DNA of 59,607 bases from Planctomyces sp. (GTDB lineage Bacteria > Planctomycetota > Planctomycetia > Planctomycetales > Planctomycetaceae): contig JAEUIH010000047.1 of the NCBI GenBank assembly GCA_016795105.1, positions 1 to 59,607 on the forward strand. The letters run 5' to 3'. The notes beneath the pieces are model-generated. The model did no database searches and had not been told where the DNA came from. It saw nothing but the letters and a program-made list of their open reading frames with translations. This document shows, piece by piece, positions 1 to 59,607 of the stretch; positions within the stretch are counted from its first letter, which is position 1; every line of letters starts with the position of its first letter. The translations under genes were made by a program, and so were the position numbers.

Positions 1-324
1 AAACAGTATTCGACGTACAAGGAGTTTCTGGAGAGTGGTGAGGGAATCGCCACGAATGTGCTTGCGGATCGCATCAGAATGCTTCAGGAGCAAGGGATCA
101 TCGTGGGCGAACGGTCGACGTCCGATGCTCGAATCATTTGCTACCGACCGACCAAAAAGGGACTGGACCTGCTTCCGGTCATGGTCGAAATGATCATTTG
201 GGCCGATCAATATGAGGAGACGGCCGCACCTGCAAGAATCATGCGCCGGTTAAAAGAGGACCGCACTGGATTCATTGACGAGGTCCGCAAGCGATTCACT
301 GAGGCTGAGAAAGGCAAAGGGTAG
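1..324 (+). CDS. HxlR-family winged-helix regulator (5' truncated)
   Basis: The reading frame is open from the first base, so the N-terminus lies outside the window. The visible part begins KQYSTYKEFLES and continues through GIATNVLADR, the recognition-helix and post-helix pattern of HxlR/MarR-like one-component regulators, then a wing region (ERSTSDARIICYRPT) and LTxxG-type end (TKKGLDLLPV). About 107 residues remain of a family usually 110-150 long, so little is missing. It probably binds DNA as a dimer and represses a nearby oxidoreductase or itself; the target is outside the window. It converges on the recombinase gene downstream. Family call is firm, ligand unknown. Confidence 0.82.
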   Translation, partial: KQYSTYKEFLESGEGIATNVLADRIRMLQEQGIIVGERSTSDARIICYRPTKKGLDLLPVMVEMIIWADQYEETAAPARIMRRLKEDRTGFIDEVRKRFTEAEKGKG

Positions 325-390
325 CTCAAAACGCGCAGGAGTGTCCCTGAGCCGAACACCACCCACTTCGATGCGAGCCCATGCCTGAAG

Positions 391-419
391 AAAATCCCGG
401 GGTCCGGGGCAGAGCCCCG
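391..419 (-). terminator. GC hairpin between convergent genes, likely recombinase terminator
   Basis: CGGGGC-AGA-GCCCCG at 405-419 is a perfect 6-bp stem with a 3-base loop. Read on the minus strand it is followed by ACCCCGGG and then ATTTTCTTC, a short T-rich tract, so it could stop transcription from the recombinase gene. The flanking CCCGGGG copy at 397-402 makes alternative foldings possible. The same kind of GC-rich palindromic string is also seen as a dispersed extragenic repeat in many genomes, so it may be a repeat rather than a dedicated terminator. Confidence 0.5.
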
Positions 420-447
420 ATACGAGCTGTTCCTTCCGGGACCAGCT

Positions 448-1431
448 TCAGACGGAGATCCGTTCAACAATGTTTCGAGTCACCCGCTGCATTCGACGGT
501 CATACAGTCTTGTTGTTCGAGGATCGGCATGCCCGGCCAGATACTGGACATCCGCAAGAGGCACCCCCTGCTCCAGCAAATCCGTGATCGTAGTGACGCG
601 AAACGAATGAGGCGAAAATCGAGTCGACAACCCTGCATCTCGTAACCGTCGCTTCATCATGCGCCCCATATCATCGGCCGTCATGGCATTCTGAGTGAGT
701 TTCCGGGATTTTCGGACGGTCGACCGAAACAGCGGAGCTGTGGGACTGGCATACTGGATGCCACTGTGCTCCAGATAGTCCACGATGGTCAGACTCAGGT
801 CATGTCTTACCGGGATCTCGCGGACCTTGCCGTTCTTCTCATGGAACCTTAGGCAGAACTGATCACCGGACCGGTAGAAATCAGACCGACGCAACTTCGC
901 TACCGCACCTACACGAGCTGCGGTGTAGATCAGAATGCCGATGACTGCCCTGTCCCTGCGGCCAACATCGTGCGAGCAATCAATCGCCTTCAGCAATCGT
1001 CTAGCCTGCTGGATGGAGATCTCCGGCGTCTTTCCTTCCACTGCCTGATGCCGTTCTGTCCGCACTGACAACGCAGGGTTGAGAATCACGACATGCCGCA
1101 TCACGAGTTCATCAAAGAACCGCCGCAACGCAGCCAGATGCAACTTCCGAGTCGGCGTGGACACCATCATGGAATCCAGATACCGGCCAACATCCGCCGG
1201 AGCAACTCGCACCAAATCCAAGTGCCGTTCTGCACACCAAATCGAGAACCGTTTCACCGCATGCAGATACGCCTTTCGAGTGAACCGATTGCGAATCTTC
1301 CCATGCAGAAACTCCTCAAACGCAAACCTCGCCGCCACACCCGCATTCCGAATCAGCGTCGGCAATTCCGCATCCTGCCCCGCCAGCTCTGTGTTAGGTC
1401 CATTCAACCGCAGCGCATCTTCAACTGACAT
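448..1431 (-). CDS. Tyrosine recombinase / phage-type integrase
   Basis: A 327-residue site-specific recombinase. An N-terminal SAM-like core-binding domain (about residues 35-125) is followed by the catalytic domain with the full residue set: R173 in AARVGAVAKL, K199 or K202 in the beta-hairpin, H275 and R278 in SPHSFR, H301 in LAGHADP and the nucleophile Y310 in TTRLYDRR. It would cut and rejoin DNA through a 3'-phosphotyrosine. An in-frame start 11 codons upstream exists, but the ATG at 1431 has GGAGGA five bases before it, so that start is preferred. Lying at the edge of a metal-resistance region, it may be the integrase of a genomic island; no attachment site was identified. It looks intact. 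Confidence 0.9.
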   Translation of the reverse strand: MSVEDALRLNGPNTELAGQDAELPTLIRNAGVAARFAFEEFLHGKIRNRFTRKAYLHAVKRFSIWCAERHLDLVRVAPADVGRYLDSMMVSTPTRKLHLAALRRFFDELVMRHVVILNPALSVRTERHQAVEGKTPEISIQQARRLLKAIDCSHDVGRRDRAVIGILIYTAARVGAVAKLRRSDFYRSGDQFCLRFHEKNGKVREIPVRHDLSLTIVDYLEHSGIQYASPTAPLFRSTVRKSRKLTQNAMTADDMGRMMKRRLRDAGLSTRFSPHSFRVTTITDLLEQGVPLADVQYLAGHADPRTTRLYDRRMQRVTRNIVERISV

Positions 1432-2373
1432 ACTCCTCCCTGAGCAATCAAGCAGCCGCCTCATTCATCCAGCGTCAAAATTCATCAAAAATTCTTTGTC
1501 TGCCAAGACAATCATCTGGCAGCAGAGCCAATCAGCTTCACGGCCAATCATGCCCCCAATTCACTCACCCGGCAACCGCAGAAAGTTCCGGCCACCCCAT
1601 GAGTTTTTCCACCCCCCGACCCTAACGCCGGATAACGTCTTTTGTCCAGCATCAATTGCAGTCGCGATAACTTGACAGTTTCAGTAATGAGCACTTGAAT
1701 TCGATTTGACTACGCAATTGTACTGCAATTCGAACCCTCGCAGATCAAATTGTTGGCTGCCCCAGTGTATTGGACGTGTGTCGGACCGACGCGTCGAAGC
1801 GAACGCCGGTTCGCCATATCGGTCGTGGCCGACGCAACTCACAGGTCCTGTCGCCCTGTCGACTCGGCTGCGTGGTGCGTTTACAAGGTGGATGCTTGCC
1901 GCAGGCATAAGAAACGTCAGTCAGAGTCCACGCTTGGTGGCGAGCATACCATTCGTATTCATGGTGCGAACATTTCTACTTGTTGTTCTGTTCCAATGGC
2001 TATGCCAGCCAACATCCCTTCAGAAAGGAAACTCTGAAGTTCATGGACTAAAACAACGCGAGAAAAATCACAACGCTACGAAGGCCAGTTTCGACGTTTT
2101 TTAACATCAGCCCTTTTCTCTTGTTCGAGCGATGCTGTTACCTTGGTTGGTTAGCGACTTGGGAGTCTTGCGCTTCGACTTGTTTCGCGAGTTTGCAATC
2201 TCGGAAATTGGGCAATATTTCTTTGCACTCAATGGTAGGCAGGTTGAGGAGCGAGATATCTTGATGTGATGTCCGAGAAGATTCCCCATCAACGAAATCC
2301 GAATTGGCCCAAGGCTTGGCTTCAGAGTTAACCGCGTGTCGCTGAGACTATGCTGTATCTGAAAGGTTTCCTA
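1432..2373. other. Intergenic region, no supported gene
   Basis: Short open frames on both strands (for example 1706-2104 and 2107-2292) have no recognisable family, ribosome-binding site or codon pattern. The stretch presumably holds the promoters of the divergent recombinase and the SDR gene. Nothing else can be supported here. Confidence 0.5.
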
Positions 2374-3141
2374 ATGAGATTGGCTGAGCTGTTTTCATTG
2401 AATGGTCAGGTCGCGCTCGTTACCGGGGGCGGAGCAGGGATTGGCCGGGCCATCTGCCTGATGTTTGCCGAGGCTGGGGCGCACGTGGCTTGCACCGACC
2501 TCAAAGAATCTGATGCCGAAGCCGTTGCCGTCGAGTGTCGAAAGTTTGGCGGTGAGGCCATCGGATTGAAACTTGATGTAACTGATGAGTCAGAGCGTGT
2601 TGCGGTTGTTGAAAGAGTGACGCAAGAGTTCGGTCGACTGACGATTCTGATCAACAACGCAGGTGGCGGCGGGCCGAAGCCTTTTGACATGCCGATGGCA
2701 GACTTCGAGTGGGCTTTCCAGCTCAACGTGAATTCACTTTTTCGCCTGAGCCAAATCGCGCACCCACATTTGAAGGCTGCGAATGGCGGAACCATCGTCA
2801 ACATCAGTTCTATGGCGGGCGAAAACAAGAACAAGCGGATGTGTTCCTACGGAGCGTCAAAAGCCGCTGTCAATCATCTTACCCGAAACATGGCCTTTGA
2901 TCTTGGCCCTGACAAAATTCGGGTCAACGCGATTGCGCCTGGTGCAATTCGAACAGCGGCGCTCGAAAAAGTACTCACACCGGACGTGGAGAAGATGATG
3001 CTGAAACACACTCCACTGGGAAGGCTGGGTGAAGGGACCGATATTGCCGCCGCGGCGCTCTATCTGGTTTCTCCAGCTGCGAGTTGGGTCAGTGGGCAGG
3101 TCCTTACTGTCAGCGGCGGCGGAATTCAGGAATTAGATTGA
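2374..3141 (+). CDS. SDR oxidoreductase, 7-alpha-hydroxysteroid dehydrogenase-like
   Basis: A 255-residue classical short-chain dehydrogenase. The Rossmann motif TGGGAGIGRA, the NNAG motif, a catalytic Ser in ISSMAGENKNK, and YGASK (Tyr-x-x-x-Lys) are all present. Beyond the generic SDR pattern, the stretch GGGGPKPFDMPMADF, RNMAFDLG and the C-terminal SGGG-QEL match what I recall of E. coli HdhA closely, so a role in oxidising a secondary alcohol on a steroid-like or cyclic substrate with NAD is plausible. An ATG eight codons earlier (2350) is possible, but AAAGG before 2374 and the usual length favour the later start. It is followed 31 bases later by a second SDR, probably co-transcribed. 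Confidence 0.88.
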   Translation: MRLAELFSLNGQVALVTGGGAGIGRAICLMFAEAGAHVACTDLKESDAEAVAVECRKFGGEAIGLKLDVTDESERVAVVERVTQEFGRLTILINNAGGGGPKPFDMPMADFEWAFQLNVNSLFRLSQIAHPHLKAANGGTIVNISSMAGENKNKRMCSYGASKAAVNHLTRNMAFDLGPDKIRVNAIAPGAIRTAALEKVLTPDVEKMMLKHTPLGRLGEGTDIAAAALYLVSPAASWVSGQVLTVSGGGIQELD

Positions 3142-3172
3142 TCCCCACGATTTGGAAATGAGGAGAGTCGAC

Positions 3173-3973
3173 ATGGCATTTGACCCGTTTGCTCAGTTTC
3201 GGATGACAGATCATGTCGCCTTAATCACGGGCGGTGCGCAAAACATCGGCGAAGCCATTGCTCTCACCTTTGCGGGAGCAGGTGCAAAGGTGATGATCGC
3301 TGACCTGAACGGTGAAAAGGCAGAAGCCACCGCAAAGAAGATTGCCTCAGAAACTGGACAGCCTGTTCTGGGAATGAAGTGTGACGTGACCGACGATGCT
3401 CAGATCAAAGCCTGTGTCGCGAAGACAGTCGATGCATTTGGCGGACTGAGCACACTGGTCAACAATGTGGGCTGGGGTGAAGTCAATCCCGATCCATTGG
3501 CGGTAACCAATGAGCAGATGATCGCCTCTTACAAACTCAACACTTTGAGCGCCCTGCGAATGGTCGAAGCGGCCGCCCCGTATCTCAAGAACGCGAAAAA
3601 TCCAACCATCACAAATTCCGGTTCAATGGTAGGATTGCTGCCCGCCTTTGACTTCATCGCCTACAGCTCTGCCAAAGCTGCTCTGAACCATCTCATGACG
3701 GGACTGGCTCACGCGTTCGCGAGACAGATTCGCGTGAACACGGTGGTGATCGGTACGGTTATCACCGAAGGCTACGCGTCTGCCGGCCTTGATGCCAAAG
3801 TGCAGGAAGCGTTAATGAACCCCAACAACCTCGCAGGTCGCAGCGGAACACCACAGGACGTTGCCAACGCGTTTTTGTGGCTGGCGTCGCCCGCAGGTGG
3901 GTGGGTTAGTGGCCAGATTCTGCAGGTTTCCGGTGGACCCAAAAAAGTGCGATTGGTACCTGGTGCCGAATAA
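3173..3973 (+). CDS. SDR-family oxidoreductase
   Basis: A 266-residue short-chain dehydrogenase, second of a tandem pair. The cofactor loop is TGGAQNIGEA rather than the canonical TGxxxGIG, with N in place of G; NNVG replaces NNAG. Catalytic residues are visible as S in NSGSMVG and Y-K in YSSAKAA. An Asp after the second beta strand (IADLNGEKA) suggests NAD rather than NADP preference. The start at 3173 has AGGAG seven bases upstream, better than the ATGs at 3152 and 3158. Substrate unknown; the pairing with the HdhA-like gene suggests the two act on related compounds. It converges on the porin gene. Confidence 0.85.
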   Translation: MAFDPFAQFRMTDHVALITGGAQNIGEAIALTFAGAGAKVMIADLNGEKAEATAKKIASETGQPVLGMKCDVTDDAQIKACVAKTVDAFGGLSTLVNNVGWGEVNPDPLAVTNEQMIASYKLNTLSALRMVEAAAPYLKNAKNPTITNSGSMVGLLPAFDFIAYSSAKAALNHLMTGLAHAFARQIRVNTVVIGTVITEGYASAGLDAKVQEALMNPNNLAGRSGTPQDVANAFLWLASPAGGWVSGQILQVSGGPKKVRLVPGAE

Positions 3974-4037
3974 CAGTAAAGGCAGTGCTCTGAGGGAGCT
4001 TTCCACGCCATCAACACGTTGAGGATTCCTGCATAGA

Positions 4038-5408
4038 TCAGAAGGTGAAAATGATCTTGTTGTGGAATACCCAGGCTTCGTTGTCCTCGTAATTGTCCCC
4101 CTGGAAATCTGCCCACAAGTGAGCGACTTCAAACCCAACTGACAGATATCTGTTGTGGACATACATAATGTTGCCGTATGCATTCTGCTGACGAGTACGA
4201 TTGTCCGTTGCGACATCGCTGTCCACAGGGTCGTCAATCATGAATCCACCGTGCGTGATCCACTTTTGGGTCACTTTGTATTCCAGCTCTGTGAAGCCGC
4301 CGCGAGTTCGTACGCCCTGTCCGGTTTCCCTATTGAATGTCTGCTTGATGCCTGCGGCGTAACTCCCCAGTGCGTTGCCATAAAAGCCTTCAGCAGTAAA
4401 TGCAAGTTTGGGGGTAATCTGCCACCGAAAATCAACACCATACATCCAGACAAGCGTTGTGAAGCGCTCAGCCGGATTCACCAAATCACTCTTGAAATAT
4501 CGAAGCTCGCCGACAGCTCCGGATACCCCGAATTCCAGCGGATGAAACCTTGAACCGTCTTCTTTTTCGCCTATGCCAACAGCAAGTCGACTCTCGGCAT
4601 TCGGCCAGCCGGTCTCTTCCCCGAGCTGAATACCATCAGGACCAGCGGCTGCCATTTGAAAAAAATCTGTGCCTACCGGTGACGACAGCGCAAACTGCGG
4701 CGTGACGAAAATAGAATCACCAAACTGCAGAAAATGCTCGGCCCTCAATTGCGGTCTCATGAAGCCAAGATTTCCAAAGTCGGAACCTGACGACGGATTA
4801 AGGACACTGGGAGCACGGGGATTTACGAGCGCACTGGTCAAGCCTCCGGTGAACGCCCAGTCCTCATTGAATGCTTTTGCATACATGAAGTATTGTGCAA
4901 GGCCGTAGACGTTGGCATCCGTGACGCTGGACAGAAAGTAAGTTTCAAAACGCGCCAGCGTTTTAAAGTCGCCGAGGTCCGGGCCCGAGAACAGGAATCC
5001 CAGAGTACTTTGCCGAGCGCTAATGACATTTGTCCATTGGCTCTCTGGAGTGTCAGGGCCCAGAAAGATGTAACCATAAGGTGCAAGAAGCCGGCCGTTT
5101 GACGTTACGGAGTCGATCGCGATTCTGCCATAGATCATCAGTCCGATCTCGTCAGATGACGACTTGACCTTCACATAGGCGCCATCACGCGGCTCTTCTG
5201 GAGATGCCAATACGTTGTAAAACGGTTCCGGCGGTGCATCATCACGCACTGCTTCGGAACCTGACGCAACAGAGGGTAAGTCGAATGGGGTTGACGGCTG
5301 CGACGATGGGATTTCTGAATTGTCCCCGGCAATGACACCCGACTGTGCAAACACAGACGCGACTGTCACTTGCATGATGGCCAACGAAACGAAGAAGAAC
5401 CTGAGCAC
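4038..5408 (-). CDS. Outer-membrane porin-like beta-barrel protein
   Basis: About 456 residues. With the GTG at 5408 (GGAG six bases upstream) the product begins with a clear signal peptide, LRFFFVSLAIMQVTVASVFAQ, so this start is preferred over a longer in-frame one at 5552. The mature part alternates aromatic and polar residues in strand-like stretches (IYGRIAIDS, LARFETYFLS, FRWQITPKLAFTAEGF) and ends in an aromatic residue (HNKIIFTF), as outer-membrane barrels do. The pattern resembles the DcaP/porin-like group. It probably forms a channel for small hydrophilic or aromatic solutes. The substrate cannot be read from sequence, and a family-level call is all that is safe. Confidence 0.7.
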   Translation of the reverse strand: MLRFFFVSLAIMQVTVASVFAQSGVIAGDNSEIPSSQPSTPFDLPSVASGSEAVRDDAPPEPFYNVLASPEEPRDGAYVKVKSSSDEIGLMIYGRIAIDSVTSNGRLLAPYGYIFLGPDTPESQWTNVISARQSTLGFLFSGPDLGDFKTLARFETYFLSSVTDANVYGLAQYFMYAKAFNEDWAFTGGLTSALVNPRAPSVLNPSSGSDFGNLGFMRPQLRAEHFLQFGDSIFVTPQFALSSPVGTDFFQMAAAGPDGIQLGEETGWPNAESRLAVGIGEKEDGSRFHPLEFGVSGAVGELRYFKSDLVNPAERFTTLVWMYGVDFRWQITPKLAFTAEGFYGNALGSYAAGIKQTFNRETGQGVRTRGGFTELEYKVTQKWITHGGFMIDDPVDSDVATDNRTRQQNAYGNIMYVHNRYLSVGFEVAHLWADFQGDNYEDNEAWVFHNKIIFTF

Positions 5409-5773
5409 CTGCCACTCCGAATAACAATCGCCGGGGAAAAGCGGATTGAGCTGTGCGGGATAATGCTTTTGGGTGACACGGAAAAGACCGATTAGGGCTT
5501 GTGGTTGAGCAAATTTTGAAGGCGCGAGGCTGCGGACACATGGATTGCGCATTTTCTGCTGGATTTAAATCAGAGCCAGCGAGATGTGTGCATTTTCGAT
5601 GACAACCGCTCACTTCCGGCCGTGCAGCTTCATCCGCGTGCGTTGGATTTCAGTGGCGGAACGGCTCGGACTGCCTGAAATGTCTAAAAGCCCACTAAAC
5701 CCGTTGGACTCGACTTTGATCGCGCCGACCGGAGAGAAGCGTAGTGTTGCAGACTTCGGAGCATTAATTTCGC
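5409..5773. other. Intergenic region upstream of the porin gene
   Basis: No gene is supported. The region carries the promoter of the minus-strand porin gene and the 3' end of the DUF1398 transcript. No clear hairpin was seen. Confidence 0.45.
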
Positions 5774-6193
5774 TTACTCTGCAGAATCATTGGGCTGCGC
5801 TGGCGGAAAGAACTCGACATGTGATTCGCCGCTGCGTCCAAAGTAGATCACTCGCCGGCCGGTGATCTGAACGAAATACCCAACACACCCGGCTGACATT
5901 GTCTTCTGAATGAAGTCGAAATATGTGTGTTCGTTACGCTGACTTTGGCGAACAGCGTCAGCAACGGCGGATGCTGAAAACTGAGCCGCAGTTTCGTGCG
6001 AAGGATGAGTCGTGGCGATGACGATTGAATCACCCTCCGGTGAATAGTAGGTGATTTCCTGGCGACTGTAGTCCGCGTGGTAACGCTCGATCCCGATCTG
6101 GGCCAGCTGCCCCACGATCTCAGGAAAGGTTAGCTTTCCAGCCAATGCTCCTTGTGCGCATTGCCGTATGACCTCAGTTTGATGCTCGTTCAT
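5774..6193 (-). CDS. DUF1398 family protein (copy 1)
   Basis: A 139-residue soluble protein of the DUF1398 (YbcV-like) family. Recognisable stretches are LTFPEIVGQLAQIGIERYHADY, EITYY, and GRRVIYFGRSGESHVE near the C-terminus. The family has no firmly assigned function. The start at 6193 (MNEHQ) follows AAGGAAC and lies 31 bases after the stop of the MarR gene, so the two form an operon. The same two-gene unit, with the same 31-base spacing, occurs again at 23.4-24.3 kb. It is probably repressed by its MarR partner through the palindrome at 6697-6716. Confidence 0.85.
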   Translation of the reverse strand: MNEHQTEVIRQCAQGALAGKLTFPEIVGQLAQIGIERYHADYSRQEITYYSPEGDSIVIATTHPSHETAAQFSASAVADAVRQSQRNEHTYFDFIQKTMSAGCVGYFVQITGRRVIYFGRSGESHVEFFPPAQPNDSAE

Positions 6194-6224
6194 GACTAAG
6201 TTCCTTGAAAGGGTTGAGTGAAGT

Positions 6225-6686
6225 TCATTCGATTGGCAAGTCTTTCCACCCGTGTTGCCGCACAATATTCTGGAGCAATTCGATAAGCGACGTCTTCTCG
6301 TCGGGCTTTAGATGACCGAAGAACTCGTGATCGTTCTCATCCGCCATGCGAGCAAGAACTGGCACCAGACGCTTTCCTGCCGCAGTGAGTTCAACGGTTT
6401 GAAAACGCCGATCGTCACCCGAGTACGTCCGCTCGACCAACGTCTTTCGGCACAGTCGCTCGATCAACTTGGATATTGCTCCTCGCGTCATGCCCACGGA
6501 GGCAGCAAGCTGGCTGGGATTGGCTGCGACGGTCTCGAAGATTTGCCGCAGAAGAACCCATTCAGCGACCGTGACACCTTTCGCTTCGACCTTCTGCGCG
6601 AACGTGTGCGAAACGTGGTTTGAGACGTACCGCAACCAGTAACCTGCGTGATCGTCAAGGTTGCTTGTCAATTTCTTATCTGCCAT
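6225..6686 (-). CDS. MarR-family transcriptional regulator (copy 1)
   Basis: A 153-residue winged-helix repressor. The helix-turn-helix is visible as ANPSQLAASVGMTRGAISKLIERL, followed by the wing TYSGDDRRFQTVELTAAGKRL, the standard MarR signature. The start at 6686 (MADKK) has GGAG five bases upstream; a GTG two codons earlier is possible. MarR dimers bind palindromes and release them on meeting phenolic or oxidising ligands. A perfect 20-bp palindrome lies 10 bases before the start codon, so autoregulation is very likely. Upstream and divergent is an ECF sigma factor gene. A close paralogue lies at 23868-24329. Confidence 0.92.
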   Translation of the reverse strand: MADKKLTSNLDDHAGYWLRYVSNHVSHTFAQKVEAKGVTVAEWVLLRQIFETVAANPSQLAASVGMTRGAISKLIERLCRKTLVERTYSGDDRRFQTVELTAAGKRLVPVLARMADENDHEFFGHLKPDEKTSLIELLQNIVRQHGWKDLPIE

Positions 6687-6696
6687 TTGCACTCCA

Positions 6697-6716
6697 ATAG
6701 TTGCCTAGGCAACTAT
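6697..6716. promoter_or_regulatory. MarR operator palindrome (copy 1)
   Basis: ATAGTTGCCTAGGCAACTAT is a perfect 20-bp palindrome ending 10 bases before the MarR start codon. TTGCC-TAGGCAA cores of this kind are typical MarR-family sites. A near-identical site precedes the second MarR copy, which supports the assignment. Confidence 0.85.
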
Positions 6717-6847
6717 ATGCCTGATCTGAGGATCCGTCAAGTCCGAGAACCGAACCACGTTCTCCGGCGGACTTGTCTCACCGGCGGCTCGCGGAGACTG
6801 CGATTCTGCTCATATCTAGACACAACGGCTGCATTTTCGATCGCAAC

Positions 6848-6873
6848 TGTCACAGTCCTCTGCCCTGCGTGTC
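6848..6873 (+). promoter_or_regulatory. ECF-type promoter of the sigma factor gene
   Basis: TGTCACA at 6848-6854 followed after 16 bases by GTC at 6871-6873. The same string and spacing occur before the SDR gene at 7894 and in the duplicated module at 24485. The TGTCACA element with this spacing resembles the promoter described for ECF41-type sigma factors, so the adjacent sigma factor probably recognises it and controls itself. Confidence 0.6.
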
Positions 6874-6946
6874 GAAGGAACAGATCCGGAACAGATCCCG
6901 ATGGAGTAGAATCGCGTTTTCTGAGTGAACATTGAGGAACGAGACA

Positions 6947-7828
6947 ATGCACAATCCCTTTATCGAGGTTGTCGATGAATCGACGGATTCCGAACTTATC
7001 GAGCAGGCGACAAATGGCAGTCGTGAGGCCCTGGAAAAACTGATCTTGCGGCATCAGGCGTGGATTTACAACATCGCCGTGCGGATGGTGTTCCATACGC
7101 AGGATGCTGAAGAGGTTACCCAGGAAGTGCTGGTGAAGGCCATCACGCGACTCAGTACCTTCAAGGGCGAAAGCCAGTTCCGAACATGGCTGTATCGCAT
7201 AACGGCCAATCATGTGCTCAACATGAAGCGTCGCCGCGGGGAAGCTGGAGCTCAGACGTTTTCAAGTTATGCTGAGGCCATAAACGACACTCCGGACCTG
7301 GAATTGCCCGATCCGAAAAGCATGCCGGTCGATGTGCCGCTATTGGTGGAAGAAGCCAAGATCTCCTGTACGACCGGGATGCTTCTCTGCCTTGACCGCA
7401 AACAACGGCTGATCTTTACACTCGGCGAAATCTTCGGGGCCAGCGATACCGTCGGCAGTGAGATCCTGGAAATGTCCGCCGACAATTTTCGGCAGAGCCT
7501 TTCCCGTGCTCGTCGTGATCTTTACGGGTTCATGCACGGCCAGTGCGGCCTGGTCAATCCGAAGAACCCGTGTCGCTGCGGGAAGAAGACGCGAGGCTTC
7601 ATTGAAGCGGGGCATGTTGATCCGAATCATCTGCAATTCGTGCCCGAACATCGACGACGCATCGCCGAAGCGGCTGAAGGCGTTACTCGGGCCATCGAGA
7701 GTACTGTCGATGAACATTTCGCGGCGATCTTCCGCGAACAACCTTTTCTCGAACCCAGAGATCAGGTCAGTTGGCTGAGACAACTCCTCGACAACGGCGT
7801 TTTCGGGAAGTCTCTGCACCTCAACTAA
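6947..7828 (+). CDS. ECF sigma factor with Cys-rich C-terminal extension
   Basis: A 293-residue sigma-70 family protein. Region 2 is visible at about residues 28-95 ([13 protein letters not shown]-like core, [24 protein letters not shown]) and region 4 at about 140-195 ([11 protein letters not shown]). A roughly 100-residue extension follows, opening with C200, C209 and C211 in [18 protein letters not shown], a conserved-looking Cys cluster that could bind metal or sense redox state. The ATG at 6947 has GAGGAA seven bases upstream and is preferred over the TTG at 6932. The gene is divergent from marR and precedes an SDR/DUF1330/DinB set; a shared promoter motif suggests it drives them. No anti-sigma gene is adjacent, so the extension may do the regulating. 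Confidence 0.88.
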
Positions 7829-7845
7829 AGAATTTTGAAAAGAGT

Positions 7846-7871
7846 TGTCACAGTCGCCTCCACAGATTGTC
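7846..7871 (+). promoter_or_regulatory. ECF-type promoter of the SDR-DUF1330-DinB genes
   Basis: TGTCACA at 7846-7852, then 16 bases, then GTC at 7869-7871, 22 bases before the SDR start codon. The element shares TGTCACAGTC with the sigma gene promoter at 6848, which points to control by the sigma factor encoded immediately upstream. Confidence 0.6.
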
Positions 7872-7893
7872 TACGGGGCAAGGAGGGCAACTT

Positions 7894-8649
7894 ATGTTAA
7901 AACTACAAGGAAAAAACGCCGTTGTGACCGGCGCATCCAAAGGGATCGGTGCAGGAATCGCAAAAGAGCTGGCTGCCGCGGGAGCAGCTGTCGTGGTGAA
8001 CTACGCGAGTGACAGAGCCGGTGCGGAATCCGTCGTCGATGCGATTATCGCCGCCGGTGGTTGTGCGATCGCGGTTCAGGCGGACGTCGCGCAGGCTGCG
8101 GATGTCACTCGCCTGTTCGAGCAGACGAGGGAAGCCTTCGGATCGCTCGATATTCTGGTCAACAATGCTGGAGTCTTTCAGGCGATGCCTGTCACCGAAT
8201 TGACGGAAGACGAGTTTCACCGCGAAATCAACGTCAATCTGCTTGGGCCCTTGCTGGTGATCCGCGAATCGCTCGGGCACTTTGGGCCGAGCGGCGGCAG
8301 CATTGTCAACATCGGCTCTGGTGCATCGCGCTCGTGTCCGCCGGGTTACTCGATCTACTCCGCAAGCAAAGCCGGGCTCGATGCAATCACCCTGGTGCTG
8401 TCAAAAGAACTTGCTCCGCGCAGCATTCGAGTAAACTCCGTCAACCCCGGGGCCACGTTGAGCGAAGGCACAAAGACAGCAGGACTCTACGGCGTAGGCA
8501 GCGATGTCGAGAAACAGCTAGTGGCCATGACTCCGTTGGGACGAATAGGCACACCAGAAGACATCGCTAAATCAGTCGCGTTCCAGGCTTCAGATGATTC
8601 CCGCTGGTTGACCGGTGAAGTGATCCTTGCGTCAGGCGGCCTGCGCTAA
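7894..8649 (+). CDS. SDR-family oxidoreductase (FabG/glucose dehydrogenase-like)
   Basis: A 251-residue classical short-chain dehydrogenase starting [19 protein letters not shown], with GGAGG seven bases before the ATG. The cofactor loop [16 protein letters not shown], the catalytic Ser in IGSGASR, and [10 protein letters not shown] (Tyr-x-x-x-Lys) are present, ending in the family-typical [20 protein letters not shown] after strand two is the pattern of NADP-preferring members. Substrate unknown. It is preceded by the ECF-type promoter and followed by DUF1330 and DinB genes, suggesting a stress-induced detoxification unit. Confidence 0.88.
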
Positions 8650-8684
8650 TCTCAATCTTCGAAAACCACACACAGGAGAAATCC

Positions 8685-8972
8685 ATGTCCGCTTATGTCG
8701 TATTCATGCGAGAAAAGACACTCAATCAATCCGAACTGGAAGCTTACTGGGCTTGCGTTAAAGAAACGATGGATGGCCATCCTCTCAAGGTACTGGCGGC
8801 ATATGGCAAACATGTCACGCTGGAAGGGCCAGATGTTGAGGGTGTCGTTATCGCCGAGTTTCCGTCGCTGGAAGGAGCCCGCGCCTGGTATGGCAGTCCT
8901 GCTTACCAGGAGGCCGCCCAACATCGTCATCGCGGTGCCGTTTATCGCGGTTATATTGTCGAGAGCCTTTGA
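8685..8972 (+). CDS. DUF1330 family protein
   Basis: A 95-residue ferredoxin-fold (dimeric alpha-beta barrel) protein. The family pattern is clear: a conserved Tyr at the start (SAYVVF), VAAYG-like strand, EFPSLEGARAWYGSPAYQ and HRHRGAVYRGYIVE at the end. AGGAG lies six bases before the ATG. The function of DUF1330 is unknown; members resemble small monooxygenase-like dimers. It sits 35 bases after the SDR gene, apparently in the same transcript. Confidence 0.88.
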   Translation: MSAYVVFMREKTLNQSELEAYWACVKETMDGHPLKVLAAYGKHVTLEGPDVEGVVIAEFPSLEGARAWYGSPAYQEAAQHRHRGAVYRGYIVESL

Positions 8973-9099
8973 GGTTTGCAGCCTGATTCAGATCTTCCGA
9001 GGTTGAGAGAATAGGTCTTGCGTGGAATGGCCCACTTTTGCAAAGTCCGATACGCTCTCGTGTCAACAGATCTTCCTCGCTTCAAAAAGGAATACAAAA

Positions 9100-9594
9100 A
9101 TGCAATCCAAAGAATTGCTTATCATGGCCAATCAGCACGCTTACACATTGACTATGCCGCTTACGGAAGACCTGCGAACGGCATCCCTTGTGCCTCCAAC
9201 GCCGGGTGGGAACCACGCACACTGGGTTGTTGGACACCTGCTTTTCTCCGAAGGACGATTTCAGCAAATCATGAAGGGAGGTGAGAACCCGTTTGAAGAA
9301 CTGCAATCCTACTTCAGAGGACAGTCAACCCCCAGATCTGACGGGAGTGGTTATCGTGCGTATGGCGACTTGCTCTCCAGTCTGCAGTCGCAGCATCAGA
9401 CAGTGATTTCGTTGCTTCAGACACTGACGGAAGATGAACTCGATCGACCGAGTCAAGGTTGTCCGCCTGGCTTCGAGCCCTTCTTTGGGACGTGGCGACA
9501 CGTTTTTCTGATGCGATCGATGCATTGGATGATTCATCGAGGCCAATTGGCAGACTGTCGCCGAGCCGCTGGCCGTGAGCCATTACTAGCCTGA
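9100..9594 (+). CDS. DinB-superfamily protein
   Basis: A 164-residue four-helix-bundle protein. The metal-ligand histidines of the DinB/YfiT fold are visible: H46 in VVGHLLFSE, and H142 and H146 in MHWMIHRGQL. Family members include thiol S-transferases (bacillithiol, mycothiol, glutathione) but most have no known substrate. The chosen ATG (MQSKE) follows AAGGA; an in-frame ATG at 9022 would add an unrelated tail. It is the last gene of the SDR/DUF1330/DinB set and converges on the LRR gene. Confidence 0.8.
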   Translation: MQSKELLIMANQHAYTLTMPLTEDLRTASLVPPTPGGNHAHWVVGHLLFSEGRFQQIMKGGENPFEELQSYFRGQSTPRSDGSGYRAYGDLLSSLQSQHQTVISLLQTLTEDELDRPSQGCPPGFEPFFGTWRHVFLMRSMHWMIHRGQLADCRRAAGREPLLA

Positions 9595-9756
9595 GATGTT
9601 GTCTGGTCGAGTTGACGCTGCTGCCTCGGAGTGGCAGACGTATTGCTGGAATTGCCCGAAGGCAGACGACGGCAGACCCATACCTTTGTGACGGGCTGCC
9701 GTGGGCACGAGTGTTTCTTAAACGTCTGATTCTTCCCTCCATGAGCAATAGCAGCT

Positions 9757-10395
9757 CTACCAGCGAATTCTCACGGCTGGAACGGCCTCGTGCAATCGGT
9801 CAATGCCTTCCTTTGTTACACGAGTGTTGACCACAGAGAGAAATCTTAGCCGTCGGAGGTTTGTCAAATGCTGAATCCCGACGTCCGACACAGTTGTGTC
9901 ATTCAGGTACAGCCACTCAAGGGAATCGATGCGACGCAGGTACTTCAGTCCGCAATCGGAGATTCTGCATCGGTCAAGTCTTAGCACTCGAAGTGATTTC
10001 ATCTGCGAGAGACTTGCCAGTCCTGCATCGCTGATCTTCGTCTCAGTGAGCATCAGCGATCGAAGTTCGGGAAGTTCCTTAATCGAAGCAAGTGCGGAAT
10101 TCGTGATCTCCGTTTCGCTCACATCCAGAAACAGCAACTGCTTCATCACCGCAAGCTGAGCCATGCCCATGTCAGTCACCTTGCTGTGACTGAGATCAAG
10201 TCGCCGCTTTTCTGTGCTGCGGCTAAGCGATCTCAGTTCTGCGTCCCCAATTTGACTGCGAACAGGACCTTCTCGCAACTCGCCATTCCTGCCGTCTATG
10301 GCCACTGGTTCGTCGGCAGGCGAAGCAGTGTGTGCGAGGCAAATAACCATGAGCCCGGCATGAAGCCACAGCCATTGAGATATAAAGTCACGCAT
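9757..10395 (-). CDS. Exported leucine-rich-repeat protein
   Basis: A 212-residue protein with a signal peptide (WLWLHAGLMVICLAHTASPA) and then about six LRR units of roughly 24 residues each with the consensus L-x-x-L-x-L-x-x-T-x-I-x-D-x-G-L, for example LRSLMLTETKISDAGLASL and LRVLRLDRCRISDCGLKYL. This short-repeat type is abundant in planctomycetes and probably makes a curved binding surface outside the cytoplasm. The start at 10395 follows AAGGAA; an upstream in-frame start would spoil the signal peptide. It is divergent from the arsR operon and shares its 100-base control region, but nothing links it to arsenic. Confidence 0.85.
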   Translation of the reverse strand: MRDFISQWLWLHAGLMVICLAHTASPADEPVAIDGRNGELREGPVRSQIGDAELRSLSRSTEKRRLDLSHSKVTDMGMAQLAVMKQLLFLDVSETEITNSALASIKELPELRSLMLTETKISDAGLASLSQMKSLRVLRLDRCRISDCGLKYLRRIDSLEWLYLNDTTVSDVGIQHLTNLRRLRFLSVVNTRVTKEGIDRLHEAVPAVRIRW

Positions 10396-10440
10396 GATTC
10401 CGTTTCCTTGATTCATTGACGCTGGCCCCGCATGGGCATA

Positions 10441-10460
10441 ATATTCAAAAAATCGAATAT
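10441..10460. promoter_or_regulatory. ArsR-type operator candidate
   Basis: ATATTC-AAAAAATC-GAATAT: 6-bp perfect inverted arms with an 8-base spacer, 35 bases before the arsR start. The ATTC...GAAT pattern in an AT-rich spacer is typical of ArsR/SmtB sites. It lies between the divergent LRR and arsR genes and may control both. Confidence 0.6.
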
Positions 10461-10494
10461 GTGAATCGAATGACTTCAAGATGGAACTCGGAGA

Positions 10495-10908
10495 ATGGCG
10501 GATTCTCGACAACAGAAGGCGACGGCAGAGTTGCTGAAGGCGTTTTCGCATCCGACACGATTGTCCATTCTGCAGACGTTAGCGGCCGGTCCGCGCTGTG
10601 TGACGGATATGGAAGAAATCCTGCCGGCACGGCAAGCCAATATCTCACAGCATCTTGCTGTTCTGCGAAACGCGAGGCTTGTCGACTATGCTCAGGACGG
10701 CGTTCTGAAATGTTACTATCTCTGCCGACCGATGCTTGTGAAGGATCTTCTCACCCTGATGGGACGTGATGAACCCATGCTGATTCGAACGGCTGCTGAG
10801 ATTAAGGCCGCCAAAGAGCGACTGGCGGAAATGAATGAATCTACCCGCTCAAGAGGGGCTTCGGCGTCAGCGATCAACGGCGTTAAGCGGAAGTCGAGAG
10901 GCCGATGA
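10495..10908 (+). CDS. ArsR/SmtB-family repressor
   Basis: A 137-residue winged-helix regulator. AFSHPTRLSILQTLAAG opens the fold, and the recognition helix is in ARQANISQHLAVLRNARLV, followed by the wing VLKCYYLCRP. The Cys residues in the helix-turn-helix segment (PRCVTDMEE), the wing (KCYYLC) and a tail rich in Lys and Ser could form a metalloid or sulfur-sensing site, though the classic ELCVCDL motif is absent. The stop overlaps the next start as ATGA (10905-10908), so it is translationally coupled to the desulfurase gene. It probably represses its own four-gene operon through the site at 10441. Confidence 0.87.
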   Translation: MADSRQQKATAELLKAFSHPTRLSILQTLAAGPRCVTDMEEILPARQANISQHLAVLRNARLVDYAQDGVLKCYYLCRPMLVKDLLTLMGRDEPMLIRTAAEIKAAKERLAEMNESTRSRGASASAINGVKRKSRGR

Positions 10909-12026
10909 ACAGGCAGATTTATCTGGACTACAACGCCAGCACACCGCTCGCTCCGGATGTCGTCGAGGCGATGCGGCCGTTCCTCAGCATGGCCTACGGA
11001 AATCCCTCCAGTCTGCACTGGGCGGGAAGTCCTGCACGCGATGCCGTTGAGAGAGCTCGCTCGCAGGTCGCATCCCTGCTTTGTTGCGATGCGACTGAAG
11101 TCATCTTCACTTCCGGCGGAACAGAAGCCAACAACTACGCTATCAAAGGAGCATTCTTCTCCATCAAGAACCGCGGAGCTCCATGTCACATCATCACCAG
11201 TTACATCGAACACCCGGCTGTACTGGAGCCCTGTCGTTTTCTGCAGTCACTGGGGGCTGAAGTGACTCTGCTGCCAGTGGATCGTTTTGGCATGGTTGAT
11301 CCTGACGAAGTGCGACGTGCGATTCGTCCGCATACTCGCCTGATTTCGATCATGCATGCCAACAATGAAGTCGGCACTATTCAGCCCATTGCGTCGATTG
11401 CGGCGATCGCCCGAGACCATGGAATCCCGTTCCATACCGATGCGGCTCAATCGGCTGGCAAGATCTCTGTCGACGTGGAATCACTGTCTGTCGATCTGCT
11501 TTCGATCGCTGGGCACAAGCTCTATGGGCCAAAGGGAGTTGGCGTGCTTTTCGTTCGAGAAGGAATTCCGCTGGAGCCGTTGCTGCATGGAGCCGGTCAC
11601 GAATCCGGTCGCCGCGCTGGCACGGAGAACATCCTTGAGATCGTCGGTCTCGGCGCTGCCTGCGAGCTGGCCGAAGACGATGCCGACTGTGATGCCGTGC
11701 GGCAGTTAAGAGACGATTTCTGGGAGAGGCTTCGGGATGAATTTGGTGATCGAGTCGTTCTCAACGGTCATCCAGTCGATCGACTGCCCAATACTTTGAA
11801 CGTCAGTTTTCTGAATCATGCCGGATACGATTTGCTCGCGCAGCTTCCAGACATTGCTGCATCCACCGGATCCGCCTGCCATGCGGGGGCAGCGACAATC
11901 AGTCCTGTGCTCGCTGCGATGGGAGTGACTCCCGAGGTAGGTCGAGGCGCTGTGCGATTCAGCCTTGGAAGAATGACGACAGGCGATGAGATCAATGCGA
12001 CCATCAACCTTTTGACCAGAATTTGA
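10905..12026 (+). CDS. Cysteine desulfurase-like PLP enzyme (NifS/IscS class)
   Basis: A 373-residue class V aminotransferase. It begins IYLDYNASTPL, has FTSGGTEANN, HANNEVGTIQ and HTDAAQSAGK, the PLP-binding K205 in AGHKLYGPKG, and the mobile-loop nucleophile C325 in STGSACHAG. The enzyme would take sulfur from cysteine as a persulfide. Length and motifs are those of group I NifS proteins, though His follows the catalytic Cys. In a four-gene operon headed by an ArsR regulator and with an ArsM-like methyltransferase, it may supply sulfur for a thiolated metalloid or repair Fe-S clusters damaged by metal; that role is inference. Confidence 0.9.
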   Translation: MNRQIYLDYNASTPLAPDVVEAMRPFLSMAYGNPSSLHWAGSPARDAVERARSQVASLLCCDATEVIFTSGGTEANNYAIKGAFFSIKNRGAPCHIITSYIEHPAVLEPCRFLQSLGAEVTLLPVDRFGMVDPDEVRRAIRPHTRLISIMHANNEVGTIQPIASIAAIARDHGIPFHTDAAQSAGKISVDVESLSVDLLSIAGHKLYGPKGVGVLFVREGIPLEPLLHGAGHESGRRAGTENILEIVGLGAACELAEDDADCDAVRQLRDDFWERLRDEFGDRVVLNGHPVDRLPNTLNVSFLNHAGYDLLAQLPDIAASTGSACHAGAATISPVLAAMGVTPEVGRGAVRFSLGRMTTGDEINATINLLTRI

Positions 12027-12047
12027 AAAGCGGACGGAAAGCGACAC

Positions 12048-12806
12048 ATGAAGCCACTCGCACAATTCACACCGGATGAGATCAAAGCTGCCGTTGCCGA
12101 AAGGTACAGTTCTGTAGCCACCAGTCCTGCTGAGAAATTCAATTTTCCGGTTGGGCGAAAATTCGCCGAGAGCGTTGGGTACGAGGCAGCGATCCTGGAC
12201 AACCTTCCACAGGGAATGTGGGAATCGTTTACAGGCGCTGGAAATCCGCAGACGTTTGTCGATGCAAAACCAGGAGAAACGGTGCTGGACCTCGGATGCG
12301 GAGCAGGACTGGACCTGTACCTGTATTCTCAAAAGGTTGGCCAGACGGGAAAGCTTTATGGGCTCGATCTTTCGGCGGACATGCTGATCAAAGCGCGGCG
12401 GAATCTCCTTGAGACGGGCGTCACGAACGTCCAGTGGCTCAATGCTCCGGCCGACCAGATTCCGCTGCCGGACAATTCAGTCGACCTGATCACTGGGAAT
12501 GGAATTTACAATCTGTCACCGGACAAGGATGCCGTCATGCGAGAAGTGGCTCGTGTCCTGAGACCCGGTGGTCGAACAATCTTCGCCGAGATTGTGCTGA
12601 AGGGTGAGTTACCCAGCGAAGTTCGCTGCGAGATCAAAGACTGGTTCCGATGCATCGGCGGAGCGCTTGTTGAAGGGGATTTCCTGCAGCGACTGCAGGC
12701 CAACGGTCTGACAAACCCGCGAGTCCTCTGGCTTGGTCGCAATGCGAGAACAGGTCATGAATTATCAAACTGTGCAGTCATTCGAGCAGAAAAAAGCAGA
12801 TCATGA
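12048..12806 (+). CDS. Class I methyltransferase, ArsM-like
   Basis: A 252-residue SAM-dependent methyltransferase. Motif I is VLDLGCGAGLD (residues 79-89), followed by YGLDLSADML and LRPGGR. The N-terminal segment FNFPVGRKFAESVGY and the C-terminal C-x-x-GGAL pattern (C194, C202 in the DWFRCIGGAL segment) are shared with arsenite methyltransferase-like proteins. True ArsM needs three arsenite-binding Cys; here C84, C194 and C202 are candidates, but the N-terminal Cys pair of ArsM is not seen, so the substrate may differ. GGAAAG precedes the ATG by six bases, and its stop overlaps the next gene as ATGA. Confidence 0.78.
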   Translation: MKPLAQFTPDEIKAAVAERYSSVATSPAEKFNFPVGRKFAESVGYEAAILDNLPQGMWESFTGAGNPQTFVDAKPGETVLDLGCGAGLDLYLYSQKVGQTGKLYGLDLSADMLIKARRNLLETGVTNVQWLNAPADQIPLPDNSVDLITGNGIYNLSPDKDAVMREVARVLRPGGRTIFAEIVLKGELPSEVRCEIKDWFRCIGGALVEGDFLQRLQANGLTNPRVLWLGRNARTGHELSNCAVIRAEKSRS

Positions 12807-13606
12807 AACTGTGTTCAGAATCACGACGGGGACTGCATTCTATGAGTTTCGTTTGGCAGGCATTGCTGCTTGGCGGCTGCATGGTTTCCGCTGCAAACGC
12901 TCAGGAGAAACTGAACCGAGTTGAACAGCATGGTTCCATGCATGAGACCATTGGAGAGCAGCATCATCATGGGAGAGTCAAACTGGAAGCATTGTTGCAG
13001 CGACCACATTTCTTTGGGGTTGGCGCTTTGGAACGGCTCGACGGCGAGATCTCAATCTTTGACAGCAAGGCTGTGGTCACGGGCGTCGGCAGTGATGGCA
13101 AGCCGGTGGTCCTGAATGACCGAGCTGCATCCCTGCAGGCAGCGCTGTTCGTTGGCGGTCAGGTTCCCGAATGGCGGGAGGTCTTTTTGAGTGACGCAGT
13201 TGATGTCGCAAAGTTTGATCAGACAATCGCTGAGAAGGCAACCGAGCTCGGCATCGATACCAGCAAGCCCTTCCTGTTTGCCATCGAAGGTGAATTTCAG
13301 AAGGTTCGGCTGCATGTAATCAATGGAGCATGTCCCCTGCACTCCCGACTCAGAAAGAAGACCATAGCGGCGGATCAGAAGCCGATCGAGCAGGATCTTG
13401 AACAAGTATCCGGTCGTCTGATTGGTGTTCACGCTAAAGATGCTGTCGGCAAGTTGACTCACCCGGCTACTTCAGTGCATGCCCACCTGATCTTCACAAA
13501 CGACAAAGGTGAGCTTCTGACCGGACACCTCGAACAAGTCGGGCTGCAAAAGAATGCACGGCTATTGCTGCCGGTACAGTCCTCTGGCGGGGAGGCATCG
13601 AAGTGA
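12803..13606 (+). CDS. Exported acetolactate decarboxylase-like protein
   Basis: About 267 residues. After a signal peptide (LLLGGCMVSAANAQ; a weak lipobox LGGC is also present) comes a domain with the alpha-acetolactate decarboxylase layout: LEALLQRPHFFGVGALERLDGE, then IGVHAKD and the metal-binding histidines H226, H228 and H242 in VHAHLIFTNDKGELLTGH. Known enzymes convert acetolactate to acetoin with a zinc centre in the cytoplasm. An exported version coupled by ATGA overlap to an ArsM-like gene is unexpected, so the fold may have been adopted for another metal-dependent or metal-binding role. An alternative ATG at 12842 would give a shorter, cleaner signal peptide. A His-rich stretch (EQHHHG) follows the signal. 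Confidence 0.72.
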   Translation: MKLCSESRRGLHSMSFVWQALLLGGCMVSAANAQEKLNRVEQHGSMHETIGEQHHHGRVKLEALLQRPHFFGVGALERLDGEISIFDSKAVVTGVGSDGKPVVLNDRAASLQAALFVGGQVPEWREVFLSDAVDVAKFDQTIAEKATELGIDTSKPFLFAIEGEFQKVRLHVINGACPLHSRLRKKTIAADQKPIEQDLEQVSGRLIGVHAKDAVGKLTHPATSVHAHLIFTNDKGELLTGHLEQVGLQKNARLLLPVQSSGGEASK

Positions 13607-13622
13607 ACGCCCCACAACTTTC

Positions 13623-13650
13623 ACTGTATGATCGAATAGCAACATACAGT
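13623..13650. repeat. Inverted repeat between convergent genes
   Basis: ACTGTATG, 12 bases, CATACAGT: perfect 8-bp arms in the 112-base gap between the acetolactate decarboxylase-like gene and the convergent padR gene. It could be a bidirectional transcription stop or a protein-binding site; there is no T tract, so the role is open. Confidence 0.45.
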
Positions 13651-13718
13651 TACCAGATCGTGGGAGACTCCGGCGGGGACGATGGTTAAGCGGAATTCAC
13701 AATTCGCCTAAACCGCAA

Positions 13719-14045
13719 TCATTGCTGTTCTGGTTCTTCTTCAACAACTTCCCGAAACAGCTCACGCAGTGTCACCTTGCCGTCGCGAAGCAGCTTCTCG
13801 CCCTTTTTCGTTGCTCGGTAATTCTTGCGGCGTTTGCCATCGACGACCTCGTCTTCGCTGGTCAGGTAGCCACCGTCGGCCAAATCATGCAGAATCGGAT
13901 AGAGAGTACCCGGACTGAGTTTGTATCCGTGTCGCCCCAGCTCCTCGATCATTTCCACTCCGTAGATCGGCTCCAGAACAGCGTGATGCAGAATGTGTAG
14001 CCGTACGAAACCGCCGAAAAAGTGCTTCAGCAAATCGCCGGACAT
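13719..14045 (-). CDS. PadR-family transcriptional regulator
   Basis: A 108-residue winged-helix regulator. The PadR signature is clear: YGVEMIEELGRHGYKLSPGTLYPILHDLADGGYL, followed by a wing with basic residues (VVDGKRRKNYRATKKG). PadR dimers usually repress drug-efflux genes until an aromatic ligand binds. It is divergent from the RND efflux operon, with 122 bases between the starts, so it probably controls that operon. The start has GAGGG seven to eight bases upstream. Confidence 0.9.
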   Translation of the reverse strand: MSGDLLKHFFGGFVRLHILHHAVLEPIYGVEMIEELGRHGYKLSPGTLYPILHDLADGGYLTSEDEVVDGKRRKNYRATKKGEKLLRDGKVTLRELFREVVEEEPEQQ

Positions 14046-14068
14046 TGCGTCACCCTCATTGTCGAACT

Positions 14069-14078
14069 ACGATATCGT
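14069..14078. promoter_or_regulatory. Candidate PadR operator
   Basis: ACGATATCGT is a perfect 10-bp palindrome 24 bases before the padR start codon in the padR/RND divergent region. Position and symmetry suit a PadR dimer; no second copy confirms it. Confidence 0.4.
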
Positions 14079-14167
14079 GCTTGGATAAAACTGTGAGAGA
14101 ACTCGGGATCGACCGGTATGATTCGGTCATGCAGAGCATCATCCCGATAGTCTAATGAAAGTTCGCG

Positions 14168-17100
14168 ATGAACCCAATCACGTTCGCATTGCGACGTCCG
14201 TTTACAGTCATGGTCGGTGTTGTGGCGGTCGTTCTGGCCTGTTCGGTCGCTCTGCGCCCACGGCAGGTTGATCAGTCCCTGCAGTCAATAGGGATTGAAC
14301 TTCCGCTCCAGACCATGAAGGTCGACATCTTTCCGGCGTTGAATCTGCCCGTCGTCTACGTCTGCCAGCCGTACGGCGGCATGGATCCGGCGCAAATGGA
14401 AGGCCTGCTCACAAATTACTACGAATATCACTTCCTCTACATCAGCGGGATTCATCACGTCGAAAGCCGTAATATTCAGGGGATGGCCCTGATGAAGCTG
14501 TATTTCCATCCTGGGACCGATATGGCTCAGGCGATGGCCGAGACGATCAACTACGTCAATCGGTCACGCGCATTCATGCCTCCGGGAACGGTGTCTCCAT
14601 TCGTGATGCGATTTGATACCGGCAGCGTTCCGGTGGGTTACCTGGTGTTGTCGAGTGAAACAAAGACCGTTGGTGAGATTCAGGACCAGGCGTTGTTCAA
14701 AGTTCGACCGATGTTTTCTGCTCTGCCTGGTGTTTCGGCACCGCCGCCGTTTGGGGGAAGTGCAAGAACAATCGTCATTCGTGCTGACCCCGAGCGACTG
14801 CGATCGTACGCTGTTTCTCCGGACGAGGTGGTCACGGCTCTGGCTTCCGGCAACACGGTCAGTCCGTCCGGGAATCTGCATGTCGGAACAAGCTATCCGG
14901 TTGTGCCGACCAACGCGATGGTGAAGGACATTCGTGACCTTGGAAGTATTCCGATTCGTACGAATCAGGGACCGCCGGTTTACGTCCGCGATATCGGCAC
15001 GATCGAAGATGCCACTGACCTCCAGACGGGCTATGCGCTCGTGAATGGTCGGCGAGCCGTTTATATCCTTGCAACGAAGCGAGCCGAAGCATCGACGATG
15101 AGCGTCATCGAAGAGATCAAGAAAGCTCTGCCCACGATGCAGGCCGAACTTCCGGGTGACATCAAGGTGTCGTTTGAGTTCGATCAGTCTCCGTATGTGT
15201 CGCGAGCTATCAACAGCTTATTCACGGAAGGAGTGCTGGGAGCCGTATTGACCGGATTGATGGTTCTTCTGTTCCTCCGCGACTGGCGGAGTGCGCTGGT
15301 TGTGGTGCTCAATATTCCGCTGGCCATTATGGCCTCAATCCTTGGCCTTTGGCTGTGCGGTCACACGATCAACCTGATGACCCTCGGTGGGCTGGCTCTG
15401 TCAGTAGGAATTCTGGTCGATGAAGCTACGGTCGAGATCGAGAACATTCATACGCAGTATCTAAAGACAGATTCGATTGCGTTGGCGGTGAGACTTGGCA
15501 ACGCAGAAACCGCAATTCCACGTCTTCTGGCGATGCTCTGCATACTTGCGGTGTTTGTCCCGTCGTTCTTTATGCAGGGGGCTGCTCGAAACCTGTTCGT
15601 CCCCCTGTCTCTGGCCGTCGGATTCTCGATGATCTCTTCCTACATCCTTTCCAGTACGTTTGTGCCGGTTCTGTCCGTCTGGCTGCTGCGACATAGTGGT
15701 TCGGGGCATGGGCAGAATTCCGGCCACGGATCGGGTACGCAGAAGCGATCTCTGTTTGATCGAGTGACTGGTCTGTACTCGGGACTTCTGCGAGGACTTG
15801 TTGCAGCCCGTTGGATCGTCGTTCCGGCTTATCTTGTCTCAACACTTTTGATCATTACCGTCATTGGTTTACGGCTGGGCGTTGAGATTTTTCCGAGCAC
15901 AGGAGTGGGTGAGTTTCGGCTTCGATTTCGTGCTCCGGACGGGACGCACTTTGATACGACAGAAAAATACGCTTTGGGGGTTCTCGAATCCGTCGGCAAA
16001 CATGTGGGTCCTCAAAACGTTGAAATTACGCTGGGGTATGTGGGGACGATTCCTTCGAGTTTCCCAATCAACGGTGTTTATCAGTGGTCAAGGGGACCAG
16101 AAGAAGGACTGCTGCGAATTGCGTTGCGACAGGGCAGTGGTGTTGATAGCGAACGTGCGAAGGATGAACTGCGAGACTTGCTTGCTCAACAGTTTCCTGA
16201 ACTGCGATTCTCATTTGAGCCCGCCGATATTGTGAGTGAGGTGATGAGTTTCGGTTCTCCGACACCGCTTGAGATCGCGGCTCGCGGTGCAAATCTGACG
16301 GAGAGTCGAGACTATATGCTTGTAGTCCAGCAGGAGCTCAAGACGATTCCAGCATTGCGGGATGTGCAGATTTCGCAGTCGCTGGACTATCCGACGGTGA
16401 ATGTCGCTCTTGATCGTGAGAAGGCCTCGTATACCGGTACCACAGCGTCACAGATTGCTCGCTCTGTCGTTGCTGCGACCTCATCAACTCGATTTGTCGT
16501 ACAAAACTACTGGCCGGATCCCAAAACGGGAATCGGGTATCAGGTTCAGGTTGAGATTCCTCAGCCTGTGATGACGCAACCCGAGGACCTCGCCACAATT
16601 CCAATTAACTATCGTGATGGTCAGCCGCTCCTGTTGCGGGACGTAGCGCAAATCTCCTCGGGAACTATGGCAGGACAATACGACCGCTACAACATGAAGC
16701 GAGAGATCACACTGACGGCTAACATTAGTGGGCAGGACCTGGGTTCTGTGGCCGGTGAGGTCAATCGGGTTCTTGCGAAGATCGACGCTGAAGGAAAGCG
16801 TCCGAAGAGTGTGACGACGGAATTACGTGGTCAGATTCCACCAATGCGTCAGATTGTGAGCGGTCTGGGCGTCGGTCTGGCTCTGGCGATCCTCGTGATC
16901 TTCCTGCTGTTGACGGCAAACTTTCAGTCACTGCGGCTGGCATTGACCACAGTCTCGACAGTCCCGGCGGTGCTGACCGGTGTCGTGATCTCATTGTGGC
17001 TGACCGGTTCAACGCTCAACATTCAGTCATTTATTGGAGCGATCATGGCGGTGGGTGTCGCCATGGCGAATGCAATTCTGCTGGTCACATTCGCCGAACA

Positions 17101-17431
17101 GTCTCGGCGGCGTTCGGGTGATTCTAAAGCCGGAGCGCGGGAAGCCGGAGAACGTCGCCTCCGCGCCATTCTGATGACAAGCCTCGCGATGGGAGTCGGT
17201 ATGATTCCGATGGCATTAGGTTTGGGGGAAGAAGGGGCACAAACAGCTCCGCTGGGGCGAGCGGTCATCGGTGGCCTGGCAGCCGCTACCCTGGCAACAC
17301 TGTTGATCCTGCCTTCTGTATTCGCCCTGATCCAGCGGCGAGCACCGAATCGTTCGGCGTCATTGGATCCGGTCGACGAACAGAGTGCCCAGTTTCGGCA
17401 GGAAGCCGCGGCTTTGCTGGACGCCCGCTGA
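14168..17431 (+). CDS. RND efflux pump, inner-membrane permease
   Basis: A 1087-residue resistance-nodulation-division transporter with the usual two repeats: an N-terminal transmembrane helix, a large periplasmic loop, helices 2-6 (FTEGVLGAVLTGLMVLLFLRDWRS and on), then a second half ending in helices around residues 880-1060. The GGLALSVGILVDEATVEIENIH stretch in helix 4 carries the acidic residues of the proton relay. The pattern is closer to HAE-1/MMPL-like drug pumps than to metal-type CzcA. With the adaptor and TolC genes downstream it forms a tripartite system exporting organic compounds or lipids. GAAAG weakly precedes the ATG; the gene looks intact. Confidence 0.93.
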   Translation: MNPITFALRRPFTVMVGVVAVVLACSVALRPRQVDQSLQSIGIELPLQTMKVDIFPALNLPVVYVCQPYGGMDPAQMEGLLTNYYEYHFLYISGIHHVESRNIQGMALMKLYFHPGTDMAQAMAETINYVNRSRAFMPPGTVSPFVMRFDTGSVPVGYLVLSSETKTVGEIQDQALFKVRPMFSALPGVSAPPPFGGSARTIVIRADPERLRSYAVSPDEVVTALASGNTVSPSGNLHVGTSYPVVPTNAMVKDIRDLGSIPIRTNQGPPVYVRDIGTIEDATDLQTGYALVNGRRAVYILATKRAEASTMSVIEEIKKALPTMQAELPGDIKVSFEFDQSPYVSRAINSLFTEGVLGAVLTGLMVLLFLRDWRSALVVVLNIPLAIMASILGLWLCGHTINLMTLGGLALSVGILVDEATVEIENIHTQYLKTDSIALAVRLGNAETAIPRLLAMLCILAVFVPSFFMQGAARNLFVPLSLAVGFSMISSYILSSTFVPVLSVWLLRHSGSGHGQNSGHGSGTQKRSLFDRVTGLYSGLLRGLVAARWIVVPAYLVSTLLIITVIGLRLGVEIFPSTGVGEFRLRFRAPDGTHFDTTEKYALGVLESVGKHVGPQNVEITLGYVGTIPSSFPINGVYQWSRGPEEGLLRIALRQGSGVDSERAKDELRDLLAQQFPELRFSFEPADIVSEVMSFGSPTPLEIAARGANLTESRDYMLVVQQELKTIPALRDVQISQSLDYPTVNVALDREKASYTGTTASQIARSVVAATSSTRFVVQNYWPDPKTGIGYQVQVEIPQPVMTQPEDLATIPINYRDGQPLLLRDVAQISSGTMAGQYDRYNMKREITLTANISGQDLGSVAGEVNRVLAKIDAEGKRPKSVTTELRGQIPPMRQIVSGLGVGLALAILVIFLLLTANFQSLRLALTTVSTVPAVLTGVVISLWLTGSTLNIQSFIGAIMAVGVAMANAILLVTFAEQSRRRSGDSKAGAREAGERRLRAILMTSLAMGVGMIPMALGLGEEGAQTAPLGRAVIGGLAAATLATLLILPSVFALIQRRAPNRSASLDPVDEQSAQFRQEAAALLDAR

Positions 17432-17472
17432 CCCCGACTGGTTCGATCCCATACCATCAGAAAGAACGGTTC

Positions 17473-18819
17473 ATGAATCTGCGATTGAAGACATTCGAGT
17501 CCATGTTGGTGCTGCTGATCGGGGTGACTCTCTGCGGATGTCAGCAGAAGTCGCCATCAGGGCAGGCGTCCGGGACTGGTGAGCAGGCTCCGGCGAAGGC
17601 TACCGTGATTCCGCCTCAGCGGAAACCGCTGCTTCGGCTGGTGGAATTGCCGGGCCGCGTAGAAGCCTATGAAGTCACTCCGCTGCATGCGAAGGCGACA
17701 GGATATGTCATCAATATTCCGGTCGACGTCGGAGACACGATTCGCGGTCCTCATGGCGATGAACCCGGCACATTGCTGTGCGAATTGCAGGTTCCAGAAC
17801 TGAAGGAAGAACTTGCTCAGAAGTCAGCCGCCATCGCTCAGGCAGAAGCCGAAGTCGCCCAGTCGGACGCCGGTGTCAAGGTGGCTGAGGCCGCCGTGCG
17901 ATCCGCCGACGCAAAAGTCGCCGAAGCGAAATCCGCGATTGAACGGGAAGAGTCCAATTTCATCCGCTGGAAGTCTGAATTTGAACGCATTTCACAGTTG
18001 GCGGAGTCTGGAGCGGTCACTCGAAAAGTGGCCGACGAAACTCGCGCTCAAAGAGATGCAGCCGACGCAGGGCGTAATGAAGTTGCTGCTCGAATCGTCA
18101 CCGTGGAAGCACAGCAGCAGGGAGTCATGGCTGACCTCGAAAAGGCCAAGGCGGACGCCATCGCTGCACGATCTCGCCTGGCGGTGGCTCAGGCCGATGA
18201 ACGTCGAACGGCAGCGATGCTGGATTACATGTTAATCCGAGCACCGTTTGACGGCGTCGTGGTAGAACGCAACGTTCATACGGGTCATCTCGTTCAGGCC
18301 GGAGCAAGCACCAGAGAACCGCTGTTGATTGTGATGCGAACGGATCCGGTGCGAATCATGATCGATGTGCCGGAAGTAGACGCCGTGCTCGTTACTCCGG
18401 AAACAAAAGTTGAGATCAAAATACCATCCCTTCCGGGCAGTTTGTGGGAAGGCACGATCACGCGTTCGAGCTGGTCACTGAATACCACTTCACGAACAAT
18501 GTCGGCCGAAGTTCATATCCCAAATCCGGACGGCAAGTGGAGACCAGGACAATATGTACAGGCCAGGCTGACGGCGGCTGATGTGAAGGATTGCCTGAGC
18601 CTGCCGAAATCCGCCGTGGTTACTCAGGACAAGCAGACTTATTGTTTCGCCGTGGATTCTTCAGGCAAAGTTCTTCGACTGCCGATTTCGCTGGGACTCC
18701 AGGCCGGAACAGATGTGGAAATTCGCGACGGACTTACCGGTGATGAACAGGTCATCAGCGTCAATGCGGGTGCATTCCGAGAGGGTCAGATGGTTGAAGC
18801 GACCCCGCCTGCTAAGTGA
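17473..18819 (+). CDS. RND efflux periplasmic adaptor lipoprotein
   Basis: A 448-residue membrane-fusion protein. A lipobox in the signal peptide (GVTLCGCQQ) indicates a lipid-anchored adaptor. It shows the lipoyl half-motifs (RVEAYEVTPLHAKATGYV and LIRAPFDGVVVERNVHTGHLV), a long Ala/Glu/Lys-rich alpha-helical hairpin between them (residues about 110-240), then a beta-barrel and membrane-proximal domain. It links the inner-membrane pump to the outer-membrane channel. It starts 41 bases after the pump gene. Confidence 0.92.
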   Translation: MNLRLKTFESMLVLLIGVTLCGCQQKSPSGQASGTGEQAPAKATVIPPQRKPLLRLVELPGRVEAYEVTPLHAKATGYVINIPVDVGDTIRGPHGDEPGTLLCELQVPELKEELAQKSAAIAQAEAEVAQSDAGVKVAEAAVRSADAKVAEAKSAIEREESNFIRWKSEFERISQLAESGAVTRKVADETRAQRDAADAGRNEVAARIVTVEAQQQGVMADLEKAKADAIAARSRLAVAQADERRTAAMLDYMLIRAPFDGVVVERNVHTGHLVQAGASTREPLLIVMRTDPVRIMIDVPEVDAVLVTPETKVEIKIPSLPGSLWEGTITRSSWSLNTTSRTMSAEVHIPNPDGKWRPGQYVQARLTAADVKDCLSLPKSAVVTQDKQTYCFAVDSSGKVLRLPISLGLQAGTDVEIRDGLTGDEQVISVNAGAFREGQMVEATPPAK

Positions 18820-19023
18820 GCACCCCGGCGTCCCGACAGTCCGGCAATTGGCCTATTCCGGAAATCAGGCCGCTTCGTTTCCTACGGCACAACCAGCACA
18901 ACCGGACTGGGCAAATCCGCAGCGAGAACGCTGACGTGATTCGACTCTCATGTTTCGATATCGGAGTTCGATAATAGAGAGGAAGGATTCACGCTCAGAT
19001 TTCGTCTCGCCAAGGATGGCCCA

Positions 19024-20715
19024 ATGACGCAAAGAGTACCGGTAAGCCTGCTTGCGCTTGCGATTGGATTTTCCGGCTGCGCCGCAGTCCCCGCAAAATC
19101 AGTGCGAAACGAACGTTCTCGGCCGGAATCTGCTGCACCGGTCGCTCACACAGCCACCTTTTCAGGTACGGCTGCAGCCTCCGGCGACAGATCCTTGACG
19201 GTGATGGACGTTCCGAGCCAGGACGAGACGTCAAAGAATAAAGCTTCTTTGAGTTCGGTGGCGCTGGAGCAAAGCGAAACGGAGACACCCGACGGGGAAA
19301 AGATCAGCACAGTCAGCATGATGGTGACTTCAAACGCGACTGACGAAACTTTAACAATTGATTCACCAAACTCCGCTGAATCCGACCAACCCGCATCCGG
19401 CAGCATCGCTTCTTCGGAAACGGGCGCAGAAGCATATAGTCTCAACCTCGGCAATGTGCTGTATCTTGCCGACGCTCAGAACCCCAATGTGGCAGTGGCT
19501 CGCGAACGAATCAATGACGCATACGCTCGAGTGGAGCGTGCAAAAACGCTATGGGTCCCATCACTTCGTGCTGGCCTGAATTACAATCATCATGAAGGCG
19601 CCATTCAGGACGTTGCGGGCACAGTTTTCAACACGACTCGAAGCTCTTTCTATGGTGGGATGGGTGCAAACGCGGTTGGAGCAGGATCGCCGGCTGTACC
19701 CGGTGTTGTGGCACAGTTCCATCTGACGGACGCGGTGTTTCAACCTAAGATCGCATCACATCAGGCATCTGCCAGACGTTACGGCGCCACTGCGGCCCGA
19801 AACGACACACTTCGTGATGCGGCTGTTGCCTACCTCGAGCTTGTCAGAGCCGAGCATGCGGAAGCAATCGCAAGGGAGGCGTTAGCAAACACGGAAAAGC
19901 TCACAGATCTGACTCAGCAGTACGCTGAAACCGGACAAGGCCTGCAATCTGACCATGAGAGACTGAAAACGGAGCTTGCTCTCCGCCAGGAAGAATTGAT
20001 CACTCGGAAAGAATCTGTTCAGGTGGCATCTGCTCGACTCGCACAAGTACTGCATGCGGATCCCACGGTACTCATTCAGACGAATGAGCCGGCGATTGCG
20101 CCGCTTCAGATTATCAACCTGGAAGGAGGAGCCGCCTCCTATGTGGCAACAGGTTTGTCACGACGGCCGGAACTGGCCGAACAGAAGCATTTGGTTTGTG
20201 AAGCGGTCGAGCGTTTGCGTCGTGAAAAGTATGCTCCGCTTGTTCCGAGCGTATTATTGGGAATGAGCTATGGAGGCCAGGGAGGTGGCGTTGGGAATTC
20301 CATAATTAATACCGACGATCGTTGGGATGCTGATGCGGGCGCCTATTGGGAAATTCGTAATCTGGGGTTTGGCGAACAGGCGGCGAGAAATGAGACCGCG
20401 TCACTTCAGCGACAGGCTCAGATGCGAAAGATTGCCATCATGGACAACGTCGCACGAGAAGTCACAGAAGCACATGCTCAGGTGACTCGCCGTAAAGAGA
20501 GGATTGAACTCACTGAACGCGGTGTCGAATTTGCCATCAGGTCTTACACGTTGAACCTTGAGCGAATTGAGAACGCCCAGGGACTTCCGATCGAAACGCT
20601 GCAGTCTATTCATGCTCTGGCAACTGCTCAGCGAGCCTACCTCAATGCGGTCGTTGACTACAACATTGCCCAGTTTGAACTGAGTCGCGCAATCGGTTGG
20701 TTCGTCCAGAGTTAG
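19024..20715 (+). CDS. TolC-family outer-membrane efflux lipoprotein
   Basis: A 563-residue outer-membrane factor, third part of the RND system. The signal peptide ends in a lipobox (IGFSGCAA). A Ser/Thr/Glu-rich linker of about 120 residues precedes the TolC repeats, which have helical stretches such as LRDAAVAYLELVRAEHAEAIA and a second repeat around residues 440-560. The long acidic linker is unusual in TolC proteins and may span the periplasm or crystalline envelope. AAGGA precedes the ATG. The gap to the adaptor gene is 204 bases, but order and strand suggest one operon. Confidence 0.9.
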   Translation: MTQRVPVSLLALAIGFSGCAAVPAKSVRNERSRPESAAPVAHTATFSGTAAASGDRSLTVMDVPSQDETSKNKASLSSVALEQSETETPDGEKISTVSMMVTSNATDETLTIDSPNSAESDQPASGSIASSETGAEAYSLNLGNVLYLADAQNPNVAVARERINDAYARVERAKTLWVPSLRAGLNYNHHEGAIQDVAGTVFNTTRSSFYGGMGANAVGAGSPAVPGVVAQFHLTDAVFQPKIASHQASARRYGATAARNDTLRDAAVAYLELVRAEHAEAIAREALANTEKLTDLTQQYAETGQGLQSDHERLKTELALRQEELITRKESVQVASARLAQVLHADPTVLIQTNEPAIAPLQIINLEGGAASYVATGLSRRPELAEQKHLVCEAVERLRREKYAPLVPSVLLGMSYGGQGGGVGNSIINTDDRWDADAGAYWEIRNLGFGEQAARNETASLQRQAQMRKIAIMDNVAREVTEAHAQVTRRKERIELTERGVEFAIRSYTLNLERIENAQGLPIETLQSIHALATAQRAYLNAVVDYNIAQFELSRAIGWFVQS

Positions 20716-21128
20716 TGTCCGACTTTGATCTCAGCGCGTGCCATAGTCGAGCCCTGCGACTCTCAATCGCTTCAACCCACGTCGCCACGGTCAGCATTGG
20801 TATTCGGTGTTGATGTTCGATAGTATTTGGATACAACGATTACTGAATCGTACAGCACTTGCCAGACTGCCGTTCCGGTTTCTCAGGGGGAAGTACTCGT
20901 GGGGAGAGAATGTTGGCGGAAATTCGACATAAAACGCTGGACGATTCAGGTTTAGAAAGTGAACGAGGTACAGGCAATCGATGTTGTGGTTCTGCCAAAG
21001 GAAGTCGAACGACTGAAGTGCATCGTCCCTGAGCGACTGTGATTGTCGGCCCAGCAAGGATTTATTCTGGAATGCTGTGCTGGAAACTCAACCGCTGTCT
21101 GATTTGCTTGCAACAAATTGAGCACTGA
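20716..21128. other. Intergenic region, no supported gene
   Basis: A minus-strand frame at 20791-21057 (88 codons) has no recognised family and no convincing ribosome-binding site. The region may hold the TolC terminator and the MFS promoter; no clear hairpin was found. Confidence 0.4.
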
Positions 21129-22364
21129 ATGGAACCGACGAAAGCCGCACCAGCACCGCCTCTCGCTGACCGCCCTGGTGTTCATCGAGGCGTCATCGTT
21201 CTTGGGATTGTCAGTCTGCTAACGGATCTGAGTTCCGAAGCGATCTTTGCCGTTCTCCCGATCTATTTTATCAGTGTCCTCGGCGGCTCGGCGATTCTGT
21301 TGGGGCTCATGGAAGGACTGGCCGATTTTTCGGCGTCATCACTCGACTTAGCGTCAGGCTACTGGTCAGATCGAACCGGGCGTCGCAAAGAGATTGCCGT
21401 GTCAGGTTACGCCGTTTCTGCTCTCGCCAAATCCTGTCTCGTGTTTTTGGGGTCCGTAGGAGGCGTTGTCGTCTTTCGAGTGATTGAACGGCTTGGCAAG
21501 TCTGTCCGGGGCGCTCCACGGGACGCAATTCTGGCGACCATGGCTCCAGAACGTCGTCGAGGCCTCTCGTTTGGGCTGCACAAAGCATTCGACAAAGCCG
21601 GAGCAGTCGCTGGCCCGTTCGTCGCCTACCTGATACTGACTGGATGGGGAGCAAGCTCAGCGACGTTTCACGCTTTGTTTCTGGCCGCTTTAATACCCGC
21701 GATTCTGGCCGTTGTCGTGCTCTCCATATTTGTAAGTGCTCCGCCTTCAACTCCCGGTTCAAAACACCAGACCGTGAAGAGCACGTGGAAATCGCTTGGG
21801 AGACCCTATCGAACGTTTCTGTACTCATCGGGAATTTTTTCGCTGGGGTACTTCAGCTTTGCCTTTCTCATGTTGAAGGCGAAGTCCGTGGGGTTCGCCG
21901 TACAAGATCAGGCTCTGCTCTACGGACTGTTCAATCTCGTCTTTACGCTAACCTCCGTACCCGTTGGGTGGCTGGCTGATCATGTTGGCCAGCGGACAAT
22001 AGTCATCGCATCATATCTTACGTATGCAGCCATGTCTGCTGGTTTTATGATTGCAGAAACGCAACTCGCAGTCGGCGTTCTATTCGGGGTGTACGGCGTC
22101 TTTTTAGCGATGAATGAGGGTCAGGCCAAAGCCTATCTGACAGATCTTACTGAGGACTCAACTCGTGCAACAGGGATTGGTCTCTACGGATTTGTGACTG
22201 GCCTCGCGTATCTTCCGGCGTCCCTGATTGCCGGAGTATTGTGGCCACTGGGGCCGACATGGGCATTTGCTTTCGCGGTGGGGACATCGATAATTGCTCT
22301 GGTCGTATTCCTGTCAATGACGGAGCGAAGTGACTCTCCGCGGCACCACATTTCTGCAATTTAA
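21129..22364 (+). CDS. Major facilitator superfamily transporter
   Basis: A 411-residue protein with 12 predicted membrane segments. The MFS loop 2-3 motif appears as DLASGYWSDRTGRRKEIAVSGY and the repeat in the second half as GWLADHVGQR. GKSVRGAPRDAILA in loop 4-5 is characteristic of the group that includes planctomycete and proteobacterial permeases of unknown substrate. It probably exports or imports a small molecule by proton exchange. The ribosome-binding site is weak. A di-haem peroxidase gene follows after 49 bases, perhaps in the same transcript. Confidence 0.9.
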   Translation: MEPTKAAPAPPLADRPGVHRGVIVLGIVSLLTDLSSEAIFAVLPIYFISVLGGSAILLGLMEGLADFSASSLDLASGYWSDRTGRRKEIAVSGYAVSALAKSCLVFLGSVGGVVVFRVIERLGKSVRGAPRDAILATMAPERRRGLSFGLHKAFDKAGAVAGPFVAYLILTGWGASSATFHALFLAALIPAILAVVVLSIFVSAPPSTPGSKHQTVKSTWKSLGRPYRTFLYSSGIFSLGYFSFAFLMLKAKSVGFAVQDQALLYGLFNLVFTLTSVPVGWLADHVGQRTIVIASYLTYAAMSAGFMIAETQLAVGVLFGVYGVFLAMNEGQAKAYLTDLTEDSTRATGIGLYGFVTGLAYLPASLIAGVLWPLGPTWAFAFAVGTSIIALVVFLSMTERSDSPRHHISAI

Positions 22365-22413
22365 ACTCTTAAAGCCATCGCCAGCATACGGCATTTTGAA
22401 ATCGGGACGAAAC

Positions 22414-23403
22414 ATGAAATTGTCATCGAGGCTCTGTGTCGCACTCACGGTCACAAATCTGTGCTTAATGAGCTTTCTCAGAGCAGAAGATCTACAGAGA
22501 CAGGATGCATTAAAGCGATTTGAAGTTCTGGAGGCGATCTCGCCGGAGAAGTTGAGTCAGCCTAAAGTGCTGTTGGGGCAGTCTTTGTTCTGGGACCAAC
22601 GAGTGTCCGGCGATGGCAAGACCGCTTGTGTCAGTTGCCATCTCCCCGAGGATTGGGGAGCTGACAGGCGTCCGTTTTCACTGGATGCTCGTGGCAAGAA
22701 TACTTCTCGAAACTCTCAAACAGTTTTCAATGCGGTCCTTCAGCCAACACTGCGATGGACGGGCGACCGTAAGTCAGCAGCACATCAGGCCGAAAGATCA
22801 CTGACAGGATCGATGGGCTTCACGGCTGCAGAAGACGTCGTTCCAGTGCTGAAGAAATTTGGTTATGCGGAGGCCTTTCGACAGGCATTTCCCGAAGTCA
22901 GTGAGCCAGTGACTCCAGCCAACTACGCTGCAGCTCTCGAGGCATATGAAGAAACCCTCATCACACCAGCAGCATTTGATCGTTACCTGAGCGGTGACGA
23001 TAAGGCACTCGACGCGACTGAAAAGCGAGGGCTGTCTCTCTTCATCTCGACCGGATGTGCTGACTGCCACAACGGAAAGCTGCTCGGTGGCGATTCGATT
23101 GAAAAATTCGGCGTTGCAAAGGATTACTGGCTGGCAACGAAATCAGATAAACACGATGTCGGCCGGTTCGAAGTCACGAAAGACGAAGCGGACCGCTACA
23201 AGTTTCGCGTTTCGATGTTGCGAAATATAAGCAAGACAGGACCGTACTTTCACGATGGTTCCGTGACGACGCTGGAAGAAGCCGTCAGAGTCATGGCCGA
23301 CGTCCAACTGGGCACGGAGTTGACGACCGATGACACCGCCGCGATCGGCAGTTTTCTCAACTCGCTTACAGGCGAAGTTCCTTCGAACTACCGACAGCCT
23401 TAA
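22414..23403 (+). CDS. Di-haem cytochrome c peroxidase family protein
   Basis: A 329-residue periplasmic enzyme with a signal peptide (SSRLCVALTVTNLCLMSFLRA). Two haem c sites are visible, C72-V-S-C-H76 and C215-A-D-C-H219, in the arrangement of bacterial cytochrome c peroxidase and MauG. GKTACVSCHLP and PYFHDGSVTTLEEAV are family stretches. It would reduce hydrogen peroxide using electrons from a c-type cytochrome, or act as a MauG-like oxidase. The ATG at 22414 fits the signal peptide; the longer frame from 22330 overlaps the MFS gene. It converges on the second DUF1398 gene with 22 bases between stops. Confidence 0.92.
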   Translation: MKLSSRLCVALTVTNLCLMSFLRAEDLQRQDALKRFEVLEAISPEKLSQPKVLLGQSLFWDQRVSGDGKTACVSCHLPEDWGADRRPFSLDARGKNTSRNSQTVFNAVLQPTLRWTGDRKSAAHQAERSLTGSMGFTAAEDVVPVLKKFGYAEAFRQAFPEVSEPVTPANYAAALEAYEETLITPAAFDRYLSGDDKALDATEKRGLSLFISTGCADCHNGKLLGGDSIEKFGVAKDYWLATKSDKHDVGRFEVTKDEADRYKFRVSMLRNISKTGPYFHDGSVTTLEEAVRVMADVQLGTELTTDDTAAIGSFLNSLTGEVPSNYRQP

Positions 23404-23425
23404 ACGGCTTTACTTATTGCGAGCC

Positions 23426-23836
23426 TCATGTTGTGGTCGGTGCTTGCGGAAAGTGTTCCACATGAGATTCCCCGCTGCGTGAGAAATAGATGACCCGGCG
23501 ACCAGTGATCTGAACAAAGTACCCAACGCACCCTGCTGACATCGTCTTTTGAATGAAGTCTGAGTACGTGTGTTCGTTTCGCTGACTCTGGCGAACAGCA
23601 TCAGCCACGTCGGAAGCTGAAAACTGGGTCGCGGCTTCGTGCATAGGATGAGGCGTGGTAACGGCGACTGAATCACCATCCGGGAAATAGTAGGTGATCT
23701 CCTGACGGCTGTAGTCGGCGTGATAACGCTCAACACCAATTTGAGCGAGTTGCCCCACGATCTCAGGAAAGGTTAACCTCCCAGCCAACGCACCTTGTGC
23801 GCATTGCTGTATGACCTGAAGTCTCTGTTCGTTCAT
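23426..23836 (-). CDS. DUF1398 family protein (copy 2)
   Basis: A 136-residue paralogue of the protein at 5774-6193, nearly identical along GLAGRLTFPEIVGQLAQ-type and CVGYFVQITGRRVIYF segments and differing mainly at both ends. The start MNEQRLQ at 23836 lies 31 bases after the MarR stop, exactly as in copy 1. Function of the family is unknown. Conservation of both copies as open frames argues that the pair is functional and not recently decayed. Confidence 0.85.
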   Translation of the reverse strand: MNEQRLQVIQQCAQGALAGRLTFPEIVGQLAQIGVERYHADYSRQEITYYFPDGDSVAVTTPHPMHEAATQFSASDVADAVRQSQRNEHTYSDFIQKTMSAGCVGYFVQITGRRVIYFSRSGESHVEHFPQAPTTT

Positions 23837-23867
23837 GATTGAGTTCCTCGAAGACGTTGAGTTCAGT

Positions 23868-24329
23868 TTATTCGACTGGCAAGTCTTTCCACGCGTGTTG
23901 CCGCACAATGTTCTGGAGTATGTCAATGAGCGACATTCTCTCTTCGGCATTCAGGTGACCGAAGAACTCGTGATCGTTCTCATCAGCAAGACGAGCAAGA
24001 ACTGGCACCAGACGCTTTCCAGCCGGAGTGAGTTCAACCGATTGGAAACGTCGATCGTCACCCGAGTATGACCGCGAGACCAAGTGCTTCCGGCAGAGCC
24101 GTTCGATCAGCTTTGAGATCGCCCCTCGCGTCATACCCAGGGAGACAGCAAGCTGGCTGGGATTTGCTGCGACTGCCTCGAAGATTTGTCGCAGAAGTAC
24201 CCATTCCGCGACCGTGACACCTTGCGCCTCGACCTTCTGCGCAAAGGCGTGCGAAACGTGATTGGAGACGTAACGCAACCAGTATCCTGCGTGATCGTGG
24301 AGGTTGCTTGTTGATTTCTTTGCTGCCAT
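23868..24329 (-). CDS. MarR-family transcriptional regulator (copy 2)
   Basis: A 153-residue paralogue of the MarR at 6225-6686, same length, with the same helix-turn-helix (ANPSQLAVSLGMTRGAISKL) and wing (SYSGDDRRFQSVELTPAGKRL). GGGAG lies six bases before the ATG. The operator at 24341 is one base from being identical in symmetry to that of copy 1, so the two repressors probably cross-regulate both DUF1398 genes. Confidence 0.92.
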   Translation of the reverse strand: MAAKKSTSNLHDHAGYWLRYVSNHVSHAFAQKVEAQGVTVAEWVLLRQIFEAVAANPSQLAVSLGMTRGAISKLIERLCRKHLVSRSYSGDDRRFQSVELTPAGKRLVPVLARLADENDHEFFGHLNAEERMSLIDILQNIVRQHAWKDLPVE

Positions 24330-24340
24330 TTCTGCTCCCG

Positions 24341-24358
24341 TAGTTTCCTAGGCAACTG
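24341..24358. promoter_or_regulatory. MarR operator (copy 2)
   Basis: TAGTTTCCTAGGCAACTG, 11 bases before the MarR copy 2 start. It matches the perfect palindrome at 6697-6716 except for two substitutions, which supports both as repressor sites. Confidence 0.75.
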
Positions 24359-24484
24359 TATCAGCCGTGCATGGGATCGTCAAGAGCATGGGCTGCACCA
24401 TATGCAAGGTGACAGGCTGACAATTCGTAGAAAACACGATTCTGCCCAAATCACAGCACGTTGGCGTTTCTTTTCAATCGCAAC

Positions 24485-24576
24485 TGTCACAGTCTTGCGT
24501 CCTGCGTGTCAGAAGAAACTGATCTCCCTCGAGTAGAATCGAGTCTCTTGAATCAACAGCGAGGAATGAGACAACG
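24485..24576 (+). pseudogene. Remnant of a divergent ECF sigma gene: promoter and leader only
   Basis: TGTCACAGTC at 24485, 16 bases from TGTCACA to GTC at 24508-24510, then a leader closely similar to that of the sigma gene at 6947, ending GAGGAATGAGACAACGCACA against GAGGAACGAGACAATGCACA. The start codon ATG is ACG here (24574-24576) and similarity to the sigma coding region ends within a few codons. So the MarR/DUF1398 module was duplicated together with the promoter of the divergent sigma factor, whose coding part was then lost or never copied. Confidence 0.75.
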
Positions 24577-24902
24577 CACAGTCCCATTGTCAACACGACC
24601 GCCGCTCACCTCCGTCAGTGCAGTTTCAATCAGGTTCGGTAGACTTCGCGAGCCATTACTTGCCGGTCTTTGCAGCAGAACTTCTAATCGATACCGTCAA
24701 AGATAAACCGATCTTGGTGTAGGCATTGATGGGGATTGCATCGTTAGGGCTGGCTGCTTCGGTGCCCAAGGCTGCTACGGATTCCACCAGCAGCGATTCA
24801 TGCTTCCCAAGGGGAGCGTCTTACCTGCAGCGAACCTGAGTGATTCGCTGTTAACGCCTTGATTACACAAGTACTCCTTTGCGACAAAACAGTGGCAATC
24901 AA

Positions 24903-24936
24903 TCACAAACTTCAATCTTTATTGTCAAGTTTGTGA
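24903..24936. promoter_or_regulatory. Inverted-repeat operator overlapping the metal-efflux promoter
   Basis: TCACAAACTT (24903-24912) and AAGTTTGTGA (24927-24936) are perfect 10-bp arms with a 14-base spacer. The right arm starts on the last base of a -35-like TTGTCA (24922-24927), which is 17 bases from a -10-like TAGGAT (24945-24950). A dimeric repressor or activator bound here would gate the Czc-type operon. Confidence 0.65.
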
Positions 24937-24950
24937 CAAAAACATAGGAT
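24922..24950 (+). promoter_or_regulatory. Sigma-70-like promoter of the His-rich/Czc operon
   Basis: TTGTCA, 17-base spacer, TAGGAT, 34 bases before the start codon at 24984. Both hexamers are near consensus and the spacing is ideal. Confidence 0.6.
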
Positions 24951-24983
24951 AACTACGAAAGAAGTCCTTACTTGAGAGATTCA

Positions 24984-25436
24984 ATGCAGCGTCTACTCAA
25001 TTCAGTTTTGATCATCACCGTTGTTGCCATGCAGAGCATCAGCTTTTCGCATGTGCATCTGCCGGGTGGTCCGGAAGACGCTGAGCACCATTCGGGACAA
25101 CCGCATTTCCATGTGCATGGTGGGCACTCCCATACCGCTCACAGCAAAAAGGTGCAGCATAAAAACGAGCATGAGTCTGCTGCCACACTGCACGAGGCGC
25201 ATTACGTGGATCATGACCTGGATGCTTGCTATCTGCCGGATTCTCTGTCACCAATCACCGCTTTGATGCAATTCGCGGATCTGCGATTATTGTCTGCGCC
25301 TACGCTCGACATCGATCCTGAACGTTTTGATCTCCACGCACTCCTGCCACAACAGCACATCAGGCAATTTGCCGCCTGCTCAGGGAGCACTGCGCGCGTG
25401 CCTTTGTATTTGCGAAGCCTCGCAATCCTCTGCTAA
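24984..25436 (+). CDS. Exported histidine-rich protein, putative metal binding
   Basis: About 150 residues with an N-terminal hydrophobic signal (LLNSVLIITVVAMQSISFSHVH). Residues about 25-75 are very rich in His (HLPGGPEDAEHH, HFHVHGGHSHTAHS), a composition that binds zinc, cobalt, nickel or copper. The rest has no recognised domain. It opens the operon with the adaptor and CzcA genes, so it probably buffers or presents metal to the pump in the periplasm. The TTG at 24972 is an alternative start. Confidence 0.7.
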   Translation: MQRLLNSVLIITVVAMQSISFSHVHLPGGPEDAEHHSGQPHFHVHGGHSHTAHSKKVQHKNEHESAATLHEAHYVDHDLDACYLPDSLSPITALMQFADLRLLSAPTLDIDPERFDLHALLPQQHIRQFAACSGSTARVPLYLRSLAILC

Positions 25437-25599
25437 TCGCCTTGGTGCGGGATGTTTTTCCCGCTTTCGATCTGGGTGCCCCCGCTTCGCAGACTCCCAC
25501 GGCTCGGTTCTGTGCTCATTCGCAGAGCCATGCCTTGTCTGAGTGACTAACCTCTGCGGGGTATCTTGTCTCCATTCTCCTCTGCCTCAAGGTGCTGTG

Positions 25600-27003
25600 A
25601 TGCCTCGTTCTCGAATTGTCTTTCTGATCGTTGGCTCCGTTCTGGTCATCGCTGGACTTACTCAGAGTAAGAAGCTTCAAAAGTTCTTTCGCCCTGAAGC
25701 TGATGTTGCAGCGAACAGTGCTCAGCCACCAGTTGCCCCAATTCAGGAGGCAAAGACACTCAAGATGACGGAACAGGCGCGGAAGAATCTGGGGCTCGTC
25801 TCACGACCTGCAAAGCCTCAGGCCTACTGGCGAACCATCGAGATCCCGGGCGAGATCGTTGATCGACCCGGTCATTCGGATCGTGGTGTGACATCACCGG
25901 CAGTTGGTGTTGTCACGGAAGTTCACGCCTTTCCGGGCGATACCGTTAAACCAGGAGATCGTCTCTTCACACTGCGATTGTTCAGTGAGTATCTCCAGAA
26001 CACTCAGGCTGAGTTGTTCAAGGCCACGCGTGAAATCCAGCTCATCACAGAACAGCACGCTCGCCTCGAAGGCCTCGTGAAAACAGGAGGAGTTCCGGAA
26101 AGTCGCCTCATTGAGCTGGACAATCAGCTTCGTCGACAAACGGCACTCATTCAGTCATTTCAGCAGGATCTTCTGACAAGAGGACTGAATCCCGATCAAA
26201 TCAAGAGTGTGACTGAAGGAACCTTTGTTTCAACTATTGATGTCATGGCCCCTTCGGCTCTTGAACAGCCGAAAGACACGGCCGCAATTCAGCCAATCGC
26301 TTTCCATACTAAGGAGGGCTCCGGTAGTGATTTGGCGTTTGAAGTACAGGAACTCAATGTCGAACTTGGCCAGCAGGTTCAGGCAGGACAGCTCCTGTCC
26401 ACACTGGCAAATCATCAGTCGCTGCTGATTGAGGGACACGCTTTCAAACGCGAGGCATCGTCGCTTGCCAGAGCTGCAGAGAATAGATGGCCGATCCAGT
26501 GCTCGTTTGCGGAGGACGACCAGGCCGACTGGCCACCGTTTGATCAAACACTCGAGATTCGGCATCTCGCAAATTCCGTCGATTCGGAGACGCGAACTTT
26601 TGACTTCTTCATTTCACTTCGCAATCAGTCGAGAACCTATGAGAAGGACAATCAGACGTTTGTTGTCTGGCGATTTCGCCCGGGGCAGCGAGTCCGCCTG
26701 CAGGTGCCGGTCGAAGAATTGAAGAATGTGCTGGTGCTGCCTTCAGCTGCGATTGTACGGGAAGGACCTGAAGCCTACGTGTTTCAGCAGAATGGTGACT
26801 TGTTCAACCGTCTGCCAGTGCATGTGCTGCACGAAGATCGGCTTCAAACGGTCGTCGCGAATGACGGAAGTGTCAAAGCGGGACTGTACCTGGCTCAGAG
26901 TGCTGCCGCGTCCCTGAATCGAGTGTTGAAATCGCAGGCCGCGAGTGGGATTCGCGCGGACGTTCATGTTCACGCGGACGGGACAGTGCATGCGGCACAT
27001 TGA
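25600..27003 (+). CDS. Czc-type efflux periplasmic adaptor (CzcB-like)
   Basis: A 467-residue membrane-fusion protein with an N-terminal anchor (IVFLIVGSVLVIAGL). Lipoyl half-motif GVVTEVHAFPGDTVKPGDRLF (residues about 105-125), a helical hairpin around residues 130-205, and a C-terminal beta-barrel with VEELKNVLVLPSAAIV are visible. The tail ends in a short His-rich segment (DVHVHADGTVHAAH), which could bind metal. It passes metal cations from the pump to an outer-membrane channel. AAGGTG precedes the ATG; the longer frame from 25543 is not preferred. Confidence 0.88.
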   Translation: MPRSRIVFLIVGSVLVIAGLTQSKKLQKFFRPEADVAANSAQPPVAPIQEAKTLKMTEQARKNLGLVSRPAKPQAYWRTIEIPGEIVDRPGHSDRGVTSPAVGVVTEVHAFPGDTVKPGDRLFTLRLFSEYLQNTQAELFKATREIQLITEQHARLEGLVKTGGVPESRLIELDNQLRRQTALIQSFQQDLLTRGLNPDQIKSVTEGTFVSTIDVMAPSALEQPKDTAAIQPIAFHTKEGSGSDLAFEVQELNVELGQQVQAGQLLSTLANHQSLLIEGHAFKREASSLARAAENRWPIQCSFAEDDQADWPPFDQTLEIRHLANSVDSETRTFDFFISLRNQSRTYEKDNQTFVVWRFRPGQRVRLQVPVEELKNVLVLPSAAIVREGPEAYVFQQNGDLFNRLPVHVLHEDRLQTVVANDGSVKAGLYLAQSAAASLNRVLKSQAASGIRADVHVHADGTVHAAH

Positions 27004-27055
27004 ATTGCAGATTGATGATTGATGGTTGGCTGGACGATTCGAAGAGGGCTCGAAG

Positions 27056-27409
27056 ATGGATGATGTTGAGTTGAAGCGTCGGACGAAGCAATTTGCTTTG
27101 AGAGTAATGAAACTCGTCACGGCGTTACCGTTAGATACGATCGGAAAGACAATCGGAACCCAGCTCGTTCGAAGTGCGACATCTGTCGGCGCAAATTATC
27201 GAGCGGCATGTCGAGGGCGATCAAAGGCGGAGTTCATCGCGAAGCTGCAGATTGTCATCGAGGAAGCAGATGAATTCTGCTACTGGCTGGACCTTATCAT
27301 CGAAGGAGCCTTGCTGCCGGAATCGAAGGTGGCACTCCTTCTCGACGAAGCGAATCAGCTCACTGCCATCAAGGTCGCCTCGCGTAAATCGTCCCAAAGT
27401 CGACCCTAA
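27056..27409 (+). CDS. Four-helix-bundle protein (23S rRNA intervening-sequence type)
   Basis: A 117-residue protein of the four-helix-bundle family first known from 23S rRNA intervening sequences. Conserved stretches are LVRSATSVGANYRAACRGRSKAEF and EEADEFCYWLDLI. Its function is unknown; it is widely scattered and often appears inserted between unrelated genes. Here it separates the adaptor from the CzcA gene, breaking the usual czcB-czcA junction. Short TTGATTG and AATCTCCAAT direct repeats flank it (27003-27025 and 27428-27448), as expected of an inserted unit. Confidence 0.85.
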   Translation: MDDVELKRRTKQFALRVMKLVTALPLDTIGKTIGTQLVRSATSVGANYRAACRGRSKAEFIAKLQIVIEEADEFCYWLDLIIEGALLPESKVALLLDEANQLTAIKVASRKSSQSRP

Positions 27410-27448
27410 AAAAATCTTTATTCTGAAATCTCCAATCGGCAATCTCCA

Positions 27449-30400
27449 ATGCTCAACTCCGTCATCCGCTTTGCTCTTCGCTATCGCATGCTGGTTCTGG
27501 TGATCAGCATGGCGCTCATGGTGTATGGGTCGTATCTCGCGACACAGATGCCGATCGATGTGTTTCCGGATCTTGACCGACCACGAGTCATCATCATTAC
27601 GGAGTGTCCGGGGCTGGCGACTGAAGAAGTCGAGACACTGGTCACTCAGCCGATTGAAATTGCATTGCTCGGTGCCAGCGGTGTTCAGGCTGTACGAAGC
27701 CAGTCAACGGCCGGGCTGAATGTGATCTACATCGAGTTTGACTGGAACACAGACATTCGAGCCGCTCGGCAAACAGTTCAGGAACGTCTTACAACTCTAG
27801 GCGGTGTCCTTCCGGAAGGAATCCTGCCTCAGATGACACCCCCGGCATCAATTATGGGACAGATCGTTGTGGCGGGACTGTACCGGCAACAGGGACCACA
27901 GGGTGGCGAGTTGTTTCCTGTTGAACGAACCGACTATATGGTGGAGCTTCTGGAGGCAAAGACGACTGAAACCACTGCTGACACCGATTCGAGAAAAGTT
28001 CTGGTCTGGCAGCCCATCGATCGTCATCGCCTTGAAACATGGAAAGCCATCGACGTTGATCAGATCACGTGGCATTCAACTGAACACGCCGCTGACCAAT
28101 CCGGCGACGACAGGAGTGCACAACAACACGCAGCGGCAACGGTTGTTATCAACGGCAAGCCTCATGAAGTTGCATTTCCCTCCAAAGCCCTTCGCCAGAT
28201 GTCACTGCGAACGACCGCGGACTGGGTGGTCCGGCCACGGATCCTGAAGGTCACCGGAGTCGCCGAAGCCTTCATGCTGGGCGGCGATAAGAAGCAGTAT
28301 CAGGTGCTCATTGACCCGGCAGCGCTGCTGGAATACGGAGTCACCTTGCAGGAAGTTGAAGAGGCCTTGAAGCAGAGCAACATCAACACAAGCGGCGGTT
28401 TTGCCGTGCAGGGCGAAACGGAACGACCTATTCGTGTTCTGGGACGACTTGGTCCGGATGAATTTCGTGTTCTGGACGATCTGCGAAAGATCCCGGTCAA
28501 GAATCATCCAGAGCGAACCATCCTGTTAGGTCAGGTGGCGCGGCTTGTTGAAGGACCTCAGTTCAAACGCGGCGATGGCAGTGTCAACGGTAATCCCGGT
28601 GTCGTCTTCACCGTTGTGAAGCAGCCGCATGTCGATACTCGGTCGCTCACAGATAGCCTCGAAGTTGCGTTCGCCGAAGCCGAAGCATCACTGCCAGCCG
28701 ACATTATCATCAATTCGGAACTCTTTCGGCTGAAGAATTTCATTGACCGCGGCATCTTTAACGTGGGTGAAGCACTTGTGATCGGAGCGGTTCTGGTCGT
28801 CATCATTCTGTTCCTGTTTCTTTTGAATTTCCGCACCACATTTATCACGCTCACGGCGATTCCTCTGTCACTTGTCATCACGACGCTGGTGTTTCGAATC
28901 TGGGGCTACATGACCGGCACGCATCTTTCGATTAACGTTATGACACTCGGTGGAATCGCAGTGGCGATGGGGGAACTCGTTGATGATGCCATTGTGGACG
29001 TAGAGAACATCTTTCGAAGGCTCAAGGAAAACAATAATCTGAGTGAGCCTCGATCCTCCCTGGTCGTCGTCTACGAGGCCAGCAAAGAAATCCGCAGTGC
29101 GATTGTCTTCGGTACGGCGGTCGTCATTCTGGTCTTCCTGCCGCTGTTTGCTCTGTCAGGCGTTGAAGGGCGACTGTTCGCCCCGCTGGGAGTGGCCTAT
29201 ATCGTTTCCATTCTGGCCTCGCTGATCGTTTCGCTGACGATCACGCCTGTTTTGTCCTGGTATCTGCTGCCGCAATCGAAAGCGACGCACGCGGAACATG
29301 ACGGAATGCTGCTCCGCCTTTTCAAATGGATGGCGGCACACTTGATTCGACTGAGTATCGCCCATCCGGTAATCCTGATGCTGCTGACGTGGCTCATGGT
29401 GGCCTATGCGGGTTATGAACTGTCACAGCTTGGCCGAAACTTTCTGCCTCAGTTCGATGAAGGCAGCGTGCAGATCAATCTGACGTTGCCTCCCGGTTCG
29501 TCGCTGGATGCGTCGAATCAGGTGTCGAGCGTGATTGATCGTAAATTGCAGCAGATGCAAAAATCGGACAAGAATCCGGAAGGGCCAATTCTGCATTTCG
29601 TGCGACGAACGGGACGAGCGGAAATGGACGAGCACGCTTCTCCCGTCAACGCTGGTGAATATATCCTCAGTATGAACCCGGACGTGCAAAGTCAACGCGA
29701 GGAGCTTTTGAAGAAGCTTCTGGATGAACTTGGAGAAGAAGCTCCGGGTGTCGACATCGAAGTCGAACAGCCTCTGGCACACCTCATCAGTCATATGGTC
29801 TCTGGTGTCTATGCCCAGATCGCTATCAAGATTCATGGCGATGATCTCGATACTCTGCAGCAACTGTCAGAGCAGGTAAAGCAAACGTTGCAGACGGTTC
29901 CGGGACTTACGCCTCCAATCGTCGAGCCCATTCGGCAAACCGAAGAACTTCACATTCGCCTGCGATCGGACGACCTCGCGTTTCATGGAGTCACGAGAGC
30001 CTATGTGGCCCAGATCGTGCAAACCGCACTTCAGGGTGAGGTTGTCTCACAGGTGCTGGAAGGACAACGTCGTTTCGATCTGCTGGTACGACTGGAAGAG
30101 AGTTATCGCACGGACTACGCGAATATCGGGCGGCTCAGAATTGATCTGCCGGACAATCGAGGCCAAATCGAGCTTCGCGAACTGGCTGATATTGGTGAAG
30201 GTGCTGGTGCCAACGCCGTGAATCGCGAGAACGCACGGCGACGAATCGTCATCCGCTGCAACACACAGGATCGTGACCTCGCCAGCGCAGTGGCCGAGAT
30301 TCAGCAGCGAATCCAGAACAATGTGGCGATGCCGGAAGGTTACTACGTCGAGTACGGCGGTCAGTTTGAGAGTCAGCAAAGTGCCACGCGAACTATTGGG

Positions 30401-30940
30401 GTTCTCGCGGGCATTTCAGTCATCGGGATGTTCGTAGTGCTGATGATTCTGTTTCCGTCCGTACGAGTCGTGTTGCAGATTCTGAATGCACTTCCGACGG
30501 CATTTATTGGTGGTGTGCTGGCTTTAGTCATCACCCAGCAGACACTGACTGTGGCCAGTCTTGTCGGCTTTATCTCACTGGGAGGGATCGCCGTACGCAA
30601 CGGGATTCTGTTGGTTACACACTACTTCCATCTGATGAAGGAAGAGGGCGAAGACTTCACTGAACAGATGGTCGTGAGAGGCAGCCTTGAGCGTCTCGCT
30701 CCCGTCCTGATGACAGCGCTGACGGCAGGAATTGGTCTGGTACCGCTGGTACTGGGAGGTCAGGAGCCCGGCCGCGAGATTCTGTATCCTGTCGCCACTG
30801 TCATTCTTGGCGGACTCGTGACGTCGACCTTCTGCGAGTTTCTGATTCATCCTGGCTTGTTCTGGCGGTTCAGTGGTCAGGATGCTGTCAGGCTGGCAAA
30901 GATGAGTAGCGCTGAAGACGAGTTTGGTGAGGTGAAGTAA
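27449..30940 (+). CDS. Heavy-metal RND efflux pump (CzcA/CusA family) with insertion
   Basis: A 1163-residue HME-type RND transporter. GYLATQMPIDVFPDL-like N-terminus, GGIAVAMGELVDDAIVDVENI in helix 4 with its acidic residues, and the second half with GFISLGGIAVRNGILLVTH are standard. Compared with the second CzcA at 34726, about 85 extra residues lie at residues 145-250 (27881-28199), in the first porter subdomain, containing Thr/Asp/Gln-rich low-complexity stretches and WQPIDRHRLETWKAID. The reading frame is open, so the insert is tolerated. It exports divalent cations with proton import. Confidence 0.92.
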   Translation: MLNSVIRFALRYRMLVLVISMALMVYGSYLATQMPIDVFPDLDRPRVIIITECPGLATEEVETLVTQPIEIALLGASGVQAVRSQSTAGLNVIYIEFDWNTDIRAARQTVQERLTTLGGVLPEGILPQMTPPASIMGQIVVAGLYRQQGPQGGELFPVERTDYMVELLEAKTTETTADTDSRKVLVWQPIDRHRLETWKAIDVDQITWHSTEHAADQSGDDRSAQQHAAATVVINGKPHEVAFPSKALRQMSLRTTADWVVRPRILKVTGVAEAFMLGGDKKQYQVLIDPAALLEYGVTLQEVEEALKQSNINTSGGFAVQGETERPIRVLGRLGPDEFRVLDDLRKIPVKNHPERTILLGQVARLVEGPQFKRGDGSVNGNPGVVFTVVKQPHVDTRSLTDSLEVAFAEAEASLPADIIINSELFRLKNFIDRGIFNVGEALVIGAVLVVIILFLFLLNFRTTFITLTAIPLSLVITTLVFRIWGYMTGTHLSINVMTLGGIAVAMGELVDDAIVDVENIFRRLKENNNLSEPRSSLVVVYEASKEIRSAIVFGTAVVILVFLPLFALSGVEGRLFAPLGVAYIVSILASLIVSLTITPVLSWYLLPQSKATHAEHDGMLLRLFKWMAAHLIRLSIAHPVILMLLTWLMVAYAGYELSQLGRNFLPQFDEGSVQINLTLPPGSSLDASNQVSSVIDRKLQQMQKSDKNPEGPILHFVRRTGRAEMDEHASPVNAGEYILSMNPDVQSQREELLKKLLDELGEEAPGVDIEVEQPLAHLISHMVSGVYAQIAIKIHGDDLDTLQQLSEQVKQTLQTVPGLTPPIVEPIRQTEELHIRLRSDDLAFHGVTRAYVAQIVQTALQGEVVSQVLEGQRRFDLLVRLEESYRTDYANIGRLRIDLPDNRGQIELRELADIGEGAGANAVNRENARRRIVIRCNTQDRDLASAVAEIQQRIQNNVAMPEGYYVEYGGQFESQQSATRTIGVLAGISVIGMFVVLMILFPSVRVVLQILNALPTAFIGGVLALVITQQTLTVASLVGFISLGGIAVRNGILLVTHYFHLMKEEGEDFTEQMVVRGSLERLAPVLMTALTAGIGLVPLVLGGQEPGREILYPVATVILGGLVTSTFCEFLIHPGLFWRFSGQDAVRLAKMSSAEDEFGEVK

Positions 30941-31110
30941 CAGTCTGTAGGTTGGACATTCCTGTCCGACTGTAATTCGATCCTCCGGGAAGTGCATCCC
31001 GCACGACCTGGTGAAATGTGGAATCGGACTGCGGCCAATCGAAGTTGCAGGAGTTGAACTGAATCGAACCGGAGTCGGTTCGAGACCATTTTTGTGAGGG
31101 AGATTTAGAG

Positions 31111-31650
31111 ATGAAGAAGTTCGTTAGTTTGTTGTCTGCATTTTGTGCCCTGTCAGCAATGACCTTCATTGCTGGTTGTCAGGATACGGCAACTCCGGAA
31201 GCAAAAGACCCGTCCAGCACGGCTTCGGCCGCAGCGGAACATGGACACGAGCACGGCGAAGGCGAAGGGGAGCATTCACATGGTCACGGTGCCGGCCCCC
31301 ATGATGGGACTCTTGCCGATTGGGGCGGCGGAAAGTACCACGTGGAGTTCACTGTGGACCACGAAAAGCAGGAATCCACCGTCTACGTGCTGGGCAGTGA
31401 TGAAAAATCACCCGCTCCGATCAAGACGGACAAGATTTCCCTGACCATCGGCGATCCTGAGCTCCAGGCCGATCTGCTGCCAGTACCACTGGAAGGCGAG
31501 AAGGACGGACTTTCATCACGCTTTGTCGGCAAGCATGAAAAGCTTGGCATCGTTCGGGAATACGCCGGGACGATGAGTGCTGAAATTGAAGGGACACCGT
31601 ACACCGGTGACTTCAAAGAAGAAGCCCACGACGCTCACGATCACAAATAG
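31111..31650 (+). CDS. Histidine-rich lipoprotein, metal-efflux companion
   Basis: A 179-residue lipoprotein with lipobox MTFIAGC. A His/Glu/Gly-rich segment (EHGHEHGEGEGEHSHGHG, residues about 44-65) is followed by a domain PHDGTLADWGGGKYHVEFTVD. The PHDG...YHVE pattern recurs in the lipoprotein at 42001-42924 (SHGG...YHAE), also beside a CzcA gene, so this is probably a metal chaperone for Czc-type pumps in the periplasm. It ends with another short His/Asp tail. GAGGGAGA precedes the ATG. Confidence 0.75.
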   Translation: MKKFVSLLSAFCALSAMTFIAGCQDTATPEAKDPSSTASAAAEHGHEHGEGEGEHSHGHGAGPHDGTLADWGGGKYHVEFTVDHEKQESTVYVLGSDEKSPAPIKTDKISLTIGDPELQADLLPVPLEGEKDGLSSRFVGKHEKLGIVREYAGTMSAEIEGTPYTGDFKEEAHDAHDHK

Positions 31651-31676
31651 AACCGACGGGCAGGAAGTCCTCTCAG

Positions 31677-31708
31677 GGCAACTCCGTGGTGCAATCCACG
31701 GAGTTGCC
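31677..31708 (+). terminator. Rho-independent terminator of the His-rich/Czc operon
   Basis: GGCAACTCCGTGG, loop TGCAAT, CCACGGAGTTGCC: a perfect 13-bp stem, then TGTCTCTTGTTT, a T-rich tail. It lies 26 bases after the lipoprotein stop codon. This is the clearest terminator in the window and marks the end of the operon beginning at 24984. Confidence 0.85.
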
Positions 31709-31729
31709 TGTCTCTTGTTTGGAGCGATC

Positions 31730-31798
31730 ATGTTTGCGTTCATACTTCGGGTTGTTATTCCGGCCGTTCTGATTGCACTCGTCGCTGAGATTTCCTGA
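31730..31798 (+). CDS. Possible 22-residue hydrophobic peptide
   Basis: MFAFILRVVIPAVLIALVAEIS is a single membrane-span peptide with GGAG five bases before the ATG, directly after the terminator. Size, composition and ribosome-binding site fit a small membrane protein, but such frames arise by chance, so this is tentative. Confidence 0.25.
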   Translation: MFAFILRVVIPAVLIALVAEIS

Positions 31799-32606
31799 CG
31801 ATCACCTCGTACTGGCGGGCCGTTGCTGAAATCTCCAATCGTGAGCATCCGCCGATGTGCGGTATCTGTCAGGCATCGCACTTCTTCAAAGCCTCGGCTT
31901 TTCAAAAATGGACTATACATCCAGAACCACATGAATGATTTTACCATGTAACGCGAATCGGCCCTCTAAAGCGTTGATCTCATTACAGATTCGAATTTGC
32001 TGGTCACTTCACTCGACAGTTCCAAATTATCAGAGTAAAGGGCTCGAACGCACAGCCAATATCGACTTTCGAAAAATCTACGCAGATGATGTTAGTACTG
32101 GTCGTCTTCTCAAAGTAGGAACGGAGTTTCGTAAGGTTGATGACGGTTCGATAGTCTCTACTCCAGATGCCAAAGCGCTTGTAGTCCCGCAAAGTGGACA
32201 GACATATTTCCAGCATTAGCAGTTACGCCGGAAATTGCCAACGCTTTGCCGGAAGGGCATGCCTCGGCTGTGGTCCAACTTAAGGAACTTGAATTGCTGG
32301 ACGGTCACCAGTATGATCTGGAAGGTGACGGACACAAATCGCCGAATCTGTGTCAACAGAGCGGGGGAACCACTCATTTTGGGGCTAACTCGAAATCTTC
32401 GAGAGGGGCATCTTCGGCTCCGAGCCCGTCAGCTAACTTTGCAGGCGTTCGAGGACCGTATTGTCGTGAATTGGCAGCTTGGCATTGGCCGATTCTGTGG
32501 ATCTTCGTCAGGTCCACCTCTCTGTCACGTCAGAAAACCTGTTTAAGGCGAACATCCTCAAACATGACGGCTTCGGCACGCCCGAAGCGAATGCCTGCGC
32601 TTCGGA
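31799..32606. other. Region without an intact gene, possibly decayed coding sequence
   Basis: Two short plus-strand frames in different phases (31935-32219 and 32246-32638) read like coding sequence in part, for example FRKIYADDVSTGRLLKVG and LPEGHASAVVQLKELELLDG, and would join by a frameshift near 32220. No family was recognised. It may be the remains of a disrupted gene, or nothing. Confidence 0.3.
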
Positions 32607-34578
32607 GTGACGCTCTTGTCTGGCAATGCATCGCGTGACCACCACTATGCGTGGTGGCTTATCATGTGTCTCTGTGGTGTGGACTATTTCAGTACGCTTG
32701 GCTATCAGCCATCTATTGCCTTTGAAGGTGCCGGTATACTCGCACCCATCGCGACACTGGTCCTTGTGGCTGTGACATTGCTTGGAGCCCTACCAATCTA
32801 TTGTCACGTCGCTGGTGAGACTCCTGATGGCGTCGGTTCGGTTGGGATGATCGAAAGGATCTTTCGCGGTTGGACTTCAAAGATCTTTGTACTGATCCTG
32901 ATTGGCTTCGCAGCAACAGACTTTGTGATCACGAAAACACTTTCGGCGGCTGACGCGACGGCACACTTGTTGTCAAACCCGTTGTTCATGGGCTCCACCC
33001 CCGAGTGGATGCAGAGCCAAATCGCTGTCACCATGTTTCTGCTGTTGCTTCTGAGTGCTCTGTTCATTAAAGGGTACGGAGAAGTAGTTGGATTGGCAAC
33101 ACTGCTCGTTGTGGCATACATTGGCCTGACCGCCGTCGTTATTGGTGCAGGACTTTTTTACCTTGTGTCACATCCTGAACTATTGACGCAGTGGATCGAT
33201 CAGATTTCCGCTGGCGACTACCACCTGCACCATACGCCGATCTCCGGAAAGGGACCCTGGGTCGCATTGCTGATTGCCTGCCTGATTTTTCCAAAGCTGG
33301 CGCTCGGTATGAGCGGTTTTGAGACTGGCGTTCTGCATATTCACTTGATTCGCGGAAAAGAAGATGATCCAGCAAACGCAGAAGGGCGGATTCGCAGGAC
33401 TCGACTGCTTTTGATCACGGCCGCATTGATCATGTCGATGATGCTGCTCGGCTCATCACTCGTAACTGGCACCGGTACGCTGATTCCGGCTGAAGAATTT
33501 CGAATCAGCCCTGACCGAGGTAAGGCGGTCGACCGAGCACTGGCGTATATCGCACATGGAGAAAGCCCATTCGGTGTTTGTCCGTTGTTTGGGTCCGTGT
33601 TTGGCACTGTGTACGACATCAGCACGATTCTCATTCTGTGGTTTGCCGGAGCCTCCGCGATGGCTGGCCTACTGAACATGGTTCCGCGATATTTGCCTCG
33701 CTATGGGATGGCTCCGGAATGGGCTGCGGCGTATCGTCCGCTGGTGATCGCATTTACGGTCATCAATCTTCTGGTCACCTGGTGCTTTCGCGCTGACGTC
33801 TCGAGCCAGGGAGGTGCTTATGCCACAGGTGTTCTGGTCCTGATGACGAGTGCTGCCATTGGGTCGCTGGTAGACCTCAGTCGAAAGCCTCGGCCCGCAG
33901 AGCCGACATTGAAGCTCCGCCGGAGGCTGATGCTCGCAGCGTTCGGACTGATTTCGCTCGTCTTCATCTATACGACTGCCGCCAACGTCATCGAGCGCCC
34001 CGATGGAATCATCATTGCGTCAATCTTCATCGCGTGTGTGCTGGGTATGTCAATTATCTCTCGCGTCTGGAGGAGCCGTGAGCTACGGCTCAATGAATTT
34101 CGGTTTGAAACCGAGAGTGACCGAATGGTCTGGACGGACCTGTGTGCAGATGGCGGGTTTCGAGTATTAGTGCCTCATAGGCCAGGGAGTCGATCGTTGA
34201 TCGATAAGGAAAAGGAAGTCCGTCGAAAGCACCGGATCCCCGCCGAAGTTCCATTACTGTTCCTGGAAGTATATTACGGCGACACCAGTGAATTCCACAA
34301 CAGCCCAGTCATCTCGGTCCGACAGGAAGAAGAACGATTTATTCTTGTCGCACGCGATGTAGCTTCCGTCTCCCACACGATTGCTCAGATTGCGATTGAA
34401 CTGGGGAAGTCCGGGGGCACCGTTGGACATTGTGTTTGGATGGAGCATTGGCAATTCAATGCGCCTTGCCGTGGAATTCGTCCTATTCGGTCAGGGAGAT
34501 GTGCCCAACAGTGTGTTTGACCTGCTGGAAAATGCAATTCCTGACCCTCAAAAGCGGCCTACTGTTTTGGTTGGGTAA
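32607..34578 (+). pseudogene. APC-family amino acid permease, frameshifted near the 3' end
   Basis: A transporter of about 12 membrane segments, starting HHYAWWLIMCLCGVDYFSTLGYQPSIAFEGAG, followed by a cytoplasmic C-terminal domain, as in APC-superfamily permeases with a UspA-like tail. The frame from 32607 runs to 34520 but its last 35 or so residues (WMEHWQFNAPCRG) are out of keeping. One base over, the sequence reads APLDIVFGWSIGNSM...PDPQKRPTVLVG, the expected family ending, to a stop at 34578. The switch is in GGGGG at 34413-34417. So either one G is extra, or the sequence has an error, or the shift is programmed. Otherwise the gene looks functional. Confidence 0.75.
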
Positions 34579-34725
34579 TCAGAAAAGACTCGAAGGGCAT
34601 GAAGGAATTTGGCAGACAAGAGAGTACCGCAGCAAAGGAACAGCTTGAATATGCTCGTAATCATGCTTGGCGTCGCATTGTGATTGCAGCCGCGTCAGTG
34701 GCTTGTGTCCTGCCGAATCACACAA

Positions 34726-37700
34726 TCACTGAACGGCATCTGGTTGCCTCTGATAGACCTTTTGGCCAAATTTCAGGAAGAGTGCCGGAGTGACGACCTG
34801 GTCCAGAATTGTTGATGTGAGCATGCCGCCGAACACAACAAGAGCCAGGGGAAAAAGGATCTCCTTCCCCGTCTGGCCGGCTCCGAAAAGGAGGGGCAGC
34901 AAGCCGATAAAGCTGGTAGCTGCTGTCATCATTACGGGCGAAAGACGTTCCAGGCTTCCACGAATAATCATCTCTTCGCCGAACACTTCGCCTTCATGCT
35001 CCATCAAGTGGATGTAATGCGAAATCATCATGATCCCGTTACGACTCACGATGCCAATCAAGGTAATGAAGCCAACCCAGTGTGCGACAGAAAGACTGGT
35101 GGCACTGATCCAGACTTGGGGCCACTGCCACCATTCGGCCCCCTGAAGTGACTCGGAGGAGGGCTGATTGACAATCAGCAAAGTCACCACGGAACCCAGT
35201 GCCGCCAGCGGAATATTGGCCAGGACCTGCATTGCAGCTCGCCACGAAGAGAGACACTTCGTCAGCAGCAGGAAGACGCCAAGGACCGATGCTGTTCCCA
35301 GGACAAGCAGTCGGAAATTTGCTTCCTGCTGTGCTTCGAACTGGCCACCGAATTCAATGCGATAGTCGCCAGGAAGTGCGCGAAGGCGCTCTTCAATCGG
35401 CATTGTCAGAGCCCTGATTTCACCAACAACGCTCGCAAGATCTCGCCCTTCCACGTTGCAAAAGACGACGATCCTTCGCTGCACGTGCTCTCGATTCAGA
35501 GTATTAGGTCCGGTGGTGTCCAGCACGTCGGCGACTTCGCCGAGCGAAACTCTGCGGCCTGATGGGGTCTCGAGAATTGTCTGCTGGATGACGTCAGGAT
35601 CATTTCGTGATGCTTCGTCGTACCAGACGACCAGCCCGAAATAGCGATCTTCATCCAGAATCTGTGAAACGACACGTCCCTTATAGGCGGTCTCAAGTAA
35701 CGCAGCCACATCCCCGGGTGCGAGGCCATAACGCGCGGCGTCTTCACGACGAACCTGCAAACGTACCTGTGACACTTCTACCTGAGGTTCCAGCTGCAGA
35801 TCAACGACACCGCGTACGTTGCTCATCGCGGAGTAGACATCCTGACTCGCATTCCGCAATTCTCGCAGGTCATTGCCAAAGACCTTCACGGCAATCTGAG
35901 CTCGGACTCCGGACATAATGTGGTCCAGTCGATGTGAAATGGGCTGACCGATATTGGCCTTGATGCCGGGAATCAGAGTGATCCGATCGCGGATATCTGC
36001 CAGCACAAGTTCGCGAGGGCGTCCGTTTGTTTCGAATCCCCACAGATGTGCGATCGGAATCATTCGCAGGATCGCGGCACCCCACCCGTCTTTGGGACGA
36101 CGATGTTCCTGAACCCGAACATCGATCTCAGACGAATTCACCCCTTCGGCATGTTCATCCAGCTCCGCTCGTCCTGTACGTCGCGAGATCGCAACGACCT
36201 CCGGAATCTCCAGCAGGAGCTTCTCCGCACGCTGTGCCAGTCGCTGACTTTCATCCAGACTTGTTCCAGGCTCCGCCTGAAAGCTGATCGTGAAAGTGCC
36301 CTCGTTAAAGGGTGGAAGGAACTCACCGCCCATCCAGAAAAGTGCAGACACAGCGACGCCGACCATAATCACAGTGCCTGCAAGGACCAGATTGGCATGC
36401 CGCAGAGTCCATCGAAGCAGCCTTGCAGTGGCGGACTTCAGGATTCGAAGGACAAATGGATCACCTTTGTCATCCAGAAATCGGGCCTGCGGCAACAAGT
36501 ACGAAGCGAGAACCGGAGTGATCGTCAGCGAGACGACCAGGGAAGCCAGCAGCGATGTCATGTACGCAATGCCGAGCGGAGCGAACATCCGGCCTTCCAG
36601 ACCAGCCATTGAGAAAAGCGGGAAGACGACCAGCACGACAATCAGTGTGGCATAAACGATGGAGTTGCGAACCTCACACGACGCGTCATAAATCACCTTG
36701 AGTGCATTCTCCGGCACAGCCTTCTGTCGATTCTCTTTCAGTCGTCGATAGATGTTTTCGATGTCGACGATGGAATCATCAACGAGATCCCCAATCGCCA
36801 CCGCGATACCGCCAAGCGTCATTGTGTTGATCGAAATTCCCAGCCAGCGAAAGATTAGCACAGTCAGAAGGATCGAAATTGGCATGGCCGTCAGTGAACT
36901 CACACTGGTCCGAAAATTCCACATGAAGATGAACAGCACAACGACCACCCAGATTGCCCCATCTCGAACCGCCTCGACGACATTTTCAACTGCGGCCTCG
37001 ATAAAGTCGGCCTGTTTGAAGATGCGATCTTCGATGACGATTCCTTCAGGCAAGTCCCGACGGAGCTCTTCCAGAACGCTGCTGATCTTCCGGTCAAGTT
37101 TCAGCGTGTCCGCGCTGGGTTGCTTTTGAACGGCCAGAATGACAGCCGATCCGCCTTCCACACGGTCTCCTTCGCGCACAAGCACACTTCCATCGCCTCG
37201 CTTCACAGGACCACCGAATCGGACGTCAGCCACTTCCTTCAGCAGCACTGCTCGCTGATTTCGCCAGACGATCGGCGTGTTCTCAAGGTCCTCCAGAGTC
37301 AGACTCTGTCCGCTGATCCGTATCAGCGATTCTCTGGGTGATCGCACCATGATTCCGCCGCCGGACAGAACGTTAGCCTTCTCTGCTGCGGTGGTTACCT
37401 GCTCCAATGTAATATTCTGGGCGGCTAATCGGGCAGGAGACGTGATGATCTGATATTGCTTGAGAGTTCCTCCCATTACCGTGACCTGAGAAACACCTTC
37501 CACTGCAAGCAGTCGATTGCGAACAGTGAATTCCCCAAGTGTTCTCAGTTCCATATTCAGTTCCGCAGCGGCGCGTTCGTCGGTCGGCGTGCTTGTTGAC
37601 CTCAATCCCAGCAGCATGATTTCACCCATGATGGACGAAATCGGCGCCATGACCGGATTGACGTTGCGAGGAAGCTGGTCGCGAGCAATCTGTATTTTTT

Positions 37701-38034
37701 CCGCCACGATCTGCCGATCGCGATAGATGTCGGTACCCCAGTCAAACTCAACCCACACGATCGACAGACCGACACCGGAAGCAGAGCGAACTCGCTGAAC
37801 GCCTGTTGCTCCATTCAGCAGATATTCGATTTGTCGCGTGACAAGCACTTCGACTTCTTCCGGTGCGAGGCCGGGAGCTTCTGTCATCACCGTCACAGTC
37901 GGTCGATTCAGATCGGGAAACACGTCAACTGGCATCTCGCTCAATTGATAGCCGCCGCAAATCAGCACGGCCGTTGCCGCAATCAGCACGAGGCCGCGAT
38001 TCCTGAGAGAGAACGCGATGATGGAATTCAGCAT
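34726..38034 (-). CDS. Heavy-metal RND efflux pump (CzcA/CusA family)
   Basis: A 1102-residue HME-type RND transporter. SLRNRGLVLIAATAVLICGGYQLSEMPVDVFPDLNRPTV-type start, helix 4 GGIAVAIGDLVDDSIVDIENIYRRL, and GFITLIGIVSRNGIMMISHYI in the second half are present. The porter loop near residue 145 has normal length, unlike the copy at 27449. Extra residues near 1000 (NQPSSESLQGAEWWQW) lie in a periplasmic loop. It is the last gene of the long minus-strand metal locus and follows the tandem adaptor; 65 bases separate them. The start at 38034 is preceded by a GAATGAG-like site. Confidence 0.93.
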   Translation of the reverse strand: MLNSIIAFSLRNRGLVLIAATAVLICGGYQLSEMPVDVFPDLNRPTVTVMTEAPGLAPEEVEVLVTRQIEYLLNGATGVQRVRSASGVGLSIVWVEFDWGTDIYRDRQIVAEKIQIARDQLPRNVNPVMAPISSIMGEIMLLGLRSTSTPTDERAAAELNMELRTLGEFTVRNRLLAVEGVSQVTVMGGTLKQYQIITSPARLAAQNITLEQVTTAAEKANVLSGGGIMVRSPRESLIRISGQSLTLEDLENTPIVWRNQRAVLLKEVADVRFGGPVKRGDGSVLVREGDRVEGGSAVILAVQKQPSADTLKLDRKISSVLEELRRDLPEGIVIEDRIFKQADFIEAAVENVVEAVRDGAIWVVVVLFIFMWNFRTSVSSLTAMPISILLTVLIFRWLGISINTMTLGGIAVAIGDLVDDSIVDIENIYRRLKENRQKAVPENALKVIYDASCEVRNSIVYATLIVVLVVFPLFSMAGLEGRMFAPLGIAYMTSLLASLVVSLTITPVLASYLLPQARFLDDKGDPFVLRILKSATARLLRWTLRHANLVLAGTVIMVGVAVSALFWMGGEFLPPFNEGTFTISFQAEPGTSLDESQRLAQRAEKLLLEIPEVVAISRRTGRAELDEHAEGVNSSEIDVRVQEHRRPKDGWGAAILRMIPIAHLWGFETNGRPRELVLADIRDRITLIPGIKANIGQPISHRLDHIMSGVRAQIAVKVFGNDLRELRNASQDVYSAMSNVRGVVDLQLEPQVEVSQVRLQVRREDAARYGLAPGDVAALLETAYKGRVVSQILDEDRYFGLVVWYDEASRNDPDVIQQTILETPSGRRVSLGEVADVLDTTGPNTLNREHVQRRIVVFCNVEGRDLASVVGEIRALTMPIEERLRALPGDYRIEFGGQFEAQQEANFRLLVLGTASVLGVFLLLTKCLSSWRAAMQVLANIPLAALGSVVTLLIVNQPSSESLQGAEWWQWPQVWISATSLSVAHWVGFITLIGIVSRNGIMMISHYIHLMEHEGEVFGEEMIIRGSLERLSPVMMTAATSFIGLLPLLFGAGQTGKEILFPLALVVFGGMLTSTILDQVVTPALFLKFGQKVYQRQPDAVQ

Positions 38035-38099
38035 GAGGATCTCATTCCACGATATGCGACAGGACAACGGATGACTCTTCAGCGCCCGGCAGCCAGCAA

Positions 38100-40310
38100 T
38101 CACTTCAATGCGGCATAGCCCGTCTGGAGCGAGCTGGCTCCTCCAACGGCCACTTCTTCGCCCGGCATCAGGCCTTCCAGAATCTGGATGGAAACATCAT
38201 CAGAACGACCGACGACGACACTGCGACGCTCGAAAACGTCATCAGCATTGCGAACGAACAGGTACGAACGAGCGCCTTCTTGGACAATGGCATCGCGTGG
38301 CACGGCAAGCTTCGCTGAGAGCCTTCCCGTTTCGATCGTCACTCTGGCCAGCATATTGTGCTGCATCGGCACCCGTGGCATTTGTTGGAGTTCAATCCAG
38401 ACAGAGAGAGTTCGGTCGTCCTGTCCTATCGAACGACCACTGCGGACAATTGTTCCGGAAACAACGCTGGACGCATCCGCAACAAAGCGGACACGCACCG
38501 GCTGTCCGACTTCGACTTTCGAAAGATCACGTTCCGAAACAAATCCCTGCACCCAGATCTGAGACAGATCGTGAATTTCAAAGACTGGCTCATCAGGCTG
38601 AACGACATGCCCGAGCAGCTTGTCAAAGTCCATCACGATTCCGTCAATCGAGGATCGGACAGGCAATGCCGGCAACAACGACTGAGTATTCATCAGCTGA
38701 GCCAGTTGTTCCTCTGAGATTCCGAACGTCATCAGTCGCTGGCGAATATTCTCGCGAAGTCCGTTTGCGAGATTGAGTCGACTTTCTACCTCCCATAACC
38801 GTCGCTGGGACACAGCATCGCGAGCCTCACCCAGGTTACTCAGAATCTGCTTCTGCAATTCCGCATCGAGGTGTGCTCGCAGGAAGTCGAGTTGTAAAGT
38901 CTGGAAGTCCTGACTGATGATTTCGGCGAGTACCTCACCAGCGCGAACTTGCTGACCTCGATCGACCAGAATCCGTGCGATTGATCCGCTGATCTGTGCC
39001 GAAGCCACCGTACGCTTTGAGGGGGGAACATCCGCCAGACCGTCGACCGTGATCGTATCGGCCAGCTCCAGTGACGAAGCCGGTTGAACTGTCAGCCCAA
39101 TATCGCGTGCCGTTTCGCTGCTGATCTTCAGCACACCTTTGGTAAAGAAACCACCGAGTTCGTGATTGCCGCGAGTAACGACACGATCTCCCGGAAACAG
39201 TTTTCCTTCACGGACCTCGATCACGTCACCCATCCGCTGGCCAAAAACGATCGACTGCTTCCGATACGTTGACGCGACCTGCGTCTGCTCTTCCTCAACA
39301 AGTACGAATCGCTCGGCTCCGTCACGAATCACTGCGGATATCGGTACCACCACGTTTTCGCTGGTTTCACCCACCATTAACCGTACCTGTCCCGACATTC
39401 CCGGCAGCAGCAGTGGTCCACTCTGTGGTGAGTTCGACAGCGACGCCCATACCGTTCCGAGGTGCGTCTGAGGATCAAGGAACTGGCCGAAAACATCAAC
39501 CTGAGCCGTGATAATCTGCCCGGGAAATGCTGTCAGCGTCAGTTCAAGCGACTGCCCGATGGCCACACGCGCCAGATCTTTCTCCAGCACCCCAATTTTC
39601 AGCCATAACGCAGAAAGGTCGAGTACTTCAAAAAGGTGTTCTTTCGAGTTGATCACCTTTCCGATGGAGAGATCAGCATGAGTTACCGTTCCATCGATGG
39701 GACTTTTCAGAGAAAGCGACTGTTGCTGCGCTGCATTTGGATTTTGCAGAATCGTCTCCAGGACTTCTGCCGGCAACTGAAGGCTGCGCCACTTCGCGCA
39801 GGCGATTTCCAGCGCGACGCGATCCTGCTGCACCTGATTCGCGGCCTCAAATGTTCGAATTTCGGGAATTGCTCCGGTCCTGCTTGCTTCATCTGCGGAG
39901 CTTTTCAGCTTGAGAGACAGATTTAGCGCTGTTTGTGCATTCCGGATTTCCAGCTGCAGCTTTTCAAGTTCCGGGCTGTCGAGTTCGGCTAACACCTGCC
40001 CAGCTTTGACAGATTCGCCAGGAATCACGAACAGCGCGACAATCCGCCCCGACAGCGGCGAACTGATTAATGCATGCCGGTTCCACGGCGAGACCAGCGT
40101 CCCATAAGCCAGAATCGACTCGCTCACATTCTGTGGACCTACTTCCGCTGTCTGAACATCGAGCGTTGTACGCGCCGACCGTGTCAAGATCATCTTCCCG
40201 GTTTCTGTGTTCACTTCCATACCACGAGTCGGCAGCGGTTTGTGCCCCTCATGTGCAAAGGCATACGCGGAGATGAGACAGACAATCAACAGCCATCGCC
40301 AGTGTTTCAC
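38100..40310 (-). CDS. Tandem membrane-fusion protein (two CzcB-type adaptors in one chain)
   Basis: A 736-residue exported protein with signal peptide WRWLLIVCLISAYAFA and HEGHKPLP after it. It holds two complete adaptor modules: lipoyl half SGRIVALFVIPGESVKAGQVLAELDSPELEKLQL and LKSPIDGTVTHADLSIGKVI in the first, and ISGSIARILVDRGQQVRAGEVLAEI plus VRSSIDGIVMDFDKLLGHVV in the second, each followed by a barrel and membrane-proximal part. Usual adaptors are 350-450 residues. The GTG start at 40310 has AAGGA eight bases upstream; a TTG at 40328 is less likely. It may make a trimer with six adaptor modules in one stroke. Confidence 0.88.
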   Translation of the reverse strand: MKHWRWLLIVCLISAYAFAHEGHKPLPTRGMEVNTETGKMILTRSARTTLDVQTAEVGPQNVSESILAYGTLVSPWNRHALISSPLSGRIVALFVIPGESVKAGQVLAELDSPELEKLQLEIRNAQTALNLSLKLKSSADEASRTGAIPEIRTFEAANQVQQDRVALEIACAKWRSLQLPAEVLETILQNPNAAQQQSLSLKSPIDGTVTHADLSIGKVINSKEHLFEVLDLSALWLKIGVLEKDLARVAIGQSLELTLTAFPGQIITAQVDVFGQFLDPQTHLGTVWASLSNSPQSGPLLLPGMSGQVRLMVGETSENVVVPISAVIRDGAERFVLVEEEQTQVASTYRKQSIVFGQRMGDVIEVREGKLFPGDRVVTRGNHELGGFFTKGVLKISSETARDIGLTVQPASSLELADTITVDGLADVPPSKRTVASAQISGSIARILVDRGQQVRAGEVLAEIISQDFQTLQLDFLRAHLDAELQKQILSNLGEARDAVSQRRLWEVESRLNLANGLRENIRQRLMTFGISEEQLAQLMNTQSLLPALPVRSSIDGIVMDFDKLLGHVVQPDEPVFEIHDLSQIWVQGFVSERDLSKVEVGQPVRVRFVADASSVVSGTIVRSGRSIGQDDRTLSVWIELQQMPRVPMQHNMLARVTIETGRLSAKLAVPRDAIVQEGARSYLFVRNADDVFERRSVVVGRSDDVSIQILEGLMPGEEVAVGGASSLQTGYAALK

Positions 40311-40370
40311 AGTTCTGTTCCTTAGCAAGGCCTCAGGATCCGATTGCGATATTTGTTTGTCGTCTTGGGT

Positions 40371-41531
40371 TCATTTTCTTCGTTGTGCATCAGTACCGGG
40401 CACTTCGACGCGAGTCGCCACAACGGTAAACTCCCCGTTGAGTTTGGATTCCCAGCACGCAATGACAGGCCCATCACCAATTGGCGTAGACGCAATGACA
40501 GGATCTCGCGCCGTTTCCGACAGCTTCTCCGATTCCCCTGAGTTCAAATTCTTCACAAGTAAATCACCCTCGCGCCCAGCGGTCCACACGATGATCGAGC
40601 CGTTTGCGGTCCCAGCGATCCATGGCTGCTGACCTCGACCAAGTAGAATCTCGGGCGAACCGTCTCCGGCCGCAGCATAAACGTTGCCGTCGCGTCGCCA
40701 GACTGTGGAAATCGCACCGTTTGATCCTGCGGCCAGCATGCCGCCGTCCATTGGACAGGCATCCAGCATCCAGGTACCTGAGCCGAGTTTCCGGGCATCG
40801 GAGAACGAATTGCCTCCGTCCGCTGAAGTTGTCACATACATATCTCGATTTCCGCCGACGGAGTTTCGAAACATGACATGAACATTTCGGCCCTTGACGA
40901 TGACCGACGGATGACAACATTCACATACACTGCCATCGGGCGATCTGTAGATGCAGCGATTGGCCTCCCAGGTCGCACCATTGTCTTTTGATACGGAGAC
41001 GTAGATTTCCGACTTCCTGTCTCGAAGGTCCAGCCATACGCACCAGATGGAATTGTCCGTTCCAGACGCCATCGCATGCAGCCCTTCTCTCGCCGAATCT
41101 GCTGCGTCATTCACTTGCGAGGGTCCCTGCCATGACTTTCCATGATCTGTGGATCGCCACGCCAGAAGGTCACCGTCCCGGCCTTTTCCCATGCGTCCTC
41201 CGATTGCAGTCACAACAATCGCAGATTCTGTTGTCACGATCCGGGGCCCACGTCGCATTCCCAGCGACAGATTGGGGACTCGAAACGCCGTGAGTGACTT
41301 TTCAAACGTGACGCCACCATCCGAAGATCGGGCGTATTGCACTGTGTCACCGATCCCGTAGACAAGGTGCACCGAACCATCCAGACCAACAGCCACCTGA
41401 GGCTGTTTGGGAGCATTTGCGGCCGACCCCGAGGCGACCAGCACGGGATCGTTTGCATTACTGTTTTCCACTGACGCTGTGATCAAAAGAGCCGCGACCA
41501 GCAGACGTGCAATTGGGAGCTTCATCGTCAT
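40371..41531 (-). CDS. Exported sialidase-fold (BNR/Asp-box) protein
   Basis: A 386-residue exported protein with signal peptide ARLLVAALLITASVENSNA. Asp-box repeats S-x-D-x-G-x-T/S-F/W appear four times: RSSDGGVTFE, STDHGKSWQ, SKDNGATWEA and SADGGNSFSD, the mark of a six-bladed beta-propeller like sialidases and plant BNR proteins. Catalytic sialidase residues cannot be confirmed by eye. It lies between metal-efflux and metal-binding genes in one strand, an odd place for a sugar enzyme; it may be a structural or binding propeller instead. A cytoplasmic-side gene relation is only positional. Confidence 0.75.
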   Translation of the reverse strand: MTMKLPIARLLVAALLITASVENSNANDPVLVASGSAANAPKQPQVAVGLDGSVHLVYGIGDTVQYARSSDGGVTFEKSLTAFRVPNLSLGMRRGPRIVTTESAIVVTAIGGRMGKGRDGDLLAWRSTDHGKSWQGPSQVNDAADSAREGLHAMASGTDNSIWCVWLDLRDRKSEIYVSVSKDNGATWEANRCIYRSPDGSVCECCHPSVIVKGRNVHVMFRNSVGGNRDMYVTTSADGGNSFSDARKLGSGTWMLDACPMDGGMLAAGSNGAISTVWRRDGNVYAAAGDGSPEILLGRGQQPWIAGTANGSIIVWTAGREGDLLVKNLNSGESEKLSETARDPVIASTPIGDGPVIACWESKLNGEFTVVATRVEVPGTDAQRRK

Positions 41532-41550
41532 CGCCCGTTCATCTGAAGTA

Positions 41551-41570
41551 GAATTGAATTGAATTGAATT
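41551..41570. repeat. GAATT pentanucleotide microsatellite
   Basis: Four exact tandem copies of GAATT lie between the YHS-like lipoprotein stop (41573) and the propeller gene start (41531). Slippage would alter the spacing of this junction. Confidence 0.8.
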
Positions 41571-41572
41571 GA

Positions 41573-41977
41573 CTATTTTTGGCCGCCGCTGTTCTCTGCT
41601 TTCAACTTCGCAACTGTTGCAAGAGTCGCATCGGGATTCTTCGTTGCTTTGCTTTTGCAGCCGGCACAACAGACAAAGACGGGTTGCCCATTGACCTCAA
41701 GTTTCAAAGGCGTGCCCATGGAACCCAGACGACTGGTCGTCATCACGGCACAAAACTTCTGCGACCTCGCCTCCGCTTGATCTGCGGGATCAAGTTCTGC
41801 GATCGCGGCGTCAATCTCTGCTTCGCCGGAACTTGAATTCTCGGGACCATCAGCTTCTGCTGGTGTCGCCTCGGTAATTGGCTGAGACGACGTCTGTTCT
41901 GCTTGTTGCTGGCACCCCATAAAACCTAAGAGTGCCAACGTGGCGATGTTGAAAAATGCCGAATGAGTTTTGACCAT
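41573..41977 (-). CDS. Small YHS/TRASH-like metal-binding lipoprotein
   Basis: A 134-residue lipoprotein with lipobox LGFMGCQQ. After an acidic linker comes KFCAVMTTSRLGSMGTPLKLEVNG and VFVCCAGCKSKATKNPDATL, the Cys arrangement of YHS/TRASH-like metal sites. The Cys residues C, CC and C are spaced to hold one metal ion, probably copper or zinc. AAAGGAG precedes the ATG. It sits between the larger YHS lipoprotein and the propeller, all on the same strand, and probably works with the Czc pump downstream. Confidence 0.78.
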   Translation of the reverse strand: MVKTHSAFFNIATLALLGFMGCQQQAEQTSSQPITEATPAEADGPENSSSGEAEIDAAIAELDPADQAEARSQKFCAVMTTSRLGSMGTPLKLEVNGQPVFVCCAGCKSKATKNPDATLATVAKLKAENSGGQK

Positions 41978-42000
41978 TGCTGTTCTCCTTTGAATTATTG

Positions 42001-42924
42001 TTACGGTTTAGTGACGTCTGACTTGATGAATGTGTCCGGGTCCTGAAGTTCTTCCGGCCGTTCTTTGGCCATCTTTACAAATTCGTCGACACATGGCGGG
42101 CAGCAAAATTGATAGGGCTTCCCATCGATGATCCATGTGAAATCCGGATTGGCTTTGGTCATACTGATGGGACAAATGCGATCGCCTGGTTTGGGCTTTG
42201 CATCGTGCATCGACTTGATTCCTTTGAATTTCTGCGATGCCGTCACGCTTCCGTTGGCCTTGATGTCTGCTTCGGAGTATTTACCGCCCGCTGTCAAATA
42301 CAGTTGCCGCTCATCATCAACTGGAAGACTGCCAGGCATTTCGCTCGAATGGTCTTCGGTCACGGTTGTGAATCCGACACGAAACCGTTCACCGGCGATT
42401 CGCAGATTGGGAATGGTGACGTCAAGTTGCTTTCCGCGAAAAGCCTCAGGCAACTCGCCAACAAACTGGGATGTCTTATCCGCGGAGTCGCCATCCTGAG
42501 GAACGGCGACAAGATCAATCGGAGTGGTGCTGGGATCGCCCACGACCTTCACGTACGCTTTGACGGGCTGGACATCAACTTCCTGAATTCGAGTCTCGTC
42601 CTTGCCCAGCATCAACAGCCGCAAGCTCCCGTTGGTTTCGATCACAGCTTCTGCGTGATAACTGTCGGAGCCAATTGGGATGATGATCCCTCCATGACTC
42701 CCCGGTTTGTGAGGATGCTCCTCGGCCTCGACGACGGCCTCGCTCTTGGTTTCTGGGGAATTGACAGGGGTGACTCCTGCGTCCGGAGAACGAACAGTGG
42801 TTTCAGGGTCGGTGGGCGCATTCGTTTCCGACGGGGAAGATTGTGCACTGCAGCCAGCGACAACTGCAATCAGAGCGCCAGCAGAAAACATTACGCCAGT
42901 CAGCAGATATTCTTTGAATCTCAT
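42001..42924 (-). CDS. Metal-binding lipoprotein with His-rich and YHS/TRASH domains
   Basis: A 307-residue lipoprotein, lipobox AVVAGCSA. The first half has HPHKPGSHGG...DSYHAEAVIE, the same domain type as the lipoprotein at 31111. The second half has CPISMTKANPDFTWIIDGKPYQFCCPPCVDEF, a YHS/TRASH-like site with C, CC and C ligands. The two domains suggest a periplasmic metal carrier. AAGGAG lies nine bases before the ATG at 42924. Its stop is 23 bases before the smaller YHS lipoprotein gene. Confidence 0.8.
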   Translation of the reverse strand: MRFKEYLLTGVMFSAGALIAVVAGCSAQSSPSETNAPTDPETTVRSPDAGVTPVNSPETKSEAVVEAEEHPHKPGSHGGIIIPIGSDSYHAEAVIETNGSLRLLMLGKDETRIQEVDVQPVKAYVKVVGDPSTTPIDLVAVPQDGDSADKTSQFVGELPEAFRGKQLDVTIPNLRIAGERFRVGFTTVTEDHSSEMPGSLPVDDERQLYLTAGGKYSEADIKANGSVTASQKFKGIKSMHDAKPKPGDRICPISMTKANPDFTWIIDGKPYQFCCPPCVDEFVKMAKERPEELQDPDTFIKSDVTKP

Positions 42925-43158
42925 CACAGGACTCCTTGCATTCACGAACGCAGCTGAGCGTTGAGAAAAATAATTGGATATCCACGGCGATCGCACCGCA
43001 GAAGGAACCGACTTCCGCGTTCAGCAAATGTTGTGTCGCGGGCGTATTCGTGGCACTTGGATCAGGTCGAGAAGTGGCCTATGCAGTCACAGCCTTTCGC
43101 CAACATCGATTCAAGTCCGTCGAGCGGCTACAGCATTTCGCCGATCGGGGAGCCGCCG

Positions 43159-43560
43159 CTAGCAGCGACTGATGCACTGCGCAATCAACAACGCTCGACC
43201 CGCAGGGGAGCGTCCTCCGGGAGGGGAGTTTGCTTCAGATATCGAAACCTGATCAGTTTGTTGAAACAAACCGGGCGGGACATTTCCCATGTCTATGACA
43301 ATCGACTTTACAGACGCTGATGTCTGCAGGATGAGGCTGTCATCAAGCCGGGCGGCGACTGCTTGGTGGCCACGGCAGGGACACTCATGTCCGCCTTTGT
43401 CACGGGAATCGTCTGAACAGTTCTTCGGTGTGGCGTGCGGTTGGCAGCAGCATGCTCGTACAGACACAGTAGCGTCTGTACGAGCAATTGTGCAACAACA
43501 CACTGACGGCCCGACGAGGGTCGTAATGATCAGGAGTATTGAGAATATGCGATAAAACAT
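43159..43560 (-). CDS. Cys-rich exported hypothetical protein
   Basis: A 133-residue protein with a signal peptide (IFSILLIITTLVGPSVCC) followed by clustered cysteines: SVCCCTIA, RACCCQPH, KNC, and HECPCRGHQ. Ten or so Cys in the first 65 residues suggest thiol-based binding of soft metals. No family recognised. It lies between the HMA-MauE gene and the YHS lipoprotein. The start is at the ATG at 43560; ribosome-binding site not obvious. Confidence 0.65.
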   Translation of the reverse strand: MFYRIFSILLIITTLVGPSVCCCTIARTDATVSVRACCCQPHATPKNCSDDSRDKGGHECPCRGHQAVAARLDDSLILQTSASVKSIVIDMGNVPPGLFQQTDQVSISEANSPPGGRSPAGRALLIAQCISRC

Positions 43561-43650
43561 GACGATTCAGTCAAGTAGAGGTTTGGACGAGCAGTCTAGC
43601 AAAACGCAGTGCGAGATCCAGATCAGTTCTTTCCTCGCCTTGCGTCAAAA

Positions 43651-44394
43651 TCAATGCCCCAGGCCCAGTAGACCTGCCGCAGCCATTCCGATCATCAGTC
43701 CGTCTTCAACAAGAGTCACAGTTGACATTGGCAAATTGAAAGCGGTTCCCAGACACGCACAACGGATTTTACGTTTCCGAAGTACGCTCTGAATCACGCC
43801 AATACTGCTTACAGACATCACCATCAGTGTGGTCAGGTTGATTGCAAAGGGCCGTATCCCTGTGATGTAGGCTGCAGCCAACGCCAGCTCAATAAATGGA
43901 TAGATAACGCCGTACCACGGAAATCTCCCAGCGACTATGTCATACATGCGATAGGATTCAGCGAATCCACGCAGATCCAGCAGTTTGAAGAAGGCAAAGG
44001 CTGCGAAAAATGCACCCATGAAATTCTGCATGGCCCGTGATAGATCAAGTGTTCCAATTCGCAGTTCGACAAGACTCACAACACCAAGCAAAAATGCCCC
44101 TAACAGTAAGAGCGGAAAGTACGTGACTCCTGTCGGCGTTTTGACAGCTTCGATGGAATCCGGCTGTCGTTTGAGGTTGTTGGTATCGTCCGTCGCCGAA
44201 AAACCCGCCTTTCTTACCGCTTCTGCGATGGAATTCGCTGAAAGGCCGATCCCTGTCACCTTCAATAACTTGCCATTCGTCGCTGTGTCAACCTCCCAGT
44301 GGGTGATGTTAGGCACCTCGTCAAGGAATGGCTTCACGGCAGCAATGCAGCTGTCGCAGTTCAGGTTTGTTTTGAATTGCAGGAAGGCTGTCAT
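43651..44394 (-). CDS. HMA domain fused to a MauE-like membrane protein
   Basis: A 247-residue fusion. Residues 1-70 are a heavy-metal-associated domain with metal ligands C13 and C16 (NLNCDSCIAAV). Residues about 90-247 form four membrane segments in the MauE/DoxX-like pattern, with YPFIELALAAAYITG and the Cys pair in IRCACLGTAFNLP near the third-fourth helix. MauE-like proteins take part in disulfide or electron transfer across the membrane. The combination suggests transfer of copper or a related metal together with redox chemistry. GGAG is nine bases before the ATG at 44394. Confidence 0.8.
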   Translation of the reverse strand: MTAFLQFKTNLNCDSCIAAVKPFLDEVPNITHWEVDTATNGKLLKVTGIGLSANSIAEAVRKAGFSATDDTNNLKRQPDSIEAVKTPTGVTYFPLLLLGAFLLGVVSLVELRIGTLDLSRAMQNFMGAFFAAFAFFKLLDLRGFAESYRMYDIVAGRFPWYGVIYPFIELALAAAYITGIRPFAINLTTLMVMSVSSIGVIQSVLRKRKIRCACLGTAFNLPMSTVTLVEDGLMIGMAAAGLLGLGH

Positions 44395-44566
44395 ATCACG
44401 GTTCTCCGGTATCAAAGTTCTCATGCTGCGACTGCCACAGCGTCTTCAACTTAGGTGACGGATGAGACAGCAAATGGATGCAAAGATTTTCGAAAAGTGA
44501 ATGCGAAGTGACTAAAACGGTGGTCCGTCCTGCGGCTCGATCCGAGCCATGCGTCCACGTAGCTCA

Positions 44567-45199
44567 TCAGCATTTTCCCGACTTCTGACTACAGTAGTCA
44601 GGCGGCTGACACTCGCAGCCATGACCAGAGAGATTTCCGTCAACTCCCGATTGGGGAGCACAACAGCTCACAATGGCAACTCGAAGTAGCTCTCGCGCCC
44701 TCTGAACCCGTGACTTTACGCCGGGCAGCGATAGGCCAAGCCGTTTGGCTAATTCGGATTGTGTCAGTTCGCCCAGATCCGTTTGCTCCAGGACTTCGCG
44801 AGACTCGTCAGGCAGCCGTGCCAACATCGGCCTGATGCACCCAGTCAATTCGGCGACGACTGACTTTTCGGAGTCTGCGATTGCTGTTTCGTCGTTCAAC
44901 GAGTCCGACTGCCGATGCCTACGCGATCGGTAGTGATCAATAACAACGTTCCTGGCAATCTGAAATATCCATGCCGACATTCTGTGGATCGGCGCGGACG
45001 TCAGATTCCGCTGCACCTTTACAATGACATCCTGAACCAGATCATCAGCGATATGAACGTCTTCGACGCGTCCGCGGATAAAAACTCGCAAACGATTGGC
45101 GATCTCACTCCAAAATGTATCGCCAAGATCCGAACTGACTTCAGAGTCAGACTTTGCCAATGTCAATTCTCGTGACTGATTTCGATCGTGACTTGTCAT
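44567..45199 (-). CDS. ECF sigma factor with Cys-rich tail (SigZ-like)
   Basis: A 210-residue sigma-70 family protein. Region 2 is visible as VEDVHIADDLVQDVIVKVQRNL and IFQIARNVVIDHYRSRRH; region 4 as LGELTQSELAKRLGLSLPGVKSRVQRARELL. The tail (about residues 180-210) contains CC, GCEC, C and C, and resembles the Cys-bearing ends of SigZ-type factors, which may bind zinc or sense thiol state. It lies 10 bases after the anti-sigma gene, so a sigma/anti-sigma/sigma order holds. GGAAG precedes the ATG. Confidence 0.88.
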   Translation of the reverse strand: MTSHDRNQSRELTLAKSDSEVSSDLGDTFWSEIANRLRVFIRGRVEDVHIADDLVQDVIVKVQRNLTSAPIHRMSAWIFQIARNVVIDHYRSRRHRQSDSLNDETAIADSEKSVVAELTGCIRPMLARLPDESREVLEQTDLGELTQSELAKRLGLSLPGVKSRVQRARELLRVAIVSCCAPQSGVDGNLSGHGCECQPPDYCSQKSGKC

Positions 45200-45209
45200 C
45201 GCTTCCGCA

Positions 45210-46037
45210 CTATCCTGAAGAATTCGAGTGATTGAAGATAGTCATTAAACTTGCAATCTCCTCCAGACCATTGACACCGACTACGGTTACGTATCGGGTT
45301 CCTATTTTCCAGGTGACAGCCAATTGTTTTGGCAACTGCACGCACTGGCATGTCTGGCCGCCGCAGTTTGTTGAGATACGGGGTGAATCTCCAAACCACA
45401 TCGGCTGTTCTTCCTTATGTTCAAAGATTAGCAGCTCCGACCCATCTTCACGCACACACACTGAAGCCGGGCATTTGCAGCAAGGCATCTGCAGCACATG
45501 AGTAGAGGCGACTCGATAACCGGCGGAGGGAAATTTCGCGACGACAGGTTCATATCCCAGCAATTCCCCTGCAGCGGCGAGCGTCACCTGCGTCCCCTGA
45601 TACTCAGCAGACAATTCTTCGACGACGGCCTGTGGCTTTTCCGGGAATCGAGTCAATGTTTCATGCACATGAGCCGCCGCAACGCGATGGACTTCTTCAT
45701 GAGACGTTTTCCGGGCGACCCAATACCCAATCACCACGGCAACGATTAGTGATGCTGTCAACAAGGGCAGCGAACGCTGTGCCGACCGCCACAATCTTGA
45801 AGGCTGAAATCTCTCCTTTTGCTTATCCAGTCGCACAGCCAACTCAGGCCAATTCTCTGGCGCAGAAGCCAGATCACGCTGTTCGCGGAACAGGCCCGCA
45901 ATTTGCCCAAAGGACTGAAGTTCCGCCGTGCACTTGTCGCAGCCATTGACATGCTCACTGATCGTTGCAGCCAGTTCTGCCGGCAATTCACCGTCGTAAA
46001 ACTCCGAGAGCCGAGCCCCGACTTCGTCGCAATTCAT
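45210..46037 (-). CDS. Zinc-finger anti-sigma factor with Cys-rich extracytoplasmic domain
   Basis: A 275-residue membrane protein. The N-terminal ZAS-type zinc motif is H29-x3-C33-x2-C36 (SEHVNGCDKC). A single membrane segment (LLTASLIVAVVIGYWVA) lies near residue 100. The outer domain has MPCCKCPASVCVRE and CGGQTCQCVQ, clustered Cys that could sense copper or mercury-like ions or oxidants. Metal binding outside may release the sigma factor inside. The start follows the first sigma gene's stop by one base, so they are translationally coupled. The two sigma genes on either side make it unclear which it binds. Confidence 0.87.
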   Translation of the reverse strand: MNCDEVGARLSEFYDGELPAELAATISEHVNGCDKCTAELQSFGQIAGLFREQRDLASAPENWPELAVRLDKQKERFQPSRLWRSAQRSLPLLTASLIVAVVIGYWVARKTSHEEVHRVAAAHVHETLTRFPEKPQAVVEELSAEYQGTQVTLAAAGELLGYEPVVAKFPSAGYRVASTHVLQMPCCKCPASVCVREDGSELLIFEHKEEQPMWFGDSPRISTNCGGQTCQCVQLPKQLAVTWKIGTRYVTVVGVNGLEEIASLMTIFNHSNSSG

Positions 46038-46038
46038 T

Positions 46039-46566
46039 TCAGTTTCCCCAACCAAGAGCCAGCAGTTCTTTCTTTAATTCTCGCCGAGCCCGATTGAGCC
46101 GCGATCCGACTGTTCCTTCCGGAATCCGGAGTATCTCCGCGATGGTTGCGTAGTCCACCTCCTGTTCCTCCTTCAAGTGCAGAATGACCCGTAATTCCGG
46201 CTCCAGTTTTGAAATTGCGAGACTCAACATTTCGTTATTCTCGACATCCGGTTGCAAAACCGGCTCTGGAATCTCCAGGTTATCCAACGGCACCATCTCT
46301 CGACGTCGTTGTCGCCGAAGATGTTGCAGCGCATCGTTCACCGCCAGCCGATAAACCCAGGTGGAGAATTGAGATTCAAATCGAAATGTACTCAGCGCGC
46401 TGAACACATGCAGAAAGACGTCCTGTGTCACGTCATCCACATCCGACAAAGCCACAATTCGTGCAACCAGTCGGCAGACAGACCCCTTCAATGAGTCATA
46501 GATCAGCCTCTGAGCCTCACGATCGCCGGTGACAGCAAGTTTAACTAGGCTGTCTTCAAGCGACAT
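46039..46566 (-). CDS. ECF sigma factor
   Basis: A 175-residue sigma-70 family protein of minimal size. Region 2 appears as VDDVTQDVFLHVFSALSTFRFESQFSTWVYRLAVNDAL-type sequence and region 4 as YATIAEILRIPEGTVGSRLNRARREL. It has no Cys tail. GAGGAG precedes the ATG at 46566. With the anti-sigma gene starting one base after its stop, it is the likely primary partner. It probably drives the locus from here to the pump at 34726. Confidence 0.92.
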   Translation of the reverse strand: MSLEDSLVKLAVTGDREAQRLIYDSLKGSVCRLVARIVALSDVDDVTQDVFLHVFSALSTFRFESQFSTWVYRLAVNDALQHLRRQRRREMVPLDNLEIPEPVLQPDVENNEMLSLAISKLEPELRVILHLKEEQEVDYATIAEILRIPEGTVGSRLNRARRELKKELLALGWGN

Positions 46567-46739
46567 GATGACTCCTCGTTCTGCGGCTCCGGTGGCGATG
46601 TTGAATTCATTTCATGGTTCATGGTGGCGAATGGATCCATCGGGAACGAAACCAATTGAAAGAGATGCCACCAGCCGCAAATCCAAATTGGCTACGGCTG
46701 GTGACGAGAAATGAGCTGCGGACAAAGAACCAATCGATG

Positions 46740-47321
46740 CTATTTCTTCGATTCATGTTCGTGGATCGCGTCTTCCTCGGGAAGCGCGATTCCGAGCTTT
46801 TTCAGCATTGCATCTTCTTCTTTGCGAATTTCGGCCAGTTGCTTCTCGAGAGAGACGCAGTGCGCACAGACTGTTTTACTGTCAACTTTCTCTCCGGAGA
46901 TCGCTTTGTCGGCCATTGAGCACATCTTCTCACACTCAGCCAGTTGCGACTTGATCTTGGCAACGTTTTCCTGAATCCCAGCCTTCTGGGCTGTCTCTGT
47001 ATCAATCTTACTAATTTCCTTCTTTACCGCCGCCACAGCCGACTTGACCTGATTGAGATGCTCTTGTGCGGTCTCCACAGGCACTTCCTTACAAACACTT
47101 CCATATGCGTTCAACGCGCGCGTATGAAATCGAGCAGAACTCTGGTACGCCCTCGATGTCATCGGTCGGTATCCGTTCTTCCCTGTGGCACCCATCTGAC
47201 GATGGATCGCCGCCCAGTCCTCGTATCCTGCAACTGAAGCGAATACCGGCTGCCCTGCGGTTCCGCAAGCAAAGGCAATTGGAAGTAACAACAGCCCAGA
47301 AATAACTCGGAAACTCAACAT
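46740..47321 (-). CDS. Exported coiled-coil protein with Cys motifs, unknown function
   Basis: A 193-residue protein with signal peptide SFRVISGLLLLPIAFACGTAG. Most of the mature part is helical and charged (VKSAVAAVKKEISKIDTETA, EKQLAEIRKEEDAMLKK), consistent with a coiled coil, with CEKMC and CAHC pairs between. It ends in EHESKK. No family was recognised. The CxxxC and CxxC motifs suggest metal binding. GGGAG precedes the ATG at 47321. It is the first gene of the minus-strand run, 173 bases upstream of the sigma gene, so its place in the operon is likely but unproven. Confidence 0.6.
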   Translation of the reverse strand: MLSFRVISGLLLLPIAFACGTAGQPVFASVAGYEDWAAIHRQMGATGKNGYRPMTSRAYQSSARFHTRALNAYGSVCKEVPVETAQEHLNQVKSAVAAVKKEISKIDTETAQKAGIQENVAKIKSQLAECEKMCSMADKAISGEKVDSKTVCAHCVSLEKQLAEIRKEEDAMLKKLGIALPEEDAIHEHESKK

Positions 47322-47718
47322 CTGATTTCTCCCAACGTTTGTGAGAACCCCGGATTCAACATGGATCAACAACAACGTCAATCCATTGCTTTAAGTTGGT
47401 TCCACCCTGTTTGATGTTCCGGAGAAACAGCTTCTTCACGAGTGTGACATGAATTCTCGATTTTCTTCCGTCTTCGTTTTGATCTGGTTCTCTAAGAGGG
47501 GAATCATCGAGTGTGCCGCATACTTGAACATTGCAGCCAGTTCCATTCACCCGATTAAAGTGAGGCACCTTCACGTCACATGCAATTGTTGGATGTGCAA
47601 CTCACACTGCACCTGTGCAACGTCCGCACATGTGCGAGTTCGTGTCTGTTCTCGCGCACCCGTCGTCACGGATTCCCAATTGAGCCAGCGAGTGATGTAC
47701 ACACATTTCTTCGCCTTC
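47322..47718. other. Intergenic region upstream of the minus-strand metal locus
   Basis: No gene is supported. It should hold the promoter of the exported coiled-coil gene and the sigma-dependent control sites; a minus-strand frame at 47571-47774 has no family. Confidence 0.4.
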
Positions 47719-48234
47719 CTACAAATGCCTTGGCGGCACGCAGTCATTACCACGGTGTGAAAGGTATGTTGCAAGAAGTCTGGATTGACGCGTCCAACCT
47801 TCGTAATTCGCCTTGTAAGCCTGGCTTCGACGCTCGACTGGGATCTGATCGAAGCCCGACTCTGTGATGGTTAATTGTGTTCCGCCATCCACTTCAGCCA
47901 GTTCAAACGAGACCAACGATTTCATTTCACTTGAATCGTCATGATTGGGATCGATCGCAAATGGATGCCAGCGAAACGCAAACCGAATCATGGGAGTCAC
48001 TTATTCAATGAAGATCTGGAATGGCTTCCCCGAGTGAGCTTCCTCAAACTTCGCGACCTCCGGATCAACCTTGGTGGGAACGATCCGACCTTTCAGATCG
48101 ACTCCCGCAATAAATGGCCCTTCGAACTCGACACCGAACCATGCTCCAAAGTTCGTGGCATCGCTGACGGCTTGCCAGACGGATTCCAGCGTTGTCCTAA
48201 GCAGCAATTGCTTCTGGATTTGACCTGTGATCAC
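47719..48234 (-). pseudogene. SRPBCC (AHSA1-like) gene broken by an in-frame stop
   Basis: A domain of the SRPBCC/AHSA1 type. The first part, from the GTG at 48234 with AGGAAGG seven bases upstream, reads LLRTTLESVWQAVSDATNFGAWFGVEFEGPF and ends at TAA (48001-48003). The same frame goes straight on with MIRFAFRWHPFAID and SFELAEVDGGTQLTITESGFDQIP, the expected second half of the fold. One substitution, to a stop codon, therefore splits an otherwise intact gene of about 170 codons. Readthrough is possible; recent inactivation is likelier. The family binds hydrophobic ligands or aids Hsp90 in eukaryotes. Confidence 0.82.
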
Positions 48235-48405
48235 AGTCGAACCTTCCTCTGGGTAATGGATGGGGTGAGTTCAGTTTGATCATTGGTGGAATCAAAGACA
48301 ATTCACCTGAAGAACTTAGCGTTGCAGATTCGCGATCCGGATGCCACACTACCGATACGTAACCACGGTTACATTTCTGGAAAAGCTACAGCTGGATGAA
48401 AATCG

Positions 48406-49629
48406 ATGGTGAATAATCTCGGGGAAAATCAATTCTCGGGGCCGCAATACCGGCTCGGTGATCTTGTGAACTATTTCCTCAGGCTCGGCACAATCGGCTT
48501 TGGCGGGCCAGTGGCACTTGTGGGGTACATGCATCGCGATCTAGTCGAGCGTCGCGGGTGGATTTCCGAGTCCGAATACAAGGAAGGACTGACTTTGGCA
48601 CAGCTCATGCCCGGGCCTTTGGCGGCTCAACTCGCAATCTACCTCGGATACGTTCACTATGGAGTTCTGGGAGCCACACTGGTTGGTGTGACATTTGTGC
48701 TGCCGTCGTTCCTGATGGTTGTAACGCTTGGCTGGGCCTACGTGACATACGGCGGTATCAGCTGGATGCAGGCAGTCTTCTATGGGGTCGGGGCCAGCGT
48801 GATTGGGATCATCACGATCAGCGCTTACAAGCTCACCCAAAAGACCATTGGAACAAATCGCCTGATGTGGGTGATCTATCTTGCCAGCGCCGCAACGACG
48901 GTCATTACTGAGAGCGAAAGTGTCTGGCTGTTTCTTGGAGCAGGATTGATAGTTTGGGCGATCAGAACGCCGCCTCGGAAGAAATCGTCGACTACGGTAA
49001 GTGGAATTGCATTTCCAACGCTGGCCATGGTTTCGGCCGCTAAGGCATCGCTGAATGAGCTGCTCACCCAGATTGCCATCTTCTTTACGAAAGCTGGTGC
49101 TTTTGTTTTTGGCAGCGGCCTTGCCATTGTCCCGTTTCTGTATGGTGGAGTCGTCAAAGAATATGGCTGGCTCAATGATCAGCAGTTTCTGGACGCGGTC
49201 GCAGTGGCCATGATCACGCCAGGGCCAGTCGTCATCACAGTTGGTTTCATTGGATACGTTGTCTCTGCCGAGAGATATGGATTCGGGGCGGGCCTGGCAG
49301 GCGCTTCTGTCGCGGCACTGGCCACATTTCTCCCCTGCTACCTTTTGACCATTATCCCCGCCCCTTATTTCAAAAAGCATGGCAAACGTCCTGGTATTGT
49401 CGCCTTCGTCGACGGCGTTACGGCCGCAGCAGTTGGAGCAATCGCCGGCGCTTGTCTGGTCCTGGGGCGTCGGACCGTGCTTGAAAATGGCTGGACTCCT
49501 GAAATTCCGAAGATTCTCGTTCTGCTGACGACAATAGGCCTGCTGCTGAAGTTCAAAAAACTGTCGGAGCCCATTGTCATTATTGGTGCAGCAATTGTCG
49601 GACTCCTGATCTATCCGTTCGTTCGTTGA
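48406..49629 (+). CDS. chrA: Chromate transporter ChrA, long-chain CHR family
   Basis: A 407-residue membrane protein with two repeats of the CHR domain. LGTIGFGGPVALVGYMHRDLV and AQLMPGPLAAQLAIYLGY appear in the first repeat, GAFVFGSGLAIVPFLYGGVV and ITPGPVVITVGFIGYV in the second. It exports chromate, probably by proton or counter-ion exchange. Two chrB-like genes follow at once, as in chromate-resistance operons. The ATG at 48406 is preceded by a GGATGAAA-like site. Confidence 0.93.
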   Translation: MVNNLGENQFSGPQYRLGDLVNYFLRLGTIGFGGPVALVGYMHRDLVERRGWISESEYKEGLTLAQLMPGPLAAQLAIYLGYVHYGVLGATLVGVTFVLPSFLMVVTLGWAYVTYGGISWMQAVFYGVGASVIGIITISAYKLTQKTIGTNRLMWVIYLASAATTVITESESVWLFLGAGLIVWAIRTPPRKKSSTTVSGIAFPTLAMVSAAKASLNELLTQIAIFFTKAGAFVFGSGLAIVPFLYGGVVKEYGWLNDQQFLDAVAVAMITPGPVVITVGFIGYVVSAERYGFGAGLAGASVAALATFLPCYLLTIIPAPYFKKHGKRPGIVAFVDGVTAAAVGAIAGACLVLGRRTVLENGWTPEIPKILVLLTTIGLLLKFKKLSEPIVIIGAAIVGLLIYPFVR

Positions 49630-49648
49630 TGCCTATCGGAATACGACT

Positions 49649-50074
49649 GTGAAACGCTGGCTGATCCTGATCTACAAGATCCCCCGTGAACCTTCGGCCG
49701 GAAGGGTTCACATCTGGCGGAAGCTTAAGCAGTTGGGAGCCATCGCGTTGCAGGACGCTGCGTGGATTCTACCGCAGACATCGCGAACGAAAGAACAGTT
49801 TCAATGGCTAGCCACAGAAGTCACAGAATTGGGGGGCGAAGCTGTTCTCTACGATGCGGATCAGGTGTATGCGAGCGATCCAGAGGCGCTGAGGGAGCAG
49901 TATTGTGAATTGGTGGATACAGAGTACCGCGAGATTCTCGCAGCATTGAAAAAGAAGGATTGTGACTTAAACGCGTTATCAAAACGCTTTCAGAACGTGC
50001 GGACGCGTGACTATTTCAACTCAGACCTTGGACGAAAGACTCGCGAAAGCCTGCTCTCGGCCGGTGAAAGGTAA
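49649..50074 (+). CDS. ChrB N-terminal domain protein
   Basis: A 141-residue protein corresponding to the first half of ChrB: KRWLILIYKIPREPSAGRVHIWRKLKQLGAIALQDAAWILP is the typical opening, with RDYFNSDLGRKTRESL at the end. ChrB regulates or assists chromate resistance and is thought to sense chromate. Here the halves of ChrB are separate genes. The GTG start at 49649 lies 19 bases after the chrA stop. Confidence 0.87.
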   Translation: MKRWLILIYKIPREPSAGRVHIWRKLKQLGAIALQDAAWILPQTSRTKEQFQWLATEVTELGGEAVLYDADQVYASDPEALREQYCELVDTEYREILAALKKKDCDLNALSKRFQNVRTRDYFNSDLGRKTRESLLSAGER

Positions 50075-50079
50075 GGAAC

Positions 50080-50505
50080 ATGAAGTGGGTCACATGGGAG
50101 AACGTCGGCGTGGATCGAATTGGATGTGCCTGGCTGATCCTTCGCGAAATCGATCCTCATGCGGAATTCGTTTTCATACAAGCCGGAAGTTCAGTGCCAG
50201 CTGATGCAGAGCCATTCGATATTCCTGGCGTGCGGTATTCTCACCACAAAGGCCACTGCTCATTTCATGCATTGGTGGAACAGTATCAGTTGCGTGATCC
50301 CATCCTTCTTCGTATGGCACGCATTGTCGACGAAGCGGACACGATTCAGTCAGCGGCAGTCGAACCAGCCGCGGCTGGGCTTGATCTGATCTGCGAGGGA
50401 CTACGAATGATCAATCCAGATGACGGAACAGCATTGGTGCACGGTCGAATTGTCTACGAGGCGTTATACGCAAAACTGTCGAGCATGGCCGCATATCAAG
50501 AATGA
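50080..50505 (+). CDS. ChrB C-terminal domain protein
   Basis: A 141-residue protein for the second half of ChrB: WVTWENVGVDRIGCAWLILREIDPHAEFVFI and HHKGHCSFHALVEQYQL are family stretches; His and Cys here could bind metal. AAGGA precedes the ATG, which lies five bases after the stop of the N-terminal half. The clean stop, ribosome-binding site and start between them argue for a natural split and not a frameshift. Confidence 0.87.
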   Translation: MKWVTWENVGVDRIGCAWLILREIDPHAEFVFIQAGSSVPADAEPFDIPGVRYSHHKGHCSFHALVEQYQLRDPILLRMARIVDEADTIQSAAVEPAAAGLDLICEGLRMINPDDGTALVHGRIVYEALYAKLSSMAAYQE

Positions 50506-50560
50506 GGTGTGAATCCCATCTGCATTCTGAAAATGGCAATGTTCTGCCTGGTTGAACCGA

Positions 50561-51742
50561 CTAGGGCGTTGACTTCAGAGTCCTCCAGTCGTCGAACGGA
50601 TATGTGACTTTGTTGTCGGAACGGTATTCGTGCACCGTCATCCACGAATATCCTTTGGCAGATTCGTCAGCGGGATCTGGCTCTGCGAGCGGAACTCCGT
50701 CGGCCTCGATCCATGCTGTTCGAACGACTGGAACTCGCTTGCTGGCTTTGGGGACGAGATCGTAGTCGGTTCCTCTGGTCTGGAGAAACCACGTGTTGTC
50801 ACGGAAGCCGCTCATCAGTCGTGCCATGGCAAGATGTGTGCGATCTGATCGTTCCTGTTCATTCAGTGATAAAGACTTTTTGATCTCAGCGATGAGCTTT
50901 TGTGTCTCTGACACATCAAAGCTGACCCAGCCGTACGGAGGGATGAACGCTTCGAGCTTGCAGTGCGACGGGGAGTTCTTCGGAAAGGCATTGATGCCAT
51001 ATGCGACCCGAGTGGGGACGCCGAGTTCACGGCCGAGTGACGCACAGAAGCTGTGATAGTCGCTGCAATGGCCGCGGCGTTTGGTCAATACATGTTCGGA
51101 GTCGGCCTTCAGAGAAGCATCGTGGTGATCGTATACCACATTGCTTTGAACCCAGTCCATCACGCCGCCGAAGTCCTGAAACGGATTTGTCCTCTGTGGC
51201 ACGATCTCATTCAGGACTGTTTCAAATCGCTCATCGACAATGACCGATTGCGAATCTCCCTGTTGATACTTCGCGAAACCCTTCGGCCATTTCAAAACAG
51301 TCTCTACTTTCGATGGATCGATTCTCCAGTTGAGTTCCCAAGCCTTGATCTTGAACTGGTGCCGAATGACCTGTGCTCCCTGTGGCGACTTGAACTCGAA
51401 GTAGGCGAACTTGTTTCCGTAGACCGGCTCTGCAGCAATCGCAGGTTCGACGCTCATGGGAAAGCTGGATAGCGAACCTTCTGTGACTTCCTGTGCGGCA
51501 TCAGTGGTCGGCATCGGCAGCCAGACCTGAAGCTTTTGAGCTTTGTACGGCGGCGTCACGACGATCGAGAAATCAACGTCATAGGTGACCGCATTGCTGC
51601 GTTCTGCGATGTAGGGGAGTTCCGGATCAATCGAGAACGGTGTCGTATTCTCCTGACCATACGTTCGAATCGCGGCGACCACATTGAGCATCACCACAAC
51701 GAAAAGCAAAATGCCACGAAACGATCGATGACTAGAGTTCAT
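50561..51742 (-). CDS. Exported transglutaminase-like protein
   Basis: A 393-residue exported protein with signal RGILLFVVVMLNVVAAIRTYGQ. The transglutaminase-like core lies around residues 210-280: the nucleophile Cys in RRGHCSDYHSF, His in SPSHCKLEAF, and Asp in WVSFDVSET. The N-terminal 180 residues look like beta-rich transglutaminase-associated sequence. Such proteins are proteases or peptide-bond-forming enzymes of unknown substrate. The start at 51742 (AGG eight bases upstream) is preferred over 51748. Alone on its strand, with no operon partner seen. Confidence 0.88.
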   Translation of the reverse strand: MNSSHRSFRGILLFVVVMLNVVAAIRTYGQENTTPFSIDPELPYIAERSNAVTYDVDFSIVVTPPYKAQKLQVWLPMPTTDAAQEVTEGSLSSFPMSVEPAIAAEPVYGNKFAYFEFKSPQGAQVIRHQFKIKAWELNWRIDPSKVETVLKWPKGFAKYQQGDSQSVIVDERFETVLNEIVPQRTNPFQDFGGVMDWVQSNVVYDHHDASLKADSEHVLTKRRGHCSDYHSFCASLGRELGVPTRVAYGINAFPKNSPSHCKLEAFIPPYGWVSFDVSETQKLIAEIKKSLSLNEQERSDRTHLAMARLMSGFRDNTWFLQTRGTDYDLVPKASKRVPVVRTAWIEADGVPLAEPDPADESAKGYSWMTVHEYRSDNKVTYPFDDWRTLKSTP

Positions 51743-51962
51743 GGACATAGCCTGAAATTTCTGTGAAGGTTTGCGAGGTTCGGTTTTTCGGAGCCTATTA
51801 GACTTCGAGAAGGTTGCAGTTCCAAGTCGGTTCGACGCGACGATGTGTTTGATTTGAATTCTTTACCATCATTTGGTTCAGTGTCCGCTTGTCTGATGTT
51901 TTCCAGATAGACAACTCGTGCCGCTGACACTGCAATTCTGCTCCCGATTGAACGGCAGTCGG

Positions 51963-52334
51963 TTATTTCCCGTCATTCGCCGAAGCCATCAATCGCGATC
52001 GAACGGCGGGATCGGTAACGAGATCGAAGATTCTCTCTGCCGCGGTCTTGCGGTCAGTGGTCACGAAAGCCTGAAAGCACTCTTCAGCGACGACATCTCG
52101 CTGTTTCGCGTCGCTGATCTTCTGCAATCCAAGCAACACCGACTCAATATCTCCCGCCGTGGCACATTCTCGACAGGCCGCCGCCAGTGCAGAATCTCGC
52201 TCCGTCTGATTCGGGACCTGAAGTGCCCCCAGAACCTGGTGCATCTGGCTTTGAATCTCCGGTTCCGCTTTCTGGCAACCGATCGACAGGAGAAACGTCA
52301 GGGCGAGAAGAAGTCGTCGGAAGTCGGATCGCAT
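51963..52334 (-). CDS. Small lipoprotein of unknown function
   Basis: A 123-residue lipoprotein with lipobox LLSIGCQK. The mature part is Ala-rich and helical (SALAAACRECATAGDIESVLLGL, AAERIFDLVTDPAVRSRL), which could be TPR- or HEAT-like pairs of helices, but no family was identified. Longer frames exist upstream without a signal. Divergent from the DUF1559 gene with 142 bases between starts. Confidence 0.6.
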   Translation of the reverse strand: MRSDFRRLLLALTFLLSIGCQKAEPEIQSQMHQVLGALQVPNQTERDSALAAACRECATAGDIESVLLGLQKISDAKQRDVVAEECFQAFVTTDRKTAAERIFDLVTDPAVRSRLMASANDGK

Positions 52335-52476
52335 ATCTCTGTCTCTCAAGATGGGAAGTGTTGAAGTTGAGGTCTTCGGCAGAAATTTCAATGTGGCACG
52401 TTTGCCATTCTGACACTCATACATTCTAATGACTGTGAGAGTGTTGTTGCAACTGTCTGCGAGAGAGGGCCCTTCG

Positions 52477-53490
52477 ATGCGTCGCCGTGCATTTACTCTG
52501 ATCGAATTGCTTGTGGTGATTGCCATCATTGCAATTCTGATTTCGCTACTATTGCCAGCCGTGCAGCAGGCTCGGGAATCCGCAAGGCGGACTCAGTGCA
52601 AGAACAATCTCAAACAGATCGGGCTGGCCATGCACAACTATGAAGGCACGCATGGCACTTTTCCGCCGAATCTGGTGCCCGGTGGTAACTTCCGATACAG
52701 CGCCGGAAACTGGGGTATTCTCGCGTATTTGAGCCCTTTCATGGAGCAATCAAATGTCTATAACTCAATGAACCTGAACGCACCAACTTATGCTGCGACA
52801 GCTCCGTACCACATTGCTGATCCCGGTAACGCGAACGCGGCGGCGCTCATTATTCCGGCGTATTTGTGCCCTAGCGACAGGTCTCAGTCACTCGGCGGCG
52901 GTTACGGCGTCGCAGCACTTGGTCCGTCAAACTATTGCGGAAATCAGGGCGATGGTATCTATCGCGACGCGGCCGGCGCTCCGGCGAATGGTTCCCCATA
53001 CAACTCCAATGGAGTGACCTTCGCCAATTCCAAAGTGCGAATTGCAATGATCACCGATGGCACCAGCAACACAGCGTGTATTGCGGAAAGCATCCTTGGC
53101 GATCCATCCGCAACGACCAATCGCTCGCCGCAGAAGCAGTATGGTTACCTCACGACCTACCAGAGTTCACTGGATGATGCGTCCTGTGCGGCCCCCGGGG
53201 CGTGGAACATCGCGAATCCTCGACAGTTCCTGTGGTACTCCGGTGAGATTCGCAACACCGCTTACAACCACTATTACACGCCGAACTCAAAGAACTTCGA
53301 CTGCGTCACCAACGCATTCAGCCTCGGATACACAGCCATCGGCTGGAAAGCAGCCCGCAGTATGCACGTCGGTGGTGTTCAGATTCTATTGTGTGATGGA
53401 TCGGCACGATTCATCAGTGACAACATCGACACGGCTACATGGCGAGCACTCGGAACACGCGACGGCGGCGAAGTGATCGGAGAGTTCTGA
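52477..53490 (+). CDS. DUF1559 protein with prepilin-type N-terminus
   Basis: A 337-residue protein beginning [20 protein letters not shown], a prepilin methylation signal followed by a hydrophobic helix, then [32 protein letters not shown], the DUF1559 (SBP_bac_10-like) pattern. Such proteins are the most expanded family in planctomycetes. The residue before the cleavage site is Ala, not the usual Gly, which could lower processing by prepilin peptidase. GAGAGGG precedes the ATG. It ends three bases before the PhyH-like gene and may be co-transcribed with the arsenic-related genes. Confidence 0.92.
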
Positions 53491-53493
53491 CTC

Positions 53494-54297
53494 ATGGCGA
53501 TCACTGCCCAAACAATCGACACAGGACGAACAGCGAAGATTTCGTCCGAACAACTGAAAGCGTATCACGACGATGGCTTCGTCATACTTCGGAGCCTGTT
53601 TTCACCTGCCGAGATGGACTTGATCCAGCAGGAGTGCGATCGTCTGTTGGCGGAATACTCGCAATTCATCGATCCGTTGAACCTTCGATGCCGCTTCATG
53701 CCTCACCACAAGTCGGGTGAGCCGCTCTTCGAAGTGTTTGATCCAGTGAATGACCTGTCGGAACTCCTGCATCAGGTTTGCTTTGACGTGCGAATTACAT
53801 CCGCGCTGGAGGCGATTTATCAGGAGCCTGCAGAGCTATTCAAAGAGAAGCTGATCTACAAAATGCCGGGGGCAAACGGCTATCGTCTGCATCAGGATAT
53901 ACCGCAAAGTTGGCCAGGATGGCCGTGTTCCTTTCTGACGGTTCTGCTGGCAATCGATGGCTGCAGTCGCAGCAACGGCTGCACGGAAGTGTATCGCGGA
54001 TATCATGGCGGATTCCTGTTGGCCGATCCGTCGGAGTACATGCTTTCTGACGACTGTGTTTGTCAAAGTCGGCGCGAGTTTCTGGAACTGGGGTCAGGCG
54101 ATGTGGCGATCTTTCATGGACTGACGCCGCATGGATCGGCCGCGAATCAGTCAGCCGGAACACGAAGAGCGTTTTACATCAGCTACAACGCACGATCGGA
54201 TGGCGGCGACCAGCGACACTCACACTACGACGCATTTCAGGCAATGTTGAAGGATCGTCTGATTCCGGAATCCACGGGCGTTCCCTATTTTCGGTAG
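53494..54297 (+). CDS. Phytanoyl-CoA dioxygenase-family protein
   Basis: A 267-residue Fe(II)/2-oxoglutarate-dependent oxygenase. The metal ligands are H133 and D135 in RLHQDIPQSW and H213 in LTPHGSAANQS, with R224 or R225 in GTRRAFYIS for 2-oxoglutarate. Related enzymes hydroxylate small molecules, lipids and phosphonates. It starts three bases after the DUF1559 stop and precedes an MFS gene by 18 bases. Its position beside an ArsI-like enzyme suggests oxidation of an organic arsenical or a carbon-phosphorus analogue, but the substrate is unknown. Confidence 0.88.
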   Translation: MAITAQTIDTGRTAKISSEQLKAYHDDGFVILRSLFSPAEMDLIQQECDRLLAEYSQFIDPLNLRCRFMPHHKSGEPLFEVFDPVNDLSELLHQVCFDVRITSALEAIYQEPAELFKEKLIYKMPGANGYRLHQDIPQSWPGWPCSFLTVLLAIDGCSRSNGCTEVYRGYHGGFLLADPSEYMLSDDCVCQSRREFLELGSGDVAIFHGLTPHGSAANQSAGTRRAFYISYNARSDGGDQRHSHYDAFQAMLKDRLIPESTGVPYFR

Positions 54298-54315
54298 CCT
54301 GTTTGGGAACGCTTT

Positions 54316-55641
54316 ATGACAACTGCAACATCAACGAAAGCAGGCCAAGAGCCCGTTCGTTACGGCTGGGTGATCGTCATCATTGCTGCTCTGGCAATGG
54401 TTGCGACACTGCCCGGCCGGACTCATGGTCTCGGAATGATCACAGAGCGATTGCTCAACGACCCGGCTCTTCAAATCGATCGACTCTCGTTCAGCGAGAT
54501 CAACTTCTGGGGAACATTGCTCGGTGGTCTGTTTTGTTTGCCCTGCGGCTGGTTGATCGATCGATTTGGACTGCGATTAACGCTGACAGTCACAGTCAGT
54601 GCACTTGCTGTGGTTGTGCTTTGGATGACAAGGCTGACGGGTGGTCGAGAATTTGGCGTCACCGTCATGCTGACGAGAGGATTCGGTCAAAGCGCGTTGT
54701 CGGTCATCAGCATTACGATGGTTGGAAAGTGGTTTGCTCAGCAGACGAGTCTGGCGATGGCTGTCTATTCGTTGTTGTTATCAGTGGGCTTCGCCTACGC
54801 CGCGCAGATTGCGAAACCATGGGCGGAGTCTGACTGGCGAGTCGTCTGGAACGCAATGGGATATTCGCTGGCTGCCTTTGTGCCGGTGTGTCTGTTCTTC
54901 TGTCGAGATCCCAAACCGAGCCACCAGAAATGCTGCGGGGGTTCTCACTCCTTGTCGACGGAAAATCGTGCAGAGGGCAGTTTCACTTTGGCTGAGTCGT
55001 TGCGGACACAAGCGTTCTGGGTTTTTGCACTCGCGACTTCGTTGGTGGGATTGATCGGATCCGGACTTTCTCTGTTTAACGAGTCGGTGCTGACGTCGCA
55101 GGGGTTTTCGAAGGATGTCTTCTATAACCTGATCACGCTTACCGGGACGGTTGGACTTCTTACCAAACTGCCCATTGGATGGATTGGTCAGCGATGTCCC
55201 CTGAACCGCTTGTTGTCGGCGGGACTTCTGTTACAGGCCATCTGTATGGCGACGTTGCCGTTCGTGCGATCACTGCCCGGCATCACGTTGTACGGCGTCG
55301 GAATGGGAGTCTCCGGGACAATCACAACCGTGCTGTTCTTTACAATCTGGAGCCGCGTATTTGGTCGGCAGCATCTGGGGCAAATCCAGTCCGTTGCGCA
55401 ATTGCTGACCGTTGTGGCCTCCGCCGCCGGGCCGGTCATTTTCGCTCGCTGCCTGACACAGTTCGGCAGCTATTCCCCGGCATTCATGATTCTCGCGCTG
55501 ACCTCATGCGGATTCGCTGTTTGGTCCTGGTGCGTTTCCGTGCCAACTTCGTCAGAGCCTTCTCAGAAGTCGAACCACTTACTTAAAACTACATCCAACA
55601 CCGGGCCGCAATCGGCGCTGGTCGAATTGCAGGAGACTTGA
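54316..55641 (+). CDS. Major facilitator superfamily transporter
   Basis: A 441-residue permease with 12 predicted membrane segments. PCGWLIDRFGLRL follows helix 2 (MFS loop 2-3 motif), and LPIGWIGQRCPLNRLL starts the second half. The pattern is like OFA/ACS-type anion permeases. Its neighbours suggest export or import of an arsenical or phosphonate-like anion. It ends two bases before the ArsI-like gene, so the two are certainly co-transcribed. Confidence 0.9.
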   Translation: MTTATSTKAGQEPVRYGWVIVIIAALAMVATLPGRTHGLGMITERLLNDPALQIDRLSFSEINFWGTLLGGLFCLPCGWLIDRFGLRLTLTVTVSALAVVVLWMTRLTGGREFGVTVMLTRGFGQSALSVISITMVGKWFAQQTSLAMAVYSLLLSVGFAYAAQIAKPWAESDWRVVWNAMGYSLAAFVPVCLFFCRDPKPSHQKCCGGSHSLSTENRAEGSFTLAESLRTQAFWVFALATSLVGLIGSGLSLFNESVLTSQGFSKDVFYNLITLTGTVGLLTKLPIGWIGQRCPLNRLLSAGLLLQAICMATLPFVRSLPGITLYGVGMGVSGTITTVLFFTIWSRVFGRQHLGQIQSVAQLLTVVASAAGPVIFARCLTQFGSYSPAFMILALTSCGFAVWSWCVSVPTSSEPSQKSNHLLKTTSNTGPQSALVELQET

Positions 55642-55643
55642 AG

Positions 55644-56756
55644 ATGTCCACCGTCGTACCACTTTCTGTTTCTGTTCCTTTGGAGATTCGAGCGTCAGGG
55701 ACAAGACCGCAACCTTCGGAGACGGGGACGCGTTTTCATCTCTCTTTGAATGTTTCGTGCATCGAACGTGTGTCTTCGTTCCTGCAGCTCGTGTTGGGTG
55801 TAACTCCAGCCAAGTTGCGAGCCGATTATGCGAAGTTCGAACTGGACTCGCCTCCGCTGGTGCTTTCCCTTGAGCCAAACCCGCCGCAGGAGTCCGGGTC
55901 ACTGAATCATTTGGGCTTTCGATTCGCGACAACAGCGGATTTGCTGGACGCACAGAGACGCATCGAGGCTGCAGGAATCTCCACGCAGCGCGAGGAGGGC
56001 GTTGAGTGTTGCTACGCAAAGCAGACCAAGTTCTGGGTCCATGATCCTGATCGGCGTCTGTGGGAGTTTTACGTTCTGGAAGGTGACCTTGAGCATCGGG
56101 GCGGTGGCCAAACGCTGGAACAAATGGGGGGCGATTCCCAATCGTGTGGCCTCGGGATTGAAGCGATCCGACCGGTCATTTGGGAACATCGGATGGGAAG
56201 TGAGTTCGCTTTACCGACCGAACTGGCCGACGAAATTCGGCTACGCGGAACATTCAACGTGCCAATGTCGGACGCGGAGATGACTCGAATTATTCAGGAC
56301 GTATTCAGCAACCTGAAACCAGGCGGTCAGGTGGAACTTCATATGCTGACGAGCGAATCTCCGCTGACTGGTCCAATCGAGTTGCCGGGTCCAGCAGCCT
56401 CTGTGAAACATGTTCCGGTCAGAACCGCATTGCTGCAGCAACTGGCAGCAATTGGGTTCATTGATTGCCGTTTGACGACCTTCCGATCAGGGGCCTGTTT
56501 TCAGTCGAATGGAATCCCGCTCCGGGAGACGAAAATCGTGTCCGTCAAACCGGGGGACTCCCGTGAGTCGAGCCGGACGGACCTTGTTTATCGTGGCCCG
56601 TTTGCGGAAATCAAAGACGACTACGGCACTGTGTGGCGTCGCGGCGAGCTGCAATCGGTGTCATCAATTCGCTGGGAAGAACTTAAGAAAGCGGGCTTCG
56701 AAGCTTCGTTTACAGTGATTCCTCAGACTTCGACGTTCAGTCAATGCGGCACATGA
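55644..56756 (+). CDS. ArsI-like C-As lyase fused to a methyltransferase-like domain
   Basis: A 370-residue two-domain protein. Residues about 30-150 match ArsI, the Fe(II) dioxygenase that cleaves methyl groups from trivalent organoarsenicals: FHLSLNV (H32), ADYAKFELDSPPLVLSL, SLNHLGF (H89), the vicinal C122-C123 in ECCYAKQTKFWVHDPD, and E141 in LWEFYVL. H32, H89 and E141 match the ArsI metal ligands; the Cys pair binds As(III). Residues about 195-305 look like the C-terminal half of a class I methyltransferase (NLKPGGQVELHML), without a visible SAM motif I, and YRGPFAEIKDDYG onward resembles the end of ArsM-like proteins. AGGAG lies eight bases before the ATG. Confidence 0.82.
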   Translation: MSTVVPLSVSVPLEIRASGTRPQPSETGTRFHLSLNVSCIERVSSFLQLVLGVTPAKLRADYAKFELDSPPLVLSLEPNPPQESGSLNHLGFRFATTADLLDAQRRIEAAGISTQREEGVECCYAKQTKFWVHDPDRRLWEFYVLEGDLEHRGGGQTLEQMGGDSQSCGLGIEAIRPVIWEHRMGSEFALPTELADEIRLRGTFNVPMSDAEMTRIIQDVFSNLKPGGQVELHMLTSESPLTGPIELPGPAASVKHVPVRTALLQQLAAIGFIDCRLTTFRSGACFQSNGIPLRETKIVSVKPGDSRESSRTDLVYRGPFAEIKDDYGTVWRRGELQSVSSIRWEELKKAGFEASFTVIPQTSTFSQCGT

Positions 56757-56892
56757 TTTGAGACGACGTCAATTCGGCCAACCGATAACTGTAGTTTGAT
56801 CGCCCGGACAATTGCCTACTCGTTGCGTGGCGATTAACATCATTCGGACAGTCTCATGATCTTCAGATTTTGTTCCTCAATGGCGATTTCTC

Positions 56893-57210
56893 GTGGCACA
56901 GGAAGTTTTTGACGCGAATTTTTGCGCAGAACGTCTCAAGGCGCTGGGTGACCCCCATCGCCTAAAAATCGTGAATGCGCTGCGATACGGCGAACTTACG
57001 GTCGGCGACATTGCAGAACTGCTGGAAGCGGAAGTCGTCACGGTCTCGCACCACTTGAAGATCATGAAGTACGCGAATCTCGTCGAAGTGCGACGCGAAG
57101 GTAGATTCATGTACTACCGTCTTCACGAAGACTTGCAGTGTACGAAAGGCAAAGGAACGAGATTTCTGGATCTCGGCTGCTGCCGTCTGGAAGTTCCGGA
57201 TCCGAAATAG
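56893..57210 (+). CDS. ArsR/SmtB-family repressor with C-terminal Cys pair
   Basis: A 105-residue winged-helix regulator starting at GTG. FCAERLKALGDPHRLKIVNALRYGEL opens the fold; TVGDIAELLEAEVVTVSHHLKIM is the recognition region and RREGRFMYYRLHE the wing. Possible metalloid ligands are C11 and the tail QC...DLGCCRLEVP, a C-terminal Cys pair. Unlike the ArsR at 10495, it has CC in the tail and none in the recognition region. It lies between the ArsI fusion and the CobW gene and probably controls both directions of the cluster. Confidence 0.87.
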   Translation: MAQEVFDANFCAERLKALGDPHRLKIVNALRYGELTVGDIAELLEAEVVTVSHHLKIMKYANLVEVRREGRFMYYRLHEDLQCTKGKGTRFLDLGCCRLEVPDPK

Positions 57211-57291
57211 CTGCAGCCTTACTTAACAACATTGGCATTCCATTGATTGCCACTCGAAACGATCAGGTCACTCAAAGAAGAAAAGAAGTCG

Positions 57292-58383
57292 ATGAAGCCC
57301 GTTTATATCATGGTCGGTGGATTTCTCGGTGCAGGAAAGACGTCCACCATTTCCCGACTTGCCCGTCATTACATGAGCCAGGGGAAAAAGGTGGGGATTG
57401 TGACCAATGACCAGACCACGGACCTGGTAGATACTCAGAGTCTGCGGTCTCAGGGCTTTGATGTGGGCGAAGTCGCAGGATCGTGTTTCTGCTGCAACTT
57501 CAATGCCTTGACGTCGACTGTTGAGGGTCTCGGTGAAGGTGAACTTCCGGACATTATCCTCGCGGAGCCGGTTGGCAGTTGCACAGACCTTGTGGCTACA
57601 GTGATTCGACCGTTGACGGAAGTCTATGGAGTTCCACTGGATATCTCACCGTACGGAGTCATCCTGAAACCAAGTCATGGTCTGAGAATTCTGCGTGGCG
57701 AAGCGACCAGCGGATTCTCACCGAAAGCGAACTACATCTTCCGCAAACAGATTGAAGAAGCCGATTTTGTCGTCATCAACCGCGTGGATGAGTTGTCTGC
57801 AGCGGATGTCTCTGAATTGCAGTCGCTGATTGAAAAAGAGTACCCGGGCCGTCCCGTGTTGCGATGTTCAGCAAAGACCGGCGAGGGTTTTGGTGCTCTC
57901 GTCGAAACCCTGGCACTGCGTGGTCAGTTTGGCAAAAGAGTGATGGAGGTTGATTACGACATCTACGCGGAAGGTGAAGCGGAGCTGGGATGGCTCAACA
58001 GTCAGGTTGTTGTCGAATCAAAGCAGGAATTCGAACTAGATCACTTGCTGATGGATTTGATTCGTCGCCTGCACGCTCGACTGCTATCCGCCAGTGCTGA
58101 GGCTGCTCATTTGAAAGTGATCTGTCTGTGTGACACCAGCTACGCCGTCGCGAATGTAGTGAGCAATCAGACCGGCCCGGAACTTTCCCTCGCATCCGAG
58201 ACGAAAACGGCGGCGGCAAATGTCGTCGTCAATGCCCGTGTCGCGATTGATCCGGCCGAACTTGAGGTCATGGTCCGGGATGAACTGGAGTCCGTGACAA
58301 AGGCCATCGGAGCAACTCAGAACGTCGTTTCTTTGCAGAGCTTTCGTCCAGGGCGTCCGGTGCCGACGCATCGCATTTCCTAG
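57292..58383 (+). CDS. CobW/COG0523-type GTPase metallochaperone
   Basis: A 363-residue G3E-family GTPase. Walker A is GGFLGAGKTS (9-18); the metal site GSCFCCNF has C65, C67 and C68 as in the CxCC motif; GTP specificity is shown by INRVDEL. The family moves zinc, cobalt or iron to target enzymes. Here the client may be the Fe-dependent ArsI-like or PhyH-like protein, a speculation from position. The ATG at 57292 follows an A-rich AAGAAG site; longer frames begin at 57247. Confidence 0.9.
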   Translation: MKPVYIMVGGFLGAGKTSTISRLARHYMSQGKKVGIVTNDQTTDLVDTQSLRSQGFDVGEVAGSCFCCNFNALTSTVEGLGEGELPDIILAEPVGSCTDLVATVIRPLTEVYGVPLDISPYGVILKPSHGLRILRGEATSGFSPKANYIFRKQIEEADFVVINRVDELSAADVSELQSLIEKEYPGRPVLRCSAKTGEGFGALVETLALRGQFGKRVMEVDYDIYAEGEAELGWLNSQVVVESKQEFELDHLLMDLIRRLHARLLSASAEAAHLKVICLCDTSYAVANVVSNQTGPELSLASETKTAAANVVVNARVAIDPAELEVMVRDELESVTKAIGATQNVVSLQSFRPGRPVPTHRIS

Positions 58384-58418
58384 AACTGTTTCATGGGGTT
58401 CCTTTAAGGAGTTTCAAC

Positions 58419-59282
58419 ATGGCTGTCCGTGTGATTCTGGTGTTGCTGAGCTTGCTGGCCACATTGAATGCGTCTGCCTCTGCAGAGACTCCTGACAAGG
58501 ATGCTCTGACGTTAATCGTGATGGACCCGCTTTCCGCCCCTCTTGCGTGTGATTGTGTCAAAGGATATGCCCAACGCGATTACGAAGCGTTAGCTGCATT
58601 TCTGAAACAGAGGTTGAATCAGGATGTGAATGTTGTATTCGCTGAGTCGCTCACGGAGGCCATGGAAAAGTCTGAAGGCAAAGTGGATCTGATCGCCGGA
58701 AAGCACTCCGTCGTTCTGGCGGATGCCAAAGAGTCAGCGAAATCCGTGAGGCCAATTGCTCGTCTGACGGATCTGAAAGACTCCATCACCCAGACCGGAT
58801 TGATTGTTGTTCGTTCCGGAGATGCAGCCAAGTCCGTGGCGGATTTGAAAGGCTACCGGATTCTGTTTGGCCCGGCCGATTGTGATGAGAAATCGAAAGC
58901 AGCAATCGCGCTGTTGAAGAAAAACGGTGTCGCGATTCCAGACAAAATCGAAGTCGCGGCCTCCTGCAGTGAAGCCGCCGTCACGATGGTGGAACTTCCC
59001 GCTGAAACAAAAGTGGCCGCCGTTGTTTCAAGCTACGCAACCCCTTTGCTTGAGGGCTGCGGGAAAGTTAAGAAAGGCGAATTGCGGATCATCGGAGAGA
59101 CTGAGCCCGTGGAGTTCATCACTCTCTTCGCGACAGATTCTTTGTCCGGAGATCGTCTCACAAAGGTCAGGTCGGCCATCGATGAAGTCGGCCTCGAAGC
59201 AAACCTGTTGATCAGGTTGGAAACGGCCTCTGGCTTCCAACTCTGCAATGAACAGACCGGTGCCGTTCTGACTGCAAAATAA
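58419..59282 (+). CDS. PhnD-like periplasmic binding protein with Cys residues
   Basis: A 287-residue exported solute-binding protein. The signal ILVLLSLLATLNASASAE is followed by TLIVMDPLSAPLACDCVKGYAQRDYEALAAFLKQRL, a PhnD/SsuA-type opening, then YRILFGPADCDEKSKAAIALLKKNG. It carries a C44-x-C46 pair and single Cys around residues 183, 195, 230 and 275, uncommon in phosphonate binders. AioX, the arsenite-sensing partner of the AioSR system, is a PhnD homologue with a required Cys, so an arsenic-binding role is attractive. AAGGAG precedes the ATG. Confidence 0.8.
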   Translation: MAVRVILVLLSLLATLNASASAETPDKDALTLIVMDPLSAPLACDCVKGYAQRDYEALAAFLKQRLNQDVNVVFAESLTEAMEKSEGKVDLIAGKHSVVLADAKESAKSVRPIARLTDLKDSITQTGLIVVRSGDAAKSVADLKGYRILFGPADCDEKSKAAIALLKKNGVAIPDKIEVAASCSEAAVTMVELPAETKVAAVVSSYATPLLEGCGKVKKGELRIIGETEPVEFITLFATDSLSGDRLTKVRSAIDEVGLEANLLIRLETASGFQLCNEQTGAVLTAK

Positions 59283-59607
59283 CGACTGGTCAAGGCAACA
59301 TTGAACAATGGCGTCATGCAGAACCGCTGAAATCTTCTCCCGGCTCCCAGAGTTGAATCGCCAATTTCTTCAACGCGACGTACTTACGGCTCAAACTGCC
59401 GGGAACGCCTAAAAGCCCACGATTCCCTGTTGGCCGCACGGGCTTGATTGCCGCAAAACAGTGCATGCAATCAAGTCCGCACAACTCGACTGAGTCTGAG
59501 CGTTAAAGTGGGCAGAAACCTGCGAAAACTTGATTCGACTCGCTTCCTGCCCCTGCGGCTTTCGTCGCACGATCAGCGGTCGAGACTACGAAGTATGCAG
59601 TCGCAAT
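59283..59607. other. 3' end of window, no supported gene
   Basis: No open frame or hairpin is supported in the last 325 bases. The continuation of the arsenic-related cluster, if any, lies beyond the window. Confidence 0.5.

Follow-up and report, generated by a model that had tools for sequence, protein, structure and literature searches.

The locus described here raises the question of whether seven neighbouring genes of a planctomycete form a system for an organic arsenical, and which reactions such a system would carry out. For the demethylation of dimethylated arsenic, "the mechanism remains unclear", as stated in an excerpt of PMC10579292, and the available part of a study on Pelagibacter (SAR11) left the identity of the demethylating enzyme uncertain (PMC6426599). 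In the open-access literature, a description was found neither for the chimeric protein encoded here nor for the cluster, with most subscription papers and bioRxiv preprints lying outside the scope of this search.

The window, meaning the whole stretch of DNA that was analysed, is a complete contig of 59,607 nucleotides from Planctomyces sp. It ends (at position 59607) 325 bases after the gene for the PhnD-like protein, so that the cluster could continue beyond it. All seven open reading frames are intact, are located on the plus strand and are separated by intergenic gaps of 3, 18, 2, 136, 81 and 35 bases. When reading frames and gaps were rechecked, the seven genes, their single strand and the six gaps given by a preliminary description of this DNA proved to be exact, and its domain names stand in Pfam and NCBIfam, except for "methyltransferase", which corresponds to the C-terminal half of ArsM only. 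The cluster of seven genes proposed there is conserved beyond the window, but the conserved unit consists of four genes, often with a regulator in addition. The genes are organised in two units with one operator in common (Table 1): unit A comprises DUF1559, PhyH, MFS and the VOC/ArsM chimera, and unit B comprises ArsR and CobW, here followed by PhnD. Unit B is a separate pair, which is joined to the core in some genomes. A plasmid origin was rejected, since no match was identified in a plasmid collection.

Table 1. Positions of genes, domains and operators of units A and B in the window
Feature	Position	Strand	Basis and remarks
Operator 1, inverted repeat TCTAATGACTGTGAGA	52425..52440		36 bp before DUF1559 ATG; opens unit A
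DUF1559 (PF07596 SBP_bac_10), pseudopilin-like surface protein	52477..53490	+	Pfam 196 bits; N-methylation motif; H-X9-DG
PhyH-type Fe(II)/2-oxoglutarate oxygenase	53494..54297	+	Pfam 82 bits; H133, D135, H213, R225 invariant
MFS transporter	54316..55641	+	MFS_1 79 bits; distantly like lactate/oxalate-formate carriers
ArsI/half-ArsM chimera, 370 aa	55644..56756	+	Profile, alignment and structure comparisons
VOC (ArsI) half of chimera	55731..56093	+	H32, H89, E141, C121-C122, K129
C-terminal ArsM half of chimera	56181..56723	+	Homology starts downstream of SAM motif I
Operator 2, inverted repeat TCTCATGATCTTCAGA	56852..56867		25 bp before arsR; opens unit B
ArsR/SmtB regulator, GTG start	56893..57210	+	NF033788; C11, C96-C97 invariant
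CobW/COG0523 G3E GTPase	57292..58383	+	cobW 70.9 bits
PhnD-like substrate-binding protein, accessory, seldom linked	58419..59282	+	Phosphonate-bd 66.6 bits

For the VOC half of the chimera from the window, a score of 120.8 bits was obtained with the ArsI_CadI VOC model NF041414 (cut-off 116), whereas other VOC models reached at most 14.5 bits, and all 31 aligned chimera homologues match NF041414 at E<=0.001. The best PDB match of this half is TcArsI (E=1e-20, versus E=0.04 for FosA), which places the domain nearer to ArsI than to other glyoxalases, as had been supposed earlier. Residues H32, H89, E141, C121-C122 and K129 are located opposite the Q, H, E, CC and K of TcArsI, among which we take the metal ligands and the vicinal cysteines of that enzyme to be found. 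All six residues are kept in 73 of the 102 VOC domain matches, a set that includes fragments and the first copies of tandem proteins. The first 13 Foldseek matches of the chimera model are C-As lyase or ArsM/AS3MT structures. From its sequence, the VOC half is predicted to be an ArsI-type C-As lyase domain. With TcArsI and the ArsI proteins of Bacillus MD1 and Nostoc it shares the VOC fold, the metal ligands, the vicinal cysteines and an adjoining ArsR, and ArsI is its top match in both sequence and structure. However, whereas ArsI in its solved structure is one small domain (about 126 residues), the gene here encodes a chimera of 370 amino acids that includes a SAM-less ArsM half. The operon of the chimera, unlike the ars operons with ArsI, also contains genes for a 2-oxoglutarate oxygenase, an MFS transporter and either a surface protein or a TonB protein.

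The ArsM profile matched the chimera with 31 bits (cut-off 500) at profile positions 186-336 of 356; the full-length ArsM of the same genome itself scores only 340 with this profile. The chimera aligns to residues 164-337 of the latter protein, SAM motif I of which is located at residue 65. In this alignment the SAM motif is absent from the ArsM half of the chimera, which is thus unlikely to methylate. Of the ArsI-methyltransferase fusion named in the preliminary description, the joining of ArsI to an ArsM-derived half is retained, but not the active methyltransferase. In comparison to arsenosugar-type ArsM, homology extends over about 173 residues of the C-terminal half, including the YxGPF..DDxG..xRG motif, whereas the N-terminal half with SAM motif I is replaced by the ArsI domain, and the chimera consensus has no cysteine opposite that in the SGCLSG of ArsM. 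The VOC half and the ArsM half represent two independent arsenic signatures. In a tree of the VOC domains, support was too poor to tell a single from a repeated origin of the fusion.

The arsenic theme proposed earlier is borne out by the ArsI-type residues, the ArsM-derived half, an ArsR with three invariant cysteines and the common operator. We suggest that one ArsR regulon of two transcription units may import an organic arsenical and strip the carbon groups from arsenic, a reading for which we see about equal grounds for belief and doubt. The surface protein (DUF1559, or elsewhere a TonB-dependent receptor) would capture the organoarsenical, which would then be transported by the MFS permease. 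By analogy with methylphosphonate hydroxylase, PhyH might hydroxylate a carbon of a dialkylated, pentavalent arsenical; the hydroxyalkyl-arsenic formed would be unstable and break down to a trivalent mono-alkyl arsenical and an aldehyde. Cleavage of C-As bonds is the known chemistry of the ArsI family. In the ArsI half, with Fe(II) bound to H32, H89 and E141 and the arsenical to C121-C122, the final C-As bond would be cleaved to give As(III). The SAM-less ArsM half may serve as a module for arsenical binding or for docking, and not as a methyltransferase, and CobW may act as a metallochaperone or GTP-dependent partner. Repression of both units by ArsR at the common inverted repeat would end once a thiophilic arsenical is bound by the three cysteines of the regulator. 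Our leading guess for the substrate is dimethylarsenicals or arsenosugars.

Conservation of the cluster in other planctomycetes, proposed at the outset as a check, was seen in the neighbourhood comparison, in which the core recurs with its gene membership kept. Unit A is widespread in Planctomycetota and Verrucomicrobiota and partial in a few proteobacterial MAGs, and its carriers include Planctomycetales bacterium 10988 and the named strains Zavarzinella formosa DSM 19928 and Limnoglobus roseus PX52. Of the 80 loci kept, 41 had sufficient flanking sequence; in these, PhyH was identified in 34, MFS in 38, DUF1559 in 25 and a siderophore-type TonB receptor in 10. DUF1559 or the receptor was present in 35 of the 41 loci and both were present in none (exclusion p=7e-6); in other genomes, the TonB-dependent receptor takes the place of DUF1559 and never occurs together with it. 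The receptor gene lies on the same strand immediately before PhyH in 8 of the 10 loci and is divergent in 2. DUF1559 is in general frequent in these genomes. In Planctopirus limnophila it forms the largest group of paralogs, for which PMC10632474 gives 68 copies, their function being unknown.

Import is the step in which the proposed pathway differs from pure detoxification, which would be a defence against methylarsenite or similar compounds from neighbours, cleaved by ArsI in the cell with no deliberate import; the MFS protein would then serve as exporter of a product, and PhyH would act on a second toxic arsenical. Neither Acr3 nor ArsB was identified in the genome carrying the window for removal of the As(III) product, which speaks against the proposed pathway; the MFS protein could therefore be an exporter, and it weakly matches the exporter model ArsJ (19.5 bits, cut-off 400). 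However, lactate and oxalate/formate carriers are its better matches (a search of PDB sequences gave none), and uptake is indicated both by the siderophore-type receptor and by DUF1559, which is termed a solute binding protein family in the accessible part of PMC2754498. We consider detoxification as the sole function rather unlikely.

Among 170 genomes of the order, PhyH was identified in 31 of the 33 chimera genomes and in 1 of the 137 others (Fisher p=2e-30). The second oxygenase thus tracks the chimera, in agreement with its earlier placement in the arsenic cluster. The exceptions concern G073, with PhyH on a 4.0-kb contig, G127, in which the contig breaks off inside the MFS gene, and G107, with a partial, decayed-looking locus. 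H133, D135, H213 and R225 (HxD...H and an arginine, presumably the one binding 2-oxoglutarate) are kept in 24 of 24 relatives. The PhyH model has a pLDDT of 92, and its Foldseek matches include PHYHD1, proline hydroxylase and EctD. The top NCBIfam match of the window protein is methylphosphonate hydroxylase (69 bits, cut-off 500), a model that all 24 members match; its top rank may be due to the small number of PhyH models in NCBIfam. The protein resembles PhnY-type methylphosphonate hydroxylases in the PhyH fold, HxD...H and the arginine, but it scores far under the family cut-off, its conserved neighbourhood contains no phosphonate operon, and its subfamily is tied to the chimera. The phosphonate reading was rejected, since it drew solely on this distant resemblance and on the name of PhnD. 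PhyH is missing in 7 of the 41 loci, 6 of which are tandem (p=0.0003). A tandem CG copy was rejected as a PhyH substitute: Limnoglobus and Zavarzinella have a further locus with PhyH, which leaves this idea as a lead.

PhyH enzymes are frequent in natural-product pathways, the structural neighbours here also including SnoN, SnoK, GriE and MysH, and an ArsM-like gene, which also speaks for the proposed pathway, adjoins PhyH-chimera in L144 and L146. Both observations would fit an operon that makes an organoarsenical or metal-binding compound, with the chimera holding or transferring arsenic instead of cleaving a bond to it. We regard such a biosynthetic role as improbable, since the cluster contains no conserved C-As-forming enzyme, the ArsM half has no SAM motif, and the complete ArsI residue set favours cleavage. 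ArsS is also not associated with the chimera, being present in 15 of the 33 chimera genomes and 57 of the 137 others (p=0.70; query verified against its model, 461 versus 300 bits), and a partnership with arsenosugar synthesis was rejected on the same count, which also weighs against the proposed cleavage pathway. The genome carrying the window itself holds two ArsM-ArsS loci.

Both units are headed by the inverted repeat ACATTCTnAnnnnnnTnAGAATGT, the core pattern of which, TCTNANNNNNNTNAGA, has just two matches in the window, operators 1 and 2; the flanks, not fixed in this pattern, prolong the palindrome. The same site precedes DUF1559 in other genomes as well: of the 21 sites found in 1.017 Mb, 12 are located no more than 100 bp ahead of this gene (P=1.6e-23, leaving out the 3 of 80 loci in which the motif was first seen). 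Many DUF1559 loci contain no exact site, and for the TonB receptor an exact operator within 120 bp upstream was found in 1 of 11 scored (L105), while the site in L134 is about 200 bp off. In the genome carrying the window, a scan with up to 2 mismatches gave 30 operator-like sites, versus 7 for a reversed-pattern control; at 1 mismatch there were two, the window site and C11:121030. The operator is supported by conservation, and its binding by this ArsR, like the ligand, is presumed. ArsR matches the ArsR/SmtB model NF033788 with 88.5 bits (cut-off 55), and all 24 aligned relatives have C11, C96 and C97. We know of no ArsR in which this three-cysteine geometry has been characterised. Among proteins of solved structure, SmtB, NmtR and CzrA are closest to this ArsR, and the ligand could be another soft metal.

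CobW was identified by its profile (70.9 bits versus 20.7) and contains CFCC, in line with CxCC, which we take to be the motif of CobW/COG0523 GTPases. Five of the 80 loci, all from Verrucomicrobia MAGs, encode a fusion of CobW and the chimera. Since CobW occurs in 143 of the 170 genomes, its presence alone says little; CobW, envisaged earlier as a metallochaperone, is a genuine but optional partner. Unit B has the same arrangement as other ArsR/SmtB-CobW (COG0523) pairs, similar ones being found elsewhere in the order, but here the pair lies beside the core or divergent from it, or CobW is fused to it. Uptake of a metal other than arsenic, with a thiophilic metal bound by the ArsI-like half, imported by the TonB receptor and handled by CobW as metallochaperone, would agree with the siderophore-type receptor, the SmtB/NmtR-like regulator, CobW itself and the ArsR-CobW pairs standing alone at other places. 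It is made improbable by the VOC half, which is specifically ArsI-like and is joined to an ArsM half.

The comparison of PhnD with AioX, an As(III) binder, was not upheld. AioX structures are deposited in the PDB, and PhnD gave no match to PDB sequences at E<=0.01, hence none to AioX; a role as arsenite sensor was rejected on this ground. A PhnD relative is present in 44 of the 170 genomes, and CobW lies beside PhnD in only two (the window and L158) of the five loci opened (the window, L157, L158, L165 and L167). A chance neighbourhood of seven unrelated genes, for which the frequency of CobW and DUF1559 and the seldom linked PhnD could be cited, is hardly credible given the recurrence of the core across many genomes, the co-occurrence, the order shuffled between loci with membership retained, the gene fusion and the common operator, PhnD being the sole doubtful member in this respect.

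The proposed import and dealkylation can be specified further, and here we are doubtful: the operon might serve the aerobic import and mineralisation of multiply alkylated arsenicals such as dimethylarsenate or algal arsenosugars, with PhyH as the missing dialkyl-As dealkylase and the chimera finishing the process. DUF1559 would then be a surface receptor standing in for TonB-dependent receptors. In tandem lineages, dialkyl As(III), which requires one thiolate, may be the substrate of the single-cysteine copy (HHCG), and mono-alkyl As(III), which requires two, that of the CC copy. Pelagibacter is similar in combining methylarsenical import with demethylation, in a rise of phnD of about 2-fold with dimethylarsenate, and in that an ArsI-like domain forms part of a larger protein; however, that protein is CsdB, and the accessible part of the report does not name PhyH, a DUF1559/TonB receptor or an ArsR operon (PMC6426599).

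The operon may include the enzyme degrading dimethylated arsenic under oxygen, and it supplies expressible candidates for this demethylation, some of them from named strains. That DUF1559 gives way to a TonB receptor at one operon position is a concrete clue to the role of DUF1559, and the operator provides a handle for finding further members of the regulon.

The cluster of seven genes at positions 52477-59282 lies on the plus strand of contig C333 (59,607 b; the window is the entire contig) of the 8.9-Mb draft genome G000. The preliminary description, which placed all seven genes on one strand with gaps of 3, 18, 2, 136, 81 and 35 b, was right, and the observation is conserved in other genomes; all genes are intact. 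Its gene names agree with Pfam and NCBIfam, except that the "methyltransferase" is a match to the last part of ArsM only. The first four genes, DUF1559-PhyH-MFS-chimera, are referred to here as the core, and ArsR-CobW(-PhnD) as unit B. In the window, the chromate transporter gene ChrA followed by ChrB as two separate genes was identified at 48406-50505 (plus strand), and minus-strand ORFs stand between these and the arsenic cluster.

Parts of the split ChrB in the window
Feature	Position	Strand	Remark
ChrB_N	49649-50074	+	5 bases before ChrB_C
ChrB_C	50080-50505	+	second part of split ChrB

The N-terminal half of the 370-aa chimera passes the ArsI/CadI model (120.8 bits, cut-off 116). Among PDB entries it is closest to the C-As lyase TcArsI (E=1e-20), whose metal ligands, vicinal cysteines and lysine align with the chimera, and the next unrelated family is FosA (E=0.04), placing the VOC domain nearer to ArsI than to other glyoxalases. 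The C-terminal half aligns with residues 164-337 of the ArsM from the same genome, the SAM motif of which is located at position 65, outside the aligned stretch. Both alignments point to a protein in which an ArsI domain stands where ArsM has its SAM-binding half. In a PDB Foldseek search with the AlphaFold model (pLDDT 82, pTM 0.48), places 1-13 were taken by ArsI and ArsM/AS3MT structures, with low whole-model TM-scores because each covers one half. Among 31 aligned homologues, 31 matched the ArsI/CadI model and 27 an ArsM model. According to passages of PMC6205960, methylated As(III) derivatives are substrates of ArsI, which cleaves their C-As bonds and is found in ars operons. Searches of an open-access library gave no description of an ArsI/ArsM chimera or of the present cluster.

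All six ArsI residues are kept in 73 of 102 domain hits at named loci, a number that takes in fragments and tandem duplicates. Loss of the second cysteine (HHCG instead of HHCC), or of more, is usual for the first copy of a tandem pair, with the vicinal pair kept in a partner copy; one HHCG copy was identified at L117, L120, L124, L125, L127, L129, L136, L142 and L143. Several tandem loci continue directly into DUF1549/1553, DUF1501 and EF-hand genes. At L056 (G107:C530:2085-3669), the chimera and MFS genes look truncated and PhyH is absent; this is probably a decaying copy.

In the panel of 170 genomes of the order, chimera matches at E<=1e-15 were identified in 56, many of them VOC-only, and both halves in 33. 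Of the 32 genomes with a strong relative of the window PhyH (E<1e-25), 31 belong to the 33 chimera genomes (Fisher p=2e-30); the line was set at a gap in the match table, and beneath it another nine genomes give only weak PhyH matches of about 71 bits or fewer. The neighbourhood search proposed earlier showed that the core recurs outside the window: DUF1559-PhyH-MFS-chimera was identified in this order on one strand in 15 of 31 chimera neighbourhoods (L036-L066), and in 16 of the 31 the chimera is followed immediately on its 3' side by an ArsR gene, with several neighbourhoods interrupted by contig ends. A scan of named-species genomes identified 161 related stretches; the 80 best of these, retained for analysis, come mostly from Planctomycetota, next from Verrucomicrobia, and in a few cases from proteobacterial MAGs. 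These best 80 loci contain PhyH (62), MFS (68), DUF1559 (43) and a TonB receptor (11). The subset of 41 with flanks of 6 kb or more upstream and 1.5 kb or more downstream contains PhyH (34), MFS (38), both (31), ArsR (25), CobW (8, five as one ORF with the chimera) and tandem chimeras (10). Core membership is kept while the order is shuffled, DUF1559-MFS-PhyH-chimera being also found. At the proteobacterial MAG loci L144 and L146, only PhyH and the chimera were seen, convergent with an ArsM-like gene. L099 is a planctomycete-type cluster inside a MAG labelled Bacteroidales, likely an error of label or binning.

The HxD...H motif, the arginine and several basic residues of PhyH are present in all 24 aligned proteins, and the modelled fold resembles PHYHD1, proline hydroxylase and EctD. 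All 24 match the methylphosphonate hydroxylase model, the window protein far below its cut-off. PhyH might hydroxylate a carbon on As(V), giving As-CH2OH, which would yield an aldehyde and a trivalent arsenical to be cleaved by the ArsI half; the two oxygenases acting in this order would make a sensible sequence. Passages of PMC6205960 state that Nostoc ArsI also demethylates As(V) derivatives, which would make a separate oxidising step less necessary. Pelagibacter demethylates dimethylarsenate by an enzyme given as uncertain in an excerpt of PMC6426599; an excerpt of PMC10579292 calls the mechanism of dimethylarsenic demethylation unclear and names an anaerobic route by methanogens for dimethylarsenite.

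The inverted repeat TCTNANNNNNNTNAGA is common to the sequences upstream of arsR and of DUF1559. It has exactly two matches in the window, one 36 bp ahead of DUF1559 and the other 25 bp ahead of arsR; since 0.77 are expected and 19 of 100 shuffles also reach two, weight was placed on the positions and little on the count. In 77 of the best 80 of 161 loci, leaving out L076, L077 and L136, which were used to recognise the motif, 21 sites were identified in 1.017 Mb. Twelve lie less than 100 bp upstream of DUF1559, in 0.4% of the bases (P=1.6e-23, optimistic because some loci come from related genomes), and a 150-bp limit takes in 15 sites upstream of DUF1559, TonB receptor, PhyH or ArsR and none upstream of MFS or chimera. 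Flanking bases extend the palindrome to ACATTCT...AGAATGT (23 sites). The exact operator is absent at many loci, including 10 of 11 TonB receptors scored; a looser search of G000 gave 30 sites vs 7 in the control. In G000, a one-mismatch operator (C11:121030) is located 3' of one DUF1559 (PF07596) hit. Cysteines C11, C96 and C97 are present in 24 of 24 aligned ArsR proteins, the nearest solved relatives being SmtB, NmtR and CzrA, with two ArsR-named chains (6j05, 6j0e) lower down; arsenic is a likely ligand.

In the 41-locus subset of the best 80 of 161, DUF1559 was identified in 25 loci, a TonB-dependent receptor in 10 and both in none (p=7e-6); they also never occur together among the best 80 (p=8e-5). 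In part, this exclusion runs along taxonomic lines; the receptor is present at four loci labelled as planctomycete (L105, L112, L121, L126). In the subset, the receptor gene directly precedes PhyH on the same strand in eight of ten loci and is divergent in L121 and L126. All three receptors scanned (L105, L145, L150) have plug and barrel domains and are siderophore-like; L105 scores 313.6 bits, above the siderophore-receptor cut-off of 223.5, and the other two fall below it. For DUF1559, 53 PF07596 domain hits were identified in the 8.9 Mb of G000; the family is described as of unknown function with 68 paralogs in an excerpt of PMC10632474, and as a solute binding protein family in one of PMC2754498.

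ArsR-CobW also occurs as a stand-alone pair, with a second copy in G000 (C369; both proteins 88% identical) and further pairs at L159, L160, L161, L164 and L169. CobW relatives are present in 143 of 170 genomes and PhnD, the weakest cluster member, in 44. CobW is located downstream of the core in the window, L036 and L040, convergent in L055, nearby in L121 and L122, and fused to the chimera at five Verrucomicrobia loci. In these MAGs (L130, L133, L135, L140, L145), a single ORF codes for ArsI-half-ArsM-CobW, with TonB receptor, PhyH and MFS ahead. In genome G125, the end of a PhnD-CobW contig and the start of an ArsR contig overlap exactly by 88 b, and on the second contig ArsR is divergent from DUF1559-PhyH-MFS-two chimeras. 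The unit B proteins there are 92-97% identical to those of the window and the chimeras only 31-37%; from the overlap, a window-like unit B likely adjoins distant chimeras; the join is not certain because G125 has a second ArsR-CobW copy. About 150 bp upstream of the stand-alone arsR, L159 and L160 have a DUF1559-promoter-like sequence with the operator, which has one mismatch in L159 and none in L160; this sequence may be what remains of a lost core.

In G000, neither Acr3 nor ArsB was found, and two ArsM-ArsS (arsenosugar-type) loci were identified, on C389 (L002) and C177 (L003); ArsS identity was verified, and the ArsM model scan covered the L003 ArsM. As(III) may thus be re-methylated or exported through the MFS protein. 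No preferential co-occurrence of chimera and ArsS was found (15 of 33 chimera genomes vs 57 of 137 others), which argues against a part for the chimera in making arsenosugars; external organoarsenicals are then the remaining candidate substrates. As far as gene families and regulation go, the arsenic reading of the preliminary description has good support.
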